From the NCBI GenBank assembly GCA_903858115.1, contig CAIOHR010000222.1:1-64000 (forward strand): a stretch of DNA of 64,000 nucleotides, given 5' to 3'. Positions 1 to 64,000 of this stretch are shown here, piece after piece. A program made the translations under genes and the position numbers. This DNA comes from an uncultured Pirellula sp. Its GTDB lineage: Bacteria > Planctomycetota > Planctomycetia > Pirellulales > Pirellulaceae. The notes beneath the pieces were generated by a model. The model was not told the origin of the DNA and searched no databases. It saw only the letters and a list, made by a program, of their open reading frames with translations. Each line of letters starts with the position of its first letter. The first letter of the stretch is position 1.

Positions 1-1389
1 CTAGATGCAGCCGTAAAAAAAGCTGGTGCTGACGGAACTCCCTACTCGATTGTCACTCGCGTTCAACAACCTCGTTCCGATGTTCGATTTGTTCGTTGTG
101 AAGGAAGATCCCGAAGAGATTCCCCCGGTAAAATTGTTGGACTCTACGGCACATCGGCTGACGTCACAGCCGAAATGGAACGAGAGCAGGAATTGCAAGC
201 GGCTCGCATGCAAGCGGATGCCGCCAATCGCGCCAAGAGTGAGTTCTTGGCCAACATGAGCCATGAAATCCGAACGCCGCTTACTGCAATTCTTGGCTTC
301 ACGGAAGTTTTGCGTGAGGATGAAAAATTTGCGGCCCCTCCGCATTGGATTCATAACCTCGATACGATAGCCAAAGCAGGAAAACACCTCCTGTCGATCA
401 TCAACGATATTCTGGATTTGTCCAAGATCGAGGCGGATAAAGCCACTTTAGAGTTCATCGAAACACCACTGATCGAAATAATATCCGAGGTTGAACGTCT
501 TCTACGCCCCAGCGCATCGGGCAAGGGGGTATTGCTAGAAACTAAGCTATCAACACCAGTTCCAGATCGAATCCTGTGTGATCCCACGCGTTTACGCCAG
601 ATCCTAATGAATCTCGTCGGAAACGCCGTTAAATTTACAGAAGCTGGATCCATTGTGATCAATGCCAGTGTCGCATCGTCGAACGAGAGTGATTCTTTGA
701 TCATCGACATCGAAGATACGGGGAGAGGGATCAATGCAGAGCAATCTCAATCCATGTTCCAAGCATTTGAACAAGCGGATAAAACCGTCACGCGAAAGCA
801 TGGTGGAACTGGGCTCGGCTTAACCATCAGCCGGAGGTTAGCGGTTATCATGGGAGGCGATGTAACACTGGTGCGAACAGAACTGGGCAAGGGTTCTTGC
901 TTCCGCTTAACATTGCCGTTGATTCCTTTTATCGGTTCTGTCTTCGTCAGAGCCATTCAAACAAAGACAGCTTCCGCCGGTAATGTTAGTCCAGAAAAAA
1001 TGTCGGTCCTCGGGCGAATACTCCTGGCAGAAGATGGACTGGACAATCAGCGACTGATCGCATTTCTTCTAAAGAAAGCAGGAGCAACAGTCGATGTCGC
1101 GGGCGATGGAAAAGTCGCATTAGAAATGATGGATGAAGCGATCGCATCGCAGCATTCATACGATCTTCTGATCACCGATATGCAAATGCCCGTGATGGAC
1201 GGCTACATGCTCGTAGAGACGTTGCGAAGTCGAGGCGTGAAGATACCGATTCTCGCGTTGACAGCACATGCTCAACCGGAAGATCGCCAGAAATGCATGG
1301 ATGCTGGATGTGACGACTATTTGAGCAAACCCATTGATAAGCATTCACTCTTGGTTCTTTGTGCCAAATGGATCGGAGTTCAGCGATAG
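1..1389 (+). CDS. Hybrid sensor histidine kinase/response regulator, 5' end outside window
   Basis: The reading frame is open from base 1, so the gene starts upstream of the window; the tracked ATG at 175 is internal. Residues before it (RFVRCEGRS...[12 protein letters not shown]) look like the end of a PAS/PAC sensor domain. Then come a HisKA domain with phospho-acceptor His about residue 88 ([10 protein letters not shown]), an HATPase_c domain with N-box (NLVGNAVKF), G1 (DTGRG) and G2 (GGTGLGL), and a C-terminal receiver with Asp about 393 ([14 protein letters not shown]) and the later Lys in YLSKPID. The protein should autophosphorylate on His and relay to its own receiver. No DNA-binding output domain is present and the true N-terminus is not visible, so the signal is unknown. 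The next gene, selO, is on the same strand after 122 bp. Confidence 0.93.
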
Positions 1390-1511
1390 ATACTCGGATA
1401 GCCGAAAAGAACGAGAGAGCGTGATAAAAGACTGACGCGATTTTTTTTCTTGGTTGCGAGTACCTATATTTGATATTTGACAACGTAGCAGAGTATCCCC
1501 AGAATAGCGGG

Positions 1512-3095
1512 ATGGATAATGCAATTTTTCAGTCGACGTTTGTAGATGAGTTAATCGGTGATCCGTCTATGGTGAATCGCTCCCGACAAGTTCGAGGGGC
1601 TTGCTATTCAAAAGTGTCACCGACCCCGGGATCCAAACCAGAAATGTTGTCCTGTTCTCCTCGACTTGCGGAGTATTTGGGAATAGAACGCGGTTGGTTG
1701 TCAACCACACAAGCTGCTTCGGTGCTTACCGGCAACGAGTTACTCCCAGGGATGAGCCCCTATGCAATGTGTTACGGTGGTCACCAGTTTGGATCGTGGG
1801 CTGGGCAATTAGGCGATGGTAGAGCTATCAACTTGGGAGAATGGATCGCTCCCGATCAATCCCGTTGGACATGGCAACTGAAAGGTGCTGGCAAGACACC
1901 TTACTCCCGGTTTGGCGATGGACTTGCTGTTTTGCGTTCCTCATTGCGTGAATTTCTTTGCAGTGAAGCGATGCATTTTCTTGGCGTTCCAACAACTCGA
2001 GCACTCAGCTTGACAACGAGTGGTGATTGGGTGACTCGCGACATGTTCTATGATGGTAACCCTCGGAGAGAACCTGGCGCTGTTGTGTGCCGCATAGCGC
2101 CATCGTTTATTCGGTTTGGGAATTTCCAAATATTGTCCGCACAGCAGAATCGTGAACTGCTTCAACAATTGGTGGACTACACGCTTCGTTACTACTTCCC
2201 AGAACTCGGCTCACCCAGCATCGATACGTATGAGCATTGGTTTCGCGAAGTATGTGAACGCACTGCCAAAATGATTGTCGCGTGGATGCGAGTCGGATTC
2301 GTCCATGGCGTTATGAATACGGATAACATGTCGATCCATGGTCTTACCATAGACTATGGTCCGTATGGATGGATCGACAATTACGATCCAGATTGGACAC
2401 CCAACACAACAGACGCGGAGGGACGAAGGTACTGCTTTGGCAATCAACCTCAAATCGCTCAGTGGAATTTAGTTCAATTGGCCAATGCACTCTATCCGCT
2501 CTTCGATGCGACGGAGCCATTGCAACGAGGGCTTGACGCGTATTTGGAAGTGTTGACTCGCGAATCCTCTAATATGTACGCATCGAAGCTAGGGCTCTTG
2601 CCGACCGAAGCAGTTGAATCCATTTGGCAAGACCTTGAGTCGTGGCTTCCGGCCGCAGACATCGATATGACAATCTTCTTTCGACATCTACCGTCCGCTG
2701 CGATAGGGATGGTGCCCGACGCGATCGATGCCAAATGCGTTCTCTCATGGATCGGTCATGCCCTTTATGACGCCAACGCCCTTTCGGACGCAACCATGAG
2801 TCGGATGATAGCATGGATACGATCGTACATCGCGTGCGTTCGAACACAGAACCGCCCCGACCCAGTGCGAGCGATCGAAATGAACCGTACGAATCCGAAG
2901 TATGTCTTGCGAAACTATATGGCTCAAAAAGCGATCGATGCAGCAGAGCAGGGAGACCTAAGTGAGCTTCAAGTGTTATTGCAGCTCCTTGAGAAACCCT
3001 ACGACGAACAACCAGAATACGAACGCTATTTTGCCAAAAGACCCGAGTGGGCACGCAATCGAGCCGGTTGTTCGATGCTTTCTTGTAGCTCGTAA
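1512..3095 (+). CDS. selO: SelO/YdiU family protein adenylyltransferase (AMPylase)
   Basis: This is a pseudokinase-fold enzyme; the SelO family transfers AMP from ATP to Ser/Thr/Tyr of target proteins and is linked to redox homeostasis. Family-typical blocks are clear: YGGHQFGSWAGQLGDGRA, the LKGAGKTPYSRFGDG loop, LRSSLREFLCSEAM, and GFVHGVMNTDNMSIHGLTID followed by DYGPYGWIDNYD. The protein ends in ...LSCSS, placing Cys where many eukaryotic homologues have Sec two residues from the C-terminus. The tracked ORF opens at a TTG (1470), but ATG at 1512 follows a GCGGG stretch and matches the usual distance from the N-terminus to the first conserved block, so I prefer it (527 aa). It stands alone between the kinase and the S51 peptidase. 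Confidence 0.93.
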   Translation: MDNAIFQSTFVDELIGDPSMVNRSRQVRGACYSKVSPTPGSKPEMLSCSPRLAEYLGIERGWLSTTQAASVLTGNELLPGMSPYAMCYGGHQFGSWAGQLGDGRAINLGEWIAPDQSRWTWQLKGAGKTPYSRFGDGLAVLRSSLREFLCSEAMHFLGVPTTRALSLTTSGDWVTRDMFYDGNPRREPGAVVCRIAPSFIRFGNFQILSAQQNRELLQQLVDYTLRYYFPELGSPSIDTYEHWFREVCERTAKMIVAWMRVGFVHGVMNTDNMSIHGLTIDYGPYGWIDNYDPDWTPNTTDAEGRRYCFGNQPQIAQWNLVQLANALYPLFDATEPLQRGLDAYLEVLTRESSNMYASKLGLLPTEAVESIWQDLESWLPAADIDMTIFFRHLPSAAIGMVPDAIDAKCVLSWIGHALYDANALSDATMSRMIAWIRSYIACVRTQNRPDPVRAIEMNRTNPKYVLRNYMAQKAIDAAEQGDLSELQVLLQLLEKPYDEQPEYERYFAKRPEWARNRAGCSMLSCSS

Positions 3096-3156
3096 CACGT
3101 TATTTACTATACTACGTGGCCAATGGTCCTTTTCGCTCAAGCAATAGAGGTTTGTT

Positions 3157-4776
3157 GTGTTGCAATCTTTCGTGAAGGTGTGGCTTCAAGATTTTTCGAT
3201 GCTTGTTGTTTCTCTTGTAGCGATGACCGCTTCCGCACAAGATTTTGTGGAGCGATTTGACGATTGGCCGCTCGATCTCAAGATTGGTGGAACTCTTGGT
3301 ATCGCCAGGGAACCGGTGATACCAAGCAGACTTGTCGATCTTGTTAGCGGAAAGGCTTCGCGTTCAGTGCTACTTTTAGTAAATGGTAATTCGGAGGGTA
3401 AGGTCCATGAATCTTTCCAACAACTGGATGCATTGAAGACTGTCGATGTGAATTCTGAAATAGAATTTGAATCCTCGACCCGTATCGTTTTTTGGATCGA
3501 CGATCGAAAGCCTGAGCAGATACCTGCCGAAACAAAAGAGCGAATCGAAAAATACCTATCCAACGTTTTGCGCAATGGCGGCTCTGTTTTTGTATGCGGA
3601 TCACATGCTGGACTGGTTGGGCATCGCTTTATAAGCAAATCCACCGATCATGAACTTCGTATCGAGCGAGGTATGAATCTATTGCCAGATTGCATGTTGC
3701 AAATGGAGTTTCCGCCAACCCACGAGGCAGAGGAGTCTTTTTTGTCTAGCCTGACCTATCATCCAAAATGCGTAGGAGTGGGGCTCGAAGCGGGGACATG
3801 GATGCTATTACAGAATCGGAAAATTCGAGTTGTAGGCGATGGCTTCGGCAAATTCCTATTGGCACCAGGTACCTACCCCTCTGCTCGAGTTCATAGCATT
3901 CGCGACACGGTTCCGAAAGTGAAGGAACTCGATAAGGTTCTTGTCGACTTGACTCAGTGGCGCCGTGAAGCAATCGATCGAACGCTGCCACTTTTCCCTC
4001 CCAAGGATACGGTACAACCGATAGTCAAGAACGGACACTTGCTCATCGTTGGTGGTGGTGGCCTCCCGTCAGGACTTATGGACCGATTCGTCGAATTAGC
4101 TGGTGGGATCGACAATGCCAAATTGGTTTACGTTCCATGCGAAGAAGACGATCAAGTGGCAGAGAAACATAGCACCGTTGAGATGTGGAAGCGAATGGGA
4201 GTTAAGAACGCAACCTATATCCACACAAAAGATCGGAACCAGGCAAATGAAGATGACTCCTTTTTGAGACCTCTGGTCAGTGCGACAGGCATCTGGTTCG
4301 GAGGTGGTCGACAATGGAACCTTGCGGACAGCTATTACGGAACCAAGGCGCATCGACTTATGAAGCAGTGTGTGGAACGAGGCGGAGTCATCGGCGGTTC
4401 CTCGGCAGGAGCTTCCATTCAAGCAGCGTATCTAGCGAGAGCAACGCCGATTGAGAACTTTCAAATCATGGCACCCGGTTACGAGCGGGGTGGACTAGGG
4501 TTTTTACAAGGTGTTGCCATCGATCAGCATTTCTCTCAACGCAATCGCATCCCCGACATGAGCCAATTGGTAAAGACTTACCCACAGTTGCTAGGCATCG
4601 GCATCGATGAAACGACCGCGATCGAAGTCTCCGCATCGACGGCAATCGTTTCAGGCAATGGCAGCGTGTACTTCTTCGATGGAACCAAACGAAGTGAAGA
4701 CGACGCTCCTTCGCTCGTGAAACTTCGAGAAGGAGACCGATACGATTTGATTCTACGCAGTATGATCCGAGAGTAA
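3157..4776 (+). CDS. Secreted peptidase S51 (cyanophycinase-like) with an extra N-terminal domain
   Basis: The C-terminal half (about residues 290-520) is a peptidase S51 domain: LLIVGGGGLPSG near its start, WFGGGRQWNLAD, the nucleophile elbow GGSSAGAS with Ser416 as likely nucleophile, and DQHFSQRNR carrying the expected His. S51 enzymes include cyanophycinase and Asp-dipeptidase; here the substrate is unknown. A hydrophobic N-terminus ending ...TASAQDF suggests export. Residues about 60-250 form an additional alpha/beta region (SVFVCGSHAGLVGH), possibly a flavodoxin- or glutamine-amidotransferase-like domain; this is inference. The GTG start at 3157 has AGAGG six bases upstream. The gene converges on the phosphoketolase. 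Calling it a true cyanophycinase would be too strong without a neighbouring cyanophycin synthetase. Confidence 0.85.
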   Translation: MLQSFVKVWLQDFSMLVVSLVAMTASAQDFVERFDDWPLDLKIGGTLGIAREPVIPSRLVDLVSGKASRSVLLLVNGNSEGKVHESFQQLDALKTVDVNSEIEFESSTRIVFWIDDRKPEQIPAETKERIEKYLSNVLRNGGSVFVCGSHAGLVGHRFISKSTDHELRIERGMNLLPDCMLQMEFPPTHEAEESFLSSLTYHPKCVGVGLEAGTWMLLQNRKIRVVGDGFGKFLLAPGTYPSARVHSIRDTVPKVKELDKVLVDLTQWRREAIDRTLPLFPPKDTVQPIVKNGHLLIVGGGGLPSGLMDRFVELAGGIDNAKLVYVPCEEDDQVAEKHSTVEMWKRMGVKNATYIHTKDRNQANEDDSFLRPLVSATGIWFGGGRQWNLADSYYGTKAHRLMKQCVERGGVIGGSSAGASIQAAYLARATPIENFQIMAPGYERGGLGFLQGVAIDQHFSQRNRIPDMSQLVKTYPQLLGIGIDETTAIEVSASTAIVSGNGSVYFFDGTKRSEDDAPSLVKLREGDRYDLILRSMIRE

Positions 4777-4827
4777 CTTCGCGAATTTGCCGCTACGACT
4801 ATGAACCTTGGGCAAGTTTACTTCCGA

Positions 4828-4865
4828 ACATTCGTAACGCTTCGTTACATTCGTAACGCTTCGTT
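4828..4865. repeat. Perfect tandem duplication of a 19-bp unit
   Basis: The unit ACATTCGTAACGCTTCGTT occurs twice head to tail between the convergent stops of the S51 peptidase and the phosphoketolase. Each unit contains a short AACG...CGTT inverted repeat, so the duplicated region could act as a weak bidirectional transcription end. No U-tract follows. Confidence 0.8.
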
Positions 4866-4869
4866 CGGA

Positions 4870-7332
4870 TCAAGTATTATCACCCTCGGTCGAGGTTTTC
4901 GAAACCTTGGAATCGACAATCGCGCCCCACCGCCAACCGCGGATCTCTGGCATGTCGTCGCCGTGCTCTTCGATGTACTGCTTGTGGTCCACTAGTTTTT
5001 CTTGGATCTCTTGCTTGAAATATGCGGCTTTCGCGCCAAGTTGCGGCAATCGATCGATGACATCTTGGGCCAAATGAAACCGGTCCAGATCGTTCAATAC
5101 CACCATATCGAACGGTGTTGTCGTCGTGCCTTCCTCCTTGTAGCCCCGAACATGCAGATTGTGATGATTGGTCCGACGGTACGTCAAGCGATGGATCAGC
5201 GTCGGGTAGCCGTGGAAGGCAAAAATGATCGGCTTGTCCTTCGTGAAGATCGCGTCGTAGTCACGATCGGAAAGGCCATGCGGATGCTCACTTGCAGATT
5301 GCAATTTCATCAAATTGACGACATTAACGACCCGAATCTTCAAGTCCGTGAGATGAGTTCGTAGCAATTCGACTGCAGCTAATGTCTCCAATGTTGGTAC
5401 ATCGCCACAGCAAGCCATCACAACGTCCGGTTCATGGCCCCGATCGTTGCTCGCAAACTCCCAAATCCCAACTCCTGCCGCACAATGCTTGATCGCTTGG
5501 TCCATCGTCAACCACTGAGGTGCTGGCTGTTTCCCGGCTATCACAACATTCACATAGTTTCTGCTTCGCAAACAGTGATCGGTGACTGTCAGCAAACAAT
5601 TCGCGTCGGGTGGCAAATAGACGCGTACGATTTCCGACTTCTTGTTGATCACATGATCGATGAAGCCCGGATCTTGATGACTGAACCCATTGTGGTCCTG
5701 TCGCCACACGTGGGAACTTAAAAAATAATTGAGCGAGGCGATCGGGCGTCGCCACGGAATTTCATTGCAAACCTTCAGCCATTTGGCATGTTGATTGAAC
5801 ATGGAATCGATGATGTGGATGAAGGCTTCGTAGCACGAGAAGAACCCGTGTCTGCCGGTCAAAAGATAGCCTTCGAGCCATCCCTGGCATTGGTGTTCGC
5901 TTAGCACTTCCATAACCCGCCCATCAGGCGAAAGATGGTCGTCTTCGGGATAAATCTCCGCCATGTAGCAACGGTTGGTCACCTCAAGGATGTCTTGCCA
6001 CCGGTTCGAATTGTTTTCGTCGGGGCTGAAGATTCGAAAGTTCTTGCTATCTAAATTGTTCTTCATTACATCCCGTAAAAACTTACCCATGACGCGCGCG
6101 GATTCGGTATCGACAGCGCCGGGACAGGGGACATCGACAGCAAAGTCTCGATAGTCGGGCATTTTGAGATCGCGCAATAGAGCGCCACCGTTGGCGTGCG
6201 GGTTGCTGCTCATCCGGCGTTGACCTTTTGGGGCCAAAGATGCAAATTCGGGCTTCAGTCTCCCGCGATCATCGAACAACTCTTCTGGCCGATAGCTTTT
6301 CATCCATTGTTCAAGAATTCGAATGTGACCTTCTTTTTGCATCTCCCCCATGGGTACTTGGTGGCTGCGCCAATAGTCTTCACATTTTTTGCCATCGATT
6401 TCTGCCGGGCAAGTCCATCCTTTCGGAGTTCGAAAGACGATCATTGGCCAAGCGGGCCTTGTAGTCACTCCATGATTACGAGCTTCGTCCCAAATACGTT
6501 TGATCTCTGCTGTCGCGATGTCCATCGCCGAGGCGAGCTGTTGATGAACCGACTCCGGTTCGTGCCCTTCTACCCAGAGCGGTTTATAGCCCATCCCTTC
6601 AAAGTACTTCCCAAGTTCGTCTTTGGGGATGCGAGCCAGGAAGCAAGGGTTCGCGATCTTGTAGCCATTGAGATGCAGGATCGGAAGAACGGCACCATCG
6701 CGAGCGGGATTCAGGAATTTGTTACCGTGCCAACCGGTTGCTAAAGGGCCGGTTTCTGCTTCGCCATCGCCGACCACACACGCAACGATCAAGTCGGGAT
6801 TGTCAAACGCTGCTCCGTACGCATGACTCAGGGCATAACCTAGCTCGCCACCTTCGTGAATACTTCCAGGCGTTTCAGGTGCAACGTGACTGGGAATGCC
6901 TCCTGGAAAGCTAAACTGCTTGAAGAACTTTTGCATCCCTTCTTCGTCTTGACTGATGTTGGGATAAACCTCGCTGTAAGTTCCTTCGAGATAAGCGTGT
7001 GCAACCAACGAAGGACCGCCGTGCCCCGGCCCAATCACGTAAACAACATTGAGATCATCCCGTGCAATGACACGATTGAGATGGACGCAAAGCATGTTGA
7101 GCCCTGGAGAAGTACCCCAATGCCCGAGCAAGCGTGGTTTGATATGTTCACGGCGAAGCGGTTCCCTCAGCAGAGGGTTCTCCATCAGGTATATTTGACC
7201 GACCGATAGATAGTTGAGTGCTCGCCAATAACCGTCCATTCGCTGAAGTTCGTCAGCGGTGAGTGGGCCGGCTAAAGTCTGTACTGGATTCGATAGTTCT
7301 GCGGAGTGGCTCGTTGACTGTGCGACATGCAT
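4870..7332 (-). CDS. xfp: Phosphoketolase (xylulose-5-phosphate/fructose-6-phosphate)
   Basis: Thiamine-diphosphate enzyme that cleaves xylulose 5-phosphate (often also fructose 6-phosphate) with phosphate to acetyl phosphate plus an aldose phosphate. The 820-aa length is normal for the family. Diagnostic blocks include [36 protein letters not shown], the ThDP/Mg motif [19 protein letters not shown] about residue 190, and [11 protein letters not shown] in the pyrimidine-binding domain, followed by the C-terminal domain ([25 protein letters not shown]). The start at 7332 lies just after an AAAGA stretch. No acetate kinase or phosphotransacetylase is adjacent, so the fate of acetyl phosphate cannot be read from context. 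Assignment is very secure; substrate preference is not resolved. Confidence 0.97.
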
Positions 7333-7619
7333 GACGGTCTTTCTTTCGCTCTAATTCAAAGCGTATGAGAAACGTTGTCGGCTGTCATATGATAGGGGAC
7401 ACCGACCACCACCATCTTAGCGTTGCATCGGTTGGTTGGGCACGTCAGAAAGTCAATGCACCCAGGGAAGAAGTAGCAAACCCAAAAAATGTGTCAAGTT
7501 GTCTCGATTGTCGTGGACCGCCCCGCCAGTCCACTTCTTGAACTTTTGTTTGATGCCCGCTGTAAGCAAATATCTAACAAACCATTCTGAGCATCGACTG
7601 GCCGGTCGGCGACACTGGG

Positions 7620-8447
7620 CTACTCGCTGATGCGTTTGTCTCGCTCGATGAACGCATAGGCGTTGTGATTATGGATCGACTCGAAGTTTTCCGAGAAGCA
7701 TTGATACCAAGTGATTCGATCGTCAGCATTCAAGACTACCGCCATATCACGAACAATGTCTTCGACGAACTTGGGATTTTCATAAGCCCGTTCCGTCACC
7801 CACTTTTCGTCAGGCCGCTTGAGCACCGAGAACACCTGAGTCGACGCGCATTGTTCGATCATGGCAAATAGTTCTTCGATCCAAAGATGCGCACCGTCAG
7901 CAAGTCGAACTTTGACCGTCATTTCGCAACGTTGGTTGTGTGCTCCGTAGTCGGAAATTTCTTTCGAGCAGGGACAAAGACTAGTGGCTGGCACTTTGAT
8001 AGTCATAATGAAGTCATCGATTCCATTGCTCGCCACTTCAAAAGTCACGTCTATATCTAGCTTCCCTACACGACCCGTTACAGGTGCTTTCTTGTCGATA
8101 AAGTAAGGAAAGCTAAGCTCGAGATGTGCATCTTTCGCCTTGAGTGACTCCTTCATGGCACGGCAAACATCGCTCAGTGTGTCGGAGCTCAGCTCGTCGT
8201 GATGTTCATTGAGGACCTCGAGGAATCGGGACATGTGAGTCCCTTTCTCGTCGTGAGGAAGAGAGACATACATGTTGATGGAAGCAACCGTATGGACTCG
8301 GCCGTTGCCGTCTCCGTTGCCCGGAGTTCGTAAAGAAATAGGATATCGGACTCCCTTCACGCCTACTTTATTTATGGCAACTTTGCGTCGATCGCCGGTG
8401 GATTGGATATCGGGAAGTGACTTCAAGGTTCTCTCTCGTTGGATCAT
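7620..8447 (-). CDS. folE2: GTP cyclohydrolase FolE2 (type IB)
   Basis: Converts GTP to 7,8-dihydroneopterin triphosphate, the first step of folate (and queuosine) synthesis, using a fold distinct from FolE. With the ATG at 8447 the protein is 275 aa, normal for the family; the tracked start at 8642 would add 65 unrelated residues. Key segments: DIQSTGDRRKVAINKVGVKG at the N-terminus, the metal/active-site stretch CPCSKEISDYGAHNQRC (residues 158-174), EELFAMIEQCAS, LKRPDEKWVTERAYENPKF and FESIHNHNAYA near the end. An in-frame ATG at 8480 is an alternative start. The gene is divergent from the giant haem protein. folK in this window (55015-55863) acts later in the same pathway. Known FolE2 enzymes work with metals other than zinc and are often used under zinc limitation; no Zur-like site was recognised. 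Confidence 0.93.
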   Translation of the reverse strand: MIQRERTLKSLPDIQSTGDRRKVAINKVGVKGVRYPISLRTPGNGDGNGRVHTVASINMYVSLPHDEKGTHMSRFLEVLNEHHDELSSDTLSDVCRAMKESLKAKDAHLELSFPYFIDKKAPVTGRVGKLDIDVTFEVASNGIDDFIMTIKVPATSLCPCSKEISDYGAHNQRCEMTVKVRLADGAHLWIEELFAMIEQCASTQVFSVLKRPDEKWVTERAYENPKFVEDIVRDMAVVLNADDRITWYQCFSENFESIHNHNAYAFIERDKRISE

Positions 8448-8869
8448 AATAATAGTTTCTATCGGTTGTTCGTGGCACATCAACAGAACGGGCCCCACGC
8501 TTTGGCTGGAGCAACTATCTGATTGCAATGCTCTCCATGAGTACTGCCATTTCGCGGTTTGCGGTAACACCTTTTTGACCGTCAAGTGTACCCACTGGGC
8601 TAGTCCTGGAAGCCTTTTTTCCAGTGGAAGCATGATTATCAACTAGAAAATTGAACATGCTTGCATTCGAAATCTTGATTTTCGACTCCTTGTGCAATGC
8701 AACGATTTTCGAACGACACTTGACATTTCGGACTGGGCAATTCCTGAGGCCGGTCGTGGAAAAGACGGCTCGTGAATTTCAAGGTATAATAGCTCTCCCA
8801 CCTCGACACCTGTTTTCGATCGGTTTCCCGCTGGCCTGTTTTCTTCCTCACAACTTGGTTGAATGCTCT
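8448..8869. other. Divergent intergenic region between folE2 and the giant PVC haem protein
   Basis: About 420 bp without a convincing gene. The downstream frame stays open back to 8651, but translation there lacks any domain and precedes a clear signal peptide. A perfect TATAAT lies at 8785-8790, about 80 bp before the ATG at 8870, without a good -35 box. On the minus strand no convincing promoter for folE2 was seen. Confidence 0.5.
8785..8790 (+). promoter_or_regulatory. Candidate -10 box for the giant PVC haem protein
   Basis: A consensus TATAAT on the plus strand, placed so that transcription would begin about 70 bp upstream of the preferred start codon. No matching -35 hexamer is visible at 16-18 bp, so this is a weak call based on the -10 sequence and position only. 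Confidence 0.3.
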
Positions 8870-11800
8870 ATGATTCGATTTTCTCTCCCCATGCGATTGG
8901 CAAGATTCATCGTTCTGGGCATCTCGATGCCCTGTTTGTTGGTAAACAGCATGACCATCCACTCCCATGGGCAAGGAGCCAGTCAAGCACAACAACCCTC
9001 GAGCTGGAGTTGGGAGTCCACGAAGCTCTCACCGCTTTTCTTTGGCGAGGGAGGCACGATTTGTGAACTCGACGGGGACGGCAATCCAGATGTCGTTGCT
9101 GGATACAACATTTATTTCGGCCCCGCGTTTGATCGTGCCGTTCCTTTGGTAGATGCCAAACCTGTTTCCATTATCGGTTACTCCAAGTTCTTTTTTGCGT
9201 TCGATTACGATATCGACGGCGACAAGAATAACGACGTCATCATCATCGGTTTCCCAGGCGAAGCGGCTCACTGGTACAAGAACCCCGGCAGAGATCGAGC
9301 ACGGTCTGGTAATTGGGAGCGATTCACGATCCTCAGCTCGGTGGATAACGAATCCCCGACATTTACCGACGTGACCGGAGATGGCAAACCTGAAATCGTT
9401 TGCTGCAATGGTGGTACCTTCGGATACGCAGAGATACCGAAAGATCCGACGCAACCGTGGTCCTATGTTCCTATTAGCGAAAATGGCAAGTATCAACGCT
9501 TCACGCATGGGTTAGGTGTTGGCGATGTAAATGATGATGGTCGTCTCGACATCATGAGCAAAGAGGGTTGGTGGGAACAACCGAGCGACCGGTCCGTGAC
9601 ACCTTGGAAGATACATCGATTCGCGTTTTCCGGTCCTGGTGGAGCTCAAATGTACGCTGTCGACTTGGATGGAGACGGAAAGACGGAAGTCGTCACTTCT
9701 CTGGCAGCTCATGGTTATGGTTTGGTCGCTTACAAGAAGAAATCACCCGCAGGTGACGACTGGGACAGAATCGACATCATGACGGACAAGGTGGAAACGT
9801 CTCCTACAGGTCTCGTCGTCTCACAACTCCACGCGATTGATATCGCTGACATGGACAACGACGGAAAACCTGACATCATCGCGGGAAAACGATTCTGGGC
9901 TCATAACGGCAGCGACCGTGGCGAGAACGAACCACCGTTGCTCGCATGGTTCAAACCTGTGGTCTCGAATAGCGGACTTCGTTTCATCCCCAACATCGTC
10001 GATGACAACTCAGGAGTCGGCACGCAGATCGTTGCAAAGGACATCAACAACGATCGTCGACTGGATATCCTGTCAGTCAGCAAGCGGGGTGTTCACGTAT
10101 TGAAACAAGTCATGTCTTCTGCCGCCAAGCCCGAAGAACCCAAGCTAGCGAGAGCACTCGCGAAGATCAAAGACGATCTGGGTGGCTTTCGACCTGCGTG
10201 GTCTGAAACTCTCCCGATGAACGTCGACTTTGAAACCGGCGACCTGCGTGACTGGTCTCAAACGGGTGCTGCTTTTTTCAATCAGCCCATCAAGGGAGAT
10301 GTGGTTGCCGCCCGTCGCAAAGATATGTCGAGCCAGCACCAAGGTGACTACTGGGTCGGCTCGTTCGAAGTCACAGGCGATATCGCTTTCGGCACTCTTT
10401 CGAGCAAACCATTTCGCTTACAACATCCATGGGTATCGTTTCTACAAGGAGGAGGTAGCAATTCCGAAACTCGGGTCGAAATCGTCGATTTCAAAACGAA
10501 CGAAGCGATCGCCAAATCCGTTGGTCATGACGCCGAAGCGATGAAGCGAGCCGTGTTGCGACTAGACCGCGCGGTGGGTTCAGACGTCTTTATTCGATTG
10601 ATTGACAATAATAAAGACGGATGGGGGCATATCAATTTCGACGATTTCCGAATCCATGCCGACGAGCCCAAGATCGCGTCTGCCCAAAGACTTCCTACGC
10701 TTGACAAACTGACTTACAAATCGCTCCCACCGGACAAAGTGGCCGATGCGATGACATTGCCAGAAGGATTTTCCGTTCAAGTCATCGCCTCCGAACCCGT
10801 CGTCCGTCAACCGGTTGCAATGACTATCGACCATCGAGGGCGAGTATGGATCGCGGAAGCGTATCAATATCCACTGCGGGCCGATGGGGATGCAGGAAAA
10901 GATCGCGTCCTCATCTTGGAAGATACCAACGGTGACGGAACGCTCGATTCGCACAAGATCTTTGCCGACAATCTCAATCTCGTGAGTGGTATCGAAGTTG
11001 GCTTCGGCGGTTTGTGGGTTGGAGCTGCACCGTATCTATTGTTCATTCCGGATAAAGATGGAAACGATGTAGCCGACGGGCCCGCTATCAAAAAACTGGA
11101 AGGCTGGGGATACCAGGATACGCACGAAACGCTCAATAGTTTTATCTGGGGGCCAGACGGCTGGCTTTATGGATGCCACGGGGTCTTTACACACTCCGAT
11201 GTGCGTGTGGTCAAATCTTCTCCTGAGGAAACCAAGGCAGGACCCGTTACGAAAATCAATGCAGGTATCTGGCGTTATCATCCGCAATCGGAATCCTTTG
11301 AAGTCTTCGCGCATGGCACCAGCAACCCGTGGGGCGTCGACTTTAATGATACCGGCGATGCCTTCTTGACCGCTTGTGTGATACCTCACCTTTACCACAT
11401 CATTCCGCAAGCTCGATACCAACGCCAAGCCGGACAACACTTCAATCCATTCACGTATTCGGATATTCAAACGATTGCATTGCATCGCCATTGGATCGGA
11501 GATACACCGCACTCGGGCAACAATCGAAGCGATAGCGCCGGTGGTGGGCATGCCCATAGCGGTGCCATGTTTTACTTGGGTGGGAGCTGGCCAGAAAAGT
11601 ATCGAAACCAACTGTTCATGAACAATATTCATGGAGCACGCATCAACCAAGACAAAATAGCACGGCGTGGAAGTGGCTATCTCGGCGATCGGGCACCTGA
11701 CTTTTTGTTGGCTAATGATCTAAGCAGCCAGATCTTGTACTTTCGATCAGGACCGGATGGACAAGTGATTGCGATCGATTGGTACGACGCTCAGCAGTGT

Positions 11801-13627
11801 CACGTCAAAGACCCGAGCAAACACGACCAGAGCAATGGCCGTGTCTATCGAATCAGCTACAACAACGCCAAACCAGTCCAAGTGGATTTGTCAAAAGCGT
11901 CCGATCTACAATTGGTCGAGCATCAAACCAGCAAGAATGATTGGTATGTCCGGACGGCCCGTCGCCTTTTGATGGAGCGACAACATCTTGGATCGCTTTC
12001 CACAATCGCATTGAGTGAGTTGGGGAAATTGCTCAAGCATGCGGAGCCACGCATTCGATTGCGTGCACTGTGGGCACTAGCTGCTTGCAGCAGTTTGACC
12101 CAAGCGGATATCGACTTAGCACTCGACGACAAGGATGAGCATGTAAGAGGATGGGGAGTTCGATTGCTTAGCCAGCCAGCCACCAGTTTCCTGAAGCAAC
12201 ACTCCCCAGCCGCATTCATGGAAGTGTTAGCATCGATGGCGGCCAACGATCCATCCGCTTTGGTCCGATGCGAATTGGCTGCTGCGTCTCATCGTCTGCC
12301 TGCGGCGGCGGCTCATAAAATAGTAGAACAGTTGGTCACCCACGCAGAAGACAATGGTGATCACAATCTTCCATGGATGGTTTGGTATGCAGCTTCTCGG
12401 GTGATTGAAGAGACACCGAAGGCGTCGATCGATTTGCTTGGTCGAAGTAAAATCGAAAAAGTGTCTGAGTATATCGCTCGTCAAGTTTCTCAAACCTATG
12501 TCGCAAAGCCGGACGAACGGAATTCGGAGACGTTTGTTTCGCTACTCAGCAAAGTTGCAAGCCATACTGTACCGGAAACAGCAGCGAAATGGATGGACTC
12601 GATCCTCGTAGCTTTGGAGTCCAAGAGAACGCTCAATGCTCCAACGGGGTGGCCGCAAGTCTCGAAAGAGTTGTTGTTGCACCCGAATGCCCCGATGCGA
12701 CTGCGTGGTGCACAACTGGCTAGCAAACTCAATGACAAAGACGCCCTTCAATTGCTCCGTGATTTGGTGGCACAGTCCTATGCGAAGGATGATGATCGAA
12801 TCGCTGCGTTGAATATTCTTAAGCAAGTGAAAGCAGAAGGGGTGTCTCCACTCGCTTTTGGACTTCTTAATAAACCGGGGATGCGCTCCGCTGCGTTGTC
12901 CGCGATCGCAGATTCTCTCGACGTCGACGGTGCGAAGCGAGTGCTGGACGTTGCGATCCAATGGCCAGAGATCGCGGATCGCCGTTTGGCATGGTTCGCG
13001 ATGTTGCGCCGAGTCCCGACGGCCGAAGTTCTGTTAAAGGCGTTGGAAAGTAAGAAGCTTCCGTCTGGCGACTTGACTGCCGATATGGTGCAACAGATTC
13101 AGCGATTGAATTCGGAGCCGTTGATGAATTTGGTCACACAGGTTTGGGGCAATGTTCGCGGCTTGGATGAAGATAAACAGAAAGCGGTTGCGAAAATTCG
13201 AACCTTGGTGGAAAAAGAGTCAAAAGATTTGGATCCAATGGCTGGCAAAGTCGTTTTCACGAAGATCTGCGGACAATGCCACGTGTTGTTTGGCGAAGGA
13301 GGAAAGATTGGACCTGAGCTAACCGGCTCCAATCGACGGGATGTGAATTACCTCTTGGAAAATATTTTGGATCCAAGTGCAGTCATGGCAAAAGAGTATC
13401 AGCCTATCATCGTGCGAACCAAAGATGAACAGACGGTAACAGGGCTTCTCAAGCAGAGCACACCCGATTCCATCCGATTGCAGACAGCCACGGACGAAGT
13501 GGTGATTTACACCTCGGAGATCGAAGAACGAAAGCAAAGCAAAACCTCGATGATGCCAAGCGATTTGCTAACTCCGCTGTCGGATTCCGAAATTCAATCT
13601 CTGTTTGCTTACCTGCGTTCCAAGTAA
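8870..13627 (+). CDS. Giant secreted FG-GAP / PVC dehydrogenase-like / HEAT / c-haem protein
   Basis: The preferred ATG at 8870 opens a basic-hydrophobic signal peptide (MRLARFIVLGI...), giving 1585 aa. About residues 60-420 hold at least seven FG-GAP/VCBS-type Asp-rich loops (LDGDGNPDVV, VTGDGKPEIV, VNDDGRLDIM, LDGDGKTEVV, MDNDGKPDII). Residues about 460-610 form a jelly-roll-like region (FETGDLRDW...NFDDFRIH). From about 640 comes the planctomycete 'putative membrane-bound dehydrogenase' beta-propeller (LPEGFSVQVIASEP, GLWVGAAPY), then alpha-helical HEAT-like repeats, and a C-terminal haem domain with CGQCH (Cys1467, Cys1470, His1471) and IGPELTGSNR. These families are abundant in PVC bacteria; substrates are unknown. 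Two genes follow on the same strand. Confidence 0.88.
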   Translation: MIRFSLPMRLARFIVLGISMPCLLVNSMTIHSHGQGASQAQQPSSWSWESTKLSPLFFGEGGTICELDGDGNPDVVAGYNIYFGPAFDRAVPLVDAKPVSIIGYSKFFFAFDYDIDGDKNNDVIIIGFPGEAAHWYKNPGRDRARSGNWERFTILSSVDNESPTFTDVTGDGKPEIVCCNGGTFGYAEIPKDPTQPWSYVPISENGKYQRFTHGLGVGDVNDDGRLDIMSKEGWWEQPSDRSVTPWKIHRFAFSGPGGAQMYAVDLDGDGKTEVVTSLAAHGYGLVAYKKKSPAGDDWDRIDIMTDKVETSPTGLVVSQLHAIDIADMDNDGKPDIIAGKRFWAHNGSDRGENEPPLLAWFKPVVSNSGLRFIPNIVDDNSGVGTQIVAKDINNDRRLDILSVSKRGVHVLKQVMSSAAKPEEPKLARALAKIKDDLGGFRPAWSETLPMNVDFETGDLRDWSQTGAAFFNQPIKGDVVAARRKDMSSQHQGDYWVGSFEVTGDIAFGTLSSKPFRLQHPWVSFLQGGGSNSETRVEIVDFKTNEAIAKSVGHDAEAMKRAVLRLDRAVGSDVFIRLIDNNKDGWGHINFDDFRIHADEPKIASAQRLPTLDKLTYKSLPPDKVADAMTLPEGFSVQVIASEPVVRQPVAMTIDHRGRVWIAEAYQYPLRADGDAGKDRVLILEDTNGDGTLDSHKIFADNLNLVSGIEVGFGGLWVGAAPYLLFIPDKDGNDVADGPAIKKLEGWGYQDTHETLNSFIWGPDGWLYGCHGVFTHSDVRVVKSSPEETKAGPVTKINAGIWRYHPQSESFEVFAHGTSNPWGVDFNDTGDAFLTACVIPHLYHIIPQARYQRQAGQHFNPFTYSDIQTIALHRHWIGDTPHSGNNRSDSAGGGHAHSGAMFYLGGSWPEKYRNQLFMNNIHGARINQDKIARRGSGYLGDRAPDFLLANDLSSQILYFRSGPDGQVIAIDWYDAQQCHVKDPSKHDQSNGRVYRISYNNAKPVQVDLSKASDLQLVEHQTSKNDWYVRTARRLLMERQHLGSLSTIALSELGKLLKHAEPRIRLRALWALAACSSLTQADIDLALDDKDEHVRGWGVRLLSQPATSFLKQHSPAAFMEVLASMAANDPSALVRCELAAASHRLPAAAAHKIVEQLVTHAEDNGDHNLPWMVWYAASRVIEETPKASIDLLGRSKIEKVSEYIARQVSQTYVAKPDERNSETFVSLLSKVASHTVPETAAKWMDSILVALESKRTLNAPTGWPQVSKELLLHPNAPMRLRGAQLASKLNDKDALQLLRDLVAQSYAKDDDRIAALNILKQVKAEGVSPLAFGLLNKPGMRSAALSAIADSLDVDGAKRVLDVAIQWPEIADRRLAWFAMLRRVPTAEVLLKALESKKLPSGDLTADMVQQIQRLNSEPLMNLVTQVWGNVRGLDEDKQKAVAKIRTLVEKESKDLDPMAGKVVFTKICGQCHVLFGEGGKIGPELTGSNRRDVNYLLENILDPSAVMAKEYQPIIVRTKDEQTVTGLLKQSTPDSIRLQTATDEVVIYTSEIEERKQSKTSMMPSDLLTPLSDSEIQSLFAYLRSK

Positions 13628-13741
13628 GCAATGGTGCAGAAGTACTTTGGCAATACTCTTTTAACCGTCAGCCGCAGGCGTAAGCGAATCCAAATTTTTG
13701 CAATCAACCAAGCGATGAAACTAAATCAGAGGTACAAATTC

Positions 13742-15088
13742 ATGCGAACTGCGATCATCGGATTGGCTGTTCTTTATTGCTCGATGCTCGGTGAGCTCAT
13801 GGGACAAGAGCAGGTGGCAGTCAATCCCTATGTTATCTCGTTGCCTGCGGATCCACCTTACTACCGCATTCGTTACGATGCTTCATCGACTCCAGGCGAA
13901 TTGGTTTATCCAGTCAGCTTTTCCCTGTGGTTGCCTCCTGGTGTCAAGACATTGCGCGGAATTGTCGTGCATCAACATGGATGCGGCGAAGGTTCCTGCA
14001 AATCGGGGCAAACGGGTGCCCATGATTTGCATTGGCAAGCGCTCGCGCGCAAACACGATTGTGCGTTGCTCAGTCCTTCGTATGAGCAACCGGAGAAAGC
14101 GGATTGCCAACTATGGTGCAATCCTAGAAACGGATCAGATCGAGCGTTTCGAAAGTCATTGTCAGATCTTGCTGTCTTGACGGGGCATTCAGAACTGGCG
14201 ACCGTCCCATGGGCCCTTTGGGGACACAGCGGTGGCGGGCATTGGGCTGGTGGGATGACATTTCTTCATCCGGATCGCGTTGTTGCCGCTTGGTTGCGCT
14301 CAGGTGTACCGCCGCTCAAGGTTGCGGAGAACAAACCGAACCCATGGACCATCCCTGACGCGGCCTGTCATGTACCCATCCTTTGTAATCTTGGTACAAA
14401 AGAGGGAGTCACTGTCCAAGACGGTCGGTTTGCGAAAGTTTGGGAAGGTGTCGAAGCGTTCGTGCGAGAGATGCGATCGAAAGATGCATTGATAGGGATC
14501 GCGGTCGACCCACGCTCAAGTCACGATTGTGGCAACCAACGATACCTCGCGATACCGTGGCTCGATGCATGCTTGACAGCACGATTGCCGGCATCCCCCA
14601 GCGGCCCGCTTCGAAAGATGAAAATCAACGACGGATGGTTCGGTGGATTGGCGACCGAGTCGTTCGCTCCACTCGAGCCAAAATCGGCGATAGATTGGCA
14701 AGGCCCGAAGGAGTCAGCATTGTGGTTTCCCAACGAAACAATCGCGAAAGCGTGGATGCAATACTCCATCGACACGATGGTAAACGACACGACACCTCCG
14801 CCTGCACCCACGAATGTCCGAGTTGTTGGGAACGAGATAACGTGGGAATCCCATGCAGATTTGGAAAGCGGACTTGCCAGGTTTATTGTCGAGCGCGATG
14901 GTATTGAGATTGGTGTGCTCGAAGGAAAGAATGCATTCGGTCGGCCGATCTTTCAGAACAATTCCTACAGTGATACACCGACGCAACCGTTAGCTACCAT
15001 GAAGTATGTGGATGAAAAAGTGCGCGCTGGCGAAGTGTATCGATACAATGTCATTGCGGTAAACACGGTCGGGCTCAAGTCAAACTAG
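13742..15088 (+). CDS. Secreted alpha/beta hydrolase with C-terminal Fn3-like module
   Basis: I chose the ATG at 13742: AGAGG lies nine bases upstream and it begins a signal peptide ([20 protein letters not shown]). The tracked start at 13631 adds 37 residues without features. The nucleophile elbow is WGHSGGGH, with Ser163 as likely nucleophile; His in SSHDCG is a candidate catalytic His. [14 protein letters not shown] resembles the oxyanion-hole strand of secreted esterases and is Cys-rich. The last about 95 residues ([33 protein letters not shown]) look like a fibronectin-III-like domain. The substrate is unknown; polyester or ester-linked carbohydrate are both possible. The gene follows the haem protein closely and is 11 bp from the VWA gene, suggesting cotranscription. 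Confidence 0.8.
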
Positions 15089-15099
15089 AGATCGAAATC

Positions 15100-16161
15100 A
15101 TGGACCCGAAACCAACTCCGAACCGTTCCGAATCGTCGCATGGTCGCGACTTGATGGTTCGACGCGAACGAACGATTCCTCGCCCTTTTCATACGCGATG
15201 GTCGGACCATCGAGCGTGGATTTCCAGTTGTATTCTTCATACCTGCCTATTCGTATCGGTCGCGATACTGTGGCGACCCATTGCGAAAGGGACCAACGGT
15301 GAAAAGGATCGTCCCATAGGCATCGCAGTCGTGCATCAGACCAGCAACGGGACCGAGTACTTCATTGCGGGCGGTTCTTCGGGGGCCACTGCTTCGGGCA
15401 ACACAGCCAGCGAAAATGCAGCCGCCGTTCCTGTGGCGACTCCAGGTGCAACGTCCGTCGAACAGATCTTGTCCGAATTGATGCCCGCTACATCCACCAA
15501 CGTCGGGACTGGAGCGGAGTCGATCGGTTCGGGACTAGCGGGCGGCGGGACATCCGGACTGAGTGGTGCAGACAAGGGAGAAGGGAAAACGCTTAATCAA
15601 ACCAAGACATCGTTTCTCGGTTTGGAGGGCGTTGGTGCATCGTTTGTTTATGTGTTGGATCGATCCGATTCGATGAACACACAATCGGGTGCGCCAATGT
15701 ATTTGGCAAAACGAGAATTGATGCAGAGTATCGAAAGTCTGGGTGAGAATCACCAGTTTCAAATCGTATTTTACAACGATTCCCCCAGTCCTTTGTCGTC
15801 CTCAAGAGGGGGCAACAACAGGTTACTCTTTGCCAAGCCCATCGAGAAATCACGCGCGACTCAATTCATCCGAGGAATGGTAGCCAACGGATCGACAGAG
15901 CATGCTAGAGCCTTGAAGAAAGGTCTAGACTACGCGCCGGACGTACTGTTTTTTATGACCGATGGAGATCTTCCTGGATTGTCTAGCAATCAGCTTGCCG
16001 AAGTCCAAGAGGCGGCAACTCGAAGCGGCACAACGATTCATACCATCCAATTTCGAGGCGGGCCACAAGAAGGGGATGGAGGCTGGATCCGAAGCTTGGC
16101 CGAAATGAATCGAGGCAAGTATCGCTACGTGAACGTCGAAGAAATGCGGGCTGCGGAATAG
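15100..16161 (+). CDS. Membrane-anchored von Willebrand factor A domain protein
   Basis: Residues about 48-66 (WISSCILHTCLFVSVAILW) form one membrane segment after a basic N-terminus. A long Gly/Ala/Ser/Thr-rich linker follows (about 85-175), then a VWA domain with MIDAS motif DRSDS (Asp187, Ser189, Ser191) and VLFFMTDGD as the later Asp motif. Similar proteins are common in planctomycetes, and the membrane anchor places the VWA domain outside the cytoplasm or in the periplasm. The ligand is unknown. The gene starts 11 bp after the alpha/beta hydrolase stop and probably ends the transcript; a two-hairpin repeat lies about 90 bp beyond its stop. Confidence 0.8.
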   Translation: MDPKPTPNRSESSHGRDLMVRRERTIPRPFHTRWSDHRAWISSCILHTCLFVSVAILWRPIAKGTNGEKDRPIGIAVVHQTSNGTEYFIAGGSSGATASGNTASENAAAVPVATPGATSVEQILSELMPATSTNVGTGAESIGSGLAGGGTSGLSGADKGEGKTLNQTKTSFLGLEGVGASFVYVLDRSDSMNTQSGAPMYLAKRELMQSIESLGENHQFQIVFYNDSPSPLSSSRGGNNRLLFAKPIEKSRATQFIRGMVANGSTEHARALKKGLDYAPDVLFFMTDGDLPGLSSNQLAEVQEAATRSGTTIHTIQFRGGPQEGDGGWIRSLAEMNRGKYRYVNVEEMRAAE

Positions 16162-16252
16162 ATTGTCATTTTCCAGCAGCGCCGTTTGATGCGACAACAA
16201 CGGCTTGGCCACCAGCGATAAATCCCATAGCCCAGGAAAGCTCTTTCCTTTT

Positions 16253-16348
16253 CGAGGCTACTACGCTGCTCGACAGCGTAGGGCCATAGCCGTAACCAGA
16301 CGGGTCGATGTCGGCAGACGCCACCACGCTGCTCGCCAGCGTGGAGCG
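16253..16348 (+). repeat. Two-hairpin dispersed repeat, copy A
   Basis: Two perfect 8-bp stems, CTACGCTG-CTCGA-CAGCGTAG (16261-16281) and CCACGCTG-CTCGC-CAGCGTGG (16324-16344), flank the spacer GCCATAGCCGTAACCAGAC. A second copy in the opposite orientation lies at 42823-42929. By hand alignment the first core matches at 42 of 46 positions and the second at 29 of 33. Stem sequences are conserved or wobble-compatible while loops differ. The copy sits between the convergent VWA and nucleotidyltransferase genes. Confidence 0.85.
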
Positions 16349-16468
16349 CTGGTCTGACAGCGCACGCAAACTGACCAGCATCCTACGTTGACAATGGCTA
16401 ACACAAGGGGCGATTCTGAAGTTCGAACCGATCATCTGCGATCCTATTCAATGTTGAAGCAATCAACT

Positions 16469-17071
16469 CTATTCGTTGGTAGAATCTGTTTCGGTGGGAT
16501 CGTCCTCGCCGATCGCATGGCGGACCAGTTCGCGAAATGCAGTGCGAACTGATGGGTGCAAGAATCGAGCGAACGAACCGTCGATCTTTCGAATCGCGAT
16601 GAGTTCGACGACGTCCGCAAAGTCTTTGTGCGTCCGTCTCAGGCTTCCCATTCCACAAGCGAGCTTCATCTCAATCAATCGAGAAAGTCGAACCACGGAT
16701 AAGCCTTCGCGTTCCTCAATATTTGAATCGCCAAACGGCTCCGGAATCTTGACTTCAGACCCTTTGCCAGCGTTTTCGCCCGCCAGTAGAAATTGCACAG
16801 GTACTCCACTAGAACTTCGAAACTCTCTCAATTCCGCGTTCCATTGGAAGGAATCCGCCAATAGCAACTCCTTCACCTTGAGCGAGTCTTTTGAATAAAT
16901 GATCACGTCCAAATCCGTGGTGTTGCGTTGGTAACCATGTAGACAGACCGCAACTCCCCCGCAAATCGAATGGGGGATATCAGACTGTTGGAATATTCGC
17001 TCGCAACGCAATGCGACCTCCCAGAGGGACTCGTTTCCCAGCATCGCGTAAACCTTTTGACTAGTAATCAT
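16469..17071 (-). CDS. Solitary nucleotidyltransferase-fold protein
   Basis: A 200-aa protein with the N-terminal pattern of the polymerase-beta superfamily: ICGGVAVCLHGYQR followed by TTDLDVII, supplying Asp53 and Asp55 as metal ligands. The rest resembles stand-alone nucleotidyltransferases grouped with AbiEii/MNT-type or DUF6036-like proteins (LSRLIEMKLACG, RTHKDFADVVELI). Some relatives are toxins or their neutralisers, but no HEPN or AbiEi-like partner is adjacent, so a toxin role is not supported. TTGAGG lies eight bases upstream of the ATG. The gene is divergent from purQ and convergent with the VWA gene. Confidence 0.75.
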   Translation of the reverse strand: MITSQKVYAMLGNESLWEVALRCERIFQQSDIPHSICGGVAVCLHGYQRNTTDLDVIIYSKDSLKVKELLLADSFQWNAELREFRSSSGVPVQFLLAGENAGKGSEVKIPEPFGDSNIEEREGLSVVRLSRLIEMKLACGMGSLRRTHKDFADVVELIAIRKIDGSFARFLHPSVRTAFRELVRHAIGEDDPTETDSTNE

Positions 17072-17231
17072 GGCTAGACCTCAAATTTCCTCGATTGTAG
17101 CCCAGAATGAACTTTCTAGTTACTTTCCCAGCCTCGATTTGGACTGCCAAAATGGAGTATTTGGGTTACATTAACGGGCCAACAAGACGATCTTTTTTAG
17201 AATCCGCTTCCCCCGATCCCGATGTCTAGGC

Positions 17232-18017
17232 ATGGCAAAACCAAGAGTTCTCGTACTTCGTGCCCCCGGTACGAATTGTGATGTGGAAACATCGTACGCT
17301 TTCGAAATGGCGGGAGCTGAACCTGTTCGTCTCCATGTCAACCAATTGATGGAGAATCCGTCGCTCGCTTCGACGTTTCAGATACTCTGCTTTCCCGGCG
17401 GATTCAGTTACGGGGATGATATCGCAGCCGGTCGAATTCTCGCGACACAAATCAAAACGTTCCTGAGCGAGACGCTCGAGATGTTTCGGCAAGAGGATCG
17501 TTTGGTTTTGGGCATCTGCAATGGTTTTCAAATCATGATGCGATTGGGGATCTTTTTTGAACAAGCGGAAAAGACGCCACCTGCGACTCTGACGTGGAAT
17601 CGCCAAGGGCGATTCGAAGATCGTTGGGTGCACTTGAAACCGACCAGTGATCATTGCGTCTTCTTGAAGGGGATATCGCAGTGCTACCTGCCGATGGCGC
17701 ACGCCGAAGGACGTTTTTTGTTTCGCGATGACGCCACGCGTGAAATCATGCAAGCCAGCAATCAAGTGGCCATTCAATATTGCAATCCCGCGGGCGAAAC
17801 GGGCGACAGCATTTTGGCGTTTCCCGACAATCCGAATGGTGCCGAGTCGAACGTCGCAGGCATTTGCGATACGAGCGGACGCATCTTTGGATTGATGCCA
17901 CACCCAGAGCGACATCTATTCGCCACCAACCATCCGCAGTGGACTCGGCGACGTGAACAACCGGAGCATGGCGAGGGGTTGAAAGTCTTTCAAAACGCAG
18001 TCGCTTACTTCGGATAG
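17232..18017 (+). CDS. purQ: Phosphoribosylformylglycinamidine synthase, glutaminase subunit
   Basis: PurQ supplies ammonia from glutamine to PurL in the fourth step of IMP synthesis. It is a class I glutamine amidotransferase: PRVLVLRAPGTNCD at the N-terminus, GGFSYGDDIAAGR, nucleophile Cys96 in LGICNGFQ, and the catalytic His/Glu in MPHPERH near residue 236. The 261-aa length fits the stand-alone subunit of organisms with split PurS/PurQ/PurL or small PurL. No other pur gene lies nearby. panC begins 27 bp downstream on the same strand, so the two may share a transcript although the pathways differ. Confidence 0.95.
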   Translation: MAKPRVLVLRAPGTNCDVETSYAFEMAGAEPVRLHVNQLMENPSLASTFQILCFPGGFSYGDDIAAGRILATQIKTFLSETLEMFRQEDRLVLGICNGFQIMMRLGIFFEQAEKTPPATLTWNRQGRFEDRWVHLKPTSDHCVFLKGISQCYLPMAHAEGRFLFRDDATREIMQASNQVAIQYCNPAGETGDSILAFPDNPNGAESNVAGICDTSGRIFGLMPHPERHLFATNHPQWTRRREQPEHGEGLKVFQNAVAYFG

Positions 18018-18044
18018 TTTCGTTTCAGCAAGGGTACGTGCACC

Positions 18045-18887
18045 ATGCGAGTTGTTCACTCACCTCACGAAGTCTACGCATTGGTGGACTTTGAAAGACG
18101 AAACGGAAATCGTGTCGGGCTAGTACCCACCATGGGTGCTTTGCATGCAGGGCATGTTTCGCTGGTAGAGCAGGCCAAGCTACAGTCCGATATCGTGGCC
18201 GCTACGATCTTTGTGAACCCAACGCAGTTTGGTCCCAAGGAAGACTTTGGCAAGTATCCGCGAACCCTCGAATCGGACTTGGAGAAATTGGATGCTGTCG
18301 GTTGCGATATCGTGTTTGTACCGAGTTCGGAACAAATCTATGCACCCGAGCACTCGACCTACATCGAACCGCCGAAAGTAGCCAATCGCTGGGAAGGCGA
18401 GATCCGACCTGGGCATTTTCGTGGGGTGACGACGATCGTTCTCAAGCTGTTCATGATGGTCCCGGCTCAGGTTGCCTTTTTTGGTCGCAAGGATTATCAA
18501 CAAGTGGCGGTGATTCGAGCTATGGTCGAGGATTTGAATCTGCCTATTCAGATTGTGACATGCGATACGATTCGCGAGACAGATGGTTTGGCGATGAGCA
18601 GTCGGAATCGTTATTTGAACGACTCGGAGCGTTCGCGTGCACTCAGTTTGAGCCGAGCGTTGAAAGCTGCCAACGCCATGGTTGAAGCTGGCTGTCGCAA
18701 CGTATCGGACATTGAAAACGAAATGACGAAAATGTTGCTCGCCGCCCCCGTCGATTCGATCGATTATGCCCGGATCGTCGACGGTGACACGTTGGAACCT
18801 CTTTCTGAAGTAACATCGCCTGCTGTTGCGATTATTGCTGCCAGACTCGGAACGACCCGATTGATTGATAACTGCATCTTGCGTTGA
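18045..18887 (+). CDS. panC: Pantothenate synthetase
   Basis: PanC joins D-pantoate and beta-alanine using ATP to make pantothenate for CoA. Recognition: LVPTMGALHAGH with the HxGH nucleotide motif at residues 34-37, FVNPTQFGPKEDFGKYPRT, RPGHFRGVTTIV, FFGRKDYQQ and the KMSKS-like MSSRNRYL. The 280-aa length is standard and the C-terminus (AIIAARLGTTRLIDNCIL) is intact. About 550 bp downstream lies a second, diverged copy of this same C-terminus (19437-19520), so this gene may have replaced or displaced an older panC. Confidence 0.97.
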   Translation: MRVVHSPHEVYALVDFERRNGNRVGLVPTMGALHAGHVSLVEQAKLQSDIVAATIFVNPTQFGPKEDFGKYPRTLESDLEKLDAVGCDIVFVPSSEQIYAPEHSTYIEPPKVANRWEGEIRPGHFRGVTTIVLKLFMMVPAQVAFFGRKDYQQVAVIRAMVEDLNLPIQIVTCDTIRETDGLAMSSRNRYLNDSERSRALSLSRALKAANAMVEAGCRNVSDIENEMTKMLLAAPVDSIDYARIVDGDTLEPLSEVTSPAVAIIAARLGTTRLIDNCILR

Positions 18888-19436
18888 CTTTGTGGTTCTG
18901 AGCTCGTCCAACTGGTCGCGCGCAAGGTTCGTTTAGCTACAGAACGTGATTCCCCGGTGGCGGAATGCCACAGTGGTGTTGCATTGTTTGATCGCGGTGG
19001 TTCAGGCAGAGAAACATCAAATACTTGTGTATCCCGATAATCCCGGCATGCATGCAAGACCGATACAACATAAGAAAGCAAAGTCACGAGCGCACGGCGA
19101 TTTGGATGATCATCAGCCACCTAGGAATCGCCAGTCAACTGACAGGTCGGCGCATAAGCCTGGATCTATGGATGCGATCGATTGACGTTGTCTTGGAGAA
19201 TCCACTCGCATGGATTTGCCCGATACTTTTTGCTCTTTTGAATTCTTGGATTGAGCACCGACGACTCCAGCATTTCCCATGTATCGAATTCTGCCTCATC
19301 TGTTCGGGGGTGAAATCGAGCTGGCACATACTCGGTCAGTAACGAACTCGAAACAATTATGCAGAAACTATCGTCGGGGTTAACGGTAGCGTAGGTTCGG
19401 TGGACGGATCAGAAGAAAAAAGGACAGACGCATCCT
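18888..19436. other. Gene-poor interval between panC and its ghost tail
   Basis: About 550 bp with no gene I can support. The longest plus-strand ORF (19025-19342, 105 aa) has one hydrophobic stretch (WICPILFALLNSWI) but no recognisable family, no good ribosome site and no neighbour context. The interval is bounded on the right by the panC-like tail, so it may be inserted DNA rather than an ordinary spacer. No RNA gene or terminator was seen. Confidence 0.5.
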
Positions 19437-19520
19437 ACTGCTTTTACCTCCAGTTCGGTATCTATCATCGCAGCCAGGCTTGGAATGACGCGAATGATCG
19501 ACAATTGTATTTTGCTCTGA
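19437..19520 (+). pseudogene. Remnant 3' end of a second panC
   Basis: The frame ending at the TGA at 19518-19520 encodes VSIIAARLGMTRMIDNCILL, against VAIIAARLGTTRLIDNCILR at the end of the intact panC: 16 of 20 residues identical. Codon comparison shows most nucleotide differences at third positions (ATT/ATC, GCT/GCA, AGA/AGG, GAT/GAC, TGC/TGT). The fragment therefore diverged while under coding selection and is not a fresh duplication. Upstream, similarity fades within about seven codons. It has no start or enzyme core and cannot function alone. Confidence 0.85.
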
Positions 19521-19600
19521 TTGCATGATCCCGTGTAGGTTTTATCCGGCTACAATGGGAGGCTCGGATCATTCTTGCCTCTCCTTTGTTGGGATTTTTC

Positions 19601-21265
19601 GTGAAGCAATTACTCTCCTTCTTTGTACTTCTGTATGCCGTGACTTCTGTTGGCTCGGCTAGTCATCCAAACGTATTGCTCCTTTGCGTGGATGATTTGA
19701 AACCGGCGATCGGTTGCTTTGGCGATAGGCAGGCCAAGACGCCGAACATTGATAAGTTGGCGTCGCGCGGTGTGCTCTTTGAACGAGCGTTCTGCAATCA
19801 AGCCGTCTGTTCACCTTCGCGAAACGCGTTGATGACGAGTCTTCGGCCGCAAACGATCGGCATCTACGATCTGCCGACACACTTCCGAAATGCTGCACCG
19901 AATGCGGTGACGCTGGGACAATATTTGAAGTCGCATGGTTATCGCGCCGAAGGACTTGGAAAGATATTGCATACTGGCCATGGAAACATCGATGATGCCG
20001 ATTCCTGGTCGGTTCCTTCGTGGCGTCCGAAAGCTGGCAACTATGCATTGAAGTCCAGTACCGAAGATTCTGTAGCGAGCAAAAACGGGCCGAAGGGAGC
20101 CGCTTACGAATTGGCCGATGTTCCGGATAACCAATACACCGACGGTATGGTTGCCGATGAAGCAATCGAACGATTGCGCGCTGCCAAAGAAAGAAAAGAT
20201 CAACCCTTTTTCATCGCAGTCGGCTTCGTGAAGCCTCACTTGCCTTTCGTAGCGCCGAAGAAGTACTGGGACATGCATGATCGAAATGCGTTCGAGCTAG
20301 CGTCGATTCAAACTCCGCCCACAGATGCTCCCAGTTACGCACCACAACAAGGCGGAGAGTTACGCAATTACAAAGACATTCCGGGCAGTGGGACGTTGCC
20401 TCTCGAACTTCAACGCACTTTGATTCACGGTTACTATGCCGCAACCAGCTATATGGATGCACAGGCTGGAAGGGTTCTCGACGAGTTGGATCGATTGCAG
20501 TTCACACAGAATACCATCGTCGTTTTGTGGGGCGATCACGGTTGGCATCTTGGGGACCACGGAATCTGGTGCAAGCATACGAACTACGAACAAGCGGCCC
20601 GTATTCCGGTGATCGTCTCCGCCCCGGGGATAAAGGCGGGAGTCAAATCCAAGTCGCTGATCGAGACCGTCGATCTGTACCCGACGATCGCTGAATTGGC
20701 TGGGCTTCCTGCTCCTCAAGGGCTCGATGGAAAGAGTTTTGTCCAGGCGTTGCAAGATGGCACGAAACCAGCGAGAGATTACGTGAGCCATGTTTATCCC
20801 CGGAGCACGAAGGAGAAAGGGAACTTGTTGGGGAGGGCGATTCGCGATGAACGATATCGTTTCGTCGAGTGGAAGAAACCAGGCGATGCACCCGAGACCG
20901 CAGAGTTCGAGCTTTATGATTACATATCCGATCCATTAGAATCGGCCAATTTGGCGAGCAAGTTGCCTGCGGTTGTCGCGTCCTTTCGATCGATCCTCGC
21001 GAAGCATCCAGAAGCCAAGCCACAGTGGCAAGCAGGCTCCGAAGACTCCGCTAAGTCAACGTCTGCAAGCAAACCGAAGCAGGACCGAGTCCAGATGTTT
21101 AGGCGACGCGACAAGGACAAAGATGGTCGCTTAACCAAAGAAGAATTTCTCAGCGAGCAATCGGATCCCGATGAAGCCCCCAAGCGTTTTTTGAAGTTTG
21201 ACGCCAACGGCGATGGCTTTCTCAGTCAGGATGAGTTTGTATTCTCCGGAAAATCGAACAATTAG
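19601..21265 (+). CDS. Secreted sulfatase with two C-terminal EF-hands
   Basis: Type I sulfatase related to iduronate-2-sulfatases. After a signal peptide (KQLLSFFVLLYAVTSVGSA), it has LLCVDDLKPAIGCFGD with metal-binding Asp pair, TPNIDKLASRG, and the formylglycine motif VCSPSR with Cys70 as the residue to be oxidised. LWGDHGWHLGDHG supplies later metal and sulfate ligands. The last about 60 residues carry two EF-hand loops, DKDKDGRLTKEE and DANGDGFLSQDE, suggesting calcium binding outside the cytoplasm. I prefer the GTG at 19601; the tracked TTG at 19586 adds five residues. It is separated from the next gene by 82 bp. The natural substrate is unknown. Confidence 0.92.
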   Translation: MKQLLSFFVLLYAVTSVGSASHPNVLLLCVDDLKPAIGCFGDRQAKTPNIDKLASRGVLFERAFCNQAVCSPSRNALMTSLRPQTIGIYDLPTHFRNAAPNAVTLGQYLKSHGYRAEGLGKILHTGHGNIDDADSWSVPSWRPKAGNYALKSSTEDSVASKNGPKGAAYELADVPDNQYTDGMVADEAIERLRAAKERKDQPFFIAVGFVKPHLPFVAPKKYWDMHDRNAFELASIQTPPTDAPSYAPQQGGELRNYKDIPGSGTLPLELQRTLIHGYYAATSYMDAQAGRVLDELDRLQFTQNTIVVLWGDHGWHLGDHGIWCKHTNYEQAARIPVIVSAPGIKAGVKSKSLIETVDLYPTIAELAGLPAPQGLDGKSFVQALQDGTKPARDYVSHVYPRSTKEKGNLLGRAIRDERYRFVEWKKPGDAPETAEFELYDYISDPLESANLASKLPAVVASFRSILAKHPEAKPQWQAGSEDSAKSTSASKPKQDRVQMFRRRDKDKDGRLTKEEFLSEQSDPDEAPKRFLKFDANGDGFLSQDEFVFSGKSNN

Positions 21266-21347
21266 TGAAGTTTTCTTGGGTTGCTTGCAAATGAATGATC
21301 AAATACTCGCTCGCGAGACGACCTGGATGATTAGGTTTTGAGGGCTG

Positions 21348-22310
21348 ATGAGAACGATGCGCTTTTGGTTCCTTGGTAGCTGGATGGCACTCATTTTGAG
21401 TCTGGGTGGATATGCCCAAGAAGTCAAGATTGGTGAAATCACTGCGGTGTGGAAAAGGACACCAATAGCGGAGGTGCAGGTTGAATTCGAGTCTCGTGTC
21501 GTTGAGACCAAGCTCACTTCGAATGCTCAGATGAAAGTTCAGGTCGATGCTGTGGGGCAGACCGAGTCTAGTTCCCAGGTAGCCAAAGGGCGATTCTATA
21601 GAAACGTTCTTGTTGGAATGCGCAAGAGTTCCGCCGAGCGAGAGTGGAATTGGATTGGCGGTCGCGGAGGGCTGAGTGTTGATCGCGTTTCGCTGAAGAA
21701 CGAGGGGATATTTGGTGTTGTAGCGGAAGCGGACCGAGAGGCAACGATTGTGACGTTGCAAGAGGTGCAGTTGATAATGGCTTGGTTAGACCCGCTGGCA
21801 ACGACGATGTTCTCTCGCATCAAACTCGACGATGAGCTAGACCTTCGAAGCTTTGAAGATCCAGCGATCGGTTCGGTTGTTCAGATGGAGATTCGAGGAG
21901 AGAGAACGTTTGAAATGGTGCTCGCCAAGAAGTTCGATTGGCGACCGATTGAGGCGAGGGAGTTTTTGGGAAACAAGCTCGTCGCGCAATCGGAATGGAC
22001 TTATCAGGTGAAGGATCAGAAGCGAATCGAGCTTGTGGACGCGACTCAGACGACTTTTCGTGGCTTGGTAACCAGTGAGTGCAAGATCCAAATGGAATCG
22101 GTTCGATTGGAGTGCCCCGAAGATCGGATCGCAATTGCTTTGGAAGGCGAGTATGTTCTTTTCGAAGATTCGGGAAAAGGGAAAACGTATGTTGTGCTGA
22201 AAGATGGTACCAAGCATGTTTTGACCGATGAAATGCGGCGGGGGCGAAAAAGTTGGACGGAAATTTTTGCTTGGGTGCGAGAGAATTCTCCCAAAGGTGC
22301 GACTAAATAG
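21348..22310 (+). CDS. Unknown secreted protein, 320 aa
   Basis: Begins with a signal peptide (MRFWFLGSWMALILSLGGYAQ) and then a soluble, beta-rich, charged region with no domain I recognise. Repeated short segments such as VQVEFESRVVETKL and WTYQVKDQKRIEL could be beta-strands of a lipocalin- or LolA-like barrel; this is only an impression. It ends 12 bp before the metallophosphoesterase gene and so is probably cotranscribed with it and the M20 peptidase. The long uninterrupted frame, codon use like its neighbours and a signal peptide support a real gene. Function unknown. Confidence 0.72.
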   Translation: MRTMRFWFLGSWMALILSLGGYAQEVKIGEITAVWKRTPIAEVQVEFESRVVETKLTSNAQMKVQVDAVGQTESSSQVAKGRFYRNVLVGMRKSSAEREWNWIGGRGGLSVDRVSLKNEGIFGVVAEADREATIVTLQEVQLIMAWLDPLATTMFSRIKLDDELDLRSFEDPAIGSVVQMEIRGERTFEMVLAKKFDWRPIEAREFLGNKLVAQSEWTYQVKDQKRIELVDATQTTFRGLVTSECKIQMESVRLECPEDRIAIALEGEYVLFEDSGKGKTYVVLKDGTKHVLTDEMRRGRKSWTEIFAWVRENSPKGATK

Positions 22311-22322
22311 TAAAACTAGAGG

Positions 22323-23048
22323 ATGCATCTAGCCCATTTAAGAATCATCGGAGACGTTCATGGCCGTATTGTCCCCAGGCAACGTCGCGCGGATCTAGAC
22401 AAAGACAGACGCTCCACGCCCGCAATATGGCGAGATCGACGCGTCCGAGGTAGGAGTTATCAACGGTTGGCTTTGGAGTCGAAGTACTCGATTCAGGTCG
22501 GGGATTTAGCAGGAGACTATTCGGAGCTTTCCGATATCGATCCGGGATTCCATCGCGTCGTGGCTGGAAATCATGACAACCTGCCGAAGCTAAGTCAGCA
22601 TTTCTTGGGAGACTACGGCATCTTCTCTGTCCCATGCAATGCGGGAAAAATGGATGTCTTCTACGTTCGGGGAGCCGCCAGTATCGATCGAGCGATGCGA
22701 GTGGAAGGGTTGAATTGGTGGCCAGACGAAGAGCTCAGCGAAGCCCAGCATCCGTCAGCGATGGAGGCATACATCGTAGCAAAGCCGCGCATGGTGGTGA
22801 CGCATGATTGCCCTAGCGAGTTAGTGTCTACTGTGGCGACGTTGGAGGAAGATATACAGAAGAGCCAAACGAATAATCTTCTTCAGAGAATGTTCGAGGC
22901 GCATGCGCCGCAATGGTGGTTCTTTGGGCACCATCACAAGAACTGGGTGTTTCAGCACCCTAGAGGGACGCGATTTGTCTGCTTGGGGTCGCTCGCCTAT
23001 TTTGATTTTGATGAGAACGGACGGTCGGTATCTTGGAAACCCGAGTAA
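22323..23048 (+). CDS. Calcineurin-like metallophosphoesterase with an Arg-rich insertion
   Basis: Motifs of the two-metal phosphoesterase fold appear in order: IIGDVHG (residues 8-14), VGDLAG (about 59-64), AGNHDN (81-86), VVTHDCP and FFGHHHKNW. The protein is cytoplasmic-looking, with no signal peptide. Between GDVHG and the helix SYQRLALES lies a stretch of about 30 residues very rich in Arg and Asp (PRQRRADLDKDRRS, WRDRRVRGR). In the family these elements are usually separated by only a few residues, so this looks like an in-frame insertion. The substrate is unknown; protein phosphatase or nucleotidase activity is possible. It lies between the unknown secreted protein and the M20 peptidase, with spacings of 12 and 15 bp. 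Confidence 0.82.
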   Translation: MHLAHLRIIGDVHGRIVPRQRRADLDKDRRSTPAIWRDRRVRGRSYQRLALESKYSIQVGDLAGDYSELSDIDPGFHRVVAGNHDNLPKLSQHFLGDYGIFSVPCNAGKMDVFYVRGAASIDRAMRVEGLNWWPDEELSEAQHPSAMEAYIVAKPRMVVTHDCPSELVSTVATLEEDIQKSQTNNLLQRMFEAHAPQWWFFGHHHKNWVFQHPRGTRFVCLGSLAYFDFDENGRSVSWKPE

Positions 23049-23063
23049 AGCGGAAAGAGCAAA

Positions 23064-24281
23064 ATGGAATTGGAAGGCTGGTTGTCAGCGAATGCCAATC
23101 AGATGGCAGACGATCTTGAGCGATTGTGCAATGTGAGTTCTGGGTCGGATGATCTGGATGGTTTGCGACACATGGAGGAGATGTTAGTCGAGTATTTTGA
23201 GCCGCTGGGAGTTCCTTGTCAGCGGATACCGTTGCCAGACTTCGAAGTGATGGACGATTGCGGTGTTGCGAGGCTTCAATCCACCTCGCGTGCCATTCGA
23301 TGGGATATGGTGCGTGCCAAGGCGTCGCATCGAAAGAAGTTGTTGATGTCGATTCATTACGACACGGTTTATGGACCAGAGAGTTCTTTTCAGCGTTGTG
23401 AGCGATACGAAGTGGGCGGAGAGCAAAGGATGCGAGGGCCCGGTGTCATCGATGCGAAAGGCGGCATCGTTATCCTGAAGTGGACAGCGATGGCAGCTAA
23501 GCAATTTCTCGACTTGTCCGAAGTTGGATTGAGCATAGTGCTAACACCTGACGAAGAAATTGGCTCGCCTGCTTCGATAGATTTGTGGAGACGCATTGCG
23601 AATGAGTATGGGTTTGCAATGCTTTACGAGCCGACCATGGCGGATGGTTCGATGGTCTCGCATCGCAAAGGAACCGGGACTTATATAGCCATCGTGCGAG
23701 GGCGTTCGGCTCATTCCGGGCGCAATTTTTCGGCTGGACGCAATGCGATTCTGCATGCGTCCAGATTAGCGGTTCGATTGGATGGACTGAATGGGGTGCG
23801 AGAAGGGGTTACGGTGAATGTCGGGAAGATTCGTGGTGGTGACGCTGTTAATGTTGTGCCCGATTTATGTGTTTTGCGTGTTAATGTCCGGGTGAATGAT
23901 CATTCGGACTACGGATGGATACAGCAGCAGATCGAGAAGATACGCGCAGAAATGGACCTGCCGTCTGAAGGGTTTCGTGTAGAAATCACCGGCGGAGTTC
24001 ATTCGGCTCCGAAGGTGATGGATGCATCGACGCAGGGTTGGATGCAAGCGGTGGAGCGAAGGGGAAAAGAATTGGGTCAATCGATCCATTGGAAAGGGTC
24101 AGGCGGGGCAAGTGATGGGAATAAGCTAGCGCAGCTTGGGCTGCCCAACATTGATACGTTTGGGCCAGAGGGAGATTTATTGCATAGCGACCAGGAGTGG
24201 GTATCCATTGCCAGCATGCCGAAAAAGGTGCGTTTAGGGGTCGCAATGATTGAGTATTGGGCAGGCATACCTGAAAAATGA
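23064..24281 (+). CDS. M20 family metallopeptidase (glutamate carboxypeptidase-like)
   Basis: Zinc hydrolase of the ArgE/DapE/CPG2 superfamily. Metal ligands and catalytic residues are evident: SIHYDTVY (His98, Asp100 following), GVIDAKGG (bridging Asp130), TPDEEIGS (general base and ligand Glu164/165), and LLHSDQEW near the C-terminus with the last His ligand. The dimerisation domain is present in the middle (GRSAHSGRNF...VNVGKIRGGDAVNVVPD). No signal peptide is seen. The closest subgroup by motif spacing is glutamate carboxypeptidase/acetylornithine deacetylase-like; the exact substrate is not resolved. It ends just before the promoter of the ribosomal operon. Confidence 0.9.
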   Translation: MELEGWLSANANQMADDLERLCNVSSGSDDLDGLRHMEEMLVEYFEPLGVPCQRIPLPDFEVMDDCGVARLQSTSRAIRWDMVRAKASHRKKLLMSIHYDTVYGPESSFQRCERYEVGGEQRMRGPGVIDAKGGIVILKWTAMAAKQFLDLSEVGLSIVLTPDEEIGSPASIDLWRRIANEYGFAMLYEPTMADGSMVSHRKGTGTYIAIVRGRSAHSGRNFSAGRNAILHASRLAVRLDGLNGVREGVTVNVGKIRGGDAVNVVPDLCVLRVNVRVNDHSDYGWIQQQIEKIRAEMDLPSEGFRVEITGGVHSAPKVMDASTQGWMQAVERRGKELGQSIHWKGSGGASDGNKLAQLGLPNIDTFGPEGDLLHSDQEWVSIASMPKKVRLGVAMIEYWAGIPEK

Positions 24282-24291
24282 ATATTTGCGA

Positions 24292-24320
24292 TTGACGGCT
24301 CGGCCTTACCTCCCTATCTT
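24292..24320 (+). promoter_or_regulatory. Sigma-70-like promoter of the ribosomal protein operon
   Basis: TTGACG (24292-24297) and TATCTT (24315-24320) are separated by 17 bp, a near-consensus arrangement, directly after the M20 peptidase and about 90 bp before rpsJ. Transcription would start near 24327, giving a leader that contains the hairpin at 24354-24378. Confidence 0.65.
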
Positions 24321-24353
24321 TTTGCCTCCCGCGAGCGACGTGGGGTTTGGTGA

Positions 24354-24378
24354 GCTGTAAAAACGACAAATTTACAGC
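24354..24378 (+). promoter_or_regulatory. Leader hairpin upstream of rpsJ
   Basis: A perfect 8-bp stem GCTGTAAA / TTTACAGC with a 9-base loop lies in the rpsJ leader and is followed by GTTTTCAACGTTTTTTC. The position fits an attenuator or a ribosomal-protein autoregulatory site, as L4 uses in other bacteria, but sequence similarity to any known leader was not recognised. Confidence 0.5.
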
Positions 24379-24410
24379 GTTTTCAACGTTTTTTCAAAGT
24401 GGTGAGCACA

Positions 24411-24734
24411 GTGTCTGGTTCGCATGAAGTTATTCGGATCCGAATGGAAGCCTATGATCATGCGGTTTTGGATCAGAGCGCCCTTGAGATCGTTGATACA
24501 GCCAAGCGAACGCACTCTGAGGTGCATGGTCCAATTCCGTTGCCGACTCGAATCGAAAAGTATACGGTCCTCGCTGGTCCGAACATCGACAAGAAGGCTC
24601 GTCAGCAGTTCGAGATTCGAACTCACAAGCGATTGATTGACATCAAGCAAGCGACGGCGAAGACCATTGAAGCTTTGAATAAATTGAGTCTGCCTGCAGG
24701 GGTGGATATCAAGATCAAGGCGACGTCGCGATAG
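24411..24734 (+). CDS. rpsJ: 30S ribosomal protein S10
   Basis: First gene of the S10 cluster. S10 binds the 3' domain of 16S rRNA and, as NusE, also takes part in transcription antitermination. Typical segments: [54 protein letters not shown] prefer the GTG at 24411 because GGTGAG lies five bases upstream; the tracked GTG at 24399 has no Shine-Dalgarno sequence. This gives 107 aa, close to the usual 102. Confidence 0.96.
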
Positions 24735-24903
24735 TAGCGGTTTTTTATTAACGTATCCATCAGGTATTCCACAATGAAACGGAAGTCCTGAGGGTAACCA
24801 TCGAGATGCGATCTGCCAAATGTCGGCAGGTTGCAAGCCGGATGAAAGTATCTGGCGAATCATTGGTGTGTCCCTCTCGGCAAACGATTTACGGAAAAAA
24901 ACG

Positions 24904-25590
24904 ATGAGCAAAGGTATACTCGGCCGAAAGGTCGGAATGACACAGATTTTTGAGCAGGACGGAAGGGCGATTCCGGTTACTGTTATTGAGGCAGGTCCTT
25001 GCCATGTTTTGCAAATCAAGACCGTAGATCGAGATGGTTACGAGGCAATGCAGATCGGTTTCGCAGACAAGCCACGACGTTTGGTCGGTCGTGCTGGGCG
25101 AGGTCATGTTGCTTCTATCTCCAGCAAGAGATCGACCAAGCTAAAGGCGGCTGGTGGTTCGGTCGGTACGAAGCCTGAGTGCGAGCCAAAACGATTTGTT
25201 CGTGAGTTCCGCGGTGCTGCGACTGCTGAAGTTGGTGCTGAAATCAAGGTTAGTGTGCTTGATGGCGTGAAGTCGGTCGATGTGACCGGTACTTCGAAGG
25301 GTTGTGGTTTCTCTGGTTGGATGAAGCGGCACAATTACGCTGGTCAGCGTGCAACGCACGGTGTGAAGAAGGTCCATCGACATGCTGGTGGTACGAGTGC
25401 TGGTACTTATCCTGGTCGTGTTCGCAAGGGTAAGAAGGGTGCGGGGCATTACGGTGTTGACCGTGTTACGATGCGGAACATGAAGGTGGTTCGCGTGGAT
25501 GCGGAGAACAATTTGCTGCTCGTTCATGGTGCCGTTCCTGGTCCGACGGGCGGATTCGTTATCGTTCGTGAAACCAACAAGCTTGGCTAG
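24904..25590 (+). CDS. rplC: 50S ribosomal protein L3
   Basis: An early-assembly protein near the peptidyl transferase centre. The ATG at 24904 begins [20 protein letters not shown], the canonical L3 N-terminus; the tracked start at 24820 is an upstream extension. [19 protein letters not shown] and the loop with [22 protein letters not shown] are typical. A 169-bp spacer separates it from rpsJ, longer than in most S10 operons. Confidence 0.97.
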
Positions 25591-25636
25591 GGGTTGGCTA
25601 AAAGATTCGGCCAAGGCATTGAGGTAAATTTTAATA

Positions 25637-26263
25637 ATGACAACACTTCCGGTTTTTGATCTCGCGGGCAACAAGGTTGGCGATTACGAAATCGATCCAG
25701 CTTCGATCGCTCCGAAGGTTAGTAAGCAGCTTCTTCACGACGTGGTCGTGATGTACTTGGCGAACAAGCGTCAAGGTAGCAATAAAACAAAGACGCGCGG
25801 CGAGGTTTCTGGTTCGACAAAAAAGCTTTACAAGCAAAAAGGGACTGGGAACGCTCGTGCTGGGGCGAGGCGGACTCCGGTTCGTCGTGGTGGTGGTCAC
25901 GCAAATGCTCGCCAACCGCGATCGTATTACTATCGGCTTCCTCGCAAGGCGGTTCAGGCTGCGACACGAATGGCGATCGCTTCGAAGATTTCTTCGGGTT
26001 CGGTTGTCGTGGTGGATCAGTTGAAGATGGATGCGCCAAAGACGAAGACGTTGGCGGCGGCTTTCAAGGCTTTGGGTCTTGAAGGGCAGACGAAGACGTT
26101 GGCAATTGGCGGTGTGGATCGCAATGTTTACTTGAGCGGTCGAAACATTCAGGGTTGTACTGTAAGTACAGTTTCAGACTTGAATGCTCTCGCGGTTTTG
26201 CGACCTCGAAAGTTGGTTGTGACGCGTGAGGCTCTCGACTGGATCAAGTCGCGAGTTGGCTAG
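25637..26263 (+). CDS. rplD: 50S ribosomal protein L4
   Basis: L4 lines the exit tunnel and in some bacteria represses its own operon. Identified by the central loop (QKGTGNARAGARRTPVRRGG) and the C-terminal domain (VVDQLKMDAPKTKTL, LNALAVLRPRKLVVTREAL). The 208-aa length is standard. It lies 46 bp after rplC in the expected order. Confidence 0.96.
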   Translation: MTTLPVFDLAGNKVGDYEIDPASIAPKVSKQLLHDVVVMYLANKRQGSNKTKTRGEVSGSTKKLYKQKGTGNARAGARRTPVRRGGGHANARQPRSYYYRLPRKAVQAATRMAIASKISSGSVVVVDQLKMDAPKTKTLAAAFKALGLEGQTKTLAIGGVDRNVYLSGRNIQGCTVSTVSDLNALAVLRPRKLVVTREALDWIKSRVG

Positions 26264-26283
26264 TATTGAGTATTGATAATAGG

Positions 26284-26293
26284 GTCCCTTCGG
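26284..26293 (+). other. Small UUCG-loop hairpin ahead of rplW
   Basis: CCC-TTCG-GGG forms a very stable tetraloop hairpin in the rplD-rplW spacer, about 30 bp before the rplW start. It has no U-tract, so it is more likely a processing or stability element than a terminator. Confidence 0.35.
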
Positions 26294-26325
26294 GGGTTGT
26301 TTGAGCGGTAACGCGAAAGAGAATC

Positions 26326-26637
26326 ATGGCAAAGCAGCCACCTAAAACAAGCATGACACTAACGGCGCACCAAATCGTCATACGACCATTGGTGACCGAA
26401 AAGGGTGTGCACAAAGCTACGCGACAGAATCGTTATGCTTTCGAAGTGAATCCGTTGGCGGACAAGACCGACATTAAGGATGCAATCGAAGAGCTATTTA
26501 ATGTAAAGGTGATTGCAGTAGCGACACAGAATCGTGCCGGCAAGAGTCGCCGTTACAAAGCAAAACTCGGCGTGACGAGAGCTTGGAAAAAAGCGATTGT
26601 CAAGTTGAGCAGCGAACACAAGATCGACTTCTTCTAA
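26326..26637 (+). CDS. rplW: 50S ribosomal protein L23
   Basis: L23 sits at the tunnel exit and docks trigger factor and SRP. The core VIRPLVTEKGVHKATRQNRYAFEVNPLADKTDIKDAIEELFNVKV is shown by short diagnostic segments LVTEKGV and DIKDAIEELF. The N-terminus (AKQPPKTSMTLTAHQ) is slightly longer than average. The order rplD-rplW-rplB is canonical. Confidence 0.95.
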   Translation: MAKQPPKTSMTLTAHQIVIRPLVTEKGVHKATRQNRYAFEVNPLADKTDIKDAIEELFNVKVIAVATQNRAGKSRRYKAKLGVTRAWKKAIVKLSSEHKIDFF

Positions 26638-26652
26638 GGAACGGCTAGAACT

Positions 26653-27510
26653 ATGGGAATTCGAGTATATCGACCAACATCGCCGGGCCGAAGAAATTCA
26701 TCGGTTAGCGATTTTGCTGAGTTGACTCCAGGCGCAAAGCCTGAGAAGTCTCTCTTGAAGAGATTGAAGCGTCACGGCGGTCGTAACAATCAAGGATTCA
26801 TTACGGCGCGACATCGTGGTGGTGGGCACAAACAGATGTATCGCATCATTGACTTTCGTCGAACGAAGGATGGTGTTACGGCTAAGGTGGATTCGATTCA
26901 GTACGATCCAAACAGATCGGCTCGGATTGCATTGTTGCATTACGCGGATGGTGAGAAGGCTTACGTTATCGCTCCAGATGGCTTGAAGGCTGGGCAGACA
27001 TTGGTGAATGGCTCGGATGCGCCTCCGACGGTTGGGAATTGTTTGCCGATGCGAAATATTCCGCCAGGAACGGAAGTTTGCTGTGTGGAAATGACGCCTG
27101 GGCGTGGGGCGGCTCTTTGTCGGTCAGCTGGTACCTCGGCTGTTTTGATGGCGAGGGAATCGGGTTGGGCGCAGTTGCAGCTTCCGAGTGGTGAAATTCG
27201 GCGGGTGCCAGGTCAGTGCCGAGCTGTCATTGGTAAAATTGGAAATTCGGATCACGACGCGGTTCGAATCGGCAAAGCGGGACGAAACCGATGGAAGGGT
27301 TGGAGACCACACGTTCGCGGTACGGCGATGAATCCTCACGATCACCCGCACGGTGGTGGTGAAGGCCGGACCAAGGGTGGGCGACATCCGGTCAGTCCAA
27401 CCGGTGTTTTGGCAAAGGGTGGAAAGACACGTCGACCACGCAAGCCAAGCAATACCGCGATTATTCGTCGACGCAAGTCGGTTCGTTACGGTCAATTAAA
27501 ACTTAAGTAG
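26653..27510 (+). CDS. rplB: 50S ribosomal protein L2
   Basis: L2 is needed for subunit association and peptidyl transfer. Clear markers: [48 protein letters not shown], and the conserved C-terminal [19 protein letters not shown] containing the functionally important His. The 285-aa length is slightly above the usual 275. The spacing to rplW is 15 bp. Confidence 0.97.
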
Positions 27511-27533
27511 TTTGTAGGGAAGAGTTCTGACGT

Positions 27534-27806
27534 ATGGGACGTTCGACAAAAAAAGGGCCTTTCGTAGAGCCCAAGCTGTTCGCAAAGTTGCTGAAGGCGC
27601 GTGAAAAGGGTGACGGTCAACCGATCACTACTTGGGCGCGTCGATGCACCATCGTTCCAGAGTTCGTTGGAGCGACCTTCATGGTTCACAACGGCAAGGC
27701 TCACATCAAAGTGTTCGTAACGGAAGATATGGTCGGTCACAAGCTCGGCGAGTTTGCACCGACCCGTACTTTCCGTGGGCACGGCGGTAAGGGCGGCAAG
27801 AAGTAA
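27534..27806 (+). CDS. rpsS: 30S ribosomal protein S19
   Basis: S19 forms part of the head of the 30S subunit with S13. Recognised by [38 protein letters not shown] and [16 protein letters not shown]. Length (90 aa) and position after rplB are canonical. Confidence 0.97.
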
Positions 27807-27831
27807 CGACTTTTTGAAATAGGGATTTATC

Positions 27832-28188
27832 ATGGCTTTTAAGGCCGTTCATCGATACGCACGCATCAGTTCCAGAAAGGTTCGACCTCTGGCTGACTTG
27901 GTTCGTGGTAAGTTTGCTGACGAGGCGCTTGAGCTGCTCCAATTTCAGCCCCATCGCGGTGCTCGTATGTTGGAGAAGGTGATCAAGAGCGCAGTTGGCA
28001 ACGCGCAAGATACAGAGCAAAACGGTGGACGTTCTTTCTCTGCGGAAGAGTTGGTTGTCGTGGATGCTCGCATTGACGGCGGTCCTATGTTCAAGCGATT
28101 TCGACCGATGTCGCGAGGCCAGGCGTTCACAGTTCTAAAGCGAACGAGCCACATTTCGGTAGAACTCAAACGTCTGGAAGAGCTGTAG
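27832..28188 (+). CDS. rplV: 50S ribosomal protein L22
   Basis: L22 contacts all 23S domains and its beta-hairpin reaches into the exit tunnel. Typical segments: YARISSRKVRPLADLVRG, EKVIKSAVGNAQD, and the C-terminal hairpin FKRFRPMSRGQAFTVLKRTSHISVEL. It starts 25 bp after rpsS and ends 10 bp before rpsC. Confidence 0.96.
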   Translation: MAFKAVHRYARISSRKVRPLADLVRGKFADEALELLQFQPHRGARMLEKVIKSAVGNAQDTEQNGGRSFSAEELVVVDARIDGGPMFKRFRPMSRGQAFTVLKRTSHISVELKRLEEL

Positions 28189-28198
28189 GAACTGAGAT

Positions 28199-28912
28199 AT
28201 GGGACAAAAAGTAAATCCAATTGGTTTTCGTACTGGCATCGTCATGGGCTGGAAAAGCCGATGGTATGCTAACAAAAAAGAGTTCGCCGAGCTTTTGGTC
28301 GAAGACCAAAAGATTCGCAAGTTCATTAAGTTTCATCCGACAAAGCCCGCATATAGAGAAGCGGGGATCGATCGAATCGAGATCGAGCGGACGCGTGATG
28401 AAGTTCGGTTGATGGTTTTCGTGGCAAAGCCAGGTTTGATCATCGGCAAGAAGGGTACAGAGATTGAGGTTTTGCAGGAAGAGCTGCAGAACTTGATCGG
28501 ACGAAGAGTCAACTTGAAGGTTGAAGAAGTATACCGACCTGAGATTCAGGCGCAATTGATTGCTGAAGACATTGCGAAACAATTGGCGAAGCGATCAAGT
28601 TTCCGTCGGACGATGAAGCGTTCCATTGAAACAGCGATGGATGCGGGTGCATTGGGTATCAAGATACAAATGTCAGGACGTCTTGGTGGTGCAGAAATGG
28701 CTCGTTGCGAAAAAGGCAACGCAGGTGCTCTGCCGTTGAGTACGATTCAGGCAAAGATTAGTTATGGGTTCGCTGAAGCCGCTACTCCGCAAGGAAACAT
28801 CGGCATTCAAGTGTGGGTAAATCAAGGTTCTTACGCGGGAGATGCTAACGATGGCGCTGATGCCCAAACGGGTCAAGCACCGAAAAAGCCAAAGAGGACG
28901 TATAAAAGGTAA
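28199..28912 (+). CDS. rpsC: 30S ribosomal protein S3
   Basis: S3 lines the mRNA entry channel and has helicase function with S4/S5. It begins GQKVNPIGFRTGI and contains a KH domain (LIIGKKGTEIEVLQEEL) and RRTMKRSIETAMDAGALGIKI. Its last 62 bases overlap the start of rplP, which is far more than the usual few bases; the final residues (GQAPKKPKRTYKR) are a basic tail. Confidence 0.97.
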   Translation: MGQKVNPIGFRTGIVMGWKSRWYANKKEFAELLVEDQKIRKFIKFHPTKPAYREAGIDRIEIERTRDEVRLMVFVAKPGLIIGKKGTEIEVLQEELQNLIGRRVNLKVEEVYRPEIQAQLIAEDIAKQLAKRSSFRRTMKRSIETAMDAGALGIKIQMSGRLGGAEMARCEKGNAGALPLSTIQAKISYGFAEAATPQGNIGIQVWVNQGSYAGDANDGADAQTGQAPKKPKRTYKR

Positions 28913-29267
28913 CGCGACCCGCGGTAACAAGGTTGTTTTCGGTGACTTTGGTCTCCAATGCCTTCAAGGTGGTTGGATCCGAGCCCAGACAATCGAAGCG
29001 GGGCGTATCGCCGGAAATCAATACGTTCGTGGTGAAGGTCGGCTTTACATTCGGATATTTCCAGATAAACCAATTTCCTCAAAGCCTTTGGAAACCCGGA
29101 TGGGTAAAGGTAAAGGGGAGCCGGAATACTGGGTAGCGGTAGTTCGACCTGGAACGGTTTTGTATGAGCTTGGTGGTGTGACGGAGCAACAGGCAAAGGT
29201 CTGTTTCGCTCGTCTTGCTGCGAAGATGCCGATTCCAGTTCGATTGATTCGACGTCGTCCTGCGTAG
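28851..29267 (+). CDS. rplP: 50S ribosomal protein L16
   Basis: L16 organises the A-site of the peptidyl transferase centre. The N-terminus MALMPKRVKHRKSQRGR matches the family, which fixes the start at 28851 (or the in-frame ATG at 28860). Both lie inside rpsC, an overlap of 53-62 bases, because the KH-R-rich N-terminus is conserved and cannot be shortened. GGWIRAQTIEAGRIA, RMGKGKGEPEYWVAVV and AKMPIPVRLIRR confirm the identity. Confidence 0.96.
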   Translation: MALMPKRVKHRKSQRGRIKGNATRGNKVVFGDFGLQCLQGGWIRAQTIEAGRIAGNQYVRGEGRLYIRIFPDKPISSKPLETRMGKGKGEPEYWVAVVRPGTVLYELGGVTEQQAKVCFARLAAKMPIPVRLIRRRPA

Positions 29268-29337
29268 GTTACTACGTGGACGGTGTGGATGGAAAACGAG
29301 AAATTTGACTGAAGAAAATATTAAAGACTGAAACAGA

Positions 29338-29535
29338 ATGAAAGCTTCAGAACTTAGAGAAATGAGCGACGAGCAGCTTGAGCTCACAGCGGTAGATGCT
29401 GCTGAAACGATGTTCAAGTTGCGGTTGCAGTCGCAGACGGAGCGAGTCGACGTGCCGACGCAAATGCGTCATAATCGTCGGTTGATTGCTCGAGTACGTA
29501 CAATTCAAACCGAACGAAGCCTGAAAAAGGTTTAG
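29338..29535 (+). CDS. rpmC: 50S ribosomal protein L29
   Basis: A small two-helix protein at the tunnel exit near L23. KASELREMSDEQLEL at the N-terminus, MFKLRLQSQTERVD and RRLIARVRTIQTER are typical. The 65-aa length is normal. A 70-bp spacer separates it from rplP. Confidence 0.94.
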   Translation: MKASELREMSDEQLELTAVDAAETMFKLRLQSQTERVDVPTQMRHNRRLIARVRTIQTERSLKKV

Positions 29536-29579
29536 TTCACTGACTTCCGATTTATTGATCTAGCAAGCGTTAAAGAATT

Positions 29580-29864
29580 ATGCCACGGCGAATTTTGGTT
29601 GGTGTTGTGACCAGCGATAAAGCGGCGAAGACCCGTAGAGTCGAGATCGAGCGATTGGTGAGACACCCGCGCTATTCGAAGATTATTCGTAAGAAGACAG
29701 TGTGCCACGTTCACGACGAAGATAATGTTTCGAAGATGGGCGACAAAGTCGAGATCGAAGAATGTCGACCTTTGTCGAAGATGAAGCGATGGACTTTGAT
29801 TCGTATAGTTGAAAAGAACAAGTTGGTAGAGAGTGTAGTGGCTGACGAAGCAGCAGCAAGCTAA
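29580..29864 (+). CDS. rpsQ: 30S ribosomal protein S17
   Basis: Primary 16S rRNA-binding OB-fold protein. [31 protein letters not shown] is typical, shown by the short segments [11 protein letters not shown] and HPRYSKI; it also has [18 protein letters not shown]. The C-terminus is extended by about ten residues ([11 protein letters not shown]) relative to E. coli. Confidence 0.95.
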
Positions 29865-29938
29865 CCTGCATCTAGTTTGGGTAGCGATTGGCAGCAACAT
29901 CGGTAGGAACACGAAATAGAGTTTGGAATTAGTTCAAA

Positions 29939-30307
29939 ATGATCCAGCAAGAAACAAGATTGGTGGTAGCAGACAACACAGGTGCACGCGAGGTGATGTG
30001 CATCAAGGTGTTGGGAGGAACCAGGCGGCGTTATGCGAGTCTGGGTGATGTTATCATCTGCTCGGTCAAGAGCGTAATTCCAGGTAGCGAAGTGAAGAAA
30101 AAGGCTGTCGTTCGTGGAGTGGTGGTGCGTGTGTCGCAGCCCGCAAGACGAGCGGACGGTAGCTATGTTCGATTTGACACAAACGCTGTGGTGTTGGTTG
30201 ACAAAGACAACAACCCACGCGGAACACGGATATTTGGAGCGGTCGCACGAGAGCTTCGTGAAAAGAGCTTCACAAAAATTGTATCTCTGGCGAGTGAGGT
30301 AGTTTAG
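29939..30307 (+). CDS. rplN: 50S ribosomal protein L14
   Basis: L14 lies at the subunit interface and contacts 16S h14. The start [26 protein letters not shown] and the end [20 protein letters not shown] are standard, for 122 aa. The stop codon is directly adjacent to the rplX start, suggesting coupled translation. Confidence 0.97.
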
Positions 30308-30658
30308 ATGTTGATCAAAGTGAATGACACCGTTGTCATGCTCTCAGGGCGAGACAAAGGTCAGAAGGGCAAAGTGCTCAAAGTAGATCGCGCAGAAGGT
30401 ACGGTGGTGGTTGAAGGTCTGAACAAGATATTCAAGCACGTGAAGCGATCGCAGCGGAATCCGCAGGGTGGACGACTGTCGAAGGAATCTGCAGTGGACG
30501 CTTCGAAAGTAGCTTTGGTTTGCCCTCAAACTGGAAAGCCAACAAGAATTGGTGTGCGGTTCCTTCCGGATGGAACCAAAGAAAGATATAGCAAAAAGAG
30601 TGGTGCAACGATAAGTGTTGTTGCTCCAGCGCGTGCATCCAACGCGAAGAAGTCCTAA
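30308..30658 (+). CDS. rplX: 50S ribosomal protein L24
   Basis: KOW-domain assembly initiator at the tunnel exit. VNDTVVMLSGRDKGQKGKVLKV is the KOW motif region, followed by GLNKIFKHVKRSQ, NPQGGRLSKE and CPQTGKPTRIGVRF. It abuts rplN with no spacer. A short GAGCC-TTTGA-GGCTC hairpin lies in the following spacer (30687-30701). Confidence 0.96.
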   Translation: MLIKVNDTVVMLSGRDKGQKGKVLKVDRAEGTVVVEGLNKIFKHVKRSQRNPQGGRLSKESAVDASKVALVCPQTGKPTRIGVRFLPDGTKERYSKKSGATISVVAPARASNAKKS

Positions 30659-30686
30659 ACCGTTCGTTTGAACCCATGAGATAATG

Positions 30687-30701
30687 GAGCCTTTGAGGCT
30701 C
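30687..30701 (+). other. Short hairpin in the rplX-rplE spacer
   Basis: GAGCC-TTTGA-GGCTC forms a 5-bp stem just before rplE. It could mark mRNA processing or mask the rplE ribosome-binding region, whose purine signal is otherwise unclear. The evidence is only the inverted repeat and its location. Confidence 0.3.
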
Positions 30702-30711
30702 ACAGACCAAA

Positions 30712-31272
30712 ATGGCACCTCGACTGCAACAACACTATTTTGATAGCATTCGTCCAGAGCTCGGAAAGGAGCTTGGGATAGCTAACCTTTATGCTATTCC
30801 GAGGATCGAGAAGATCTCCATTAATATGGGGGTCGGCGAAGCGATGCAAGACAAGAAGTTCCTGGAATTGGCGGCGGACGCCATGACTGAAATCGCTGGA
30901 CAAAAACCAGTTTTGACGTTGGCTCGTCAATCGATCGCAGGATTCAAGCTTCGCGAAGGCGTAGCGATTGGCTGTAAAGTCACTCTGCGACGAGAGCGAA
31001 TGTACGAGTTTTTGGATCGGTTGGTCAGCATTGTTCTTCCTCGAGTTCGTGACTTCCGGGGTGTTAGCCGAACGGCCTTTGATGGCAACGGCAATTACTC
31101 GATGGGGTTGTCGGAATGGTTGGTTTTCCCTGAGTTGAATGGCGACAAGTACGCTAAGGCTCAAGGGATGAACATCGCAATCGTTACGACGGCCAAGTCG
31201 GATGATCATGCTCGAAGAATGCTTGAGATGTTCGGAATGCCATTCCGAGCACCGAAGAAGAAAACAGCTTAA
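30712..31272 (+). CDS. rplE: 50S ribosomal protein L5
   Basis: L5 binds 5S rRNA in the central protuberance. Key segments: IPRIEKISINMGVGEAMQDKK, QKPVLTLARQSIAGFKLREG, LPRVRDFRGVSRTAFDGNGNYSMG and SDDHARRMLEMFGMPF. The 186-aa length is normal. Confidence 0.97.
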   Translation: MAPRLQQHYFDSIRPELGKELGIANLYAIPRIEKISINMGVGEAMQDKKFLELAADAMTEIAGQKPVLTLARQSIAGFKLREGVAIGCKVTLRRERMYEFLDRLVSIVLPRVRDFRGVSRTAFDGNGNYSMGLSEWLVFPELNGDKYAKAQGMNIAIVTTAKSDDHARRMLEMFGMPFRAPKKKTA

Positions 31273-31352
31273 TTCGATGATTCGCGGAAGAGTCCTCCGC
31301 GAATCCACAGTTACACAAACCCGTTTTTCCTAGTACTACCGGATACCCACCT

Positions 31353-31538
31353 GTGGCCAGCAAAAGCAAGATTGCAAAAGCCAGTCGTGAGCCAAAATTT
31401 TCAACTCGTCGAGAGAATCGCTGCAAGCTTTGCGGTCGGCCTCGAGCTGTTTATCGCAAGTTCGGTATTTGCCGTATTTGTTTTCGACAGCTTGCTGATA
31501 AGGGGTTGATCCCTGGTGTGCGAAAGTCCAGTTGGTAG
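31353..31538 (+). CDS. rpsN: 30S ribosomal protein S14, zinc-binding type
   Basis: A 61-aa S14 with a CxxC...CxxC zinc ribbon ([12 protein letters not shown] and ICRICFRQL). It begins at GTG, encoding [15 protein letters not shown]. This is the zinc-containing paralogue; a zinc-free S14 elsewhere in the genome cannot be excluded. FolE2 (7620-8447) is another protein whose relatives are tied to zinc supply. Confidence 0.96.
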
Positions 31539-31559
31539 AAGACGGGGGAGCTAAAGAAT

Positions 31560-31955
31560 ATGATCAATGATCCAATTGCAGACATGTTAACTCGAATCCG
31601 AAACGCAGTTCGAATTGAACGACGTTTTGTTGATGTTCCACTCTCGCATTTGAGAATCGGCGTAGCTGATGTCCTCAAGCGAGAAGGTTACATTTGGGAT
31701 TACTCAGAGGTGGAAGCGGAGCCAGCCAAGATGCTTCGAATCGAACTCAAGTATGGTCCCAACGGTGAGAAAATCATTCAGTCGGTTCGCCGCGTTAGCA
31801 AGCCTGGAAGACGGGTCTATGCGAAGTGTGCAGAATTGAAGCCTATTTTGAATGGAATGGGAATATCAATCGTCAGTACATCGAAGGGTGTTGTAAGTGA
31901 TCGGGAAGCTCGACACCAAAAGCTTGGCGGAGAAGTTCTCGCTGAAGTTAGTTAA
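31560..31955 (+). CDS. rpsH: 30S ribosomal protein S8
   Basis: Central-domain 16S binder, and translational repressor of the spc operon in E. coli. DPIADMLTRIRNAVRI and GMGISIVSTSKGVVSDREAR are diagnostic; the latter ends in GGEVLAEVS. Length 131 aa. The 127-bp spacer to rplF contains a direct repeat GTTAATCGTTACA (twice, 31951-31981), which may have arisen by slippage. Confidence 0.96.
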   Translation: MINDPIADMLTRIRNAVRIERRFVDVPLSHLRIGVADVLKREGYIWDYSEVEAEPAKMLRIELKYGPNGEKIIQSVRRVSKPGRRVYAKCAELKPILNGMGISIVSTSKGVVSDREARHQKLGGEVLAEVS

Positions 31956-32082
31956 TCGTTACAGTTGGTTAATCGTTACACTGTTGCGTGATCTGAGTTC
32001 GCTCGGACCTGTGCGGTGAGAAATTTCGGAAGACTGCAACCGTAGTGGTTGTTACAAACATTCCAAGGCTTAGGTAATCAAG

Positions 32083-32625
32083 ATGTCTCGTGTCGGTAAG
32101 AAACCAATTCCAGTCCTAGACGGCGTTAAGGTGTCGGTGGACGGAAACGTGGTCAATGTTGAAGGCCCCAAAGGGAAGTTGTCATTTGCCCACCGTGAGG
32201 AAGTAACGGTCAAGGTGAGTGACGACGGGAAGTCTGTTGACGTTACCCGGAACGACGAAGAGCGAGCTTCGCGCGCTTTCCATGGTTTGACCAGAGCACT
32301 TGTGAACAACATGGTGGTCGGGGTAAAGACCGGTTACGAGAAGAAACTTGAAGTCATTGGCGTTGGATATTTGGCCGCGATCAAGGGAAAAGTTCTTCAG
32401 TTGCGAGTTGGATTTGCGAACGAGCTGCAAGTTCCGATTCCTGAGGGGCTCGAAGTCACATGTCCAGATCAGACACACATTAATGTGAAGGGGTGCAACA
32501 AGCAGGCTGTCGGTCAGTTTGCTGCGTATGTTCGAGCTCTTCGCAAGCCTGAGCCATACAAAGGCAAGGGTGTTCGATATGTGGGTGAAGTTGTTAAACT
32601 TAAGCCTGGTAAGAGTGCGACATAG
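32083..32625 (+). CDS. rplF: 50S ribosomal protein L6
   Basis: L6 lies at the base of the L7/L12 stalk near the sarcin-ricin loop. SRVGKKPIPV at the N-terminus, VEGPKGKLS and the C-terminal EPYKGKGVRYVGEVVKLKPGKS are typical. The 180-aa length is standard. Confidence 0.97.
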   Translation: MSRVGKKPIPVLDGVKVSVDGNVVNVEGPKGKLSFAHREEVTVKVSDDGKSVDVTRNDEERASRAFHGLTRALVNNMVVGVKTGYEKKLEVIGVGYLAAIKGKVLQLRVGFANELQVPIPEGLEVTCPDQTHINVKGCNKQAVGQFAAYVRALRKPEPYKGKGVRYVGEVVKLKPGKSAT

Positions 32626-32704
32626 TCGCGATACTAGCGTACAGTACAAGTGGGTTCCAAAGTGTTCCGACAGGTTGTCGGGGCGAATGTTGTAGAGGTT
32701 AGCT

Positions 32705-33073
32705 GTGGATATTCGAAAAGTTGTAGATGGACAGCGTCAACGCCGTGCTTATCGCGTTCGTAAGCGAGTGCGTGGAACTACTGCGCGTCCTCGATTGTGC
32801 ATCAATCGATCGTTGACTGCCTTTGGATGCCAGGTGATCGATGACACGTTGGGTAGTACATTGGTGGCGGCCACTTCCCGAGACAAAGACCTTCGAGATC
32901 AAATTGGTTACGGCGGTAATTGCGAAGCCGCGAAGAAGCTCGGCAAGATCGTAGCGGAACGGGCGATCGCTAAAGGCATCAAACAAGTTACATTGGACCG
33001 AGGGTCCTGCAAGTATCACGGGCGAGTCGCAGCGTTTGCGGATGCCGCTCGTGAAGCTGGTTTAGAATTCTAG
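32705..33073 (+). CDS. rplR: 50S ribosomal protein L18
   Basis: 5S rRNA-binding protein of the central protuberance. It starts at GTG (DIRKVVDGQRQRRAYRVRKRVRG) and contains RPRLCINRSLTAFGCQVID and LDRGSCKYHGRVAAFADAAREAGLEF, the usual C-terminus. Length 122 aa. Confidence 0.96.
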   Translation: MDIRKVVDGQRQRRAYRVRKRVRGTTARPRLCINRSLTAFGCQVIDDTLGSTLVAATSRDKDLRDQIGYGGNCEAAKKLGKIVAERAIAKGIKQVTLDRGSCKYHGRVAAFADAAREAGLEF

Positions 33074-33091
33074 TTTGGAGTGATCGAAAGA

Positions 33092-33586
33092 GTGGCAAGT
33101 TCATTAGATAATGCTCAAGGCGATCAGCTCATCGATCGCGTGTTGAAGATCAAACGATGCGCGGCTGTGGTCAAAGGGGGCCGACGTTTCTCGTTTGCAG
33201 CTTTAGTTGTTGTCGGAGACGGCAAAGGCAAGGTTGGATACGGTTACGGAAAAGCGAACGAAGTGCCTCCGAGTGTTTCGAAAGCTCAGAAGGCTGCGAA
33301 TCGTGCGATGATTCAAGTTCCATTGATCAACGGTACGATTCCCCATGTTGTTAGCGGAAAGTTCGGAGCCGCTCACGTTTTGCTGATGCCAGCTAGTCCA
33401 GGTACAGGTATTATTGCAGGGCAGGCGGTGCGAGCTGTTTGTGAAGCAGTCGGCATTCAAGATATTTTGACCAAGAGTTTCCGATCCAACAATCCAACGG
33501 TGTTAATTAAAGCGACGTTCGACGCTTTGTCCCAACTCCGAACCAAAGAAGACGTCGAACGACTCCGAGGAGTCAAGCTGTCATGA
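33092..33586 (+). CDS. rpsE: 30S ribosomal protein S5
   Basis: S5 helps decoding accuracy and mRNA unwinding. [44 protein letters not shown] and [22 protein letters not shown] are diagnostic. GTG at 33092 has GGAG nine bases upstream; in the tracked GTG at 33080 the GGAG touches the start codon. It overlaps rplO by four bases (ATGA), so no rpmD (L30) lies between them. Confidence 0.96.
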
Positions 33587-34074
33587 ATTTAGAAGAAATC
33601 AATAATGGTGTTGTCACCAACCGCGGGCGAAAGCGTATCGGTCGGGGCGTAGGTAGCAAGACCGGCAAGACTGCGGGCCGTGGTCACAACGGACACAAGT
33701 CGCGCAGTGGCTACTCACGGCATCCGATGTTTAATGGGGGCGATTTACCGCTGGTTCGCAGGATTCCAAAGCGAGGTTTTCACAATAAGTTCGCCGTCAC
33801 GGTGTTCGGAGTGAATCTTGCTTCGATCAACGAAGTGTTTGCCGCAGGAGAAGTTGTTAACCCTGTGAGTATTCGTGAAAAGGGTTTGGTAAAGGTTCGC
33901 TGCGACGAGATCAAGATACTTGGTGATGGCGAGCTGACCAAAGCTCTTAAGTTTGTCGTGACGCGAGCAAGCGAATCAGCCAAAGAGAAGATTGCAAAGG
34001 CAGGTGGGACGATTGAGATCGTGGCTGCGAAGCGAACGCCAGATGAACGCGTCGCCGCGCTCAAGGGTGAGTAG
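33583..34074 (+). CDS. rplO: 50S ribosomal protein L15
   Basis: Late-assembly protein. The Gly/Arg-rich N-terminus ([24 protein letters not shown]) and [17 protein letters not shown] are characteristic. It is translationally coupled to rpsE by the ATGA overlap and is followed 29 bp later by a strong terminator, so it is the last gene of the long transcript. Confidence 0.97.
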
Positions 34075-34102
34075 GCGGTTCCATTGTCATGAATGGTAAG
34101 TG

Positions 34103-34130
34103 AAAACACCACGCGGATGCGTGGTGTTTT
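34103..34130 (+). terminator. Intrinsic terminator after rplO
   Basis: A perfect 12-bp stem AAAACACCACGC / GCGTGGTGTTTT with loop GGAT, running into TTTTGTTT. It is the clearest rho-independent terminator in the window and separates the ribosomal protein genes from secY. Confidence 0.9.
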
Positions 34131-34329
34131 TGTTTGGAGGCTGTTTGGAGTAGGTACTGCTACGGAAGTTTTTGGCCGTAACTACCGCGGAAGACTGGCA
34201 GGAAAGTAGATCTAGGACCTCCAATTCGGCTAGTCACAAAGATCAACTTTGGAAACAATACAGACTTAGTTCGGTTTAGTCGCGTGAAACGATTGTGATG
34301 CGACGACTCAAGCTTAGGAATAATTTGAC

Positions 34330-35685
34330 ATGTTTGAGAAACTACGGGTAGTCTTTTCGATTCCCGAGCTCCGCCAAAAGATATTGTTGACGCTGGCGTT
34401 GCTTGCAATTTATCGTATTGGCTACCACATTCGACTGCCTATCTTGGAAGTGTCTGGGATATCGATGGGTGGCGAGATGGAGACGTTCATGGAGAGGGTT
34501 GCGTTGTTTTCTGCAACCGATTTGCGAACGCTGACGATCTTTGGCTTGGGTATTGCTCCTTACATTTCTGCGTCTATCATTTTCCAATTGTTAGGAACGG
34601 TGTGGGCTCCGATTGAGCAGTTGCGCAAAGAAGGGCCTGCTGGCAGAAAGAAGATCAACGAGTATACCCGTTATTTGACGGTGATCATCTGCATTTTGCA
34701 GAGTTGGACCTATCTCTATTATTCCGGCGCGAAGATATCGGATACTTTCTTGGCCAATGGAGGAACCGGTCTTAGCTTTGGATGGCAGATTACGTCGGTA
34801 GCTGTGATGACAGCTGGATCGATGTTCTTGATGTGGCTTGGAGAACAAATCGATGAGTATGGAATTGGAAATGGTGTTTCCCTTCTCATCATGGCTGGAA
34901 TTCTTGCTCAGATGCCCAAGGCGCTATGGGATATTCGTCAGAACATGTCAAGCGGTCTAAGCGGTGGTTCGAACAGTTCGATCGGCCCTGACGTTTTGTT
35001 GGTTTTGGCTTTCCTATTCGTTGGGGTTGTTTTTGCGGTGGTGTTCATCACGATGGCACAGCGACGAATTCAAATGCAAAGTGCGAAGCATGTGCGTGGG
35101 AGACGCGTGATGGGTGGTTCTAAGCAGTTCCTACCGTTGAAGATCAATCAGTCGGGCGTTATGCCAATCATCTTCGCGGGTAGTCTCCTAATGATCCCAG
35201 CGTTGTTTTTTGGCCTTATTGCAGGATGGTTTTCAGCTGCAGGTTGGAATGGGGTTGCGACAGTGTTCGTAGCATTGCGTTCCATGTTGGATTCTGGGTC
35301 AAGCTTTACGTACAATGTTCTGTATATTGCTTTGATTTTCTTTTTCTGTTTCTTTTGGACGTCGATCATGTTCAATCCGAAGGAAATGTCGCAGAATCTT
35401 CAAGATTCCGGTGCTTTCATTCCAGGCTATCGGCCAGGAAAGAGAACGGCAGATTACCTAGAAAAAGTGATGGTTCGAATCACGTATGTCGGTGCGGCTT
35501 TTTTGGCTGCTGTGGCGATCATTCCTACTGTGATTAATTCGCAATTCGGTGTCTCCTATAGTGTTTCCGCTTTTTATGGTGGAACGGGATTGTTGATCGC
35601 GGTGAGTGTGGCGTTTGATTTGATCCAGAAGATTGATAGCCACTTGTTGATGAGAAATTACAAAGGGCTTTTGGAGGAGCAGTAA
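34330..35685 (+). CDS. secY: Protein translocase subunit SecY
   Basis: Channel of the Sec translocon with ten membrane segments. FEKLRVVFSIPELRQKILLTLALLAIYRIG at the start is typical, with short markers IPELRQKI and FGLGIAPYISASII; also GNGVSLLIMAGI, RRIQMQSAKHVRG and LKINQSGVMPIIFA. Length 451 aa. Unlike the textbook spc operon it has its own 255-bp upstream region after a terminator, so it is probably transcribed separately from rplO, together with adk 45 bp downstream. Confidence 0.97.
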   Translation: MFEKLRVVFSIPELRQKILLTLALLAIYRIGYHIRLPILEVSGISMGGEMETFMERVALFSATDLRTLTIFGLGIAPYISASIIFQLLGTVWAPIEQLRKEGPAGRKKINEYTRYLTVIICILQSWTYLYYSGAKISDTFLANGGTGLSFGWQITSVAVMTAGSMFLMWLGEQIDEYGIGNGVSLLIMAGILAQMPKALWDIRQNMSSGLSGGSNSSIGPDVLLVLAFLFVGVVFAVVFITMAQRRIQMQSAKHVRGRRVMGGSKQFLPLKINQSGVMPIIFAGSLLMIPALFFGLIAGWFSAAGWNGVATVFVALRSMLDSGSSFTYNVLYIALIFFFCFFWTSIMFNPKEMSQNLQDSGAFIPGYRPGKRTADYLEKVMVRITYVGAAFLAAVAIIPTVINSQFGVSYSVSAFYGGTGLLIAVSVAFDLIQKIDSHLLMRNYKGLLEEQ

Positions 35686-35730
35686 TCTCGGCTTTTTTTG
35701 ATTCGGACGCCAGATAGAAAGGGCCGCTCC

Positions 35731-36306
35731 GTGCGATTGGTATTTATTGGCCCTCCAGGTGCTGGGAAAGGGACCCAGTGCAAAAGGCTTGTGGAACTAT
35801 TGAACATCCCTCACTTATCAACTGGGGAGATGTTGCGGGCCGTCAAGAAGCAGGACTCTGCGCTTTCGCGTTGGGTGGCATCCCATATCGACTCCGGGAA
35901 ACTGGCCCCGGACCATTTGGTGATGCGTATTGTTGCTCAGAAACTAGCTAGTGACGAGTGCAAGAACGGTGCGCTTTTCGATGGGTTTCCTCGAACGCTG
36001 ATTCAAGCGCAGTTGCTAGACGATCATCTTGCAGAGACCGGACTGGTTTTGGACATGGCGCTGGAGCTCAAAGTCAAGGAAGAAGAGCTCATTCAACGGA
36101 TTCTGAAGCGTGCGCAGGTCGATGGCCGTGCGGACGACAACTACGAAACGATTCGGGAGAGGCTCAACGTCTTCAATACGCAGACCGCACCGTTGACAGA
36201 GTACTATGCAAGCCAGGGAAAACTGGAAACGGTAGATGGCATGCAATCTCCAGACAAAGTTTTCGACGACATTCGAGCGTGTGTCGCACGCCATCAGAGA
36301 ACCTAG
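35731..36306 (+). CDS. adk: Adenylate kinase, short-lid form
   Basis: Interconverts AMP + ATP and 2 ADP. P-loop GPPGAGKGT at residues 7-15, LSTGEMLR, the AMP-binding DGFPRT and RADDNYETIRERL are clear. The lid region (RILKRAQVDGRADD) lacks the zinc-binding Cys tetrad and is short. I prefer GTG at 35731, preceded by AGAAAGGG; the tracked TTG at 35698 is an extension. secY-adk is a common pair; the map, infA, rpsM, rpsK, rpoA genes that often follow are absent here. Confidence 0.95.
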   Translation: MRLVFIGPPGAGKGTQCKRLVELLNIPHLSTGEMLRAVKKQDSALSRWVASHIDSGKLAPDHLVMRIVAQKLASDECKNGALFDGFPRTLIQAQLLDDHLAETGLVLDMALELKVKEEELIQRILKRAQVDGRADDNYETIRERLNVFNTQTAPLTEYYASQGKLETVDGMQSPDKVFDDIRACVARHQRT

Positions 36307-36319
36307 ATTCTGAAGAGCA

Positions 36320-36342
36320 AGAATTCGTTTTTCTAGAATTCT
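36320..36342. other. Inverted repeat downstream of adk
   Basis: AGAATTC-GTTTTTCTA-GAATTCT forms a 7-bp stem 14 bases after the adk stop. It may act as a weak transcription end; there is no clear U-tract after the stem on the plus strand. Confidence 0.3.
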
Positions 36343-36383
36343 CGGCTAGCTAACCTATCCGGTCCGTGGAATGTTTGTGTCGT

Positions 36384-36519
36384 CATTAAGGTCACGGCCG
36401 ACAAACATCAAAGTAGTAGGCACATTCCGTGTGCCGTCTACCTAAAAACCTAGAAAATGTCAATGAGTGGACGGCACGACGGAGATTGCCTGCTACTGTT
36501 GTCGGCTGTGCCATTAAGG
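36384..36519. repeat. REPIN-like pair: two inverted copies of a hairpin repeat
   Basis: The segment 36384-36441 (TTAAGGTCACGGCCGACAA...GGCACATTCCGTGTGCC...) reappears, diverged, as the reverse complement of 36467-36519. Each arm holds the order TTAA, GCCGACAA, AGTAG-AGGCA, CCG, GTGCCGTC, CAC/TAC. Inside arm one is the hairpin GGCACA-TTCCG-TGTGCC. Two REP-like units in opposite orientation with a 25-bp centre are the architecture of REPIN/BIME elements. They lie between adk and the gamma-glutamyltransferase. The rest of the 36307-36641 interval shows no gene. Confidence 0.7.
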
Positions 36520-36641
36520 GTGTCTCAGCGTCTTTTTTCGCATAGGCGATCGAGTGCAATCGGTTTCGAGTGTTGGTACCATAGAGGGATGAACTCTGGG
36601 ATGTAATGATCGGTGGTACTCTAAATGCAACGGTTCAGCTC

Positions 36642-38507
36642 ATGAAGTTGGTAGCTGTGTTCTTGGTTTTTGTCTTTTGCACGCAAGTCGCGAACTCACA
36701 GGAGTTCAACAACCTGCCTGTGACGACGCAGAAGCCACCATTGCATGGTCGTCATTGGATAGCTATCACGGGCAAACCTTTAGCGGCTACCGCGGGTGCG
36801 ATGATTTTTGCGCAAGGTGGGAATGCGGTGGACGCATCCTGTTCCATGTTGGCTGCGACCTGCACCATGTGGGATGTATTGAGTTGGGGAGGCGAAACGC
36901 AAGCTCTACTTTACAACCCCAAGACAAAGCAGGTGATCGCCATCAATGCGTTGGGGGTGGCCCCAACCGGAGCAACAGTCGATTTTTACAAAAGCAAAGG
37001 TATGAAGTATCCGCCAGAGTATGGCCCCTTGGCTGCGGTAACGCCGGGAACTCCAGGCGGGCTGATGGTGATGCTGGCGGAGTATGGAACCATGAGTCTG
37101 GAGCAGGTGTTGTCTCCTGCGTTACAGATGGCAGCGGGATATCCTATCGAGGCCCAGGCAGCAAACTCGATCGAACGCGAGAAGAAGCGTATCAAAGAGT
37201 GGCCTTATTCCAAGGCAGTTTTCTTGCCACATTTGGGCGAGGATCGCGAGGCACCTAGCGCCGGCGAGCTTTTCATACAGACCGATCTTTTGAATACACT
37301 TCGCAAGCTCGTGGAAACCGAGCGAGAATCGTTGAAGAAGGGAATGAATCGTCGAGATGCAATTTATGCAGCGAACGACCGTTTCTATAGGGGTGATATC
37401 GCCAGGGAGATTGCTCGCAGTTGCCAGGAACAAGGAGGGCTGATCACGGAGCAAGATCTTGCGACTTGGCAGGTGAAGATCGAAGAGCCTTTGATGACCA
37501 ACTATCGAGGGATCGACATTTACAAACTGCAACAATGGACCCAGGGCCCCGTGATGCTACAGGCGTTGAATATCCTTGAGAACTTTGACTTAAAGGGTAT
37601 GGGATACAACTCGACGAACTACGTTCATACGGTCTACCAGGCGTTGAATCTTGCTTTCGCGGATCGCGATTTTTACTACGGCGATCCTGCGTTTGAACCC
37701 GTTGAGCCGATGAAGGGGCTGCTATCGAAAGAGTATGCAAAACAACGAAGCAAGCTCATCAATCCCTCCAAGAATGATGCCAAGATAGGACCAGGCGATC
37801 CCTACCCGTTCGAGTCGAAGGAGAACCCGTTCAAGGACCTGATGAACAAATGGACGCAAGCTACCATTCCGTTGCAACGCTCAAGTGACCCTTTTTTTGA
37901 TGCAAAGTACATGGCAGAGTTGCAGGCTGGTACGACATCCATCGTGGCAGCCGACAAGGAAGGATGGGTGGTAAGTATGACGCCCAGTGGTGGGTGGATA
38001 CCTGCATGTATCGCGGGAAGAACCGGAATTGGTCTTAGCCAAAGAATGCAGGCCTTCGTTCTGGAAGAAGCCCAAAATCCATTCAATGTACTAGAGCCAG
38101 GCAAGCGGCCGAGAGTTACGTTAACACCAAGTCTTGCACTGAAGGATGGTGTGCCAATCTTGTCGTTTGCAAAGCAGGCCGGGGACGAGCAGGACCAATT
38201 ATTGCTTCAGTTCTTTTTGAATATGGTTGAGTTCAATATGACCGTTCAGGAAGCTTGCGAAGCACCTAGTTTCAAGACACTGCAAATGCATTCCAGTTTT
38301 GGTGCACATGAAAAGACGCCAGGCGGATTAACACTGAATGAGTTGACCTCTCCATGGGTTCGGAAAGAGTTAGGGCGAATGGGGTATCGAATGAATTATC
38401 AGGAGCGAACGTCTGGCCCAATCAACGCGATCTGGTTCGATCGAGACCATGGGACCATGTGGGGTGGTTCAAGCAATCATGGTGAAGATTATGGAATCGG
38501 CTGGTGA
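36642..38507 (+). CDS. ggt: Secreted gamma-glutamyltransferase
   Basis: N-terminal nucleophile hydrolase that removes or transfers the gamma-glutamyl group of glutathione-type peptides. A signal peptide (KLVAVFLVFVFCTQVANS) follows the ATG at 36642; the tracked ATG at 36606 would add 12 residues before it. The large-subunit part has MIFAQGGNAVDASCSMLA, GGETQALLYN and TPGTPGGLMVMLAEYG. Self-cleavage is expected before Thr431 in the segment AGTTSIVAADKEG, followed by GWIPACIAGRTGIGLSQRM. The length of 621 aa is slightly larger than E. coli Ggt. The usual substrate-binding Arg cannot be confirmed by eye. Flanked by the REPIN-like pair and an RluA-family gene. Confidence 0.9.
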   Translation: MKLVAVFLVFVFCTQVANSQEFNNLPVTTQKPPLHGRHWIAITGKPLAATAGAMIFAQGGNAVDASCSMLAATCTMWDVLSWGGETQALLYNPKTKQVIAINALGVAPTGATVDFYKSKGMKYPPEYGPLAAVTPGTPGGLMVMLAEYGTMSLEQVLSPALQMAAGYPIEAQAANSIEREKKRIKEWPYSKAVFLPHLGEDREAPSAGELFIQTDLLNTLRKLVETERESLKKGMNRRDAIYAANDRFYRGDIAREIARSCQEQGGLITEQDLATWQVKIEEPLMTNYRGIDIYKLQQWTQGPVMLQALNILENFDLKGMGYNSTNYVHTVYQALNLAFADRDFYYGDPAFEPVEPMKGLLSKEYAKQRSKLINPSKNDAKIGPGDPYPFESKENPFKDLMNKWTQATIPLQRSSDPFFDAKYMAELQAGTTSIVAADKEGWVVSMTPSGGWIPACIAGRTGIGLSQRMQAFVLEEAQNPFNVLEPGKRPRVTLTPSLALKDGVPILSFAKQAGDEQDQLLLQFFLNMVEFNMTVQEACEAPSFKTLQMHSSFGAHEKTPGGLTLNELTSPWVRKELGRMGYRMNYQERTSGPINAIWFDRDHGTMWGGSSNHGEDYGIGW

Positions 38508-38563
38508 TGGTTTCCTGGTAGAGGATTCGATAAGAGGTACGGTCGCCATTGCTTATTGTTCGC

Positions 38564-39454
38564 ATGTCACTTAATCAAGGTTATCGATTTCACCATGTAG
38601 TTCATTCAACGGATTCATCGCTATCGGTCGTTGCTTATATGACGGAACGGTTCCCTCATTCCTCGCGATCCGAATGGGCGACGAGAATCAAAGCTGGAGA
38701 AGTCCTTCTCGATGATGTGCGTGTCGAGCCAGACATCAAAGTACGAGCGGGCAGCACGCTGGTTTGGGAGCGACCACCGTGGGAAGAAGAACCAACTCCG
38801 CAAGAGTTCACGATTCTGTACGAGGATATGCATCTTGTCGCCGTAAACAAGCCGAGTGGTTTGCCCACGATACCTGGAGGGGGCTTCTATCAGAACACGC
38901 TGCTATCATTGGTAAGAAAGGAATACGGCGAGGCGAGGCCGTTGCATCGACTCGGGCGAGCGACCTCCGGTATTGTGTTGTTCGCACTAGACAGAGATAC
39001 CGCCTCGAAGTTGATACATAATTGGTCTGCTGTGGACAAACAGTATCGTGCACTTGGGAGCGGCATTGCGACGATGGATCGTTACGATATTCAGACTCGT
39101 ATTGGCGAGCGATGGCATCCCAGATTGGGGAAAGTGTTTGCAGCTAACGATTTGGGGAAAGAATCGCGGAGTATTGCTAGAGCGTTAGAACGTCGAACCG
39201 AGTCGACTTTATTCGAAGTCGACTTGCACACCGGGCGCCCGCATCAGATTCGAATTCACTTGGCATCGATCGGACACGCTTTGGTTGGCGATCCGCTTTA
39301 CGGCATGGGTGGGCAACCACTGGAATCTTCTCCTGGCTTGCCGGGCGATTCAGGCTATTGGCTGCACGCCAAGCGACTTGTCTTCGTGCATCCGCATTTG
39401 GGTCGGCAGATAGAGCTGATTGCGTCCGGTCCGGCCATTTTGGAATATGGCTGA
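38564..39454 (+). CDS. RluA-family pseudouridine synthase-like protein lacking the catalytic Asp
   Basis: An N-terminal S4-like RNA-binding region (about residues 18-70: RSEWATRIKAGEVLLDD) precedes a PseudoU_synth_2 fold: LYEDMHLVAVNKPSGLPTIPGG, LFALDRDTASKLI, LFEVDLHTGRPHQIRIHLASIGHALVGDPLYG. In active RluA enzymes the core motif is HRLDxxTSG, with Asp as the catalytic residue. Here it reads HRLGRATSG, with Gly131 in that position. All surrounding residues are intact, so this is not decay. Either the protein binds RNA without catalysis or it belongs to a variant subfamily. The TTG at 38549 is an alternative start. Confidence 0.88.
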   Translation: MSLNQGYRFHHVVHSTDSSLSVVAYMTERFPHSSRSEWATRIKAGEVLLDDVRVEPDIKVRAGSTLVWERPPWEEEPTPQEFTILYEDMHLVAVNKPSGLPTIPGGGFYQNTLLSLVRKEYGEARPLHRLGRATSGIVLFALDRDTASKLIHNWSAVDKQYRALGSGIATMDRYDIQTRIGERWHPRLGKVFAANDLGKESRSIARALERRTESTLFEVDLHTGRPHQIRIHLASIGHALVGDPLYGMGGQPLESSPGLPGDSGYWLHAKRLVFVHPHLGRQIELIASGPAILEYG

Positions 39455-39717
39455 ATGTCAAAGTATTGTTAACTTTTCTAAAAACTCCTGGAAAAAATGC
39501 AGAACAGCCCTCGGTAGTATTGGGAAAACTTGTTTTTGGGATGGTAATCGGCGGCAATTCTGGCATATCATCTGCCCCGAGCTAACAACGAATGTTCGCT
39601 TTCCTTTGGTGGTTAAATTTCCCTGGCAACTGAGCTTCCCTTATGGAAGTGGATGGCAGAAAAGGGTACACGAGCCATTATCGGATTTCGTCCGATTACC
39701 CCTTATGATTCAGTGCC

Positions 39718-40695
39718 GTGCGATCTACCAAAGAAATCTTTGTGGCTTCAAAAGCCTTTGCCAAGGAATCGCGATTGCTCAGTTGGTGGCATCTGTTCTT
39801 CGCGCTAACCTTGTTTGCCGGAACCATTGCAATTGGTTGCTCTAGCCTTCCATGGTTTATAAAACTGGCCAGCAGTGTCTTTTCGGGGTTGTTGATTGTC
39901 CGGTTGTTCATCATGTACCACGACTATCATCATGGTGCGATCCTTAAGAATTCACTGTTTGCGAGAATGGTTTTCTCGGTTTATGGTTGGCTGTCTTTGA
40001 GTCCGTCTAGCGTGTGGCGTGGGTCGCACGAACATCATCACCGGCATAATTCCAAGGGGACGGGGTTGAACCCTGGTTCGTTTCCATTGATGACAACCCA
40101 GGAATATCGCACGGCAACGTGGACGAAGCGAATAGCTTACGTGGTTTCTCGACATTGGCTCACCATGTTGCTCGGATACTTGACGGTTTTTTTCTATGGC
40201 ATGTGCATGCGACCGTTCTTGATGAGTCCAAAGCGACATTGGGATGCCGGCCTTGCCTGTTTATTGCACGTTGGCCTCGTTGCAGTTTGCGCTTGGTTCG
40301 GTTGGGAATATGCGATTTTCCTCATGGTTATTCCACTCGCTGTCGCTTGTGGAACGGGATCGTATTTGTTTTATGCACAACACAATTTTCCGAGTTGCCG
40401 GCTCTATCACCGTGAAGAGTGGAGCCATGCTCGAGCAGCAATGTCGTCATCCTCTTTTATTAAAATGAATGGGTTGATGCATTGGTTTACTGGCAATGTT
40501 GGATTCCATCACATTCATCATTTGAACGCAAAGATTCCGTTCTATCGCTTGCCAGAAGCGATGGCGAACATGCCCGAGCTACGATCGCCGGGAACAACCT
40601 CTTTGCACCCAACGGATGTATGGTCTTGTTTGAGACTCAATCTATGGGATCCAACCAAGCAGAGGTTGGTCTCTTTCCGCGAAGCTGGAATTTAG
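39718..40695 (+). CDS. Membrane fatty acid desaturase
   Basis: Di-iron membrane desaturase/hydroxylase. Three His boxes are present: HDYHH (residues 68-72), HEHHHRH (104-110) and FHHIHH about residue 265, together with YAQHNFP between them. Several hydrophobic segments (FFALTLFAGTIAIG, MLLGYLTVFFYGMC, VIPLAVACGTGSYLF) alternate with these boxes. The start is GTG. The enzyme probably inserts a double bond into acyl lipids; position specificity cannot be read. It is preceded by 263 bp with no recognised feature and followed by a decayed gene on the opposite strand. Confidence 0.88.
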   Translation: MRSTKEIFVASKAFAKESRLLSWWHLFFALTLFAGTIAIGCSSLPWFIKLASSVFSGLLIVRLFIMYHDYHHGAILKNSLFARMVFSVYGWLSLSPSSVWRGSHEHHHRHNSKGTGLNPGSFPLMTTQEYRTATWTKRIAYVVSRHWLTMLLGYLTVFFYGMCMRPFLMSPKRHWDAGLACLLHVGLVAVCAWFGWEYAIFLMVIPLAVACGTGSYLFYAQHNFPSCRLYHREEWSHARAAMSSSSFIKMNGLMHWFTGNVGFHHIHHLNAKIPFYRLPEAMANMPELRSPGTTSLHPTDVWSCLRLNLWDPTKQRLVSFREAGI

Positions 40696-40809
40696 TCTCG
40701 ACGTCATAGTTTCCGATAAGGATTGCGTTGAGTACCCGTTAGACTTGACTCGGCCGTAAATGCAACTGGCTCGTTCGCCAACGATGACCTCTCTGTAACC
40801 GGCCGTTGT

Positions 40810-41035
40810 TTACTCAACCTTCGGGCTGATGCCTGTTCGAAAAACGAAGTAGATGGCACCGCACATGCAAAGGGCTGTCCAGATCTAGTCCCACTTGAGC
40901 CCCTGCTACATGTAGAAATAGACGAACGGCACAAACACGTACCGTGTTGTTAACTTCTAGCAGGATCTTCAATTGCCCAAGCGATAGATTGGCCATACCC
41001 GATTCGGTACGATCCGACTTTATTGCTCGACTGCT
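40810..41035 (-). pseudogene. Decayed DMT-family (DUF486) membrane protein, C-terminal part
   Basis: On the minus strand one frame gives NLSLGQLKILLEV and, after a frameshift near 40936, another gives FVPFVYFYM*QGLKWD*IWTALCMCGAIYFVFR, read here with two in-frame stops. This matches the end of DUF486 proteins, whose C-terminus runs LSLAQLKxLQEV, VFVPFAVFYM, PLKxDYLWAGLC and GAVYFIFR. The 5' half of the gene is missing: the remnant begins directly at the stop of the PQQ gene. Frameshift, stops and truncation show it is non-functional. The remaining 40696-40809 shows nothing. Confidence 0.75.
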
Positions 41036-42376
41036 CTATTCTCGAATGCAGTACAGTGCTTCTCGTGTTCGAATAATCAAGTCGCCTTCGACGGCGACAG
41101 GCGATGCGAGACAGCCGGCCGAAAGGGTATTTACTGCTAGTACATCTCCTGACGGCGATACTACGTGCGACTTCCCCTTTTCATCGAGGCAATACAGGTT
41201 CCCGTTCGCAAAGATTGGGGAACTACTAAAGTCACCACCTAGTCTCTTTTGCCAGACTAGCTCCCCGTTGGTCTTGTTGATTGCCGACAACACTCCTTTA
41301 TCTTCCAGCGTGTACACATTGTCCGCGACGAGAAGTGGCGATGGTTTGGCACCAATCGATTTGGAAGCTTCCCATTGTCGATTGCTTTCGGTGATGTCTC
41401 CTCTACCTTCTGGACGGATCGCTAGCAACTTGCCTTTGCTAAAGCCTGTACTAGTGAAAACGGTCTTGCCGTCAAATAGGGGACGCAAAGATGCCGAGTG
41501 TTCCTCGTAGCGAACTTTCCAAAGCTCCGAACCTGTCTCTGGATTGTAGGCAATCACCGCTTTGGCAGCGGGGCTGATGAGCTGTAATTCGGGCCCTGTG
41601 CCAGTTTCCACCTGAATCACATGCGGCGTTCCATACCCTTTCTTATAGTCGCCGTTATCGGTTCCGTAGTCAATATTGCGATTACTCTTCCAAACGGTCT
41701 TGCCCGTGGCTCGATCCAACGCGATCAAGTATTGTTGATCAAAACCATCCATATGAAAGATTAGCGTGTTGCGAAAAAAGATGGGGGATGATCCGGCTCC
41801 ACGATAGTGATTGCACTCGAGGTCGCGGCGTTCCCACAATGTTGCGCCAGTGTCTCGATTCAAGCATGCCGTACCATAAGCACCGAAGGTAACGAATAGA
41901 TGTTTGTCATCGAGCAATGGAGTTGGCGAGGCGTATGAATTGAATTCGTGGTAGTCTTTTTGCGTGACTGAATTGGTAAAAACGACTCGTTCCCAAAGTA
42001 CTTTGCCAGTTGAACGATCCAAACAATGGACGGACATACTAAGCCCATCTTTGGTTGCGTTCGTTACCCAAACACGATTTGCCCAAACCACGGGCGACGA
42101 CCAAGCTTTGCCGTCGAGACTGTGTTTCCAAGCGATGTTCTTGTCTTCGGCCCATTGAACCGGAGGCTTGGCCGACACGTCGGCGTGACCATCTCCTTTT
42201 GGCCCGCGATATTGCGGCCAAAAAGCATTACCCGCCGAAGCGACCTCCTTTTTCGCCCAGGCCCATTCGACAGCCCAGTCGCCAACGGATTTAGTTCCAT
42301 CCTGCGCATGAATTGGGGCGAGACACAAAAAATTTTGAGCAAGAAGCGTTAAGAAGAAAAGGCGAGTCAATTGCAT
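41036..42376 (-). CDS. Secreted PQQ-like beta-propeller protein
   Basis: A signal peptide (QLTRLFFLTLLAQNFLCLAPIHAQ) begins at the ATG at 42376; the tracked start at 42586 precedes it by 70 unrelated residues. The mature protein consists of repeated blades typical of PQQ-like/BamB propellers: VHCLDRSTGKVLWERV, CLNRDTGATLWERRD, ALDRATGKTVWKSN, AYNPETGSELWKVRY, AINKTNGELVWQKRL. No quinoprotein catalytic motif was recognised, so it is probably a binding or scaffold propeller, as is common in planctomycetes, rather than an alcohol dehydrogenase. It ends directly against the decayed DMT fragment. Confidence 0.88.
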   Translation of the reverse strand: MQLTRLFFLTLLAQNFLCLAPIHAQDGTKSVGDWAVEWAWAKKEVASAGNAFWPQYRGPKGDGHADVSAKPPVQWAEDKNIAWKHSLDGKAWSSPVVWANRVWVTNATKDGLSMSVHCLDRSTGKVLWERVVFTNSVTQKDYHEFNSYASPTPLLDDKHLFVTFGAYGTACLNRDTGATLWERRDLECNHYRGAGSSPIFFRNTLIFHMDGFDQQYLIALDRATGKTVWKSNRNIDYGTDNGDYKKGYGTPHVIQVETGTGPELQLISPAAKAVIAYNPETGSELWKVRYEEHSASLRPLFDGKTVFTSTGFSKGKLLAIRPEGRGDITESNRQWEASKSIGAKPSPLLVADNVYTLEDKGVLSAINKTNGELVWQKRLGGDFSSSPIFANGNLYCLDEKGKSHVVSPSGDVLAVNTLSAGCLASPVAVEGDLIIRTREALYCIRE

Positions 42377-42994
42377 AGGAGGTTCACTCGAGAAAGCGGC
42401 TGGGAAGGAGTATTGATTATACAGAGGGGTTCCTCGGTTTGCGATCTGCACCTCGAGGAGGAGAAAGGCGAAACCAACGTTCGGCGAATTCTTGAGCGGA
42501 CGAATTCTCGGCATCTTCGCAATCGATACGAAAAAGCAGGTAAAGGTGATGGTCCAGGGCGTTAAAACTCCCTGCAAAAATCGCAAAACTCTCGTTGTTT
42601 TCTTTGAGACTTTAGACGTTTCAGTCTTTCCGTTGGAAACCGTTCTCCTCGGAAGGCAGATGAGCCTTGCGGCAGCATCGAGAAATGCAGTCTAACAACG
42701 ACTTACTGACGTATCCAGCAGTCGAAAGCGAGTTTTACTAACGGTAATCCCCACCAAGGAACAATCGATTCAATCGGCGAAAGCTACCATACCATCAAAC
42801 AACCGCACGAAAACCTGACCATCGCCCCACGCTGACAAGCAGCGTGATGGCGTCTTCAAGCATCGGTGCAATTGTCTGGTTACGGCTACGGCTCTACGCT
42901 GGCAAGCAGCGTAGTAGCCTGGAGCCTCGGTCTTTAGATTCAAACAATACGAACACGAACAAAACAAAAACATCGATGCAAATCGCGTAGTGCC
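42377..42994. other. Intergenic region holding repeat copy B
   Basis: About 620 bp between the PQQ gene start and the asparaginase-like stop. The 42377-42820 part contains no supported gene. AGGAGG at 42377-42382 is on the plus strand and is not the ribosome site of the minus-strand PQQ gene. The only clear structure is the two-hairpin repeat at 42823-42929. Confidence 0.5.
42823..42929 (-). repeat. Two-hairpin dispersed repeat, copy B
   Basis: Read on the minus strand it is GGCTACTACGCTGCTTGCCA..., the same two hairpins and spacer (GCCGTAGCCGTAACCAGAC) as copy A at 16253-16348, with a different central spacer. Stem one is identical to copy A; stem two has one C-to-T change that keeps a G-T pair. 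It begins about 65 bases after the asparaginase-like stop in the sense direction of that gene. Confidence 0.85.
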
Positions 42995-43957
42995 TTACTT
43001 CACGAGGAACGGCTTTTCTAAGGTTGCGGAGTTCGGTGTGACGACTGCGATCTCATAGCTCGCGTCGGTGCCAGCCCCGCCCCAGCGTCCTTTCTTGTCG
43101 ATTGCCAAAAAGTTGATGTGCAATTCGGAGATAGGTTTTCGTTCCGATTTCGCAATGCGGTCAATGGCCGCTTTGCACGCTTGCGTTGGCTCCATTCCAT
43201 TTCGCATGAACTCAACAATGAGAAACGTTCCACACGAACGCATGATGTTCTCGCCAATCCCCGTTGCGCCCGCTGCTCCTATTTCGCCGTCGACATAGAG
43301 TCCGCCTCCGAGGATCGGGCTGTCTCCAACGCGACCAGCAAGCTTGTACGCCAATCCACTGGTGGAACAACCGCCTGCGAGATGACCGTTGGCATCCAAG
43401 CCGACCAAGGCGATGGTATCGTGGTTCGGGGGTGCTGCGCTAGGTGCAGGCTGTTTGGACTTCCAGTCTTCCCATTTCTTCTTTTGCTCCTCCGTGAGTA
43501 GCTCTTGTTTCTTGAACCCTTGCGATTGGGCGAACGCAGCCGCACCATCTCCGACCAGAAGCACATGCTTTGTCTTTTCCATCACACGCCGTGCGACCGA
43601 GATGGGATGCGGATAGTTTTCCAATCCCGCGACGGAACCTGCACGATGGGTGGCGCCATCCATGAAGCAAGCATCCAATTGCACGACACCATCGGCATTA
43701 GGAGCTCCACCCACACCGACCGAGTCGTTTTTCAAATCCGCTTCCGCAACCTGGATCCCTAACTCGACAGCATCCAAGAGAGAGCCGCTCTGTTGTAAGA
43801 CTTCAAGCGACTTGCGACACGATGCCAGTCCGAAATTCCAAGTTGCCACAAAGAGTGGCGTTGATGCATTCCCACTGGCACGCCCAATGGGCATGAGCTG
43901 CGACAAGCCAGCCATCGCTCCAACACTTGCAGCAAAAGTCCGTCGATTCAATGGCAT
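42995..43957 (-). CDS. Tat-exported N4-(beta-N-acetylglucosaminyl)-L-asparaginase-like hydrolase
   Basis: Ntn-hydrolase of the asparaginase-2/aspartylglucosaminidase family, expected to cleave GlcNAc-Asn linkages or isoaspartyl peptides. The N-terminus has a twin-arginine motif (NRRTFAAS, Arg5-Arg6) followed by a hydrophobic stretch, indicating Tat export. Markers: NDSVGVGGAPNADG, LDACFMDGATHRAGSVA, the self-processing site NHDTIALVGLD with Thr181 as new N-terminal nucleophile, and ATGIGENIMRSCGTFLIVE. A Lys/Gln/Pro-rich linker (EEQKKKWEDWKSKQPAPSA) precedes the cleavage site. The two sulfatases further upstream would make a plausible glycan-degrading set, although a decayed gene lies between. 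Confidence 0.92.
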   Translation of the reverse strand: MPLNRRTFAASVGAMAGLSQLMPIGRASGNASTPLFVATWNFGLASCRKSLEVLQQSGSLLDAVELGIQVAEADLKNDSVGVGGAPNADGVVQLDACFMDGATHRAGSVAGLENYPHPISVARRVMEKTKHVLLVGDGAAAFAQSQGFKKQELLTEEQKKKWEDWKSKQPAPSAAPPNHDTIALVGLDANGHLAGGCSTSGLAYKLAGRVGDSPILGGGLYVDGEIGAAGATGIGENIMRSCGTFLIVEFMRNGMEPTQACKAAIDRIAKSERKPISELHINFLAIDKKGRWGGAGTDASYEIAVVTPNSATLEKPFLVK

Positions 43958-44071
43958 AGCACTACTTTCTACATCGAGTTGACAATCAAGGATTTTCCAA
44001 ATAACGGACGGCGATCACGATTCTATCACCGCCCCTACAATGTAAGCATGTCGCATGGAAGATGATATCTC

Positions 44072-44292
44072 TCAACCTGGAACCGCTTTCACGAAAAGAA
44101 CCAGCAGATAGAATATCAAGATCAATCCGCCGTAAGCTGGCAACGAAAAGTCAATGAGCTCAGCGGGCACGTTTCAGGCACCAAAGCAGGCTGCCACTCC
44201 AGGGATTGTCATCGCATCGACCCCAGAGCATTTCCGATAGCTACTTGGTATTTTCCAGCTAAAGCGGCACTAACGCCAATGGGGTTGGACAA
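44072..44292 (-). pseudogene. Decayed membrane-protein gene, possibly a cation exchanger C-terminus
   Basis: On the minus strand, LSNPIGVSAALAGKYQVAIGNALGS is read as short markers GVSAALAGKYQ and VAIGNALGS, followed after a frameshift by IPGVAACFGA, a stop, then VPAELIDFSLPAYGG and a membrane helix (LILIFYLLVLFVKAVPG) ending at TGA. The A-x-GNALGS segment recalls the alpha-repeats of the Ca/cation antiporter family, but this is a weak resemblance. Frameshift and an internal stop show decay. The rest of the 43958-44505 spacer has no supported gene. Confidence 0.5.
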
Positions 44293-44505
44293 CGACGGCG
44301 AGGACCGATTTTGGGTTGGATAGTTCGCTTCGGCTATAAGCAAGTTACCGGAGTGCGTCGTTGGGGTAAATAGGACCAACACATGATTCTTCTGCGCTTA
44401 TTCTTCTGCCAACGGATTGCATCGAGATTCATACGCTATATGCGAAATGAAGTACTGAGAAATCAATGGCTATTGAACTCGGGTTAATTGCCGTTTTTCT
44501 AAATC

Positions 44506-46038
44506 CTATTTAGAGATGGATTGGATCGTGGCATCGAGTTTCTGTTGAAGTTCAATTCGTTTGTCTTTGAACTGAGCTTTCTGCACAAGGTTGGTCCATT
44601 CGTGCGGATCGGTGGCAATGTCGTAGAGTTCTTCCTCGCCCGTGCTGTAGCGAATGTATCGCCAATCACGTGTACTCAATGCGTAATTGCCTGCGCCAAC
44701 AGTAGTGAGTACCGCACGCTCGGTCTGCTGTTTAGGTGCTTTCAACAGCGGCACAATTGATGCACCTTGTGCATGCGAAGCAGGAGCGATGCCTGCGATT
44801 TCCAATAGTGTCGGATACACATCGACCAAGCTCACCGCTTCCGAACAAGTTGCGCCGCGAATCGCTTGCTGGTTTCGCGGGGGGACAATAATCAGCGGCA
44901 CACGGGTCGACTGTCGCCAAGGAGTCCATTTACCCCAGTGTTGTTTTTCACCCAAATGCCAACCATGATCACTCCACAAAATGACCCACGTGTTCTCAGC
45001 ATACGTCGATTCATCGAGCGATTGCATCAGTCGCCCCACTTGGCGATCAACATACGTGATACACGCCAAGTAAGCCAACGCGGCGGATTGCCATTGCTGA
45101 TGTTTCACTACCAGCGAATGCGTACCCGCCGTGATTGCGTCTAAAGCAACCTTCTGCCCGACGGGTCCGAGGTCATTCAAATCTTGCTCGTCGACGTTGG
45201 GCAAACGAATGTCTTGAACAGACGGATAATCTTGGAAATCTTGTTGAGGAGCGAACAGCGGAATGTGAGGACGATAATAGCCTACACCCAAAAACAACGG
45301 CTCTTTGCGTGGCTCTGCGAGTTTGCTCATGGCCCAACTGGTAATTCGAGTATCTCCGAACTCCTCATCGGAAACTTGAGTTGGACCCCAATCAAAAGAT
45401 TCGCCGTCGTTGGTGTCGGCATTGCGCTCGCTTGGCAAGCCATTGAGTGGCAGGACCCAATCCCGCTGCCCAGGACCTGCTTGAATCCGATGGCGCGGAT
45501 GATCCGTCCCCTTACTGGTTTGCTCTTGTGCCGTGTATTTTACCTGCTCGGGGGTGAAGGGGCTCCATCGCTGTTCCGTATCAAAATAATCTTGAAAGAA
45601 GGGAGTTCCCGATCCATGAAAGATCTTGCCTGCTCCCAGCGTCGCATAGCCATTCGCCGCGAGTCGCACTGGCAACTGCTGCGCCTTCGGCGGCGCTTTT
45701 CCACGCTCTGCACCCCAATTGCTCAGCACACCAGTGGCTTGCGGATAACGACCTGAAAGGACCGCCGTGCGGGAAGCCAAGCAAACCGGTGCAGCACAGT
45801 GAGCATTCGTGAACAGGATGCCGCGCTGCGCGAGTCGATCGATGTTAGGTGTTTTCGCTTGAGGATGGCCTCCCATACATCCGATCCAATCGTTGAGATC
45901 ATCGACCGCTATGAACACGAAATGAGGCCGCTGATCTTCTGCTCGCAATGGAGATAAGCCATCGAGCGAAGCAACGAAACAGCAGAGCAGCAACGGTAGA
46001 GCGAGTCTATTCATAGAGCAATTCATGGAACAATTCAT
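44506..46038 (-). CDS. Secreted sulfatase, iduronate-2-sulfatase-like
   Basis: 510 aa from the ATG at 46038. Signal peptide RLALPLLLCCFVASLDGLSPLRA, FIAVDDLNDWIGCMGGHP with metal-binding Asp pair, TPNIDRLAQRGILF and the formylglycine motif VCLASR (Cys86, C-x-A-x-R type). LWSDHGWHLGEKQHWGKW holds later active-site residues. Its ATG overlaps the TGA of the upstream sulfatase (ATGA), giving translational coupling. The start region is a tandem ATGAATTGTTCC / ATGAATTGCTCT / ATGAATAGA, three in-frame ATGs. The tracked start at 46305 lies inside the upstream gene and is rejected. The substrate is unknown. Confidence 0.92.
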   Translation of the reverse strand: MNCSMNCSMNRLALPLLLCCFVASLDGLSPLRAEDQRPHFVFIAVDDLNDWIGCMGGHPQAKTPNIDRLAQRGILFTNAHCAAPVCLASRTAVLSGRYPQATGVLSNWGAERGKAPPKAQQLPVRLAANGYATLGAGKIFHGSGTPFFQDYFDTEQRWSPFTPEQVKYTAQEQTSKGTDHPRHRIQAGPGQRDWVLPLNGLPSERNADTNDGESFDWGPTQVSDEEFGDTRITSWAMSKLAEPRKEPLFLGVGYYRPHIPLFAPQQDFQDYPSVQDIRLPNVDEQDLNDLGPVGQKVALDAITAGTHSLVVKHQQWQSAALAYLACITYVDRQVGRLMQSLDESTYAENTWVILWSDHGWHLGEKQHWGKWTPWRQSTRVPLIIVPPRNQQAIRGATCSEAVSLVDVYPTLLEIAGIAPASHAQGASIVPLLKAPKQQTERAVLTTVGAGNYALSTRDWRYIRYSTGEEELYDIATDPHEWTNLVQKAQFKDKRIELQQKLDATIQSISK

Positions 46039-47537
46039 GATTGTGAAGCGGCCTTGGATTTTTTGGTTCGCGGTGGCAAGGGAGGCAAATCGTTCTTGCG
46101 AATCTCGGCGAGTTTTCGGGTGATTTGCAGTTTGAAATCTGCGACAACTTCCGCGTACTGAGGGGACTTGGCCAGATTGTGATACTGCTGCGGGTCGGCT
46201 TGCATATCGTAGAGTTCGTTGCCATCGGCGGCATCTTCTCCATATTGAATGTAAGCCCAACGCTCGTTTCGCAGCAGCAAAGCATTTCCATTTTGGGAGA
46301 CGCAAAAGGCGGTATTGCGAATGCTTTGTTGGGGGTTATCCAAGATGGGACTGATATCTTTCCCTTGCAGGCGGGTCGGAACTTCGAGTCCACAGAGCTT
46401 GGCGGTGGTGGGGTACAGGTCTAGCAACTCGACGAAGGAATTGCTCACTCCGGCTGACTTGCCTGGGACACACATAATCAACGGTACTTTGGCTGATTCC
46501 TCATGTAGGCTCACTTTCGCCCAAAAATCATGTTCCCCCAAATGAAAGCCATGGTCGCTGGTAAAAATGATCATGGTCGTCTCCGTTGCACCGGCTCGTT
46601 CGAGTGCATCCAGAACTTTACCAACCTGGGCATCCATATAACTTACCGCCGCATAGTACCCAGCCACCGCTTTCTTTTGTTGCACGAGGTTCATCTGCAT
46701 GTTTTCGCTGGTTTTATAGTTGATGCCAGCCTTAGGTAAATCGTCCCAATCGTTCGCCACTTTCTCTGGCAAACGCATGGCTTCCCAATCGTATGCGGTG
46801 TGGTAGTTCGCAGGGGAGACGAAAGGCACATGCGGTCGCACAAAACCAACGGCTAGAAAGAACGGCTCTGACTTATGCTGCTCGATAAGTTCACATGCCT
46901 TCGCTGCTGTCTTGCCATCGGCATGAACCAAGTCATCGCCGTCGGCGGCTACCACTACGAATGTATTTCCACCGACTGCACTCTTCTTGCCATCAGCATT
47001 CCCTTCCAGCGTTTCGCCTTTGCCTGCTGCTTTCCACTCTGGGCCAGCACTGTTAAAGCGTTCCGACCACGAAGCGGCATCATCGGCCCCGTTACTTCCG
47101 TTTTCGATGTCAATTGGTACTCCCATGTGAAATATTTTGCTCACACGGGCAGAGTGATAGCCAGCATCTTTAAACGTTTGCGGCCAAGTCGCCCGATCAC
47201 CGGTTGCCGCACGCGGACTGTTGTAACCTTGCACGCCCGTCGCGTGCGGATAATACCCCGAGAGCATCGAAGCGCGTGAAGGGCCGCAGTACGCACCTTG
47301 GCAATACGCTCGTGTGAATCGCATCCCTTTCGCCGCGAGTCGATCGATGTTCGGCGTGTGGCATACTTCATTTCCATAGCACGACAATGCCGTCGCGGTA
47401 AGATCATCGGCAATGATGAACAGGACATTCAGCTTATCGGAAGCAATCATGTTCGCATGCGGAAACAAAAAGACGAACAACACACATTGCATCGCGATTT
47501 GCATGGCAATATGTTTTGAATGGCTGCGGGGGATCAT
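46035..47537 (-). CDS. Secreted sulfatase with Cys-type formylglycine motif
   Basis: A 500-aa sulfatase, first gene of a coupled pair. The hydrophobic stretch (MQCVLFVFLFPHANMIAS) functions as a signal peptide, possibly from an internal Met. Active-site elements: LFIIADDLTATALSCYG, TPNIDRLAAKGMRF, YCGPSRASMLSG with Cys84 to become formylglycine, and FTSDHGFHLGEHDFW. The C-terminus is basic (PPRTKKSKAAS). Two adjacent sulfatases with different catalytic-loop neighbours (CGPSR and CLASR) suggest successive action on one sulfated polymer. A formylglycine-generating enzyme is not in the window. Confidence 0.92.
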   Translation of the reverse strand: MIPRSHSKHIAMQIAMQCVLFVFLFPHANMIASDKLNVLFIIADDLTATALSCYGNEVCHTPNIDRLAAKGMRFTRAYCQGAYCGPSRASMLSGYYPHATGVQGYNSPRAATGDRATWPQTFKDAGYHSARVSKIFHMGVPIDIENGSNGADDAASWSERFNSAGPEWKAAGKGETLEGNADGKKSAVGGNTFVVVAADGDDLVHADGKTAAKACELIEQHKSEPFFLAVGFVRPHVPFVSPANYHTAYDWEAMRLPEKVANDWDDLPKAGINYKTSENMQMNLVQQKKAVAGYYAAVSYMDAQVGKVLDALERAGATETTMIIFTSDHGFHLGEHDFWAKVSLHEESAKVPLIMCVPGKSAGVSNSFVELLDLYPTTAKLCGLEVPTRLQGKDISPILDNPQQSIRNTAFCVSQNGNALLLRNERWAYIQYGEDAADGNELYDMQADPQQYHNLAKSPQYAEVVADFKLQITRKLAEIRKNDLPPLPPRTKKSKAASQS

Positions 47538-47723
47538 GTTGTCAATTTATGGGTTTAACGATGGTTCTGGCTGGTTCAATATCCCAAGAAGTAAATCGCG
47601 GTATTGTAAGGCGAAACCTATTCGAGATCTATCAGGCTAGCGGCGTCGGGGAACCTGAGCAGGTAGATCGCGCCGCAACCAACTCAACGATCCGGCATTG
47701 CATTAGTTCTGAAGCCCGAACGG

Positions 47724-47820
47724 CTACAATGCTACGTGACTCGCAAGCGACTCGGGATGTAGCGGCAGTTTCCATGGCATCTCCGCTTGGAAACAAATCG
47801 AGTACTCACCTGCAGGAGTA
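47724..47820 (-). pseudogene. Duplicated 3' tail of the PPC-like gene
   Basis: Bases 47730-47819 match 48906-48995 inside the PPC-like gene at 85 of 90 positions by hand alignment, and the portion nearest 47820 is identical. Read on the minus strand it encodes TPAGEYSICFQAEMPWKLPL, then HPESLASHVAL and a stop at 47724, against HPESLANHVAYRDRLK in the intact gene. Four of five differences are synonymous. The copy ends abruptly within the perfect 14-bp palindrome AGTATCTAGATACT (47817-47830), next to the stop of the orphan ORF 47836-48636. The remaining spacer 47538-47723 shows nothing. Confidence 0.85.
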
Positions 47821-47835
47821 TCTAGATACTACACC

Positions 47836-48636
47836 CTACCCCTTGCGAACCACGCGGCTCGTATAGTCCAGCGCGGAATAGGGATAGGCGTCAGTCGTGA
47901 GAACGAAATTCAATAAGCTCGTATCCATTCCGCTAAGTTGGTGTTTTAGTAGTCGCATAACCCGCGTATTGAACTCATCTTCGAGCCTTGAATACTCTTC
48001 GTGGCCCGGCTCGAACAACTCTATCTTTTTGGGACGAAAAATCTTGTAGACCAACATCGCAGCAAGAATACGCACCTCTTCGAACTCAAATTGATTGCAT
48101 GCAATTTCCGCAAATCTCTTTCCCTCTTGAACATTCGATGTTCTGAAAAAGGGGGTTGCTAAAGCCCTCATTCCTGAAATCTTTACAACAAATTCGTTGT
48201 CAGAGAACGCAAGAAAGGCAATTTGTCGTTTTACAGAACTTTTCCAATTGCATTCTGGCTCCAGTGTGAAAACTGCAATCGCGGCTTTCCGACCGGCATT
48301 CGACTCCTCGAAACGATTCAGAACCTCTTCTTCTGTGAAACCCAAGATTTCCTTCCGAAATGGACCAATCCTGTCAAAACCATTTTGCAACTGTAGGTAT
48401 CGCTCTGCGTGAATTCTAGGCTCCTCTGATTCCTCGGCCCTAAGAAATCGCTCCAGTACGGAAACGATTTCGGATTTTGAATCGTTAAATTGAGTTGCCA
48501 GGAGTGCGATTGCCCCTGCGCGTTCACGAGGGAGATCACTTTTCAAAAGCTCCAAAACACGACCTCTGTCTTGGGCAATACTCCGAACGGACTCACCGAA
48601 CGCGACAAGAGCAATTGGCGGAATTTGCATTTTCAT
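47836..48636 (-). CDS. Orphan alpha-helical (HEAT-like) protein, unknown
   Basis: I place the start at the ATG at 48636, preceded by TAAGAG; the tracked 48696 start is an extension. The 266-aa product is helical and charged, with repeating patterns (RERAGAIALLATQFND, FVVKISGMRALATPFF, FEEVRILAAMLVYKIF) that resemble HEAT or armadillo helices. There is no signal peptide or membrane segment, unlike its secreted neighbours, and its codon use is more AT-rich by eye. It lies between the PPC-like gene and a duplicated tail of that gene, so it is probably inserted cargo. An immunity-type role is conceivable but nothing specific supports it. Confidence 0.6.
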   Translation of the reverse strand: MKMQIPPIALVAFGESVRSIAQDRGRVLELLKSDLPRERAGAIALLATQFNDSKSEIVSVLERFLRAEESEEPRIHAERYLQLQNGFDRIGPFRKEILGFTEEEVLNRFEESNAGRKAAIAVFTLEPECNWKSSVKRQIAFLAFSDNEFVVKISGMRALATPFFRTSNVQEGKRFAEIACNQFEFEEVRILAAMLVYKIFRPKKIELFEPGHEEYSRLEDEFNTRVMRLLKHQLSGMDTSLLNFVLTTDAYPYSALDYTSRVVRKG

Positions 48637-48719
48637 GCTCTTACAAAAGATCCAAAGGGTCAAGTTCCCAAGTGCCTTCCACGAAGTGTATGGCACTGCG
48701 GAGTCCGCGAAGGGTGATT

Positions 48720-50879
48720 CTACGGCGACGGAAGCACCCGGATGCGGATGCTTGCGGTGTAGAAGAATGTGGGGAAGTCGCGGGCTGCGGTTTCTTTGGT
48801 TAATTGCTCGATGCGTGTATTGGCTGTCGCAATCGATTGCTCTAGCTCTTTTCGAAGCGGTTCTTCCTTCGACGCGTCTAACTTCGCCTTCAACCTATCC
48901 CGATATGCCACGTGATTCGCTAGTGACTCGGGATGCAGCGGCAGTTTCCATGGCATCTCCGCTTGGAAACAAATCGAGTACTCACCTGCAGGAGTTTCTT
49001 TGGTTGTCACCAACTCCGGGGAAGCCTCCAATGCATTCGGTGCCAACTCGGTGTCCGCCAACGTAGCTTTCGATGGCAAATTTTGAGCTCGCAACACACA
49101 CTTCGCTTCGCCCCCCGCTCGCCGCTTGGCTACCAACGGCAATTTGAGCTTTTCACCCGCCTTGACCTCTAAGACTCCTTCCGTGCTGGATTGGATCGTG
49201 ATAGGTGCAAGCTCTTGTTCGTTGACTTTGAGCATCAACTGGGGAGTCAACCTCGATCGCTGCAGGCCTCGCTCAGGCGTCGCTCCTTGATGGATCGTAG
49301 CGGCATAGACCATTTGCTCAACAGATTGGCCGTTCAGTTGCGATCGTGCAACCAATTTCAATGGCCCAACAAACGGCGCAGCATCCTCGGAGGCATAAAC
49401 GACCATCTCGGTTTCCGACTGCGATGGATGAATCACCGTCGGCTTGGCCGTTACCCCGGCAGGTGCATCCACGAGACTAAACTCGACCGGCTCCGTAAAT
49501 CCTCCTACGCGTTGGACGATCAGATGAAGGCCCAATTGCCCGCCACGCGGTAAATAGCTTCCTGACAATGTTGCCAAGGCTGCGTTGTTTGTCCACGGTG
49601 TCCAATGAGCCAATGCCACGAAACGAGGCGCTGACGGTCCGATTCTCATTCGAACCGGAGAAATAAGGCCTCGGCTATTCAACGTTTGAAGATTGCTGAG
49701 CGAGAGGAGCGTCTCCGAGTTTCCTTCTTTCTTAGGGAAGGTCATTCGCGGGTCCAAACTCCCAAGCGACACACCTTTCGATCCAAGAGCAGGCGAGTCT
49801 TCTGATGTCTGGAAGGGTGAGCCGAGCGCAGTGGAGTCTTTGGATGGTCGATACGCTAACGCGCGAAAGTCGGTAGGGTGCCCAATGCTGTTCGAAAACA
49901 CTTGCAATTCCATCGGTGTCTCAGCGTCATTCCATTGAACCAACAGATCTCGCGGATTGTTCGCAACGATCTCGACGGGAGGTGTTACACGCAACGGGAT
50001 TTTCTCTTTGGGCACACTGTTCGCATCGACGATTGGAACATTTGGTAAATCGACCGAACCAAGAGCCGAAGCAGGGAGATAAGGGCTGGCATTCTTGAGT
50101 GGATTGTCGGATTTCGGGTTGGCGCAGACGGCAAAGGCAAAGGGCTCTCCACCTCGATAGATTTCGTCGGAGATCTCCAGACGTAGATCTTCTGCTGGGA
50201 TAGAGTACCACACAATTGGATTGCGATCGATGGTTCGATCGGAACGAATAGTATTTCCATTCGCATTCTTGATCGCGACTTTCGGCAACGCTAACGAATC
50301 GAAAACGTGGGTGGCACAAGTGAGCGATTGGATCGAACCGCCATTCAATGCGAAGGTGACTCGATCGTGTTTCCGCAACTTGCCAACCGAAACGGCACCG
50401 GCGGTTAGCTTCTTCGGTTCGGAAGATCCGTCGTCAGGGATCAGAACGACAGATTCTGTTACGACAACAAACGATCGGGGATTCGACACCCCATACCGAC
50501 CCGAAGCATGGGCTTCGTAAACTCCCGTTGGTACACTCGCATCAATCTTGATCGCGAACGTACCAAATTCAAATTGAGGAGCATCATCGTGAGCTAGTGG
50601 TGGTGCTGGTTTGCAACTCGCCGAAATTCCTGGATGACTGAAATGGAGTTGATCGACCGCTTGAATATTCTTGCCGTAAACTCGCAACTCGCTCAGAGTT
50701 CCCACCGTGCCCACGGGTGGATAAATGGCATCCACAGCGATGATCGGAGGTTGAGCCGTCGTGATGCTCGCTGCAATAACGACGTAAAGGAAACTAAAGA
50801 AGGAGCAGACAACTATGCTCGATCTGTGATTGAATTCAATCATGAATGTTCGAGATCGAGACATCGATTCGTACTGCAA
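48720..50879 (-). CDS. Secreted planctomycete PPC/Ig-like multidomain protein
   Basis: A 719-aa exported protein with signal region VVCSFFSFLYVVIAASITTAQ. The N-terminal part (PPVGTVGTLSELRVYGKNI, GVYEAHASGRYGVSNPRSFVV) is an IPT/Ig-like fold; further beta-rich modules follow (PLRVTPPVEIVANNPRDLLVQW; GGFTEPVEFSLVDAPAGV; ETPAGEYSICFQAEMPW). In planctomycetes such proteins sit beside DUF1549/1553 and DUF1501 genes, as here: the next gene upstream ends two bases before this start. The C-terminus (QSIATANTRIEQLTKETAARD) forms a helical segment. Function is unknown, probably ligand or surface binding. Part of its 3' region is duplicated at 47724-47820. Confidence 0.78.
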   Translation of the reverse strand: MQYESMSRSRTFMIEFNHRSSIVVCSFFSFLYVVIAASITTAQPPIIAVDAIYPPVGTVGTLSELRVYGKNIQAVDQLHFSHPGISASCKPAPPLAHDDAPQFEFGTFAIKIDASVPTGVYEAHASGRYGVSNPRSFVVVTESVVLIPDDGSSEPKKLTAGAVSVGKLRKHDRVTFALNGGSIQSLTCATHVFDSLALPKVAIKNANGNTIRSDRTIDRNPIVWYSIPAEDLRLEISDEIYRGGEPFAFAVCANPKSDNPLKNASPYLPASALGSVDLPNVPIVDANSVPKEKIPLRVTPPVEIVANNPRDLLVQWNDAETPMELQVFSNSIGHPTDFRALAYRPSKDSTALGSPFQTSEDSPALGSKGVSLGSLDPRMTFPKKEGNSETLLSLSNLQTLNSRGLISPVRMRIGPSAPRFVALAHWTPWTNNAALATLSGSYLPRGGQLGLHLIVQRVGGFTEPVEFSLVDAPAGVTAKPTVIHPSQSETEMVVYASEDAAPFVGPLKLVARSQLNGQSVEQMVYAATIHQGATPERGLQRSRLTPQLMLKVNEQELAPITIQSSTEGVLEVKAGEKLKLPLVAKRRAGGEAKCVLRAQNLPSKATLADTELAPNALEASPELVTTKETPAGEYSICFQAEMPWKLPLHPESLANHVAYRDRLKAKLDASKEEPLRKELEQSIATANTRIEQLTKETAARDFPTFFYTASIRIRVLPSP

Positions 50880-50881
50880 TA

Positions 50882-53449
50882 TTAGTGGTTAAACAAAAAC
50901 TCTTTGCTGTTCAAAATGCTCCATGCTAAGTCTTCGTACGCTTCCCTCAGGCGATCAACTCGCCCCATCAAATAACCGATCGCGGCGGTTTGCTCTGAAG
51001 CGGTTGGTGCCCGCCCGAGCGCTCGTAAATACAACTCTTCGATATTCCCTTTGGCCGATTCTCGAATTAGCTCCGATGGCGTTACTGTGTTCGCTGCCGC
51101 GGTTGGCGTTGGAGCACTGGTTGCCAGAGCACTGGCTGCAGTCGCACACCATTGGGTGATCCGGTTGGTGTTGTCGGACAGTTTGGCGTGCATCTCTTGT
51201 GAGTTCATGAGGTGCAGGCTTTGAGCCAAATTGGATTCCGTAGAGCGTTCGCATTCGCAGGAAGTCGCCGAATCGGGACGACCAAACACCGTCAAAAAGT
51301 ACGATGCAAACGAAGTATCGGGCAACTGGACGGCGCGCGTGCCTGGAGGCATGCTGTCAAATTTCGTCTTCGATCCCAAAACATCATCGATCGAATCCAA
51401 CAAGACTTCGGCAGTCATTCTCTTTGGATAGTAACGGGAATAGCAAGTGGAGTCGCGGACATTGTCCTCGGATGCATCAGCTGTTCGTTGGTAAGTCGAA
51501 GAGTTGCAGATGGTTCGCATCAGGTGCTTGAGATCATGTCCTGAGGAGACAAGCTCCTTTGCTAACGCATCGAGCAATTCCGGGTTCGATGGCGGATTCG
51601 TTATGCGCATGTCATCTTCTGGTTCGACAAGCCCACGTGCAAAGAAGTGTTTCCAATAACGGTTCGCTATCGACTTTGCAAAGAACGGATTCTCGGGGGA
51701 TGTCATCCATTGTGCGAATTCGCTTCGCGGATCTTCGGTGTTTGGCAATGCGAGCGGCTTGCCGTCCAGTCCCGCGGGCGCAAGAGGTTGACCTGACTTC
51801 GGATGCTTGAGTGCGGGATCTCCTACTCTGGAAACGAATCGAGGCTCTTGGGGCGCTCCACTGTCACGTTTCTCAACTTTCGAGAAGAAGGCCGCCATTT
51901 GGTAATAATCCTGCTGGCTCCACTTTTCATACGGATGGTGATGGCAACGAGCGCATTGGAGTCGTTGACCAAGAAACAACTGAGCGGCATCTTCGATTCG
52001 CGATTCGGTATTGTTCACTTGGCGAAACCAAACAACCGCTGGATCGGTCTGGGCGTTGCCTGATGCGGTGAGCAATTCGCTTGCAATACTACTGATGGGT
52101 TTGTTGGTTCGGAAACTCTCGAAGAGCCAATCGTGAAACGCATACGCAGCGAATCGAGTCTCTTCGTTGGCGTGTCGATTGCGAAGTATCGCGGACCACT
52201 TCCCGGCAAAGAAATAAGCATGATCATCGCTCTCCAGCAATCGATCGATCATCTGGCTCCGGGTTTCTAGATGACTATTCTTGGTTTCCTCCAAGGTTGG
52301 CAAACGACCAGTCAAGTCGAGGGTAACGCGGCGAAGGAATGTCGCATCATTGCACTCTTGGGACGGTGGAATTCCTAAGCTTCGAAGCTTGGCAAAGACA
52401 GCGCGGTCTATCGAGTTTCGTTCTTCGGGCCATTGCTCGATCTTGGTTCCGAGCGGAATGCTCGCTCGAAACACAGATACATTCCCTTGGTATCGGGCCA
52501 TGATGGAAACTTCACCGGCGAGATCTCGAAGGCTCACGAGCCCTGTCGGGGTGACATCCGCCATGTCCAAATTGTTCGATTCATACTGAACCGTTCGCGT
52601 GACATCTTCTTTTCGTCCGTCGGAATAAGTGGCGACGACGGTGAGCTGTTGTTGTGTCGATCGGTCCAGCAAGCGAGCGGGTGGGACCACTTCGATCGAA
52701 ACGACGCGTCCCTCTTTCTCATCGCCATAGGGCATTGCTTGCGAGATCCACTTGCGAAGCAATCGATATTCGTGCGAATCGATTTCCATTCGTTGACCGC
52801 CACCGTGAGGAACAGTGCCAACGGATTTTTGGAGTAACAAGCTAGCATCGGGCGATGCGGGGAAAAGACGTCGACCTCGCGATTCGCGTACGAGATGTTC
52901 GAAATCTTCTTTGGGTTCGAAGCCCAATAGCGAAAGTTTAAAACCATTCTGTCCTGCGAGTTTTCCATGGCAGCCACCTCCGTTGCAACCGTACTTGGTG
53001 AACATGGGGACAATCTGGTTCGGAAAGTTGACCGGGGACTCGGTTTCTGGCAATGCGATGACTACAGGAATCGTCGACGATGTATAGCCGTCTAACTTTG
53101 CAGTGATCGAACCAGTTCCGTTTCGATTTGGCTTGACCAGTCCCGTCGGATCGATCGACAACAAGTCGGCAGGTTGCACTTCGAACTGAACTCGACGCGT
53201 AAAATCTTGCGACCTGCCTCCGTTCGATTGAGACGAAGCGAGCAACTGCACTCGCCCATCGAGCGATGTGAATTCGACTTTTGATTGCTCTAGAACAATC
53301 GCAGGTAGTGTCGGCGCTGGCACTATCGGCGTTGGCGTATCGGCAGCAAATGCTGTTGCCATGCATAGCATTGCGACCGGGAATGCGATAATCGATACAC
53401 GGGAAATGCGAAGCATGGCTTGGATTGCGAACTTGTTCATGGAAAGCAT
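50882..53449 (-). CDS. Secreted DUF1549/DUF1553 c-haem protein with Ig-like domains
   Basis: The 855-aa product carries a signal peptide (IIAFPVAMLCMATAFAADT) and an Ig-like Big_2-type domain (DPTGLVKPNRNGTGSITAKL). A planctomycete haem segment CNGGGCHGKLAGQNGFKLSLLGF follows, shown here as CNGGGCHG. A second Big_2-like region precedes DUF1549 (DRAVFAKLRSLGIPPS, LRRVTLDLTGRLPT, QRLQCARCHHHPYEKW), and DUF1553 completes it (ANRYWKHFFARGLVEPEDDMR, SSTYQRTADASEDN, SLHLMNSQEMH). CARCH is a possible c-haem site. These proteins are typical of planctomycetes and are always near DUF1501. A role in extracellular redox or polymer processing is inferred. Confidence 0.9.
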   Translation of the reverse strand: MLSMNKFAIQAMLRISRVSIIAFPVAMLCMATAFAADTPTPIVPAPTLPAIVLEQSKVEFTSLDGRVQLLASSQSNGGRSQDFTRRVQFEVQPADLLSIDPTGLVKPNRNGTGSITAKLDGYTSSTIPVVIALPETESPVNFPNQIVPMFTKYGCNGGGCHGKLAGQNGFKLSLLGFEPKEDFEHLVRESRGRRLFPASPDASLLLQKSVGTVPHGGGQRMEIDSHEYRLLRKWISQAMPYGDEKEGRVVSIEVVPPARLLDRSTQQQLTVVATYSDGRKEDVTRTVQYESNNLDMADVTPTGLVSLRDLAGEVSIMARYQGNVSVFRASIPLGTKIEQWPEERNSIDRAVFAKLRSLGIPPSQECNDATFLRRVTLDLTGRLPTLEETKNSHLETRSQMIDRLLESDDHAYFFAGKWSAILRNRHANEETRFAAYAFHDWLFESFRTNKPISSIASELLTASGNAQTDPAVVWFRQVNNTESRIEDAAQLFLGQRLQCARCHHHPYEKWSQQDYYQMAAFFSKVEKRDSGAPQEPRFVSRVGDPALKHPKSGQPLAPAGLDGKPLALPNTEDPRSEFAQWMTSPENPFFAKSIANRYWKHFFARGLVEPEDDMRITNPPSNPELLDALAKELVSSGHDLKHLMRTICNSSTYQRTADASEDNVRDSTCYSRYYPKRMTAEVLLDSIDDVLGSKTKFDSMPPGTRAVQLPDTSFASYFLTVFGRPDSATSCECERSTESNLAQSLHLMNSQEMHAKLSDNTNRITQWCATAASALATSAPTPTAAANTVTPSELIRESAKGNIEELYLRALGRAPTASEQTAAIGYLMGRVDRLREAYEDLAWSILNSKEFLFNH

Positions 53450-53460
53450 AACCTTTTGCG

Positions 53461-54804
53461 CTAGATCAGTTCGCGAATGGGTTCATGGTCGACCAAAAAC
53501 TGGGGCCGTCCGGTGGGGTCAGCGATTGTCGTTGCCCCGGTATTGATTCCTAAGTTGTGGTAGAGAGTAGCCACGATTTCTTGCATGTGGACGGGACGCA
53601 ATGCTGCATACTCACCTAGCCGGTTGGTGGCACCGATCGCTTGGCCTGTCTTCATACCACCGCCTGCCAAGTAGGCACAGCTTACTTGAGCCCAGTGATC
53701 GCGACCTGCACCGTTATTGATTTTCGGAGTTCTGCCAAACTCGCCCCAAACGACGATGGTGACATCGTCAAGCATGCCCCGCTCATCGAGGTCATCGATC
53801 AAGGCGCTCAGGCATTGATCGAGCTTGGTACCGTGATCTCGCACCAAACCAAAGTTGTCGCCATGGGAGTCCCAACGACCATAGCTCAAACTGACGACTC
53901 GAACTCCCGCTTCGATCAGTCGACGCGCGAGCAACAAATGGTCATTGCAAGTTGGTGCACCATCGTATTGGAATTTGTATGGTTTTCCATCGCCGTATCG
54001 TTCTATGGTTTTGGGATCTTCTTTGGATAGATCGAGAGCTTCGAGTAGTTTACTGCTGGTCAACACATCGAGTGCTCTCTGCTCGAACGCATCCATGCCA
54101 CCCATCACACCGCTGGTGTCGATATCGCGTCGCATAGTATCGAGGCTCGCCATCAGTCTGCGTCGATCTCGCAATCGATCGAGCGAGATGCTGTTGAGTT
54201 TCATATTGTCCATGCCCGGGCCGTCCGGCTTGAAGCATGAATACGCTGCACCTAAAAATCCAGGGTCACCTGAATGGGACCACGGAACGTGAGACGTCTT
54301 CTTGGCCAAACCGACGAAGGGTGGTACGGCTGCATCGACAGGGCCCTGCAATTTCGAAACCGCAGATCCGATCGAGGGTCTTCCGCCCAACGCTTTCAAA
54401 TCGTCTGGGAACCAACCGCTCATGCATTGGGTCGATTCATGTCGGTCTTTGCAACCGACTACGGAACGGATGATGGCTGCTTTGTCCATCCGTTGCGCGA
54501 GCTTCGGAAAGACTTCGCAAATTTGGATGCCTGGCACATTCGTAGCGATGGGACTGAACTCACCGCGAATCTCGGAAGGAGCTTCGGTTTTGATTTCCCA
54601 CATGTCTTGGTGTGGAGGACCGCCACCCAAAAAGATATTGATCAACCCTTTGTGCGAGTTGGGTTTGCCGCTAGCATCGTCGGCTCTGAGCAAGCTGGGA
54701 AGGGTTAAGCCGCCCATTCCAAATCCAAGCGTGCCGATTGACAAAAAGTTGCGGCGCGACAGTCCGCTGCAAAGTCGGTCGGAATTGCCAACAAAATTTA
54801 GCAT
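53461..54804 (-). CDS. Tat-exported DUF1501 protein
   Basis: From the ATG at 54804 the N-terminus has a twin-arginine motif (LSRRNFLSIGT, Arg17-Arg18) and hydrophobic stretch, so Tat export is likely. The tracked start at 54972 adds 56 residues lacking features. DUF1501 belongs to the alkaline-phosphatase/sulfatase-like superfamily: NIFLGGGPPHQDMWE, SIGSAVSKLQGP, RVVSLSYGRWDSHGDN, VTIVVWGEFGRTPKIN and AGRDHWAQV. First gene of the three-gene operon with the DUF1549/1553 and PPC-like proteins (gaps of 11 and 2 bp). Enzymatic activity is not established for the family. Confidence 0.92.
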   Translation of the reverse strand: MLNFVGNSDRLCSGLSRRNFLSIGTLGFGMGGLTLPSLLRADDASGKPNSHKGLINIFLGGGPPHQDMWEIKTEAPSEIRGEFSPIATNVPGIQICEVFPKLAQRMDKAAIIRSVVGCKDRHESTQCMSGWFPDDLKALGGRPSIGSAVSKLQGPVDAAVPPFVGLAKKTSHVPWSHSGDPGFLGAAYSCFKPDGPGMDNMKLNSISLDRLRDRRRLMASLDTMRRDIDTSGVMGGMDAFEQRALDVLTSSKLLEALDLSKEDPKTIERYGDGKPYKFQYDGAPTCNDHLLLARRLIEAGVRVVSLSYGRWDSHGDNFGLVRDHGTKLDQCLSALIDDLDERGMLDDVTIVVWGEFGRTPKINNGAGRDHWAQVSCAYLAGGGMKTGQAIGATNRLGEYAALRPVHMQEIVATLYHNLGINTGATTIADPTGRPQFLVDHEPIRELI

Positions 54805-54903
54805 GACGATGACCGTAAGGTAGGTGGGATTTGGGGAGGGCGAGGAATCGCCAATTCTCGATGAAGGGATCTCGAGATTGGACAAGTTCGCCGGGGTTCC
54901 TCT

Positions 54904-54933
54904 ATTATGGGCTAGAGGACAGTCTCTAAGCAA
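54904..54933 (-). promoter_or_regulatory. Candidate promoter of the DUF1501 operon
   Basis: On the minus strand TTGCTT (54928-54933) and CATAAT (54904-54909) are separated by 18 bp, about 100 bp upstream of the DUF1501 start. This spacing and hexamers suit sigma-70 but are not close to consensus. Confidence 0.4.
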
Positions 54934-55014
54934 TAGCCTATCGGGGCTTAACTGCCCCAGAACCGCAGCCATTTCCGTGTGGAATGAGACAAAACCCTGG
55001 TTTGTGATTCGACA

Positions 55015-55863
55015 TCAATCGAATGCGCAAACTTTTTCTACTGGACACTGCATGGCTTCGAATGCTGCCAAAACCTCGTGCGCGGCCCATGGCAGGTCGT
55101 TTCCTGGTAGCAAATAGCGGGGTCCAGAAAAAAGCGAGCGCGGAGTCGTTGGGTCCGTTTGTATGCCAAACGCGATCGCCCAATCGCGTGCGTAATCCTC
55201 CCATTGCACTGTCTCCGGGTCAGGCGTCGACACAACCGCGACCACCAATTTTGCTTCGAGCGATTGAATCCGCGAGGGCTGGAAATCTCGCGACTGAACC
55301 AAAAGCCAATGCACAGGGCAATCGATCGGGCTGCTTTGGATCAACCGCTTGAATTGCTCCAATAGTTGCACGTCGGAAGAGAGCAGTGCGAAGCTATTCG
55401 GTCGACGCAAATGTTGGAGCAACTCTCCGACGGTCATGGACGAAACAGGATCGAACCATTCCGATGCGACTTCTGCGGCGGGCTGCAGGATAAAGGATCG
55501 CATGCACATTCGAGGATGTGGGATTTTGAAGTGGGGAGTCCAGATGCGAAGATCATCATGCAACAAAACGTCGATATCGATTCGGCGAGCTTCCCATCGT
55601 TGGAATCGTCGGCGACCAAGATCTGATTCAATCTTCTTGATCGTTTCCCACACTTGCCACACCGAGGAGTCGGATTCGATGGCGATGACGGCATTGAGAA
55701 AGTCCCCTTGATCTTGGGGACCTCCAATGGCTGGAGTCCGATAGAGATGGCTGAAACGCAAATCGCCATCTGGGAATTGATCAATAAGCATGCGTTTGGC
55801 ATAGCTCATCGTTTCGCGAACGTTTCCTAAGTTAGCACCCAAACTAATGAGAGTTCGGGACAT
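55015..55863 (-). CDS. folK: HPPK (folate pyrophosphokinase) with a C-terminal extension
   Basis: Transfers pyrophosphate from ATP to 6-hydroxymethyl-dihydropterin in folate synthesis. The first about 155 residues show the HPPK fold: LISLGANLGNVRETM, YRTPAIGGPQDQGDFLNAV, IESDLGRRRFQRWEARRIDIDVLL with the Mg-binding DxD, and PHPRMCMRSFILQPAAEV. About 125 further residues (SSDVQLLEQFKRLIQ, VHWLLVQSRDFQPSRI, YARDWAIAFGIQTD) are not part of standard HPPK and contain an alpha/beta pattern I do not recognise. The start is ATG at 55863, three bases after the stop of the upstream membrane protein gene, suggesting cotranscription. Confidence 0.92.
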   Translation of the reverse strand: MSRTLISLGANLGNVRETMSYAKRMLIDQFPDGDLRFSHLYRTPAIGGPQDQGDFLNAVIAIESDSSVWQVWETIKKIESDLGRRRFQRWEARRIDIDVLLHDDLRIWTPHFKIPHPRMCMRSFILQPAAEVASEWFDPVSSMTVGELLQHLRRPNSFALLSSDVQLLEQFKRLIQSSPIDCPVHWLLVQSRDFQPSRIQSLEAKLVVAVVSTPDPETVQWEDYARDWAIAFGIQTDPTTPRSLFSGPRYLLPGNDLPWAAHEVLAAFEAMQCPVEKVCAFD

Positions 55864-55866
55864 TTC

Positions 55867-56619
55867 CTATTGCTTCTGAACTAGCTGAATATCTTGGACA
55901 AACCAGTGGACGTCCAGTTTCTGATCTTCTGGTTTCACATTTTTATTACGAAGTGCTGCGCTAGGACCTGCTTTTGGGCAGTTCTTTCGCGCAAACACCC
56001 AATAGGCAGGTGGATTCGTTTGCCCTTCGTCGACGTATCGAAGTTTATAGGTGTATTCGTCTTCGCCGGGATACTCAGCTTCAAGTCCTGCATAAACCCA
56101 TTTGGCTGGAGATTTTCGTCCACGGATCTCGACATGGGCGGAATCGGTATTGAGCTTCCTCGAAGCCATGGCGAGAGGAGACTCCGACGACTGTTGCTTG
56201 CCATCTGGCGACATGTCACCCGTTTCCAAAGGGACTCCGACCAGCATCAAAAGTTTCTCCTGATTGCCTGCCGACAAATTTTCAAGATACAGTTCCGCAG
56301 TACTGCGAGCTGCCTTGAGGTCGTAGTCGAGAATCATGGCTCGACTAAAGTATCCCCAGGATGCCGTCGTTGCAGCAATCGAAATCGCCGCGGCTCCCAA
56401 GAATTGCGAGAAGCTACTTAGTTGGGCACGTTTTGCAATGGACAAGACGATCGCGCCGCCTACGATCGCAGCGATGGCGATCGGGACAAAGTGTACATAA
56501 AGAATGGAAAAGCTGCTAACGCACGAACCCAGAAAAGCCAACAACGCGAGGCCTGAAAAAGATCTCGGCTCTTCGAGCTCCTGCAAGTCTTCTGCAGGCT
56601 TGAACGACGCTTCTGACAT
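55867..56619 (-). CDS. Membrane protein of unknown function, upstream of folK
   Basis: A 250-aa protein. After an acidic cytoplasmic N-terminus, residues about 24-62 and 68-95 hold hydrophobic segments (ALLAFLGSCVSSFSILYVHFVPIAIAAIVGGAIVL, GAAAISIAATTASWGYF), shown here as ALLAFLGSC and AIAAIVGGAIVL. They are followed by a soluble domain (about 110-250) with ARSTAELYLENLSAGNQEKL and YTYKLRYVDEGQ. The layout resembles DUF4190-type small membrane proteins with an external domain. It is close-packed with folK (three-base gap), but nothing links it to folate metabolism. Confidence 0.75.
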   Translation of the reverse strand: MSEASFKPAEDLQELEEPRSFSGLALLAFLGSCVSSFSILYVHFVPIAIAAIVGGAIVLSIAKRAQLSSFSQFLGAAAISIAATTASWGYFSRAMILDYDLKAARSTAELYLENLSAGNQEKLLMLVGVPLETGDMSPDGKQQSSESPLAMASRKLNTDSAHVEIRGRKSPAKWVYAGLEAEYPGEDEYTYKLRYVDEGQTNPPAYWVFARKNCPKAGPSAALRNKNVKPEDQKLDVHWFVQDIQLVQKQ

Positions 56620-56825
56620 ATCTAATCAAGGGTAAATGTTAAGGTGTCGTGCGATTTACTATCGTATTTGGTGCCAAATACTTGATTCATGAAACATCGT
56701 AACTGCCGACTATCCGACAAGCCACGGTTCACCTTAAGATAGTCTGTCGCGAATGTCTTGGGAATCAGCAATGACGACCATTACGATTTCGTTCCAGATG
56801 AGGTTCATTGGCACCGGAAACTAAA

Positions 56826-59800
56826 ATGATGTTCTACCTGCGAGAAAATCCTGTCGAAAATTCTCTCCGACTCCGAAGAAAAGCTCTTAGTGCCCGCTGG
56901 CTTTGCTTGTTCGCCGGCTTATCCCTGCCATGGTGTTCACCGGGCAACCATACTATCGCATGTCCCGAGGATTCGGTCGCAACTGTTTCCATTGATTCTT
57001 TTTCCTTTCGAGTACCCAAACATTTGACTTTCGAAAAGATCACTGACACGAATCTTTGCCAATGGCCGATCGTTGCGACATGGGATGCCGAAGGAAATCT
57101 GGTCGTAGCCGAGTCTGCGGGGGTCAAACAACCGGTCCAGGAACAGCGACAAACCCGCCCGCATCGAATTGTCCGTCTTATCGATTCCGATCGAGATGGC
57201 CGTTTCGATGTACGCCAGGTCGTCGCAGAAGACCTGGCTTTCCCGGAAGGTGTTTTGTGCTTAGGCAACGACATCTATGTCTCTGCACCACCTGAGATCT
57301 GGAAACTGACCGATGCTGATAACGATGGCGTGTGCGAAAGCCGATCTGTTTGGCACGATGGTAAGACTTTAACGGGATGCGCGAATGATCTTCACGGTCC
57401 CTTCCTCGGACCCGAAGGTTGGATCTACTGGTCGAAATCTGCTTTCGCCGAACAAGAGTTCGATCTATCCAATGCGCTGCCAGCCAAGAGCACCGCCTCT
57501 CACCTTTATCGAAAGGCACCGACTGCCATCTCTGCCGACCGCATTATGACGGGCGGGATGGACAATCTCGTCGACATCGCGTTCGATGATTTCGGAGATC
57601 GCTTTTTTGTGTCCACCTTTCTGCATCATCCAGGCAACGGCCTGCGCGACGGCATCGGCCATGCTGTTTACGGCTCCGTCTTTGGTAAAGATCATGCAGT
57701 CCTTCGCAGTCACGTCAAAACCGGCCCGCTGATGAAGCCGATGGCGGAACTAGGGCCTGCTGCTCCGAGCGGGTTACTCACGATGAGTCAGGCGACTCCG
57801 TGGATCGCATCCGGCAATCCGCAATCGCAAACCACGATGGTAGCAGCTCTTTTCAATTTGCAAAAAGTCACAGCCCATTCGCTAACTCCAAACGGTGCTT
57901 CCTACACAGCGTCAACATCGGACCTCGTGGTGGGTGAGCAACTCGACTTTCATCCGGTCGACGTTCTCGAAGATGTCGACGGCAGTTTGCTCATCGTCGA
58001 CACCGGTGGGTGGTACGATTTGTGTTGCCCCAGTTCAGGGAACGAAGAACGCATCTCCAAGGGTGGTATTTACCGATTGAAAGATCGCAGTGCCCAAAAG
58101 GCTCTTCAACGCACATGGGAAGAGATAGAGAGAGCTTTGGCAACGAACCCCGTGAGCCTGCTAAACCATCCTCACCGGCGAGTTCGAGAACATGCAACGA
58201 CTCAATTGCATGCGGCAACAAAGAAACAAAGCGGTGACGACTCGCCAGCGAAGTTGATGGCCATGCTGAACGACCCGGCTCTTCCGATCGGCAATCGCAC
58301 AGCGGCATTCTGGACGATGGCTCGAACGTTGGTCGATTCCAAAGATGTGGATAAAACGCCAGACTATGTCAAGCAGTTATTAGAACAGCCAAACGACCCG
58401 CTCATCGTGGCTGCGTTGCACTTGACGTCAACTTATCGATGGCACGATACGTCTTCACCCCTCGTTCGCCTACTACAGAACAGTTCTCCAACTGTTCAGC
58501 GACTTGCTGCTGAATGCCTTGGTCGAGCAGGTCTCGCTTCTTCGGTGGATCCGCTTTTGCAAGCTTGGAACAATCATCATTCGAATGCTTCTTCCAAGCC
58601 AGACCGAATGCTTGAGCATTCCATTCTGTTCGCATTGATCGAACTCGGAGTGCATCGCGATTCTTCATCCGAAGTCATCGCAAGGCTGAGCAAGTTACTA
58701 ACTTCTGAGGCGAGTTTGAACCATAAACACGCGTCGTTGCATGTTCTCAAAGAGCTGCAGCACGTAGACAAAGTTTCATTCGTTGCTTTGGAAAATGCGG
58801 CGGAATCCAAGCACCAGGCGTTGGCGAAGTTGGCTCAAGAATCCATCGCAACCATCGATGCTCATCGAAAACAATACCTGTCGCAACTATCGAACCGGCC
58901 GAAGAAGTCGTTGGAAGAGAACGCTGCTTCTATCACGGCGGTACTCGTTGCAGGTTACAACCAGCCTGACGTTGTGGAATGGGTACGAGCGAACATTCTC
59001 GAGAGCGAGATCGAGCAAAACTGGCAATCGGATTTGCTTCGAAAAATGCTGGTTGCTTATGAGAATCAGGCGCTGCCAGATGGATGGTCTTCAGGACTGG
59101 CAACCTTGGTGCGAAAAGACGATCCAATGACGCGATGGCTCATCGAGAGAATTGCTGCGACAAAGATCTCCGCGAATGCGAAAGAGCTTGTGTCTGCTAT
59201 CGCTACGCGCGTGGACTCCGAAGATTTCTCCAAGTCCGCAGTGGCAATCGCCATGCTACCCAAAGGGTTGATCCCTGTTTCCGCATCCAAGCAACTTACG
59301 CTGGTGAAAACAATGCTCAATACGAACGACGGAAACCACCAACTCGCAAGGCGTAGCATTCGTAAGGTCGATCTCGAAGCGGACGCGTGGGAGGAGATTC
59401 TTCGTTCTCTGACAATGTTTGGACCGCTTGAATTTCCAGGCATGGTGGAGACCTTGGTCTCAAGCAAAGTTTCCAAGGAGAGCGAGCGAACAGGTCGATT
59501 GCTCGCCGCTATCGAACAATCACCCGCTTCAAAGTCGTTGGCAGCAGATCAATTGGAGCGCTGGTTTGCGGGACACGCAGAGGGTACGAAAAAGGAAGTC
59601 AAACTGTTGTTGGACAGAGTTTTTGCTCCACCTGCGGACATGAAAACGGCGATGGACGAACTGGTTCAAAAGCTAGAACCAGGCGACGCGCATCGTGGTC
59701 AAGACATCTATCGAAGCAGTCGCGCAGCCTGCAGTGCTTGTCATCGCATCGGTTATGTTGGTGGCAATATCGGCCCAGAGTTGACCAAGATTGGGAAGTC

Positions 59801-60098
59801 GAGGAATCGTCGTGATTTTGTGGAAGCGATTTTGTATCCAAGTCATCGAATCGCGCAGGGGTTTGCATCGACTACGATTCTGACGGTCGATGACGAAGTC
59901 ATTACCGGTCTGATTACCTTCGAGGATGATAGCCGCGTCGAACTGTCAACCAGCGCAGACAAAAAGGTATCGGTCGACAAAAAGTCGATTCAGCAACGGA
60001 ATCAAAGTGCCGTATCTCTGATGCCGAGCGGGATCGACAAAGTGCTGACGATCTCCGAGTTATCGGATTTGATCGCGTTTCTTGAGCAGTCGAAGTAG
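56826..60098 (+). CDS. Secreted PVC dehydrogenase-like / HEAT / c-haem protein
   Basis: 1090 aa from the ATG at 56826 (GGA eight bases upstream; the tracked TTG adds six residues). A signal region (ARWLCLFAGLSLPWCSPG) leads to the planctomycete membrane-bound-dehydrogenase beta-propeller: PIVATWDAEGNLVVAES, RHRIVRL-like segments with DSDRDGRFD and DADNDGV calcium-type loops, LHGPFLGPEGWIYW and LIVDTGGWYD. HEAT-like helices fill about residues 440-930 (PHRRVREHATTQLHAA). A C-terminal haem domain has CSACH (Cys969, Cys972, His973) and IGPELTKIGKSRNRRDFVEAI. It is a smaller relative of the protein at 8870-13627, without FG-GAP repeats. The electron partner is unknown. Confidence 0.9.
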   Translation: MMFYLRENPVENSLRLRRKALSARWLCLFAGLSLPWCSPGNHTIACPEDSVATVSIDSFSFRVPKHLTFEKITDTNLCQWPIVATWDAEGNLVVAESAGVKQPVQEQRQTRPHRIVRLIDSDRDGRFDVRQVVAEDLAFPEGVLCLGNDIYVSAPPEIWKLTDADNDGVCESRSVWHDGKTLTGCANDLHGPFLGPEGWIYWSKSAFAEQEFDLSNALPAKSTASHLYRKAPTAISADRIMTGGMDNLVDIAFDDFGDRFFVSTFLHHPGNGLRDGIGHAVYGSVFGKDHAVLRSHVKTGPLMKPMAELGPAAPSGLLTMSQATPWIASGNPQSQTTMVAALFNLQKVTAHSLTPNGASYTASTSDLVVGEQLDFHPVDVLEDVDGSLLIVDTGGWYDLCCPSSGNEERISKGGIYRLKDRSAQKALQRTWEEIERALATNPVSLLNHPHRRVREHATTQLHAATKKQSGDDSPAKLMAMLNDPALPIGNRTAAFWTMARTLVDSKDVDKTPDYVKQLLEQPNDPLIVAALHLTSTYRWHDTSSPLVRLLQNSSPTVQRLAAECLGRAGLASSVDPLLQAWNNHHSNASSKPDRMLEHSILFALIELGVHRDSSSEVIARLSKLLTSEASLNHKHASLHVLKELQHVDKVSFVALENAAESKHQALAKLAQESIATIDAHRKQYLSQLSNRPKKSLEENAASITAVLVAGYNQPDVVEWVRANILESEIEQNWQSDLLRKMLVAYENQALPDGWSSGLATLVRKDDPMTRWLIERIAATKISANAKELVSAIATRVDSEDFSKSAVAIAMLPKGLIPVSASKQLTLVKTMLNTNDGNHQLARRSIRKVDLEADAWEEILRSLTMFGPLEFPGMVETLVSSKVSKESERTGRLLAAIEQSPASKSLAADQLERWFAGHAEGTKKEVKLLLDRVFAPPADMKTAMDELVQKLEPGDAHRGQDIYRSSRAACSACHRIGYVGGNIGPELTKIGKSRNRRDFVEAILYPSHRIAQGFASTTILTVDDEVITGLITFEDDSRVELSTSADKKVSVDKKSIQQRNQSAVSLMPSGIDKVLTISELSDLIAFLEQSK

Positions 60099-60105
60099 GC
60101 AGCGT

Positions 60106-60999
60106 GTGGAAACGGTACTGATCGCAGCAAATCCAAAATCAGGTTCGAAAAGTCGATTCCAATTGGTAGCGGAGCTGGAGCACCACATCGGCTCGCTCGG
60201 GTATCGATGCGAAGTGATCACGCAACTCGAAGAACTAGAGAGGCGTGCGCGAATCCTGAAAGGTGACCATGAGTTGCGTGCCGTCGTAGCTGCGGGTGGC
60301 GATGGGACCATCAGCGCGGTGGCCGAGCGTACACCGATCGATGTTCCACTTCGTATTTTGCCCTTAGGTTCCGAGAATTTGTTAGCGAACTACCTATCGA
60401 TATCGCGAAAACCCATCGACTGCGCCGAAGCGATCCATCGAAATCAAATACGACAATTGGATGGCATGGATGTGGGAGGTCGTTTGGCATTTGTTATGGT
60501 CAGTGTTGGTTTTGATGCGGAGGTAGTTCGCCGAGTTCATCAATCACGAAAATCCCACATCACACGCTGGGCCTATCGATACAGTGCGTTGGCTGCGTGG
60601 ATCCTTTATGGATGGCCAGCTTTTTCCATTCGCATCCATCGTGTGGAAAACAATGTGGTGCAAACCGTCGAGGGCACGGGGCAATGGTGTTTCGTTTTCA
60701 ATGTTCCACGGTATGCCACCGGTTTGAGCCTATTGCCAGATAGCGATCCATCCGACGGTCTGTTGAATGTGGGCTATTTTGAAAGAAGCGGTCGAATTCG
60801 GGGTATCTTTCAGTACCTCCAGGTTTTGCGTGGTAACCATCGAAGTAACAAACATTGGAGAGACTGTTTGGCTTCAGAAGTTCAATTGAGTGATCATCCG
60901 AATGGTTACACGCCACACTTTCAGTACGACGGTGATTGGGGTGGAATGCTTCCTGTTTCCATACGCGTCGTTGCTAGGCGACTCAAGCTTGTGATTTAA
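60106..60999 (+). CDS. Diacylglycerol kinase-family lipid kinase
   Basis: Residues 64-68 are the nucleotide-binding GGDGT motif (VAAGGDGTISAVAER), preceded by LIAANPKSGSKSRF. LPLGSENLLANYL, where the family usually has GTxNdxA, and VSVGFDAEVV are the other family blocks. Substrate could be diacylglycerol, sphingosine-like lipid or undecaprenol; it cannot be told by eye. I place the start at GTG 60106, seven bases after AGG and eight after the upstream stop, so the gene is probably cotranscribed with the haem protein. The tracked TTG at 60082 lies inside that gene. Confidence 0.85.
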   Translation: METVLIAANPKSGSKSRFQLVAELEHHIGSLGYRCEVITQLEELERRARILKGDHELRAVVAAGGDGTISAVAERTPIDVPLRILPLGSENLLANYLSISRKPIDCAEAIHRNQIRQLDGMDVGGRLAFVMVSVGFDAEVVRRVHQSRKSHITRWAYRYSALAAWILYGWPAFSIRIHRVENNVVQTVEGTGQWCFVFNVPRYATGLSLLPDSDPSDGLLNVGYFERSGRIRGIFQYLQVLRGNHRSNKHWRDCLASEVQLSDHPNGYTPHFQYDGDWGGMLPVSIRVVARRLKLVI

Positions 61000-61016
61000 A
61001 CCTGCTCGCCGGTCTC

Positions 61017-61045
61017 TTGGACAATGTTTCGTGCGACAGTAAGAT
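61017..61045 (+). promoter_or_regulatory. Candidate promoter for the papain-like/DUF2786 gene
   Basis: TTGGAC (61017-61022) and TAAGAT (61040-61045) are separated by 17 bp. The expected transcript start near 61052 lies downstream of the tracked ATG at 61024, which supports the later start at 61111 and independent expression of this gene. Confidence 0.45.
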
Positions 61046-61110
61046 GGATGCGAATAGGAACATTGGATTCGAAATCGAACAATACTTTTGGCTGGCTGGC
61101 GGAATGCGAA

Positions 61111-62316
61111 ATGGAATTCTTTTGGAACGATGGAGGCCGATCGGCATGTGGTTTTGTGGGTTTGGCTGGCGATTGTGTAACGCGTTCGATTGCGATCGCG
61201 ACGGGTTTGGTCTACCGAGATGTTTACAACCAGCTTGGAGCGGCGAGCCTCGCTACACCGAGAAATGGAGTGCGAACGGATATTGCCGCCAAGTTCCTAG
61301 AAGACCGCCAATGGCGCCGCACAGAGATTTCGCCAACTAGCTACGTACCCTCGTTGCTTCCCGCAGGTGCAGTCATCGTTCATCTTGCTAAGCATGATGG
61401 ACGATGTTCTCACTTCAGCGCATTGATCGATCACGTGGTTCACGATACCTGGGATCCAAGTGATGACGATGACTATTGCGCCTATGCATATTGGACGCAT
61501 CCTGACTATGGACCAGAATCCGTACGTCAGTCAAGTCCCGCGTCGAGATCGAGTTCAGCAGACCAGGATCTAACCCAAGCGGAGTTTGACAAGATCCTCA
61601 ATCGATTGCGAGCCATGGATCGAACCGCGAGCAACAGCGCAAGCACCGAAGCGGAAAAGCACAATGCCATTCGCATGATGCAGAGTCTGATGCTTCGACA
61701 CAATCTCAGCCGCGAAGATATCACCTCGGACGACAATGTTGAGACTGTGCAGTTCACTCAAATGGCTTGTCCAGTGAATGGAAGTAAAGCCTACAATTGG
61801 GAAAAAGCGTTGGCTAACTACATCACCATGCATGTGCTCCCAACAACACAATGGTACTCCGGCTCGAAATCGCATCGCACGCTATTCTGTTTTTACGGGC
61901 CGCTCGCCGATGTGCGAAATGCGATAGCTCTTTTTCGGGAACTGTTGGTGACGATTGCTGCCGCAGCGAAACTCCAGTTCGGCGGGCACTCGCGCGGGAG
62001 CGGAGCGTCCTACGCCGAGGGTTATGTCATGGGGCTTCCCCGTCATGGCTCCAGTAGCGGATTAGAAAGTCCGAACGATTTGAAAGAAGATTCTGCGAAA
62101 ATCGTCAGTGAGCGAGCATTGATCCAATTACGAACACTCGCTATTCACTCGGCGGCCACACGTTGGCTTGATATCGAATGCGGTTTGCGACTCGTATCTG
62201 TGAGTAGAACTGGGCGATATGCACGCGACGATGCCGCAGAGCGCCGTGGTATCCTACATGGATCCAAGCATGAAATTGTGGTTCCTAATGCCCCCAGACG
62301 ATTGACCCAATCATGA
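61111..62316 (+). CDS. Fusion of a phage-like papain-fold domain with DUF2786
   Basis: The N-terminal part (about residues 1-130) reads FWNDGGRSACGFVGLAGDCVTRSIAIA, shown as GLAGDCVTRSIAIAT, with VYRDVYNQLG and later GRCSHFSALIDHVVHDTWD. Cys22, His101 and an Asp such as Asp112 would suit a papain-like catalytic arrangement; similar CxxRA(I/L)AIA domains occur in phage genomes. After a Ser-rich linker, DUF2786 follows (ILNRLRAMDRTASNSASTEAEKHNA), then a conserved region (LANYITMHVLP, ASYAEGYVMGLPR) often associated with it. Both halves are typical of phage/accessory genes, so horizontal origin is likely. Substrate and function are unknown. Confidence 0.75.
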   Translation: MEFFWNDGGRSACGFVGLAGDCVTRSIAIATGLVYRDVYNQLGAASLATPRNGVRTDIAAKFLEDRQWRRTEISPTSYVPSLLPAGAVIVHLAKHDGRCSHFSALIDHVVHDTWDPSDDDDYCAYAYWTHPDYGPESVRQSSPASRSSSADQDLTQAEFDKILNRLRAMDRTASNSASTEAEKHNAIRMMQSLMLRHNLSREDITSDDNVETVQFTQMACPVNGSKAYNWEKALANYITMHVLPTTQWYSGSKSHRTLFCFYGPLADVRNAIALFRELLVTIAAAAKLQFGGHSRGSGASYAEGYVMGLPRHGSSSGLESPNDLKEDSAKIVSERALIQLRTLAIHSAATRWLDIECGLRLVSVSRTGRYARDDAAERRGILHGSKHEIVVPNAPRRLTQS

Positions 62317-62326
62317 AACGACTTTC

Positions 62327-63205
62327 ATGAGCGACCCAGTTTCTGATCGTAATCATGTGCGTTGGGGTATGGCATGCATGATTGGATCGCTCGCGTTTTT
62401 TACCATCAATGCATTGTTACTGAAGTACCTCAGCACGAATGTCGGCATCAGCCCATGGGTTACACTGGCCTTTCGAGCAACGGTCGGTTTGATCGTTGTC
62501 AAGATCGGCTTTTCCGCTTCGGGAACCGTAGACTTCCGGCGAGCAGCAACCAACAAATGGCTCGTGGCTCGCGGGTTGTTCGGAGTACTTGGTTCGGTCG
62601 CTTACTACTTTACGGTGCCGACTCTCGGTGCGGGCAAGGCGACATTGATCAGTAACTTTTACGTTGTCATCGCCGCCGTGATGGCTGCCTTTTTTCTCCG
62701 AGAAAGGATCACGTTATCGAAGATCGGCGGCAATGTGATCGCTTGTTGCGGATTGATTTTGCTTTTGGGGGTGACACCGGAGGAATTGTCGAAGATCGGT
62801 TTCGATGAATGCCTAGCGTTGTTCGGTGCGCTCATGTCGGCTGCGACGGTGGTGGTGATTCGTCAGTTAACTCAGACCGAGTCCAGTGCCATGATCTATA
62901 CCACACAGTGCCTGTATATATTGGCTGCATCGCTCCCGATGGCGATCTATGTGAGGCCCGAATTGACGATGGCACATGTCGTCTTGTTGCTAATCGCGGG
63001 CGTCAGTGCAACGTTTGGTCAGCTCGCCATGACAGACGGTTTTCGATACTTGACGGTATCCGTCGGGGGCGCGTTTCAAGTGCTCGCTCCGATGCTGATT
63101 TCCTTTGGCAGTGTTTTGTGCTTTGCCGAGGCTTTTTCTGTCGTCCAAGTGATCGGTGCCACCTTGATTCTCGCAGGTTGCTACAGTGTCGTCGCAATCA
63201 AATAA
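62327..63205 (+). CDS. EamA-family (DMT) transporter
   Basis: A 292-aa protein with about ten membrane segments in two EamA repeats: WGMACMIGSLAFFTINALLLKYLS, VARGLFGVLGSVAYYFTVPTLGAGKATLI and NVIACCGLILLLGVTP in the first, ALFGALMSAATVVVIRQLTQ, VVLLLIAGVSATFGQLAMTDGFRYLTVSVGGAFQ and VIGATLILAGCYSVVA in the second; key markers are short here (TLGAGKATLI, TFGQLAMTDGFRY). DMT exporters usually carry metabolites or amino acids. It starts 10 bp after the DUF2786 gene and may share its transcript. Confidence 0.88.
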   Translation: MSDPVSDRNHVRWGMACMIGSLAFFTINALLLKYLSTNVGISPWVTLAFRATVGLIVVKIGFSASGTVDFRRAATNKWLVARGLFGVLGSVAYYFTVPTLGAGKATLISNFYVVIAAVMAAFFLRERITLSKIGGNVIACCGLILLLGVTPEELSKIGFDECLALFGALMSAATVVVIRQLTQTESSAMIYTTQCLYILAASLPMAIYVRPELTMAHVVLLLIAGVSATFGQLAMTDGFRYLTVSVGGAFQVLAPMLISFGSVLCFAEAFSVVQVIGATLILAGCYSVVAIK

Positions 63206-63320
63206 TCGAGCTTTACCTGAAGAGTCTGGATAGACTTTATGACTGGATTCTCAAACTTGGCAACTGCAACATAAACCAACTTGTTTTTCGGCTTGTAAGC
63301 AAAGTTAGCTAGTATAGTAT

Positions 63321-63371
63321 GCGTCCGTAGAATGGAGCGAGGACGCAGGTCATGCTCCGGCGTTTTTCGCC
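63321..63371 (+). promoter_or_regulatory. Possible RNA pseudoknot upstream of the NhaD-type antiporter
   Basis: GCGTCC (63321-63326) pairs with GGACGC (63341-63346), and the loop bases GGAGC (63334-63338) can pair with GCTCC (63354-63358), an H-type pseudoknot. Directly after, GGCG-TTTTT-CGCC (63359-63371) is a short hairpin followed by ATTTTTG. It lies 40 bp before an antiporter start. Ion-responsive RNAs precede some antiporters, but no known consensus was recognised. A promoter-like TATAGT at 63313-63318 would start inside the structure, which weakens the case. Confidence 0.3.
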
Positions 63372-63410
63372 ATTTTTGAGAATTCCAAAGCTTAACCAGT
63401 ATCACTTCAT

Positions 63411-64000
63411 ATGCTCATTGCCATACTCGCAGTTTTCATCATCGGTTATTTGGCCATTGCGCTCGAACACCCATTGCATATCAACAAAGCGGCGTCGGCA
63501 TTATTGATTGGAGTCCTATGCTGGACGTTGTACGCGTTGTCGGTCGATCAGTTGTTGCCTGCAGAAAAGATCCCGGCGTGGTTTACGGCCAAAGCAGGCG
63601 GTGAGCATGCTGAGCACTTAAGTCTTGAATACATGCTAGAGGGGCAACTCGGACATTCGCTAAACGAGATTGCTCAGATACTATTCTTTTTGATGGGAGC
63701 AATGACCATTGTGGAATTGGTCGACGCACATGAAGGATTTGCATTGGTAACGAACCGAATTCGAGCGAAGAAAGCGATTAGTTTGTTGTGGATTGTTAGC
63801 ATCCTCACGTTTTTTTTGTCTGCGGTTTTGGACAACCTTACCACAACAATCGTCATGGTTTCATTGTTGAGAAAGTTGGTTCACGACAAAGAGACTCGGA
63901 GATTTTTTGTAGGTATGGTCGTGATCGCAGCCAATGCTGGAGGTGCGTGGACTGTCATTGGGGACGTAACTACCACCATGCTTTGGGTTAAACATAAGGT
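63411..64000 (+). CDS. nhaD: NhaD-type sodium:proton antiporter, 3' end outside window
   Basis: An open frame from the ATG at 63411 to the window end (196 codons plus two bases), not in the ORF track because it has no stop here. Membrane segments begin MLIAILAVFIIGYLAIALEHPL. Characteristic stretches are LFFLMGAMTIVELVDAHEGF, VLDNLTTTIVMVSLLRKL and ANAGGAWTVIGDVTTTMLW, as in NhaD of the ion-transporter superfamily. It exchanges Na+ (or Li+) for protons across the inner membrane, fitting a marine or brackish lifestyle. The C-terminal half is not visible, so completeness is unknown. Confidence 0.9.
   Translation, partial: MLIAILAVFIIGYLAIALEHPLHINKAASALLIGVLCWTLYALSVDQLLPAEKIPAWFTAKAGGEHAEHLSLEYMLEGQLGHSLNEIAQILFFLMGAMTIVELVDAHEGFALVTNRIRAKKAISLLWIVSILTFFLSAVLDNLTTTIVMVSLLRKLVHDKETRRFFVGMVVIAANAGGAWTVIGDVTTTMLWVKHK

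Follow-up and report, generated by a model that had tools for sequence, protein, structure and literature searches.

Remnants of redundant or failed gene copies are a known class in genomes (PMC522871). Those left after the loss of a redundant copy are truncated leftovers with an intact homolog in the same genome and are conserved near one end only (Liu et al. 2004, PMC522871). Two further situations are known in which the end of a gene, or one of two versions of a gene, loses its place. According to the account of Hill et al. 1989 given in PMC11148124, icdC of Escherichia coli is the tail of icd, displaced by the prophage e14. Xenologous gene displacement is described in PMC1274311, where Omelchenko et al. 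2003 is cited for displacement in situ; here two versions of a gene meet and one of them is lost. For panC in Planctomycetes, our literature search returned nothing relevant.

The locus analysed here lies in a window of 64 kb, which is the whole stretch of DNA under study, from the genome of an uncultured Pirellula sp. (hereafter G000), and it consists of an intact panC followed by the 3' end of a second one. It resembles the remnants of PMC522871 in being a truncated leftover of which only the part near one end is conserved, the genome also having an intact homolog, and differs from them in that it is unusually short (24 codons) and adjoins that homolog. With icd/icdC it shares the layout, namely an intact gene and then a second copy of its own 3' end in one orientation, but the two panC tails are only 68% identical in nucleotides against about 93%, and the panC locus has no element, integrase or shared core. 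Like a xenologous displacement it involves two versions of a gene, one of them lost, but the surviving panC bears no foreign sign in phylogeny or synteny. The panC remnant belongs to the gene-remnant class and is a case of ordinary genome decay: most of the coding sequence is missing, only 24 of 280 codons are left, the enzyme can no longer be encoded, and the remnant has no function as a protein. It can be recognised only because the C-terminus of PanC is conserved. The features of the locus are as follows.

15100..16161, plus strand: gene with a vWA domain, syntenic neighbour of purQ-panC in the relatives G006 and G026 (Pfam search, synteny)
17232..18017, plus strand: purQ-type glutamine amidotransferase (GATase_5), genus-wide upstream partner of panC (Pfam PF13507; purQ-panC adjacency in relatives)
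18045..18887, plus strand: intact panC, pantoate--beta-alanine ligase, 280 aa (Pfam PF02569, E=2e-102; 94% aa identity to the relative G023)
18902..19003, no strand: dispersed repeat, of which G000 has about a dozen diverged copies, starting 4 bp past the point where panC homology with G023 ends
19178..19384, minus strand: final 69 codons (3' tail) of an unrelated gene of 1154 aa, 80% aa and 87% nt identity to the relative G012, back to back with the panC remnant
19383..19445, no strand: join of 63 nt between the two gene tails, without recognisable panC homology
19446..19520, plus strand: what is left of a second panC at its 3' end, 24 codons and the TGA, TSSSVSIIAARLGMTRMIDNCILL and stop (tblastn, DNA HMM, partial ortholog in G023)
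19495..19520, plus strand: portion of the remnant that G023 likewise retains upstream of its sulfatase (blastn, G023 contig C12)
19586..21265, plus strand: sulfatase with a C-terminal EF-hand, bordered by the remnant (Pfam PF00884; 94% ortholog in G023; the start may be GTG at 19601)

When the intact PanC was searched against the window by tblastn, a match was found at 19446-19514 in a plus-strand frame (18 of 23 residues identical, 21 of 23 similar, E=6e-6), and the same query against the 813-nt stretch downstream of panC, along the lines of the check proposed beforehand, gave a significant match to the remnant with E=7e-9. From this stretch a DNA HMM built on panC tails of 80 codons from members of the genus independently recovered 19457-19514 (E=2.1e-12). 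Aligned to its stop, the remnant TSSSVSIIAARLGMTRMIDNCILL stands against TSPAVAIIAARLGTTRLIDNCILR of the intact PanC, and a search of the whole G000 genome yields one intact panC and this remnant, no more. Sequence comparison thus confirms 19446-19520 as the genuine tail of a second panC. The preliminary description had reported a fragment of 20 codons from 19437 with 16 of 20 residues matching, downstream of the intact gene and in its orientation. The panC tail with its TGA is real and does lie on the plus strand, its confident extent starting 558 bp past the stop of the intact gene, but the numbers need slight correction to those given here; 19437-19445 has no recognisable panC similarity. 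Over the rest of 18888-19445 neither tblastn nor the DNA HMM found anything panC-like. Three candidates were tried and rejected: a frameshifted panC extending the remnant upstream into 19383-19445, which aligned no better than shuffles; a weak match of PanC residues 204-279 to 19287-19514, the left part of which is not panC, 19178-19384 being the tail of the gene known from G012; and AAAAAGGACAGACGCATCC, taken for a repeat or the end of a transposon, which is single-copy in G000 and absent from G023.

The two tails agree at 51 of 75 nucleotides (68%), and the 24 differences fall on codon positions 1, 2 and 3 as 4, 3 and 17, changing 20 codons, 14 of them synonymously and 6 nonsynonymously. In a neutral simulation (20,000 runs with 24 changes each), 10.3 of 24 residues were kept on average and 17 at most, and the observed 18 were never reached. 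With 17 of the 24 differences at third positions and a protein identity that the simulation never attained, the parent gene is seen to have diverged under selection, and the codon pattern supports the view that most of the divergence arose under selection on the protein, before the remnant was cut down. Divergence as a functional panC ahead of truncation had been proposed earlier and is borne out, whereas the accompanying remark that nearly all differences are synonymous overstated a bias which is real at third positions. The third positions of the remnant are near saturation, matching those of its own genome's panC at 7 of 24, of G023 at 10 of 24, and of G026 and G006 at 12 of 24 each.

The age of the remnant becomes clear from comparison with relatives, all of them Pirellula-like planctomycetes, of which G023 is the closest (PanC 94% identical in amino acids). 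By blastn, positions 19495-28459 of the window correspond to G023 contig C12 at 92% identity, the match starting inside the remnant. This independent assembly retains the last 8 codons and the stop, VIDNSILL and stop, directly before the orthologous sulfatase, and thus shows an origin shared at an orthologous site. Upstream of it G023 has tsaD, not panC, and in G000 tsaD is found on a different contig, where a different neighbour follows it. Since the same residues stand before the same sulfatase in G023, where the intact panC is on a different contig, the remnant predates the split of G000 and G023 and is tied to the sulfatase. The adjacency of panC and remnant occurs in G000 only, and among the genus relatives neither a second panC nor a panC before this sulfatase was found.

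Such recurrence of the junction between remnant and sulfatase also bears on whether the remnant could be due to chance or to faulty metagenome assembly. The remnant is short, and the G000 assembly, in 445 contigs, has an estimated contamination of 5.5%; set against this are the E-values of the protein and DNA searches, the same junction in G023, and the difference of at least 12% among the copies of the spacer repeat, too much to easily confuse an assembler. We regard chance or artefact as extremely improbable.

As to its relationship, the remnant shares the exact stop position of the PanC of G000 and G023 (280 aa), other members of the genus having 282-300 aa. It also groups with these two, with support of only 38 to 52 for its placement inside the clade (72 nt, near saturation), so weak a placement being what 24 surviving codons would allow. 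This grouping, and not one with an outside lineage, points to a second panC either specific to this lineage or received from a near sister. Two full-length panC genes are present in two other genomes of the family: G113 (L192 and L203, copies about 45% alike) and G255 (L199 and L202, 72%), the latter with flanks also alike and possibly a mixed bin. The remaining double panC matches in the family proved to be gene pieces, contig ends or one weak unrelated match.

The intact gene has neighbours of its own. Adjacency of purQ and panC is common across the genus, and the vWA gene precedes purQ in G000, G006 and G026; its presence there in G006 and G026 means that on this side G000 preserves the ancestral order and G023 has a derived one. 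In G023 the intact purQ-panC is a 1.8-kb island (17097-18898 of the window, 90%) on contig C14 with breakpoints on both sides and both flanks different; the two flanks are found on one G000 contig, C2, separated by about 7 kb and inverted relative to each other, and the vWA gene to the left of purQ in G000 has its G023 ortholog on a further contig, C226. On C226 (L213:5140-7003) the vWA gene is followed by an opposite-strand sigma-54-type response regulator, not purQ, a further breakpoint of the scrambled order. On C2 a copy of the dispersed repeat (61725-61819) lies within 400 bp of the site that matches the left flank of the G023 purQ-panC (62087). Between the vWA gene and purQ, G000 has a 200-aa ORF on the minus strand (16469-17071), nucleotidyltransferase-like by eye and without a Pfam match, none being seen at the corresponding place in G006, G026 or G023. 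A REP-like element at 16252-16394 forms two strong hairpins (CTACTACGCTGCTCGACAGCGTAG and CCACCACGCTGCTCGCCAGCGTGG) and has many copies in G000 and G023, some clustered a few hundred bases apart (for example on G000 contigs C280 and C104 and G023 contig C194).

The trees of PanC and PurQ both join G000 and G023 with G006 and G026, with support for the join of 0.73 and 0.90 respectively. From the native synteny and the congruence of the two trees, the intact panC is most simply a vertically inherited resident, and on this ground the purQ-linked copy appears to be the resident, working gene and not a newcomer. The preliminary description had suggested the reverse, that an incoming panC displaced a resident one, and had proposed gene order and trees as checks. 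In such an in-place replacement the incoming gene would have recombined beside purQ and left the resident 3' end downstream with its old neighbour, the sulfatase; the layout of intact gene, short insert and old tail in one orientation is as it would predict, and at third positions the remnant is slightly nearer the genus consensus than the intact tail is. What speaks against it, besides the agreement of the PanC and PurQ trees and the native upstream synteny, is that identity of the intact panC to G023 is even (88-92% over its full length), that the identity of intact PanC to its relatives falls gradually toward the C-terminus in all of them, and that in none of the genomes does the sulfatase follow an intact panC. 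A mosaic structure of the intact panC was considered and rejected for lack of a clear break. Replacement in place is therefore unlikely, a small probability being left for one within the same clade: gene order did tie the remnant to the sulfatase and the trees did group it with the G000/G023 clade, but by both the intact gene looks native.

Between the two tails lies DNA of mixed origin. Several copies of the dispersed repeat at 18902-19003 are present in G023 too, and the copy near the C2 site suggests that recombination between repeat copies may have taken part in the move of purQ-panC. The gene tail at 19178-19384 has no Pfam match and comes from a gene that, among the 40 genomes searched, was found complete in G012 alone (L098:2214-5678), where the contig also bears repeated transposon-like relics. 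The truncated sides of this tail and of the panC remnant face each other across the join, an arrangement that one deletion through two divergently oriented genes would produce.

A further reading is modelled on e14 and icd, by which a mobile element integrated in the 3' end of panC, supplied a new end, displaced the native tail and later shrank to the spacer. The layout is like that of e14/icd (PMC11148124) and the spacer contains DNA absent from relatives. However, 18888-19445 consists of the repeat, the foreign gene tail and other DNA, with no integrase gene or element, although an old element could have been deleted. Nor is there an identical crossover core, the longest exact run between the tails being 5 nt, compared with icd, where 165 bp contain 12 changes (PMC11148124), although decay could hide an old core. 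Moreover, apart from fragments of genes that are split or lie at contig edges, a search of 241 family genomes found, at its threshold, no further repeat of a panC tail. We consider such an integration very unlikely, and it is highly improbable that the panC 3' end is or was a target of integrating elements in this lineage, with the intact tail supplied by an element and the remnant its displaced native end.

The remnant is probably the debris of an extra panC of the same clade, lost by rearrangement, the purQ-linked panC being the resident. The common ancestor of G000 and G023 would have carried, directly upstream of the sulfatase, a second, functional and presumably full-length panC, which may have arisen by duplication or by transfer from a near sister and would have diverged from the purQ-linked gene under purifying selection. 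Being redundant, it would then have been lost by rearrangement or deletion, with breakpoints differing by lineage so as to leave 24 codons in G000 and 8 in G023; two separate losses and a remnant that was short in the ancestor already would explain the data equally well. The visibly scrambled gene order of the lineage provides the setting for such a loss. The tail itself may have been kept because further deletion would hit the 5' region of the sulfatase, which extends to the remnant the argument of border-induced selection, that is, retention next to a conserved border (PMC9748784). A simple consensus scan of the plus strand found no sigma-70 promoter for the sulfatase inside the remnant.

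The remnant, a small scar of gene loss that can be dated, leaves what is known of pantothenate (vitamin B5) synthesis unchanged. It lies in a genus whose gene order is scrambled and in which purQ-panC moved as a 1.8-kb unit. Together with its counterpart in G023, it suggests that the tail of a gene can outlive the rest when it borders the start of the next gene.
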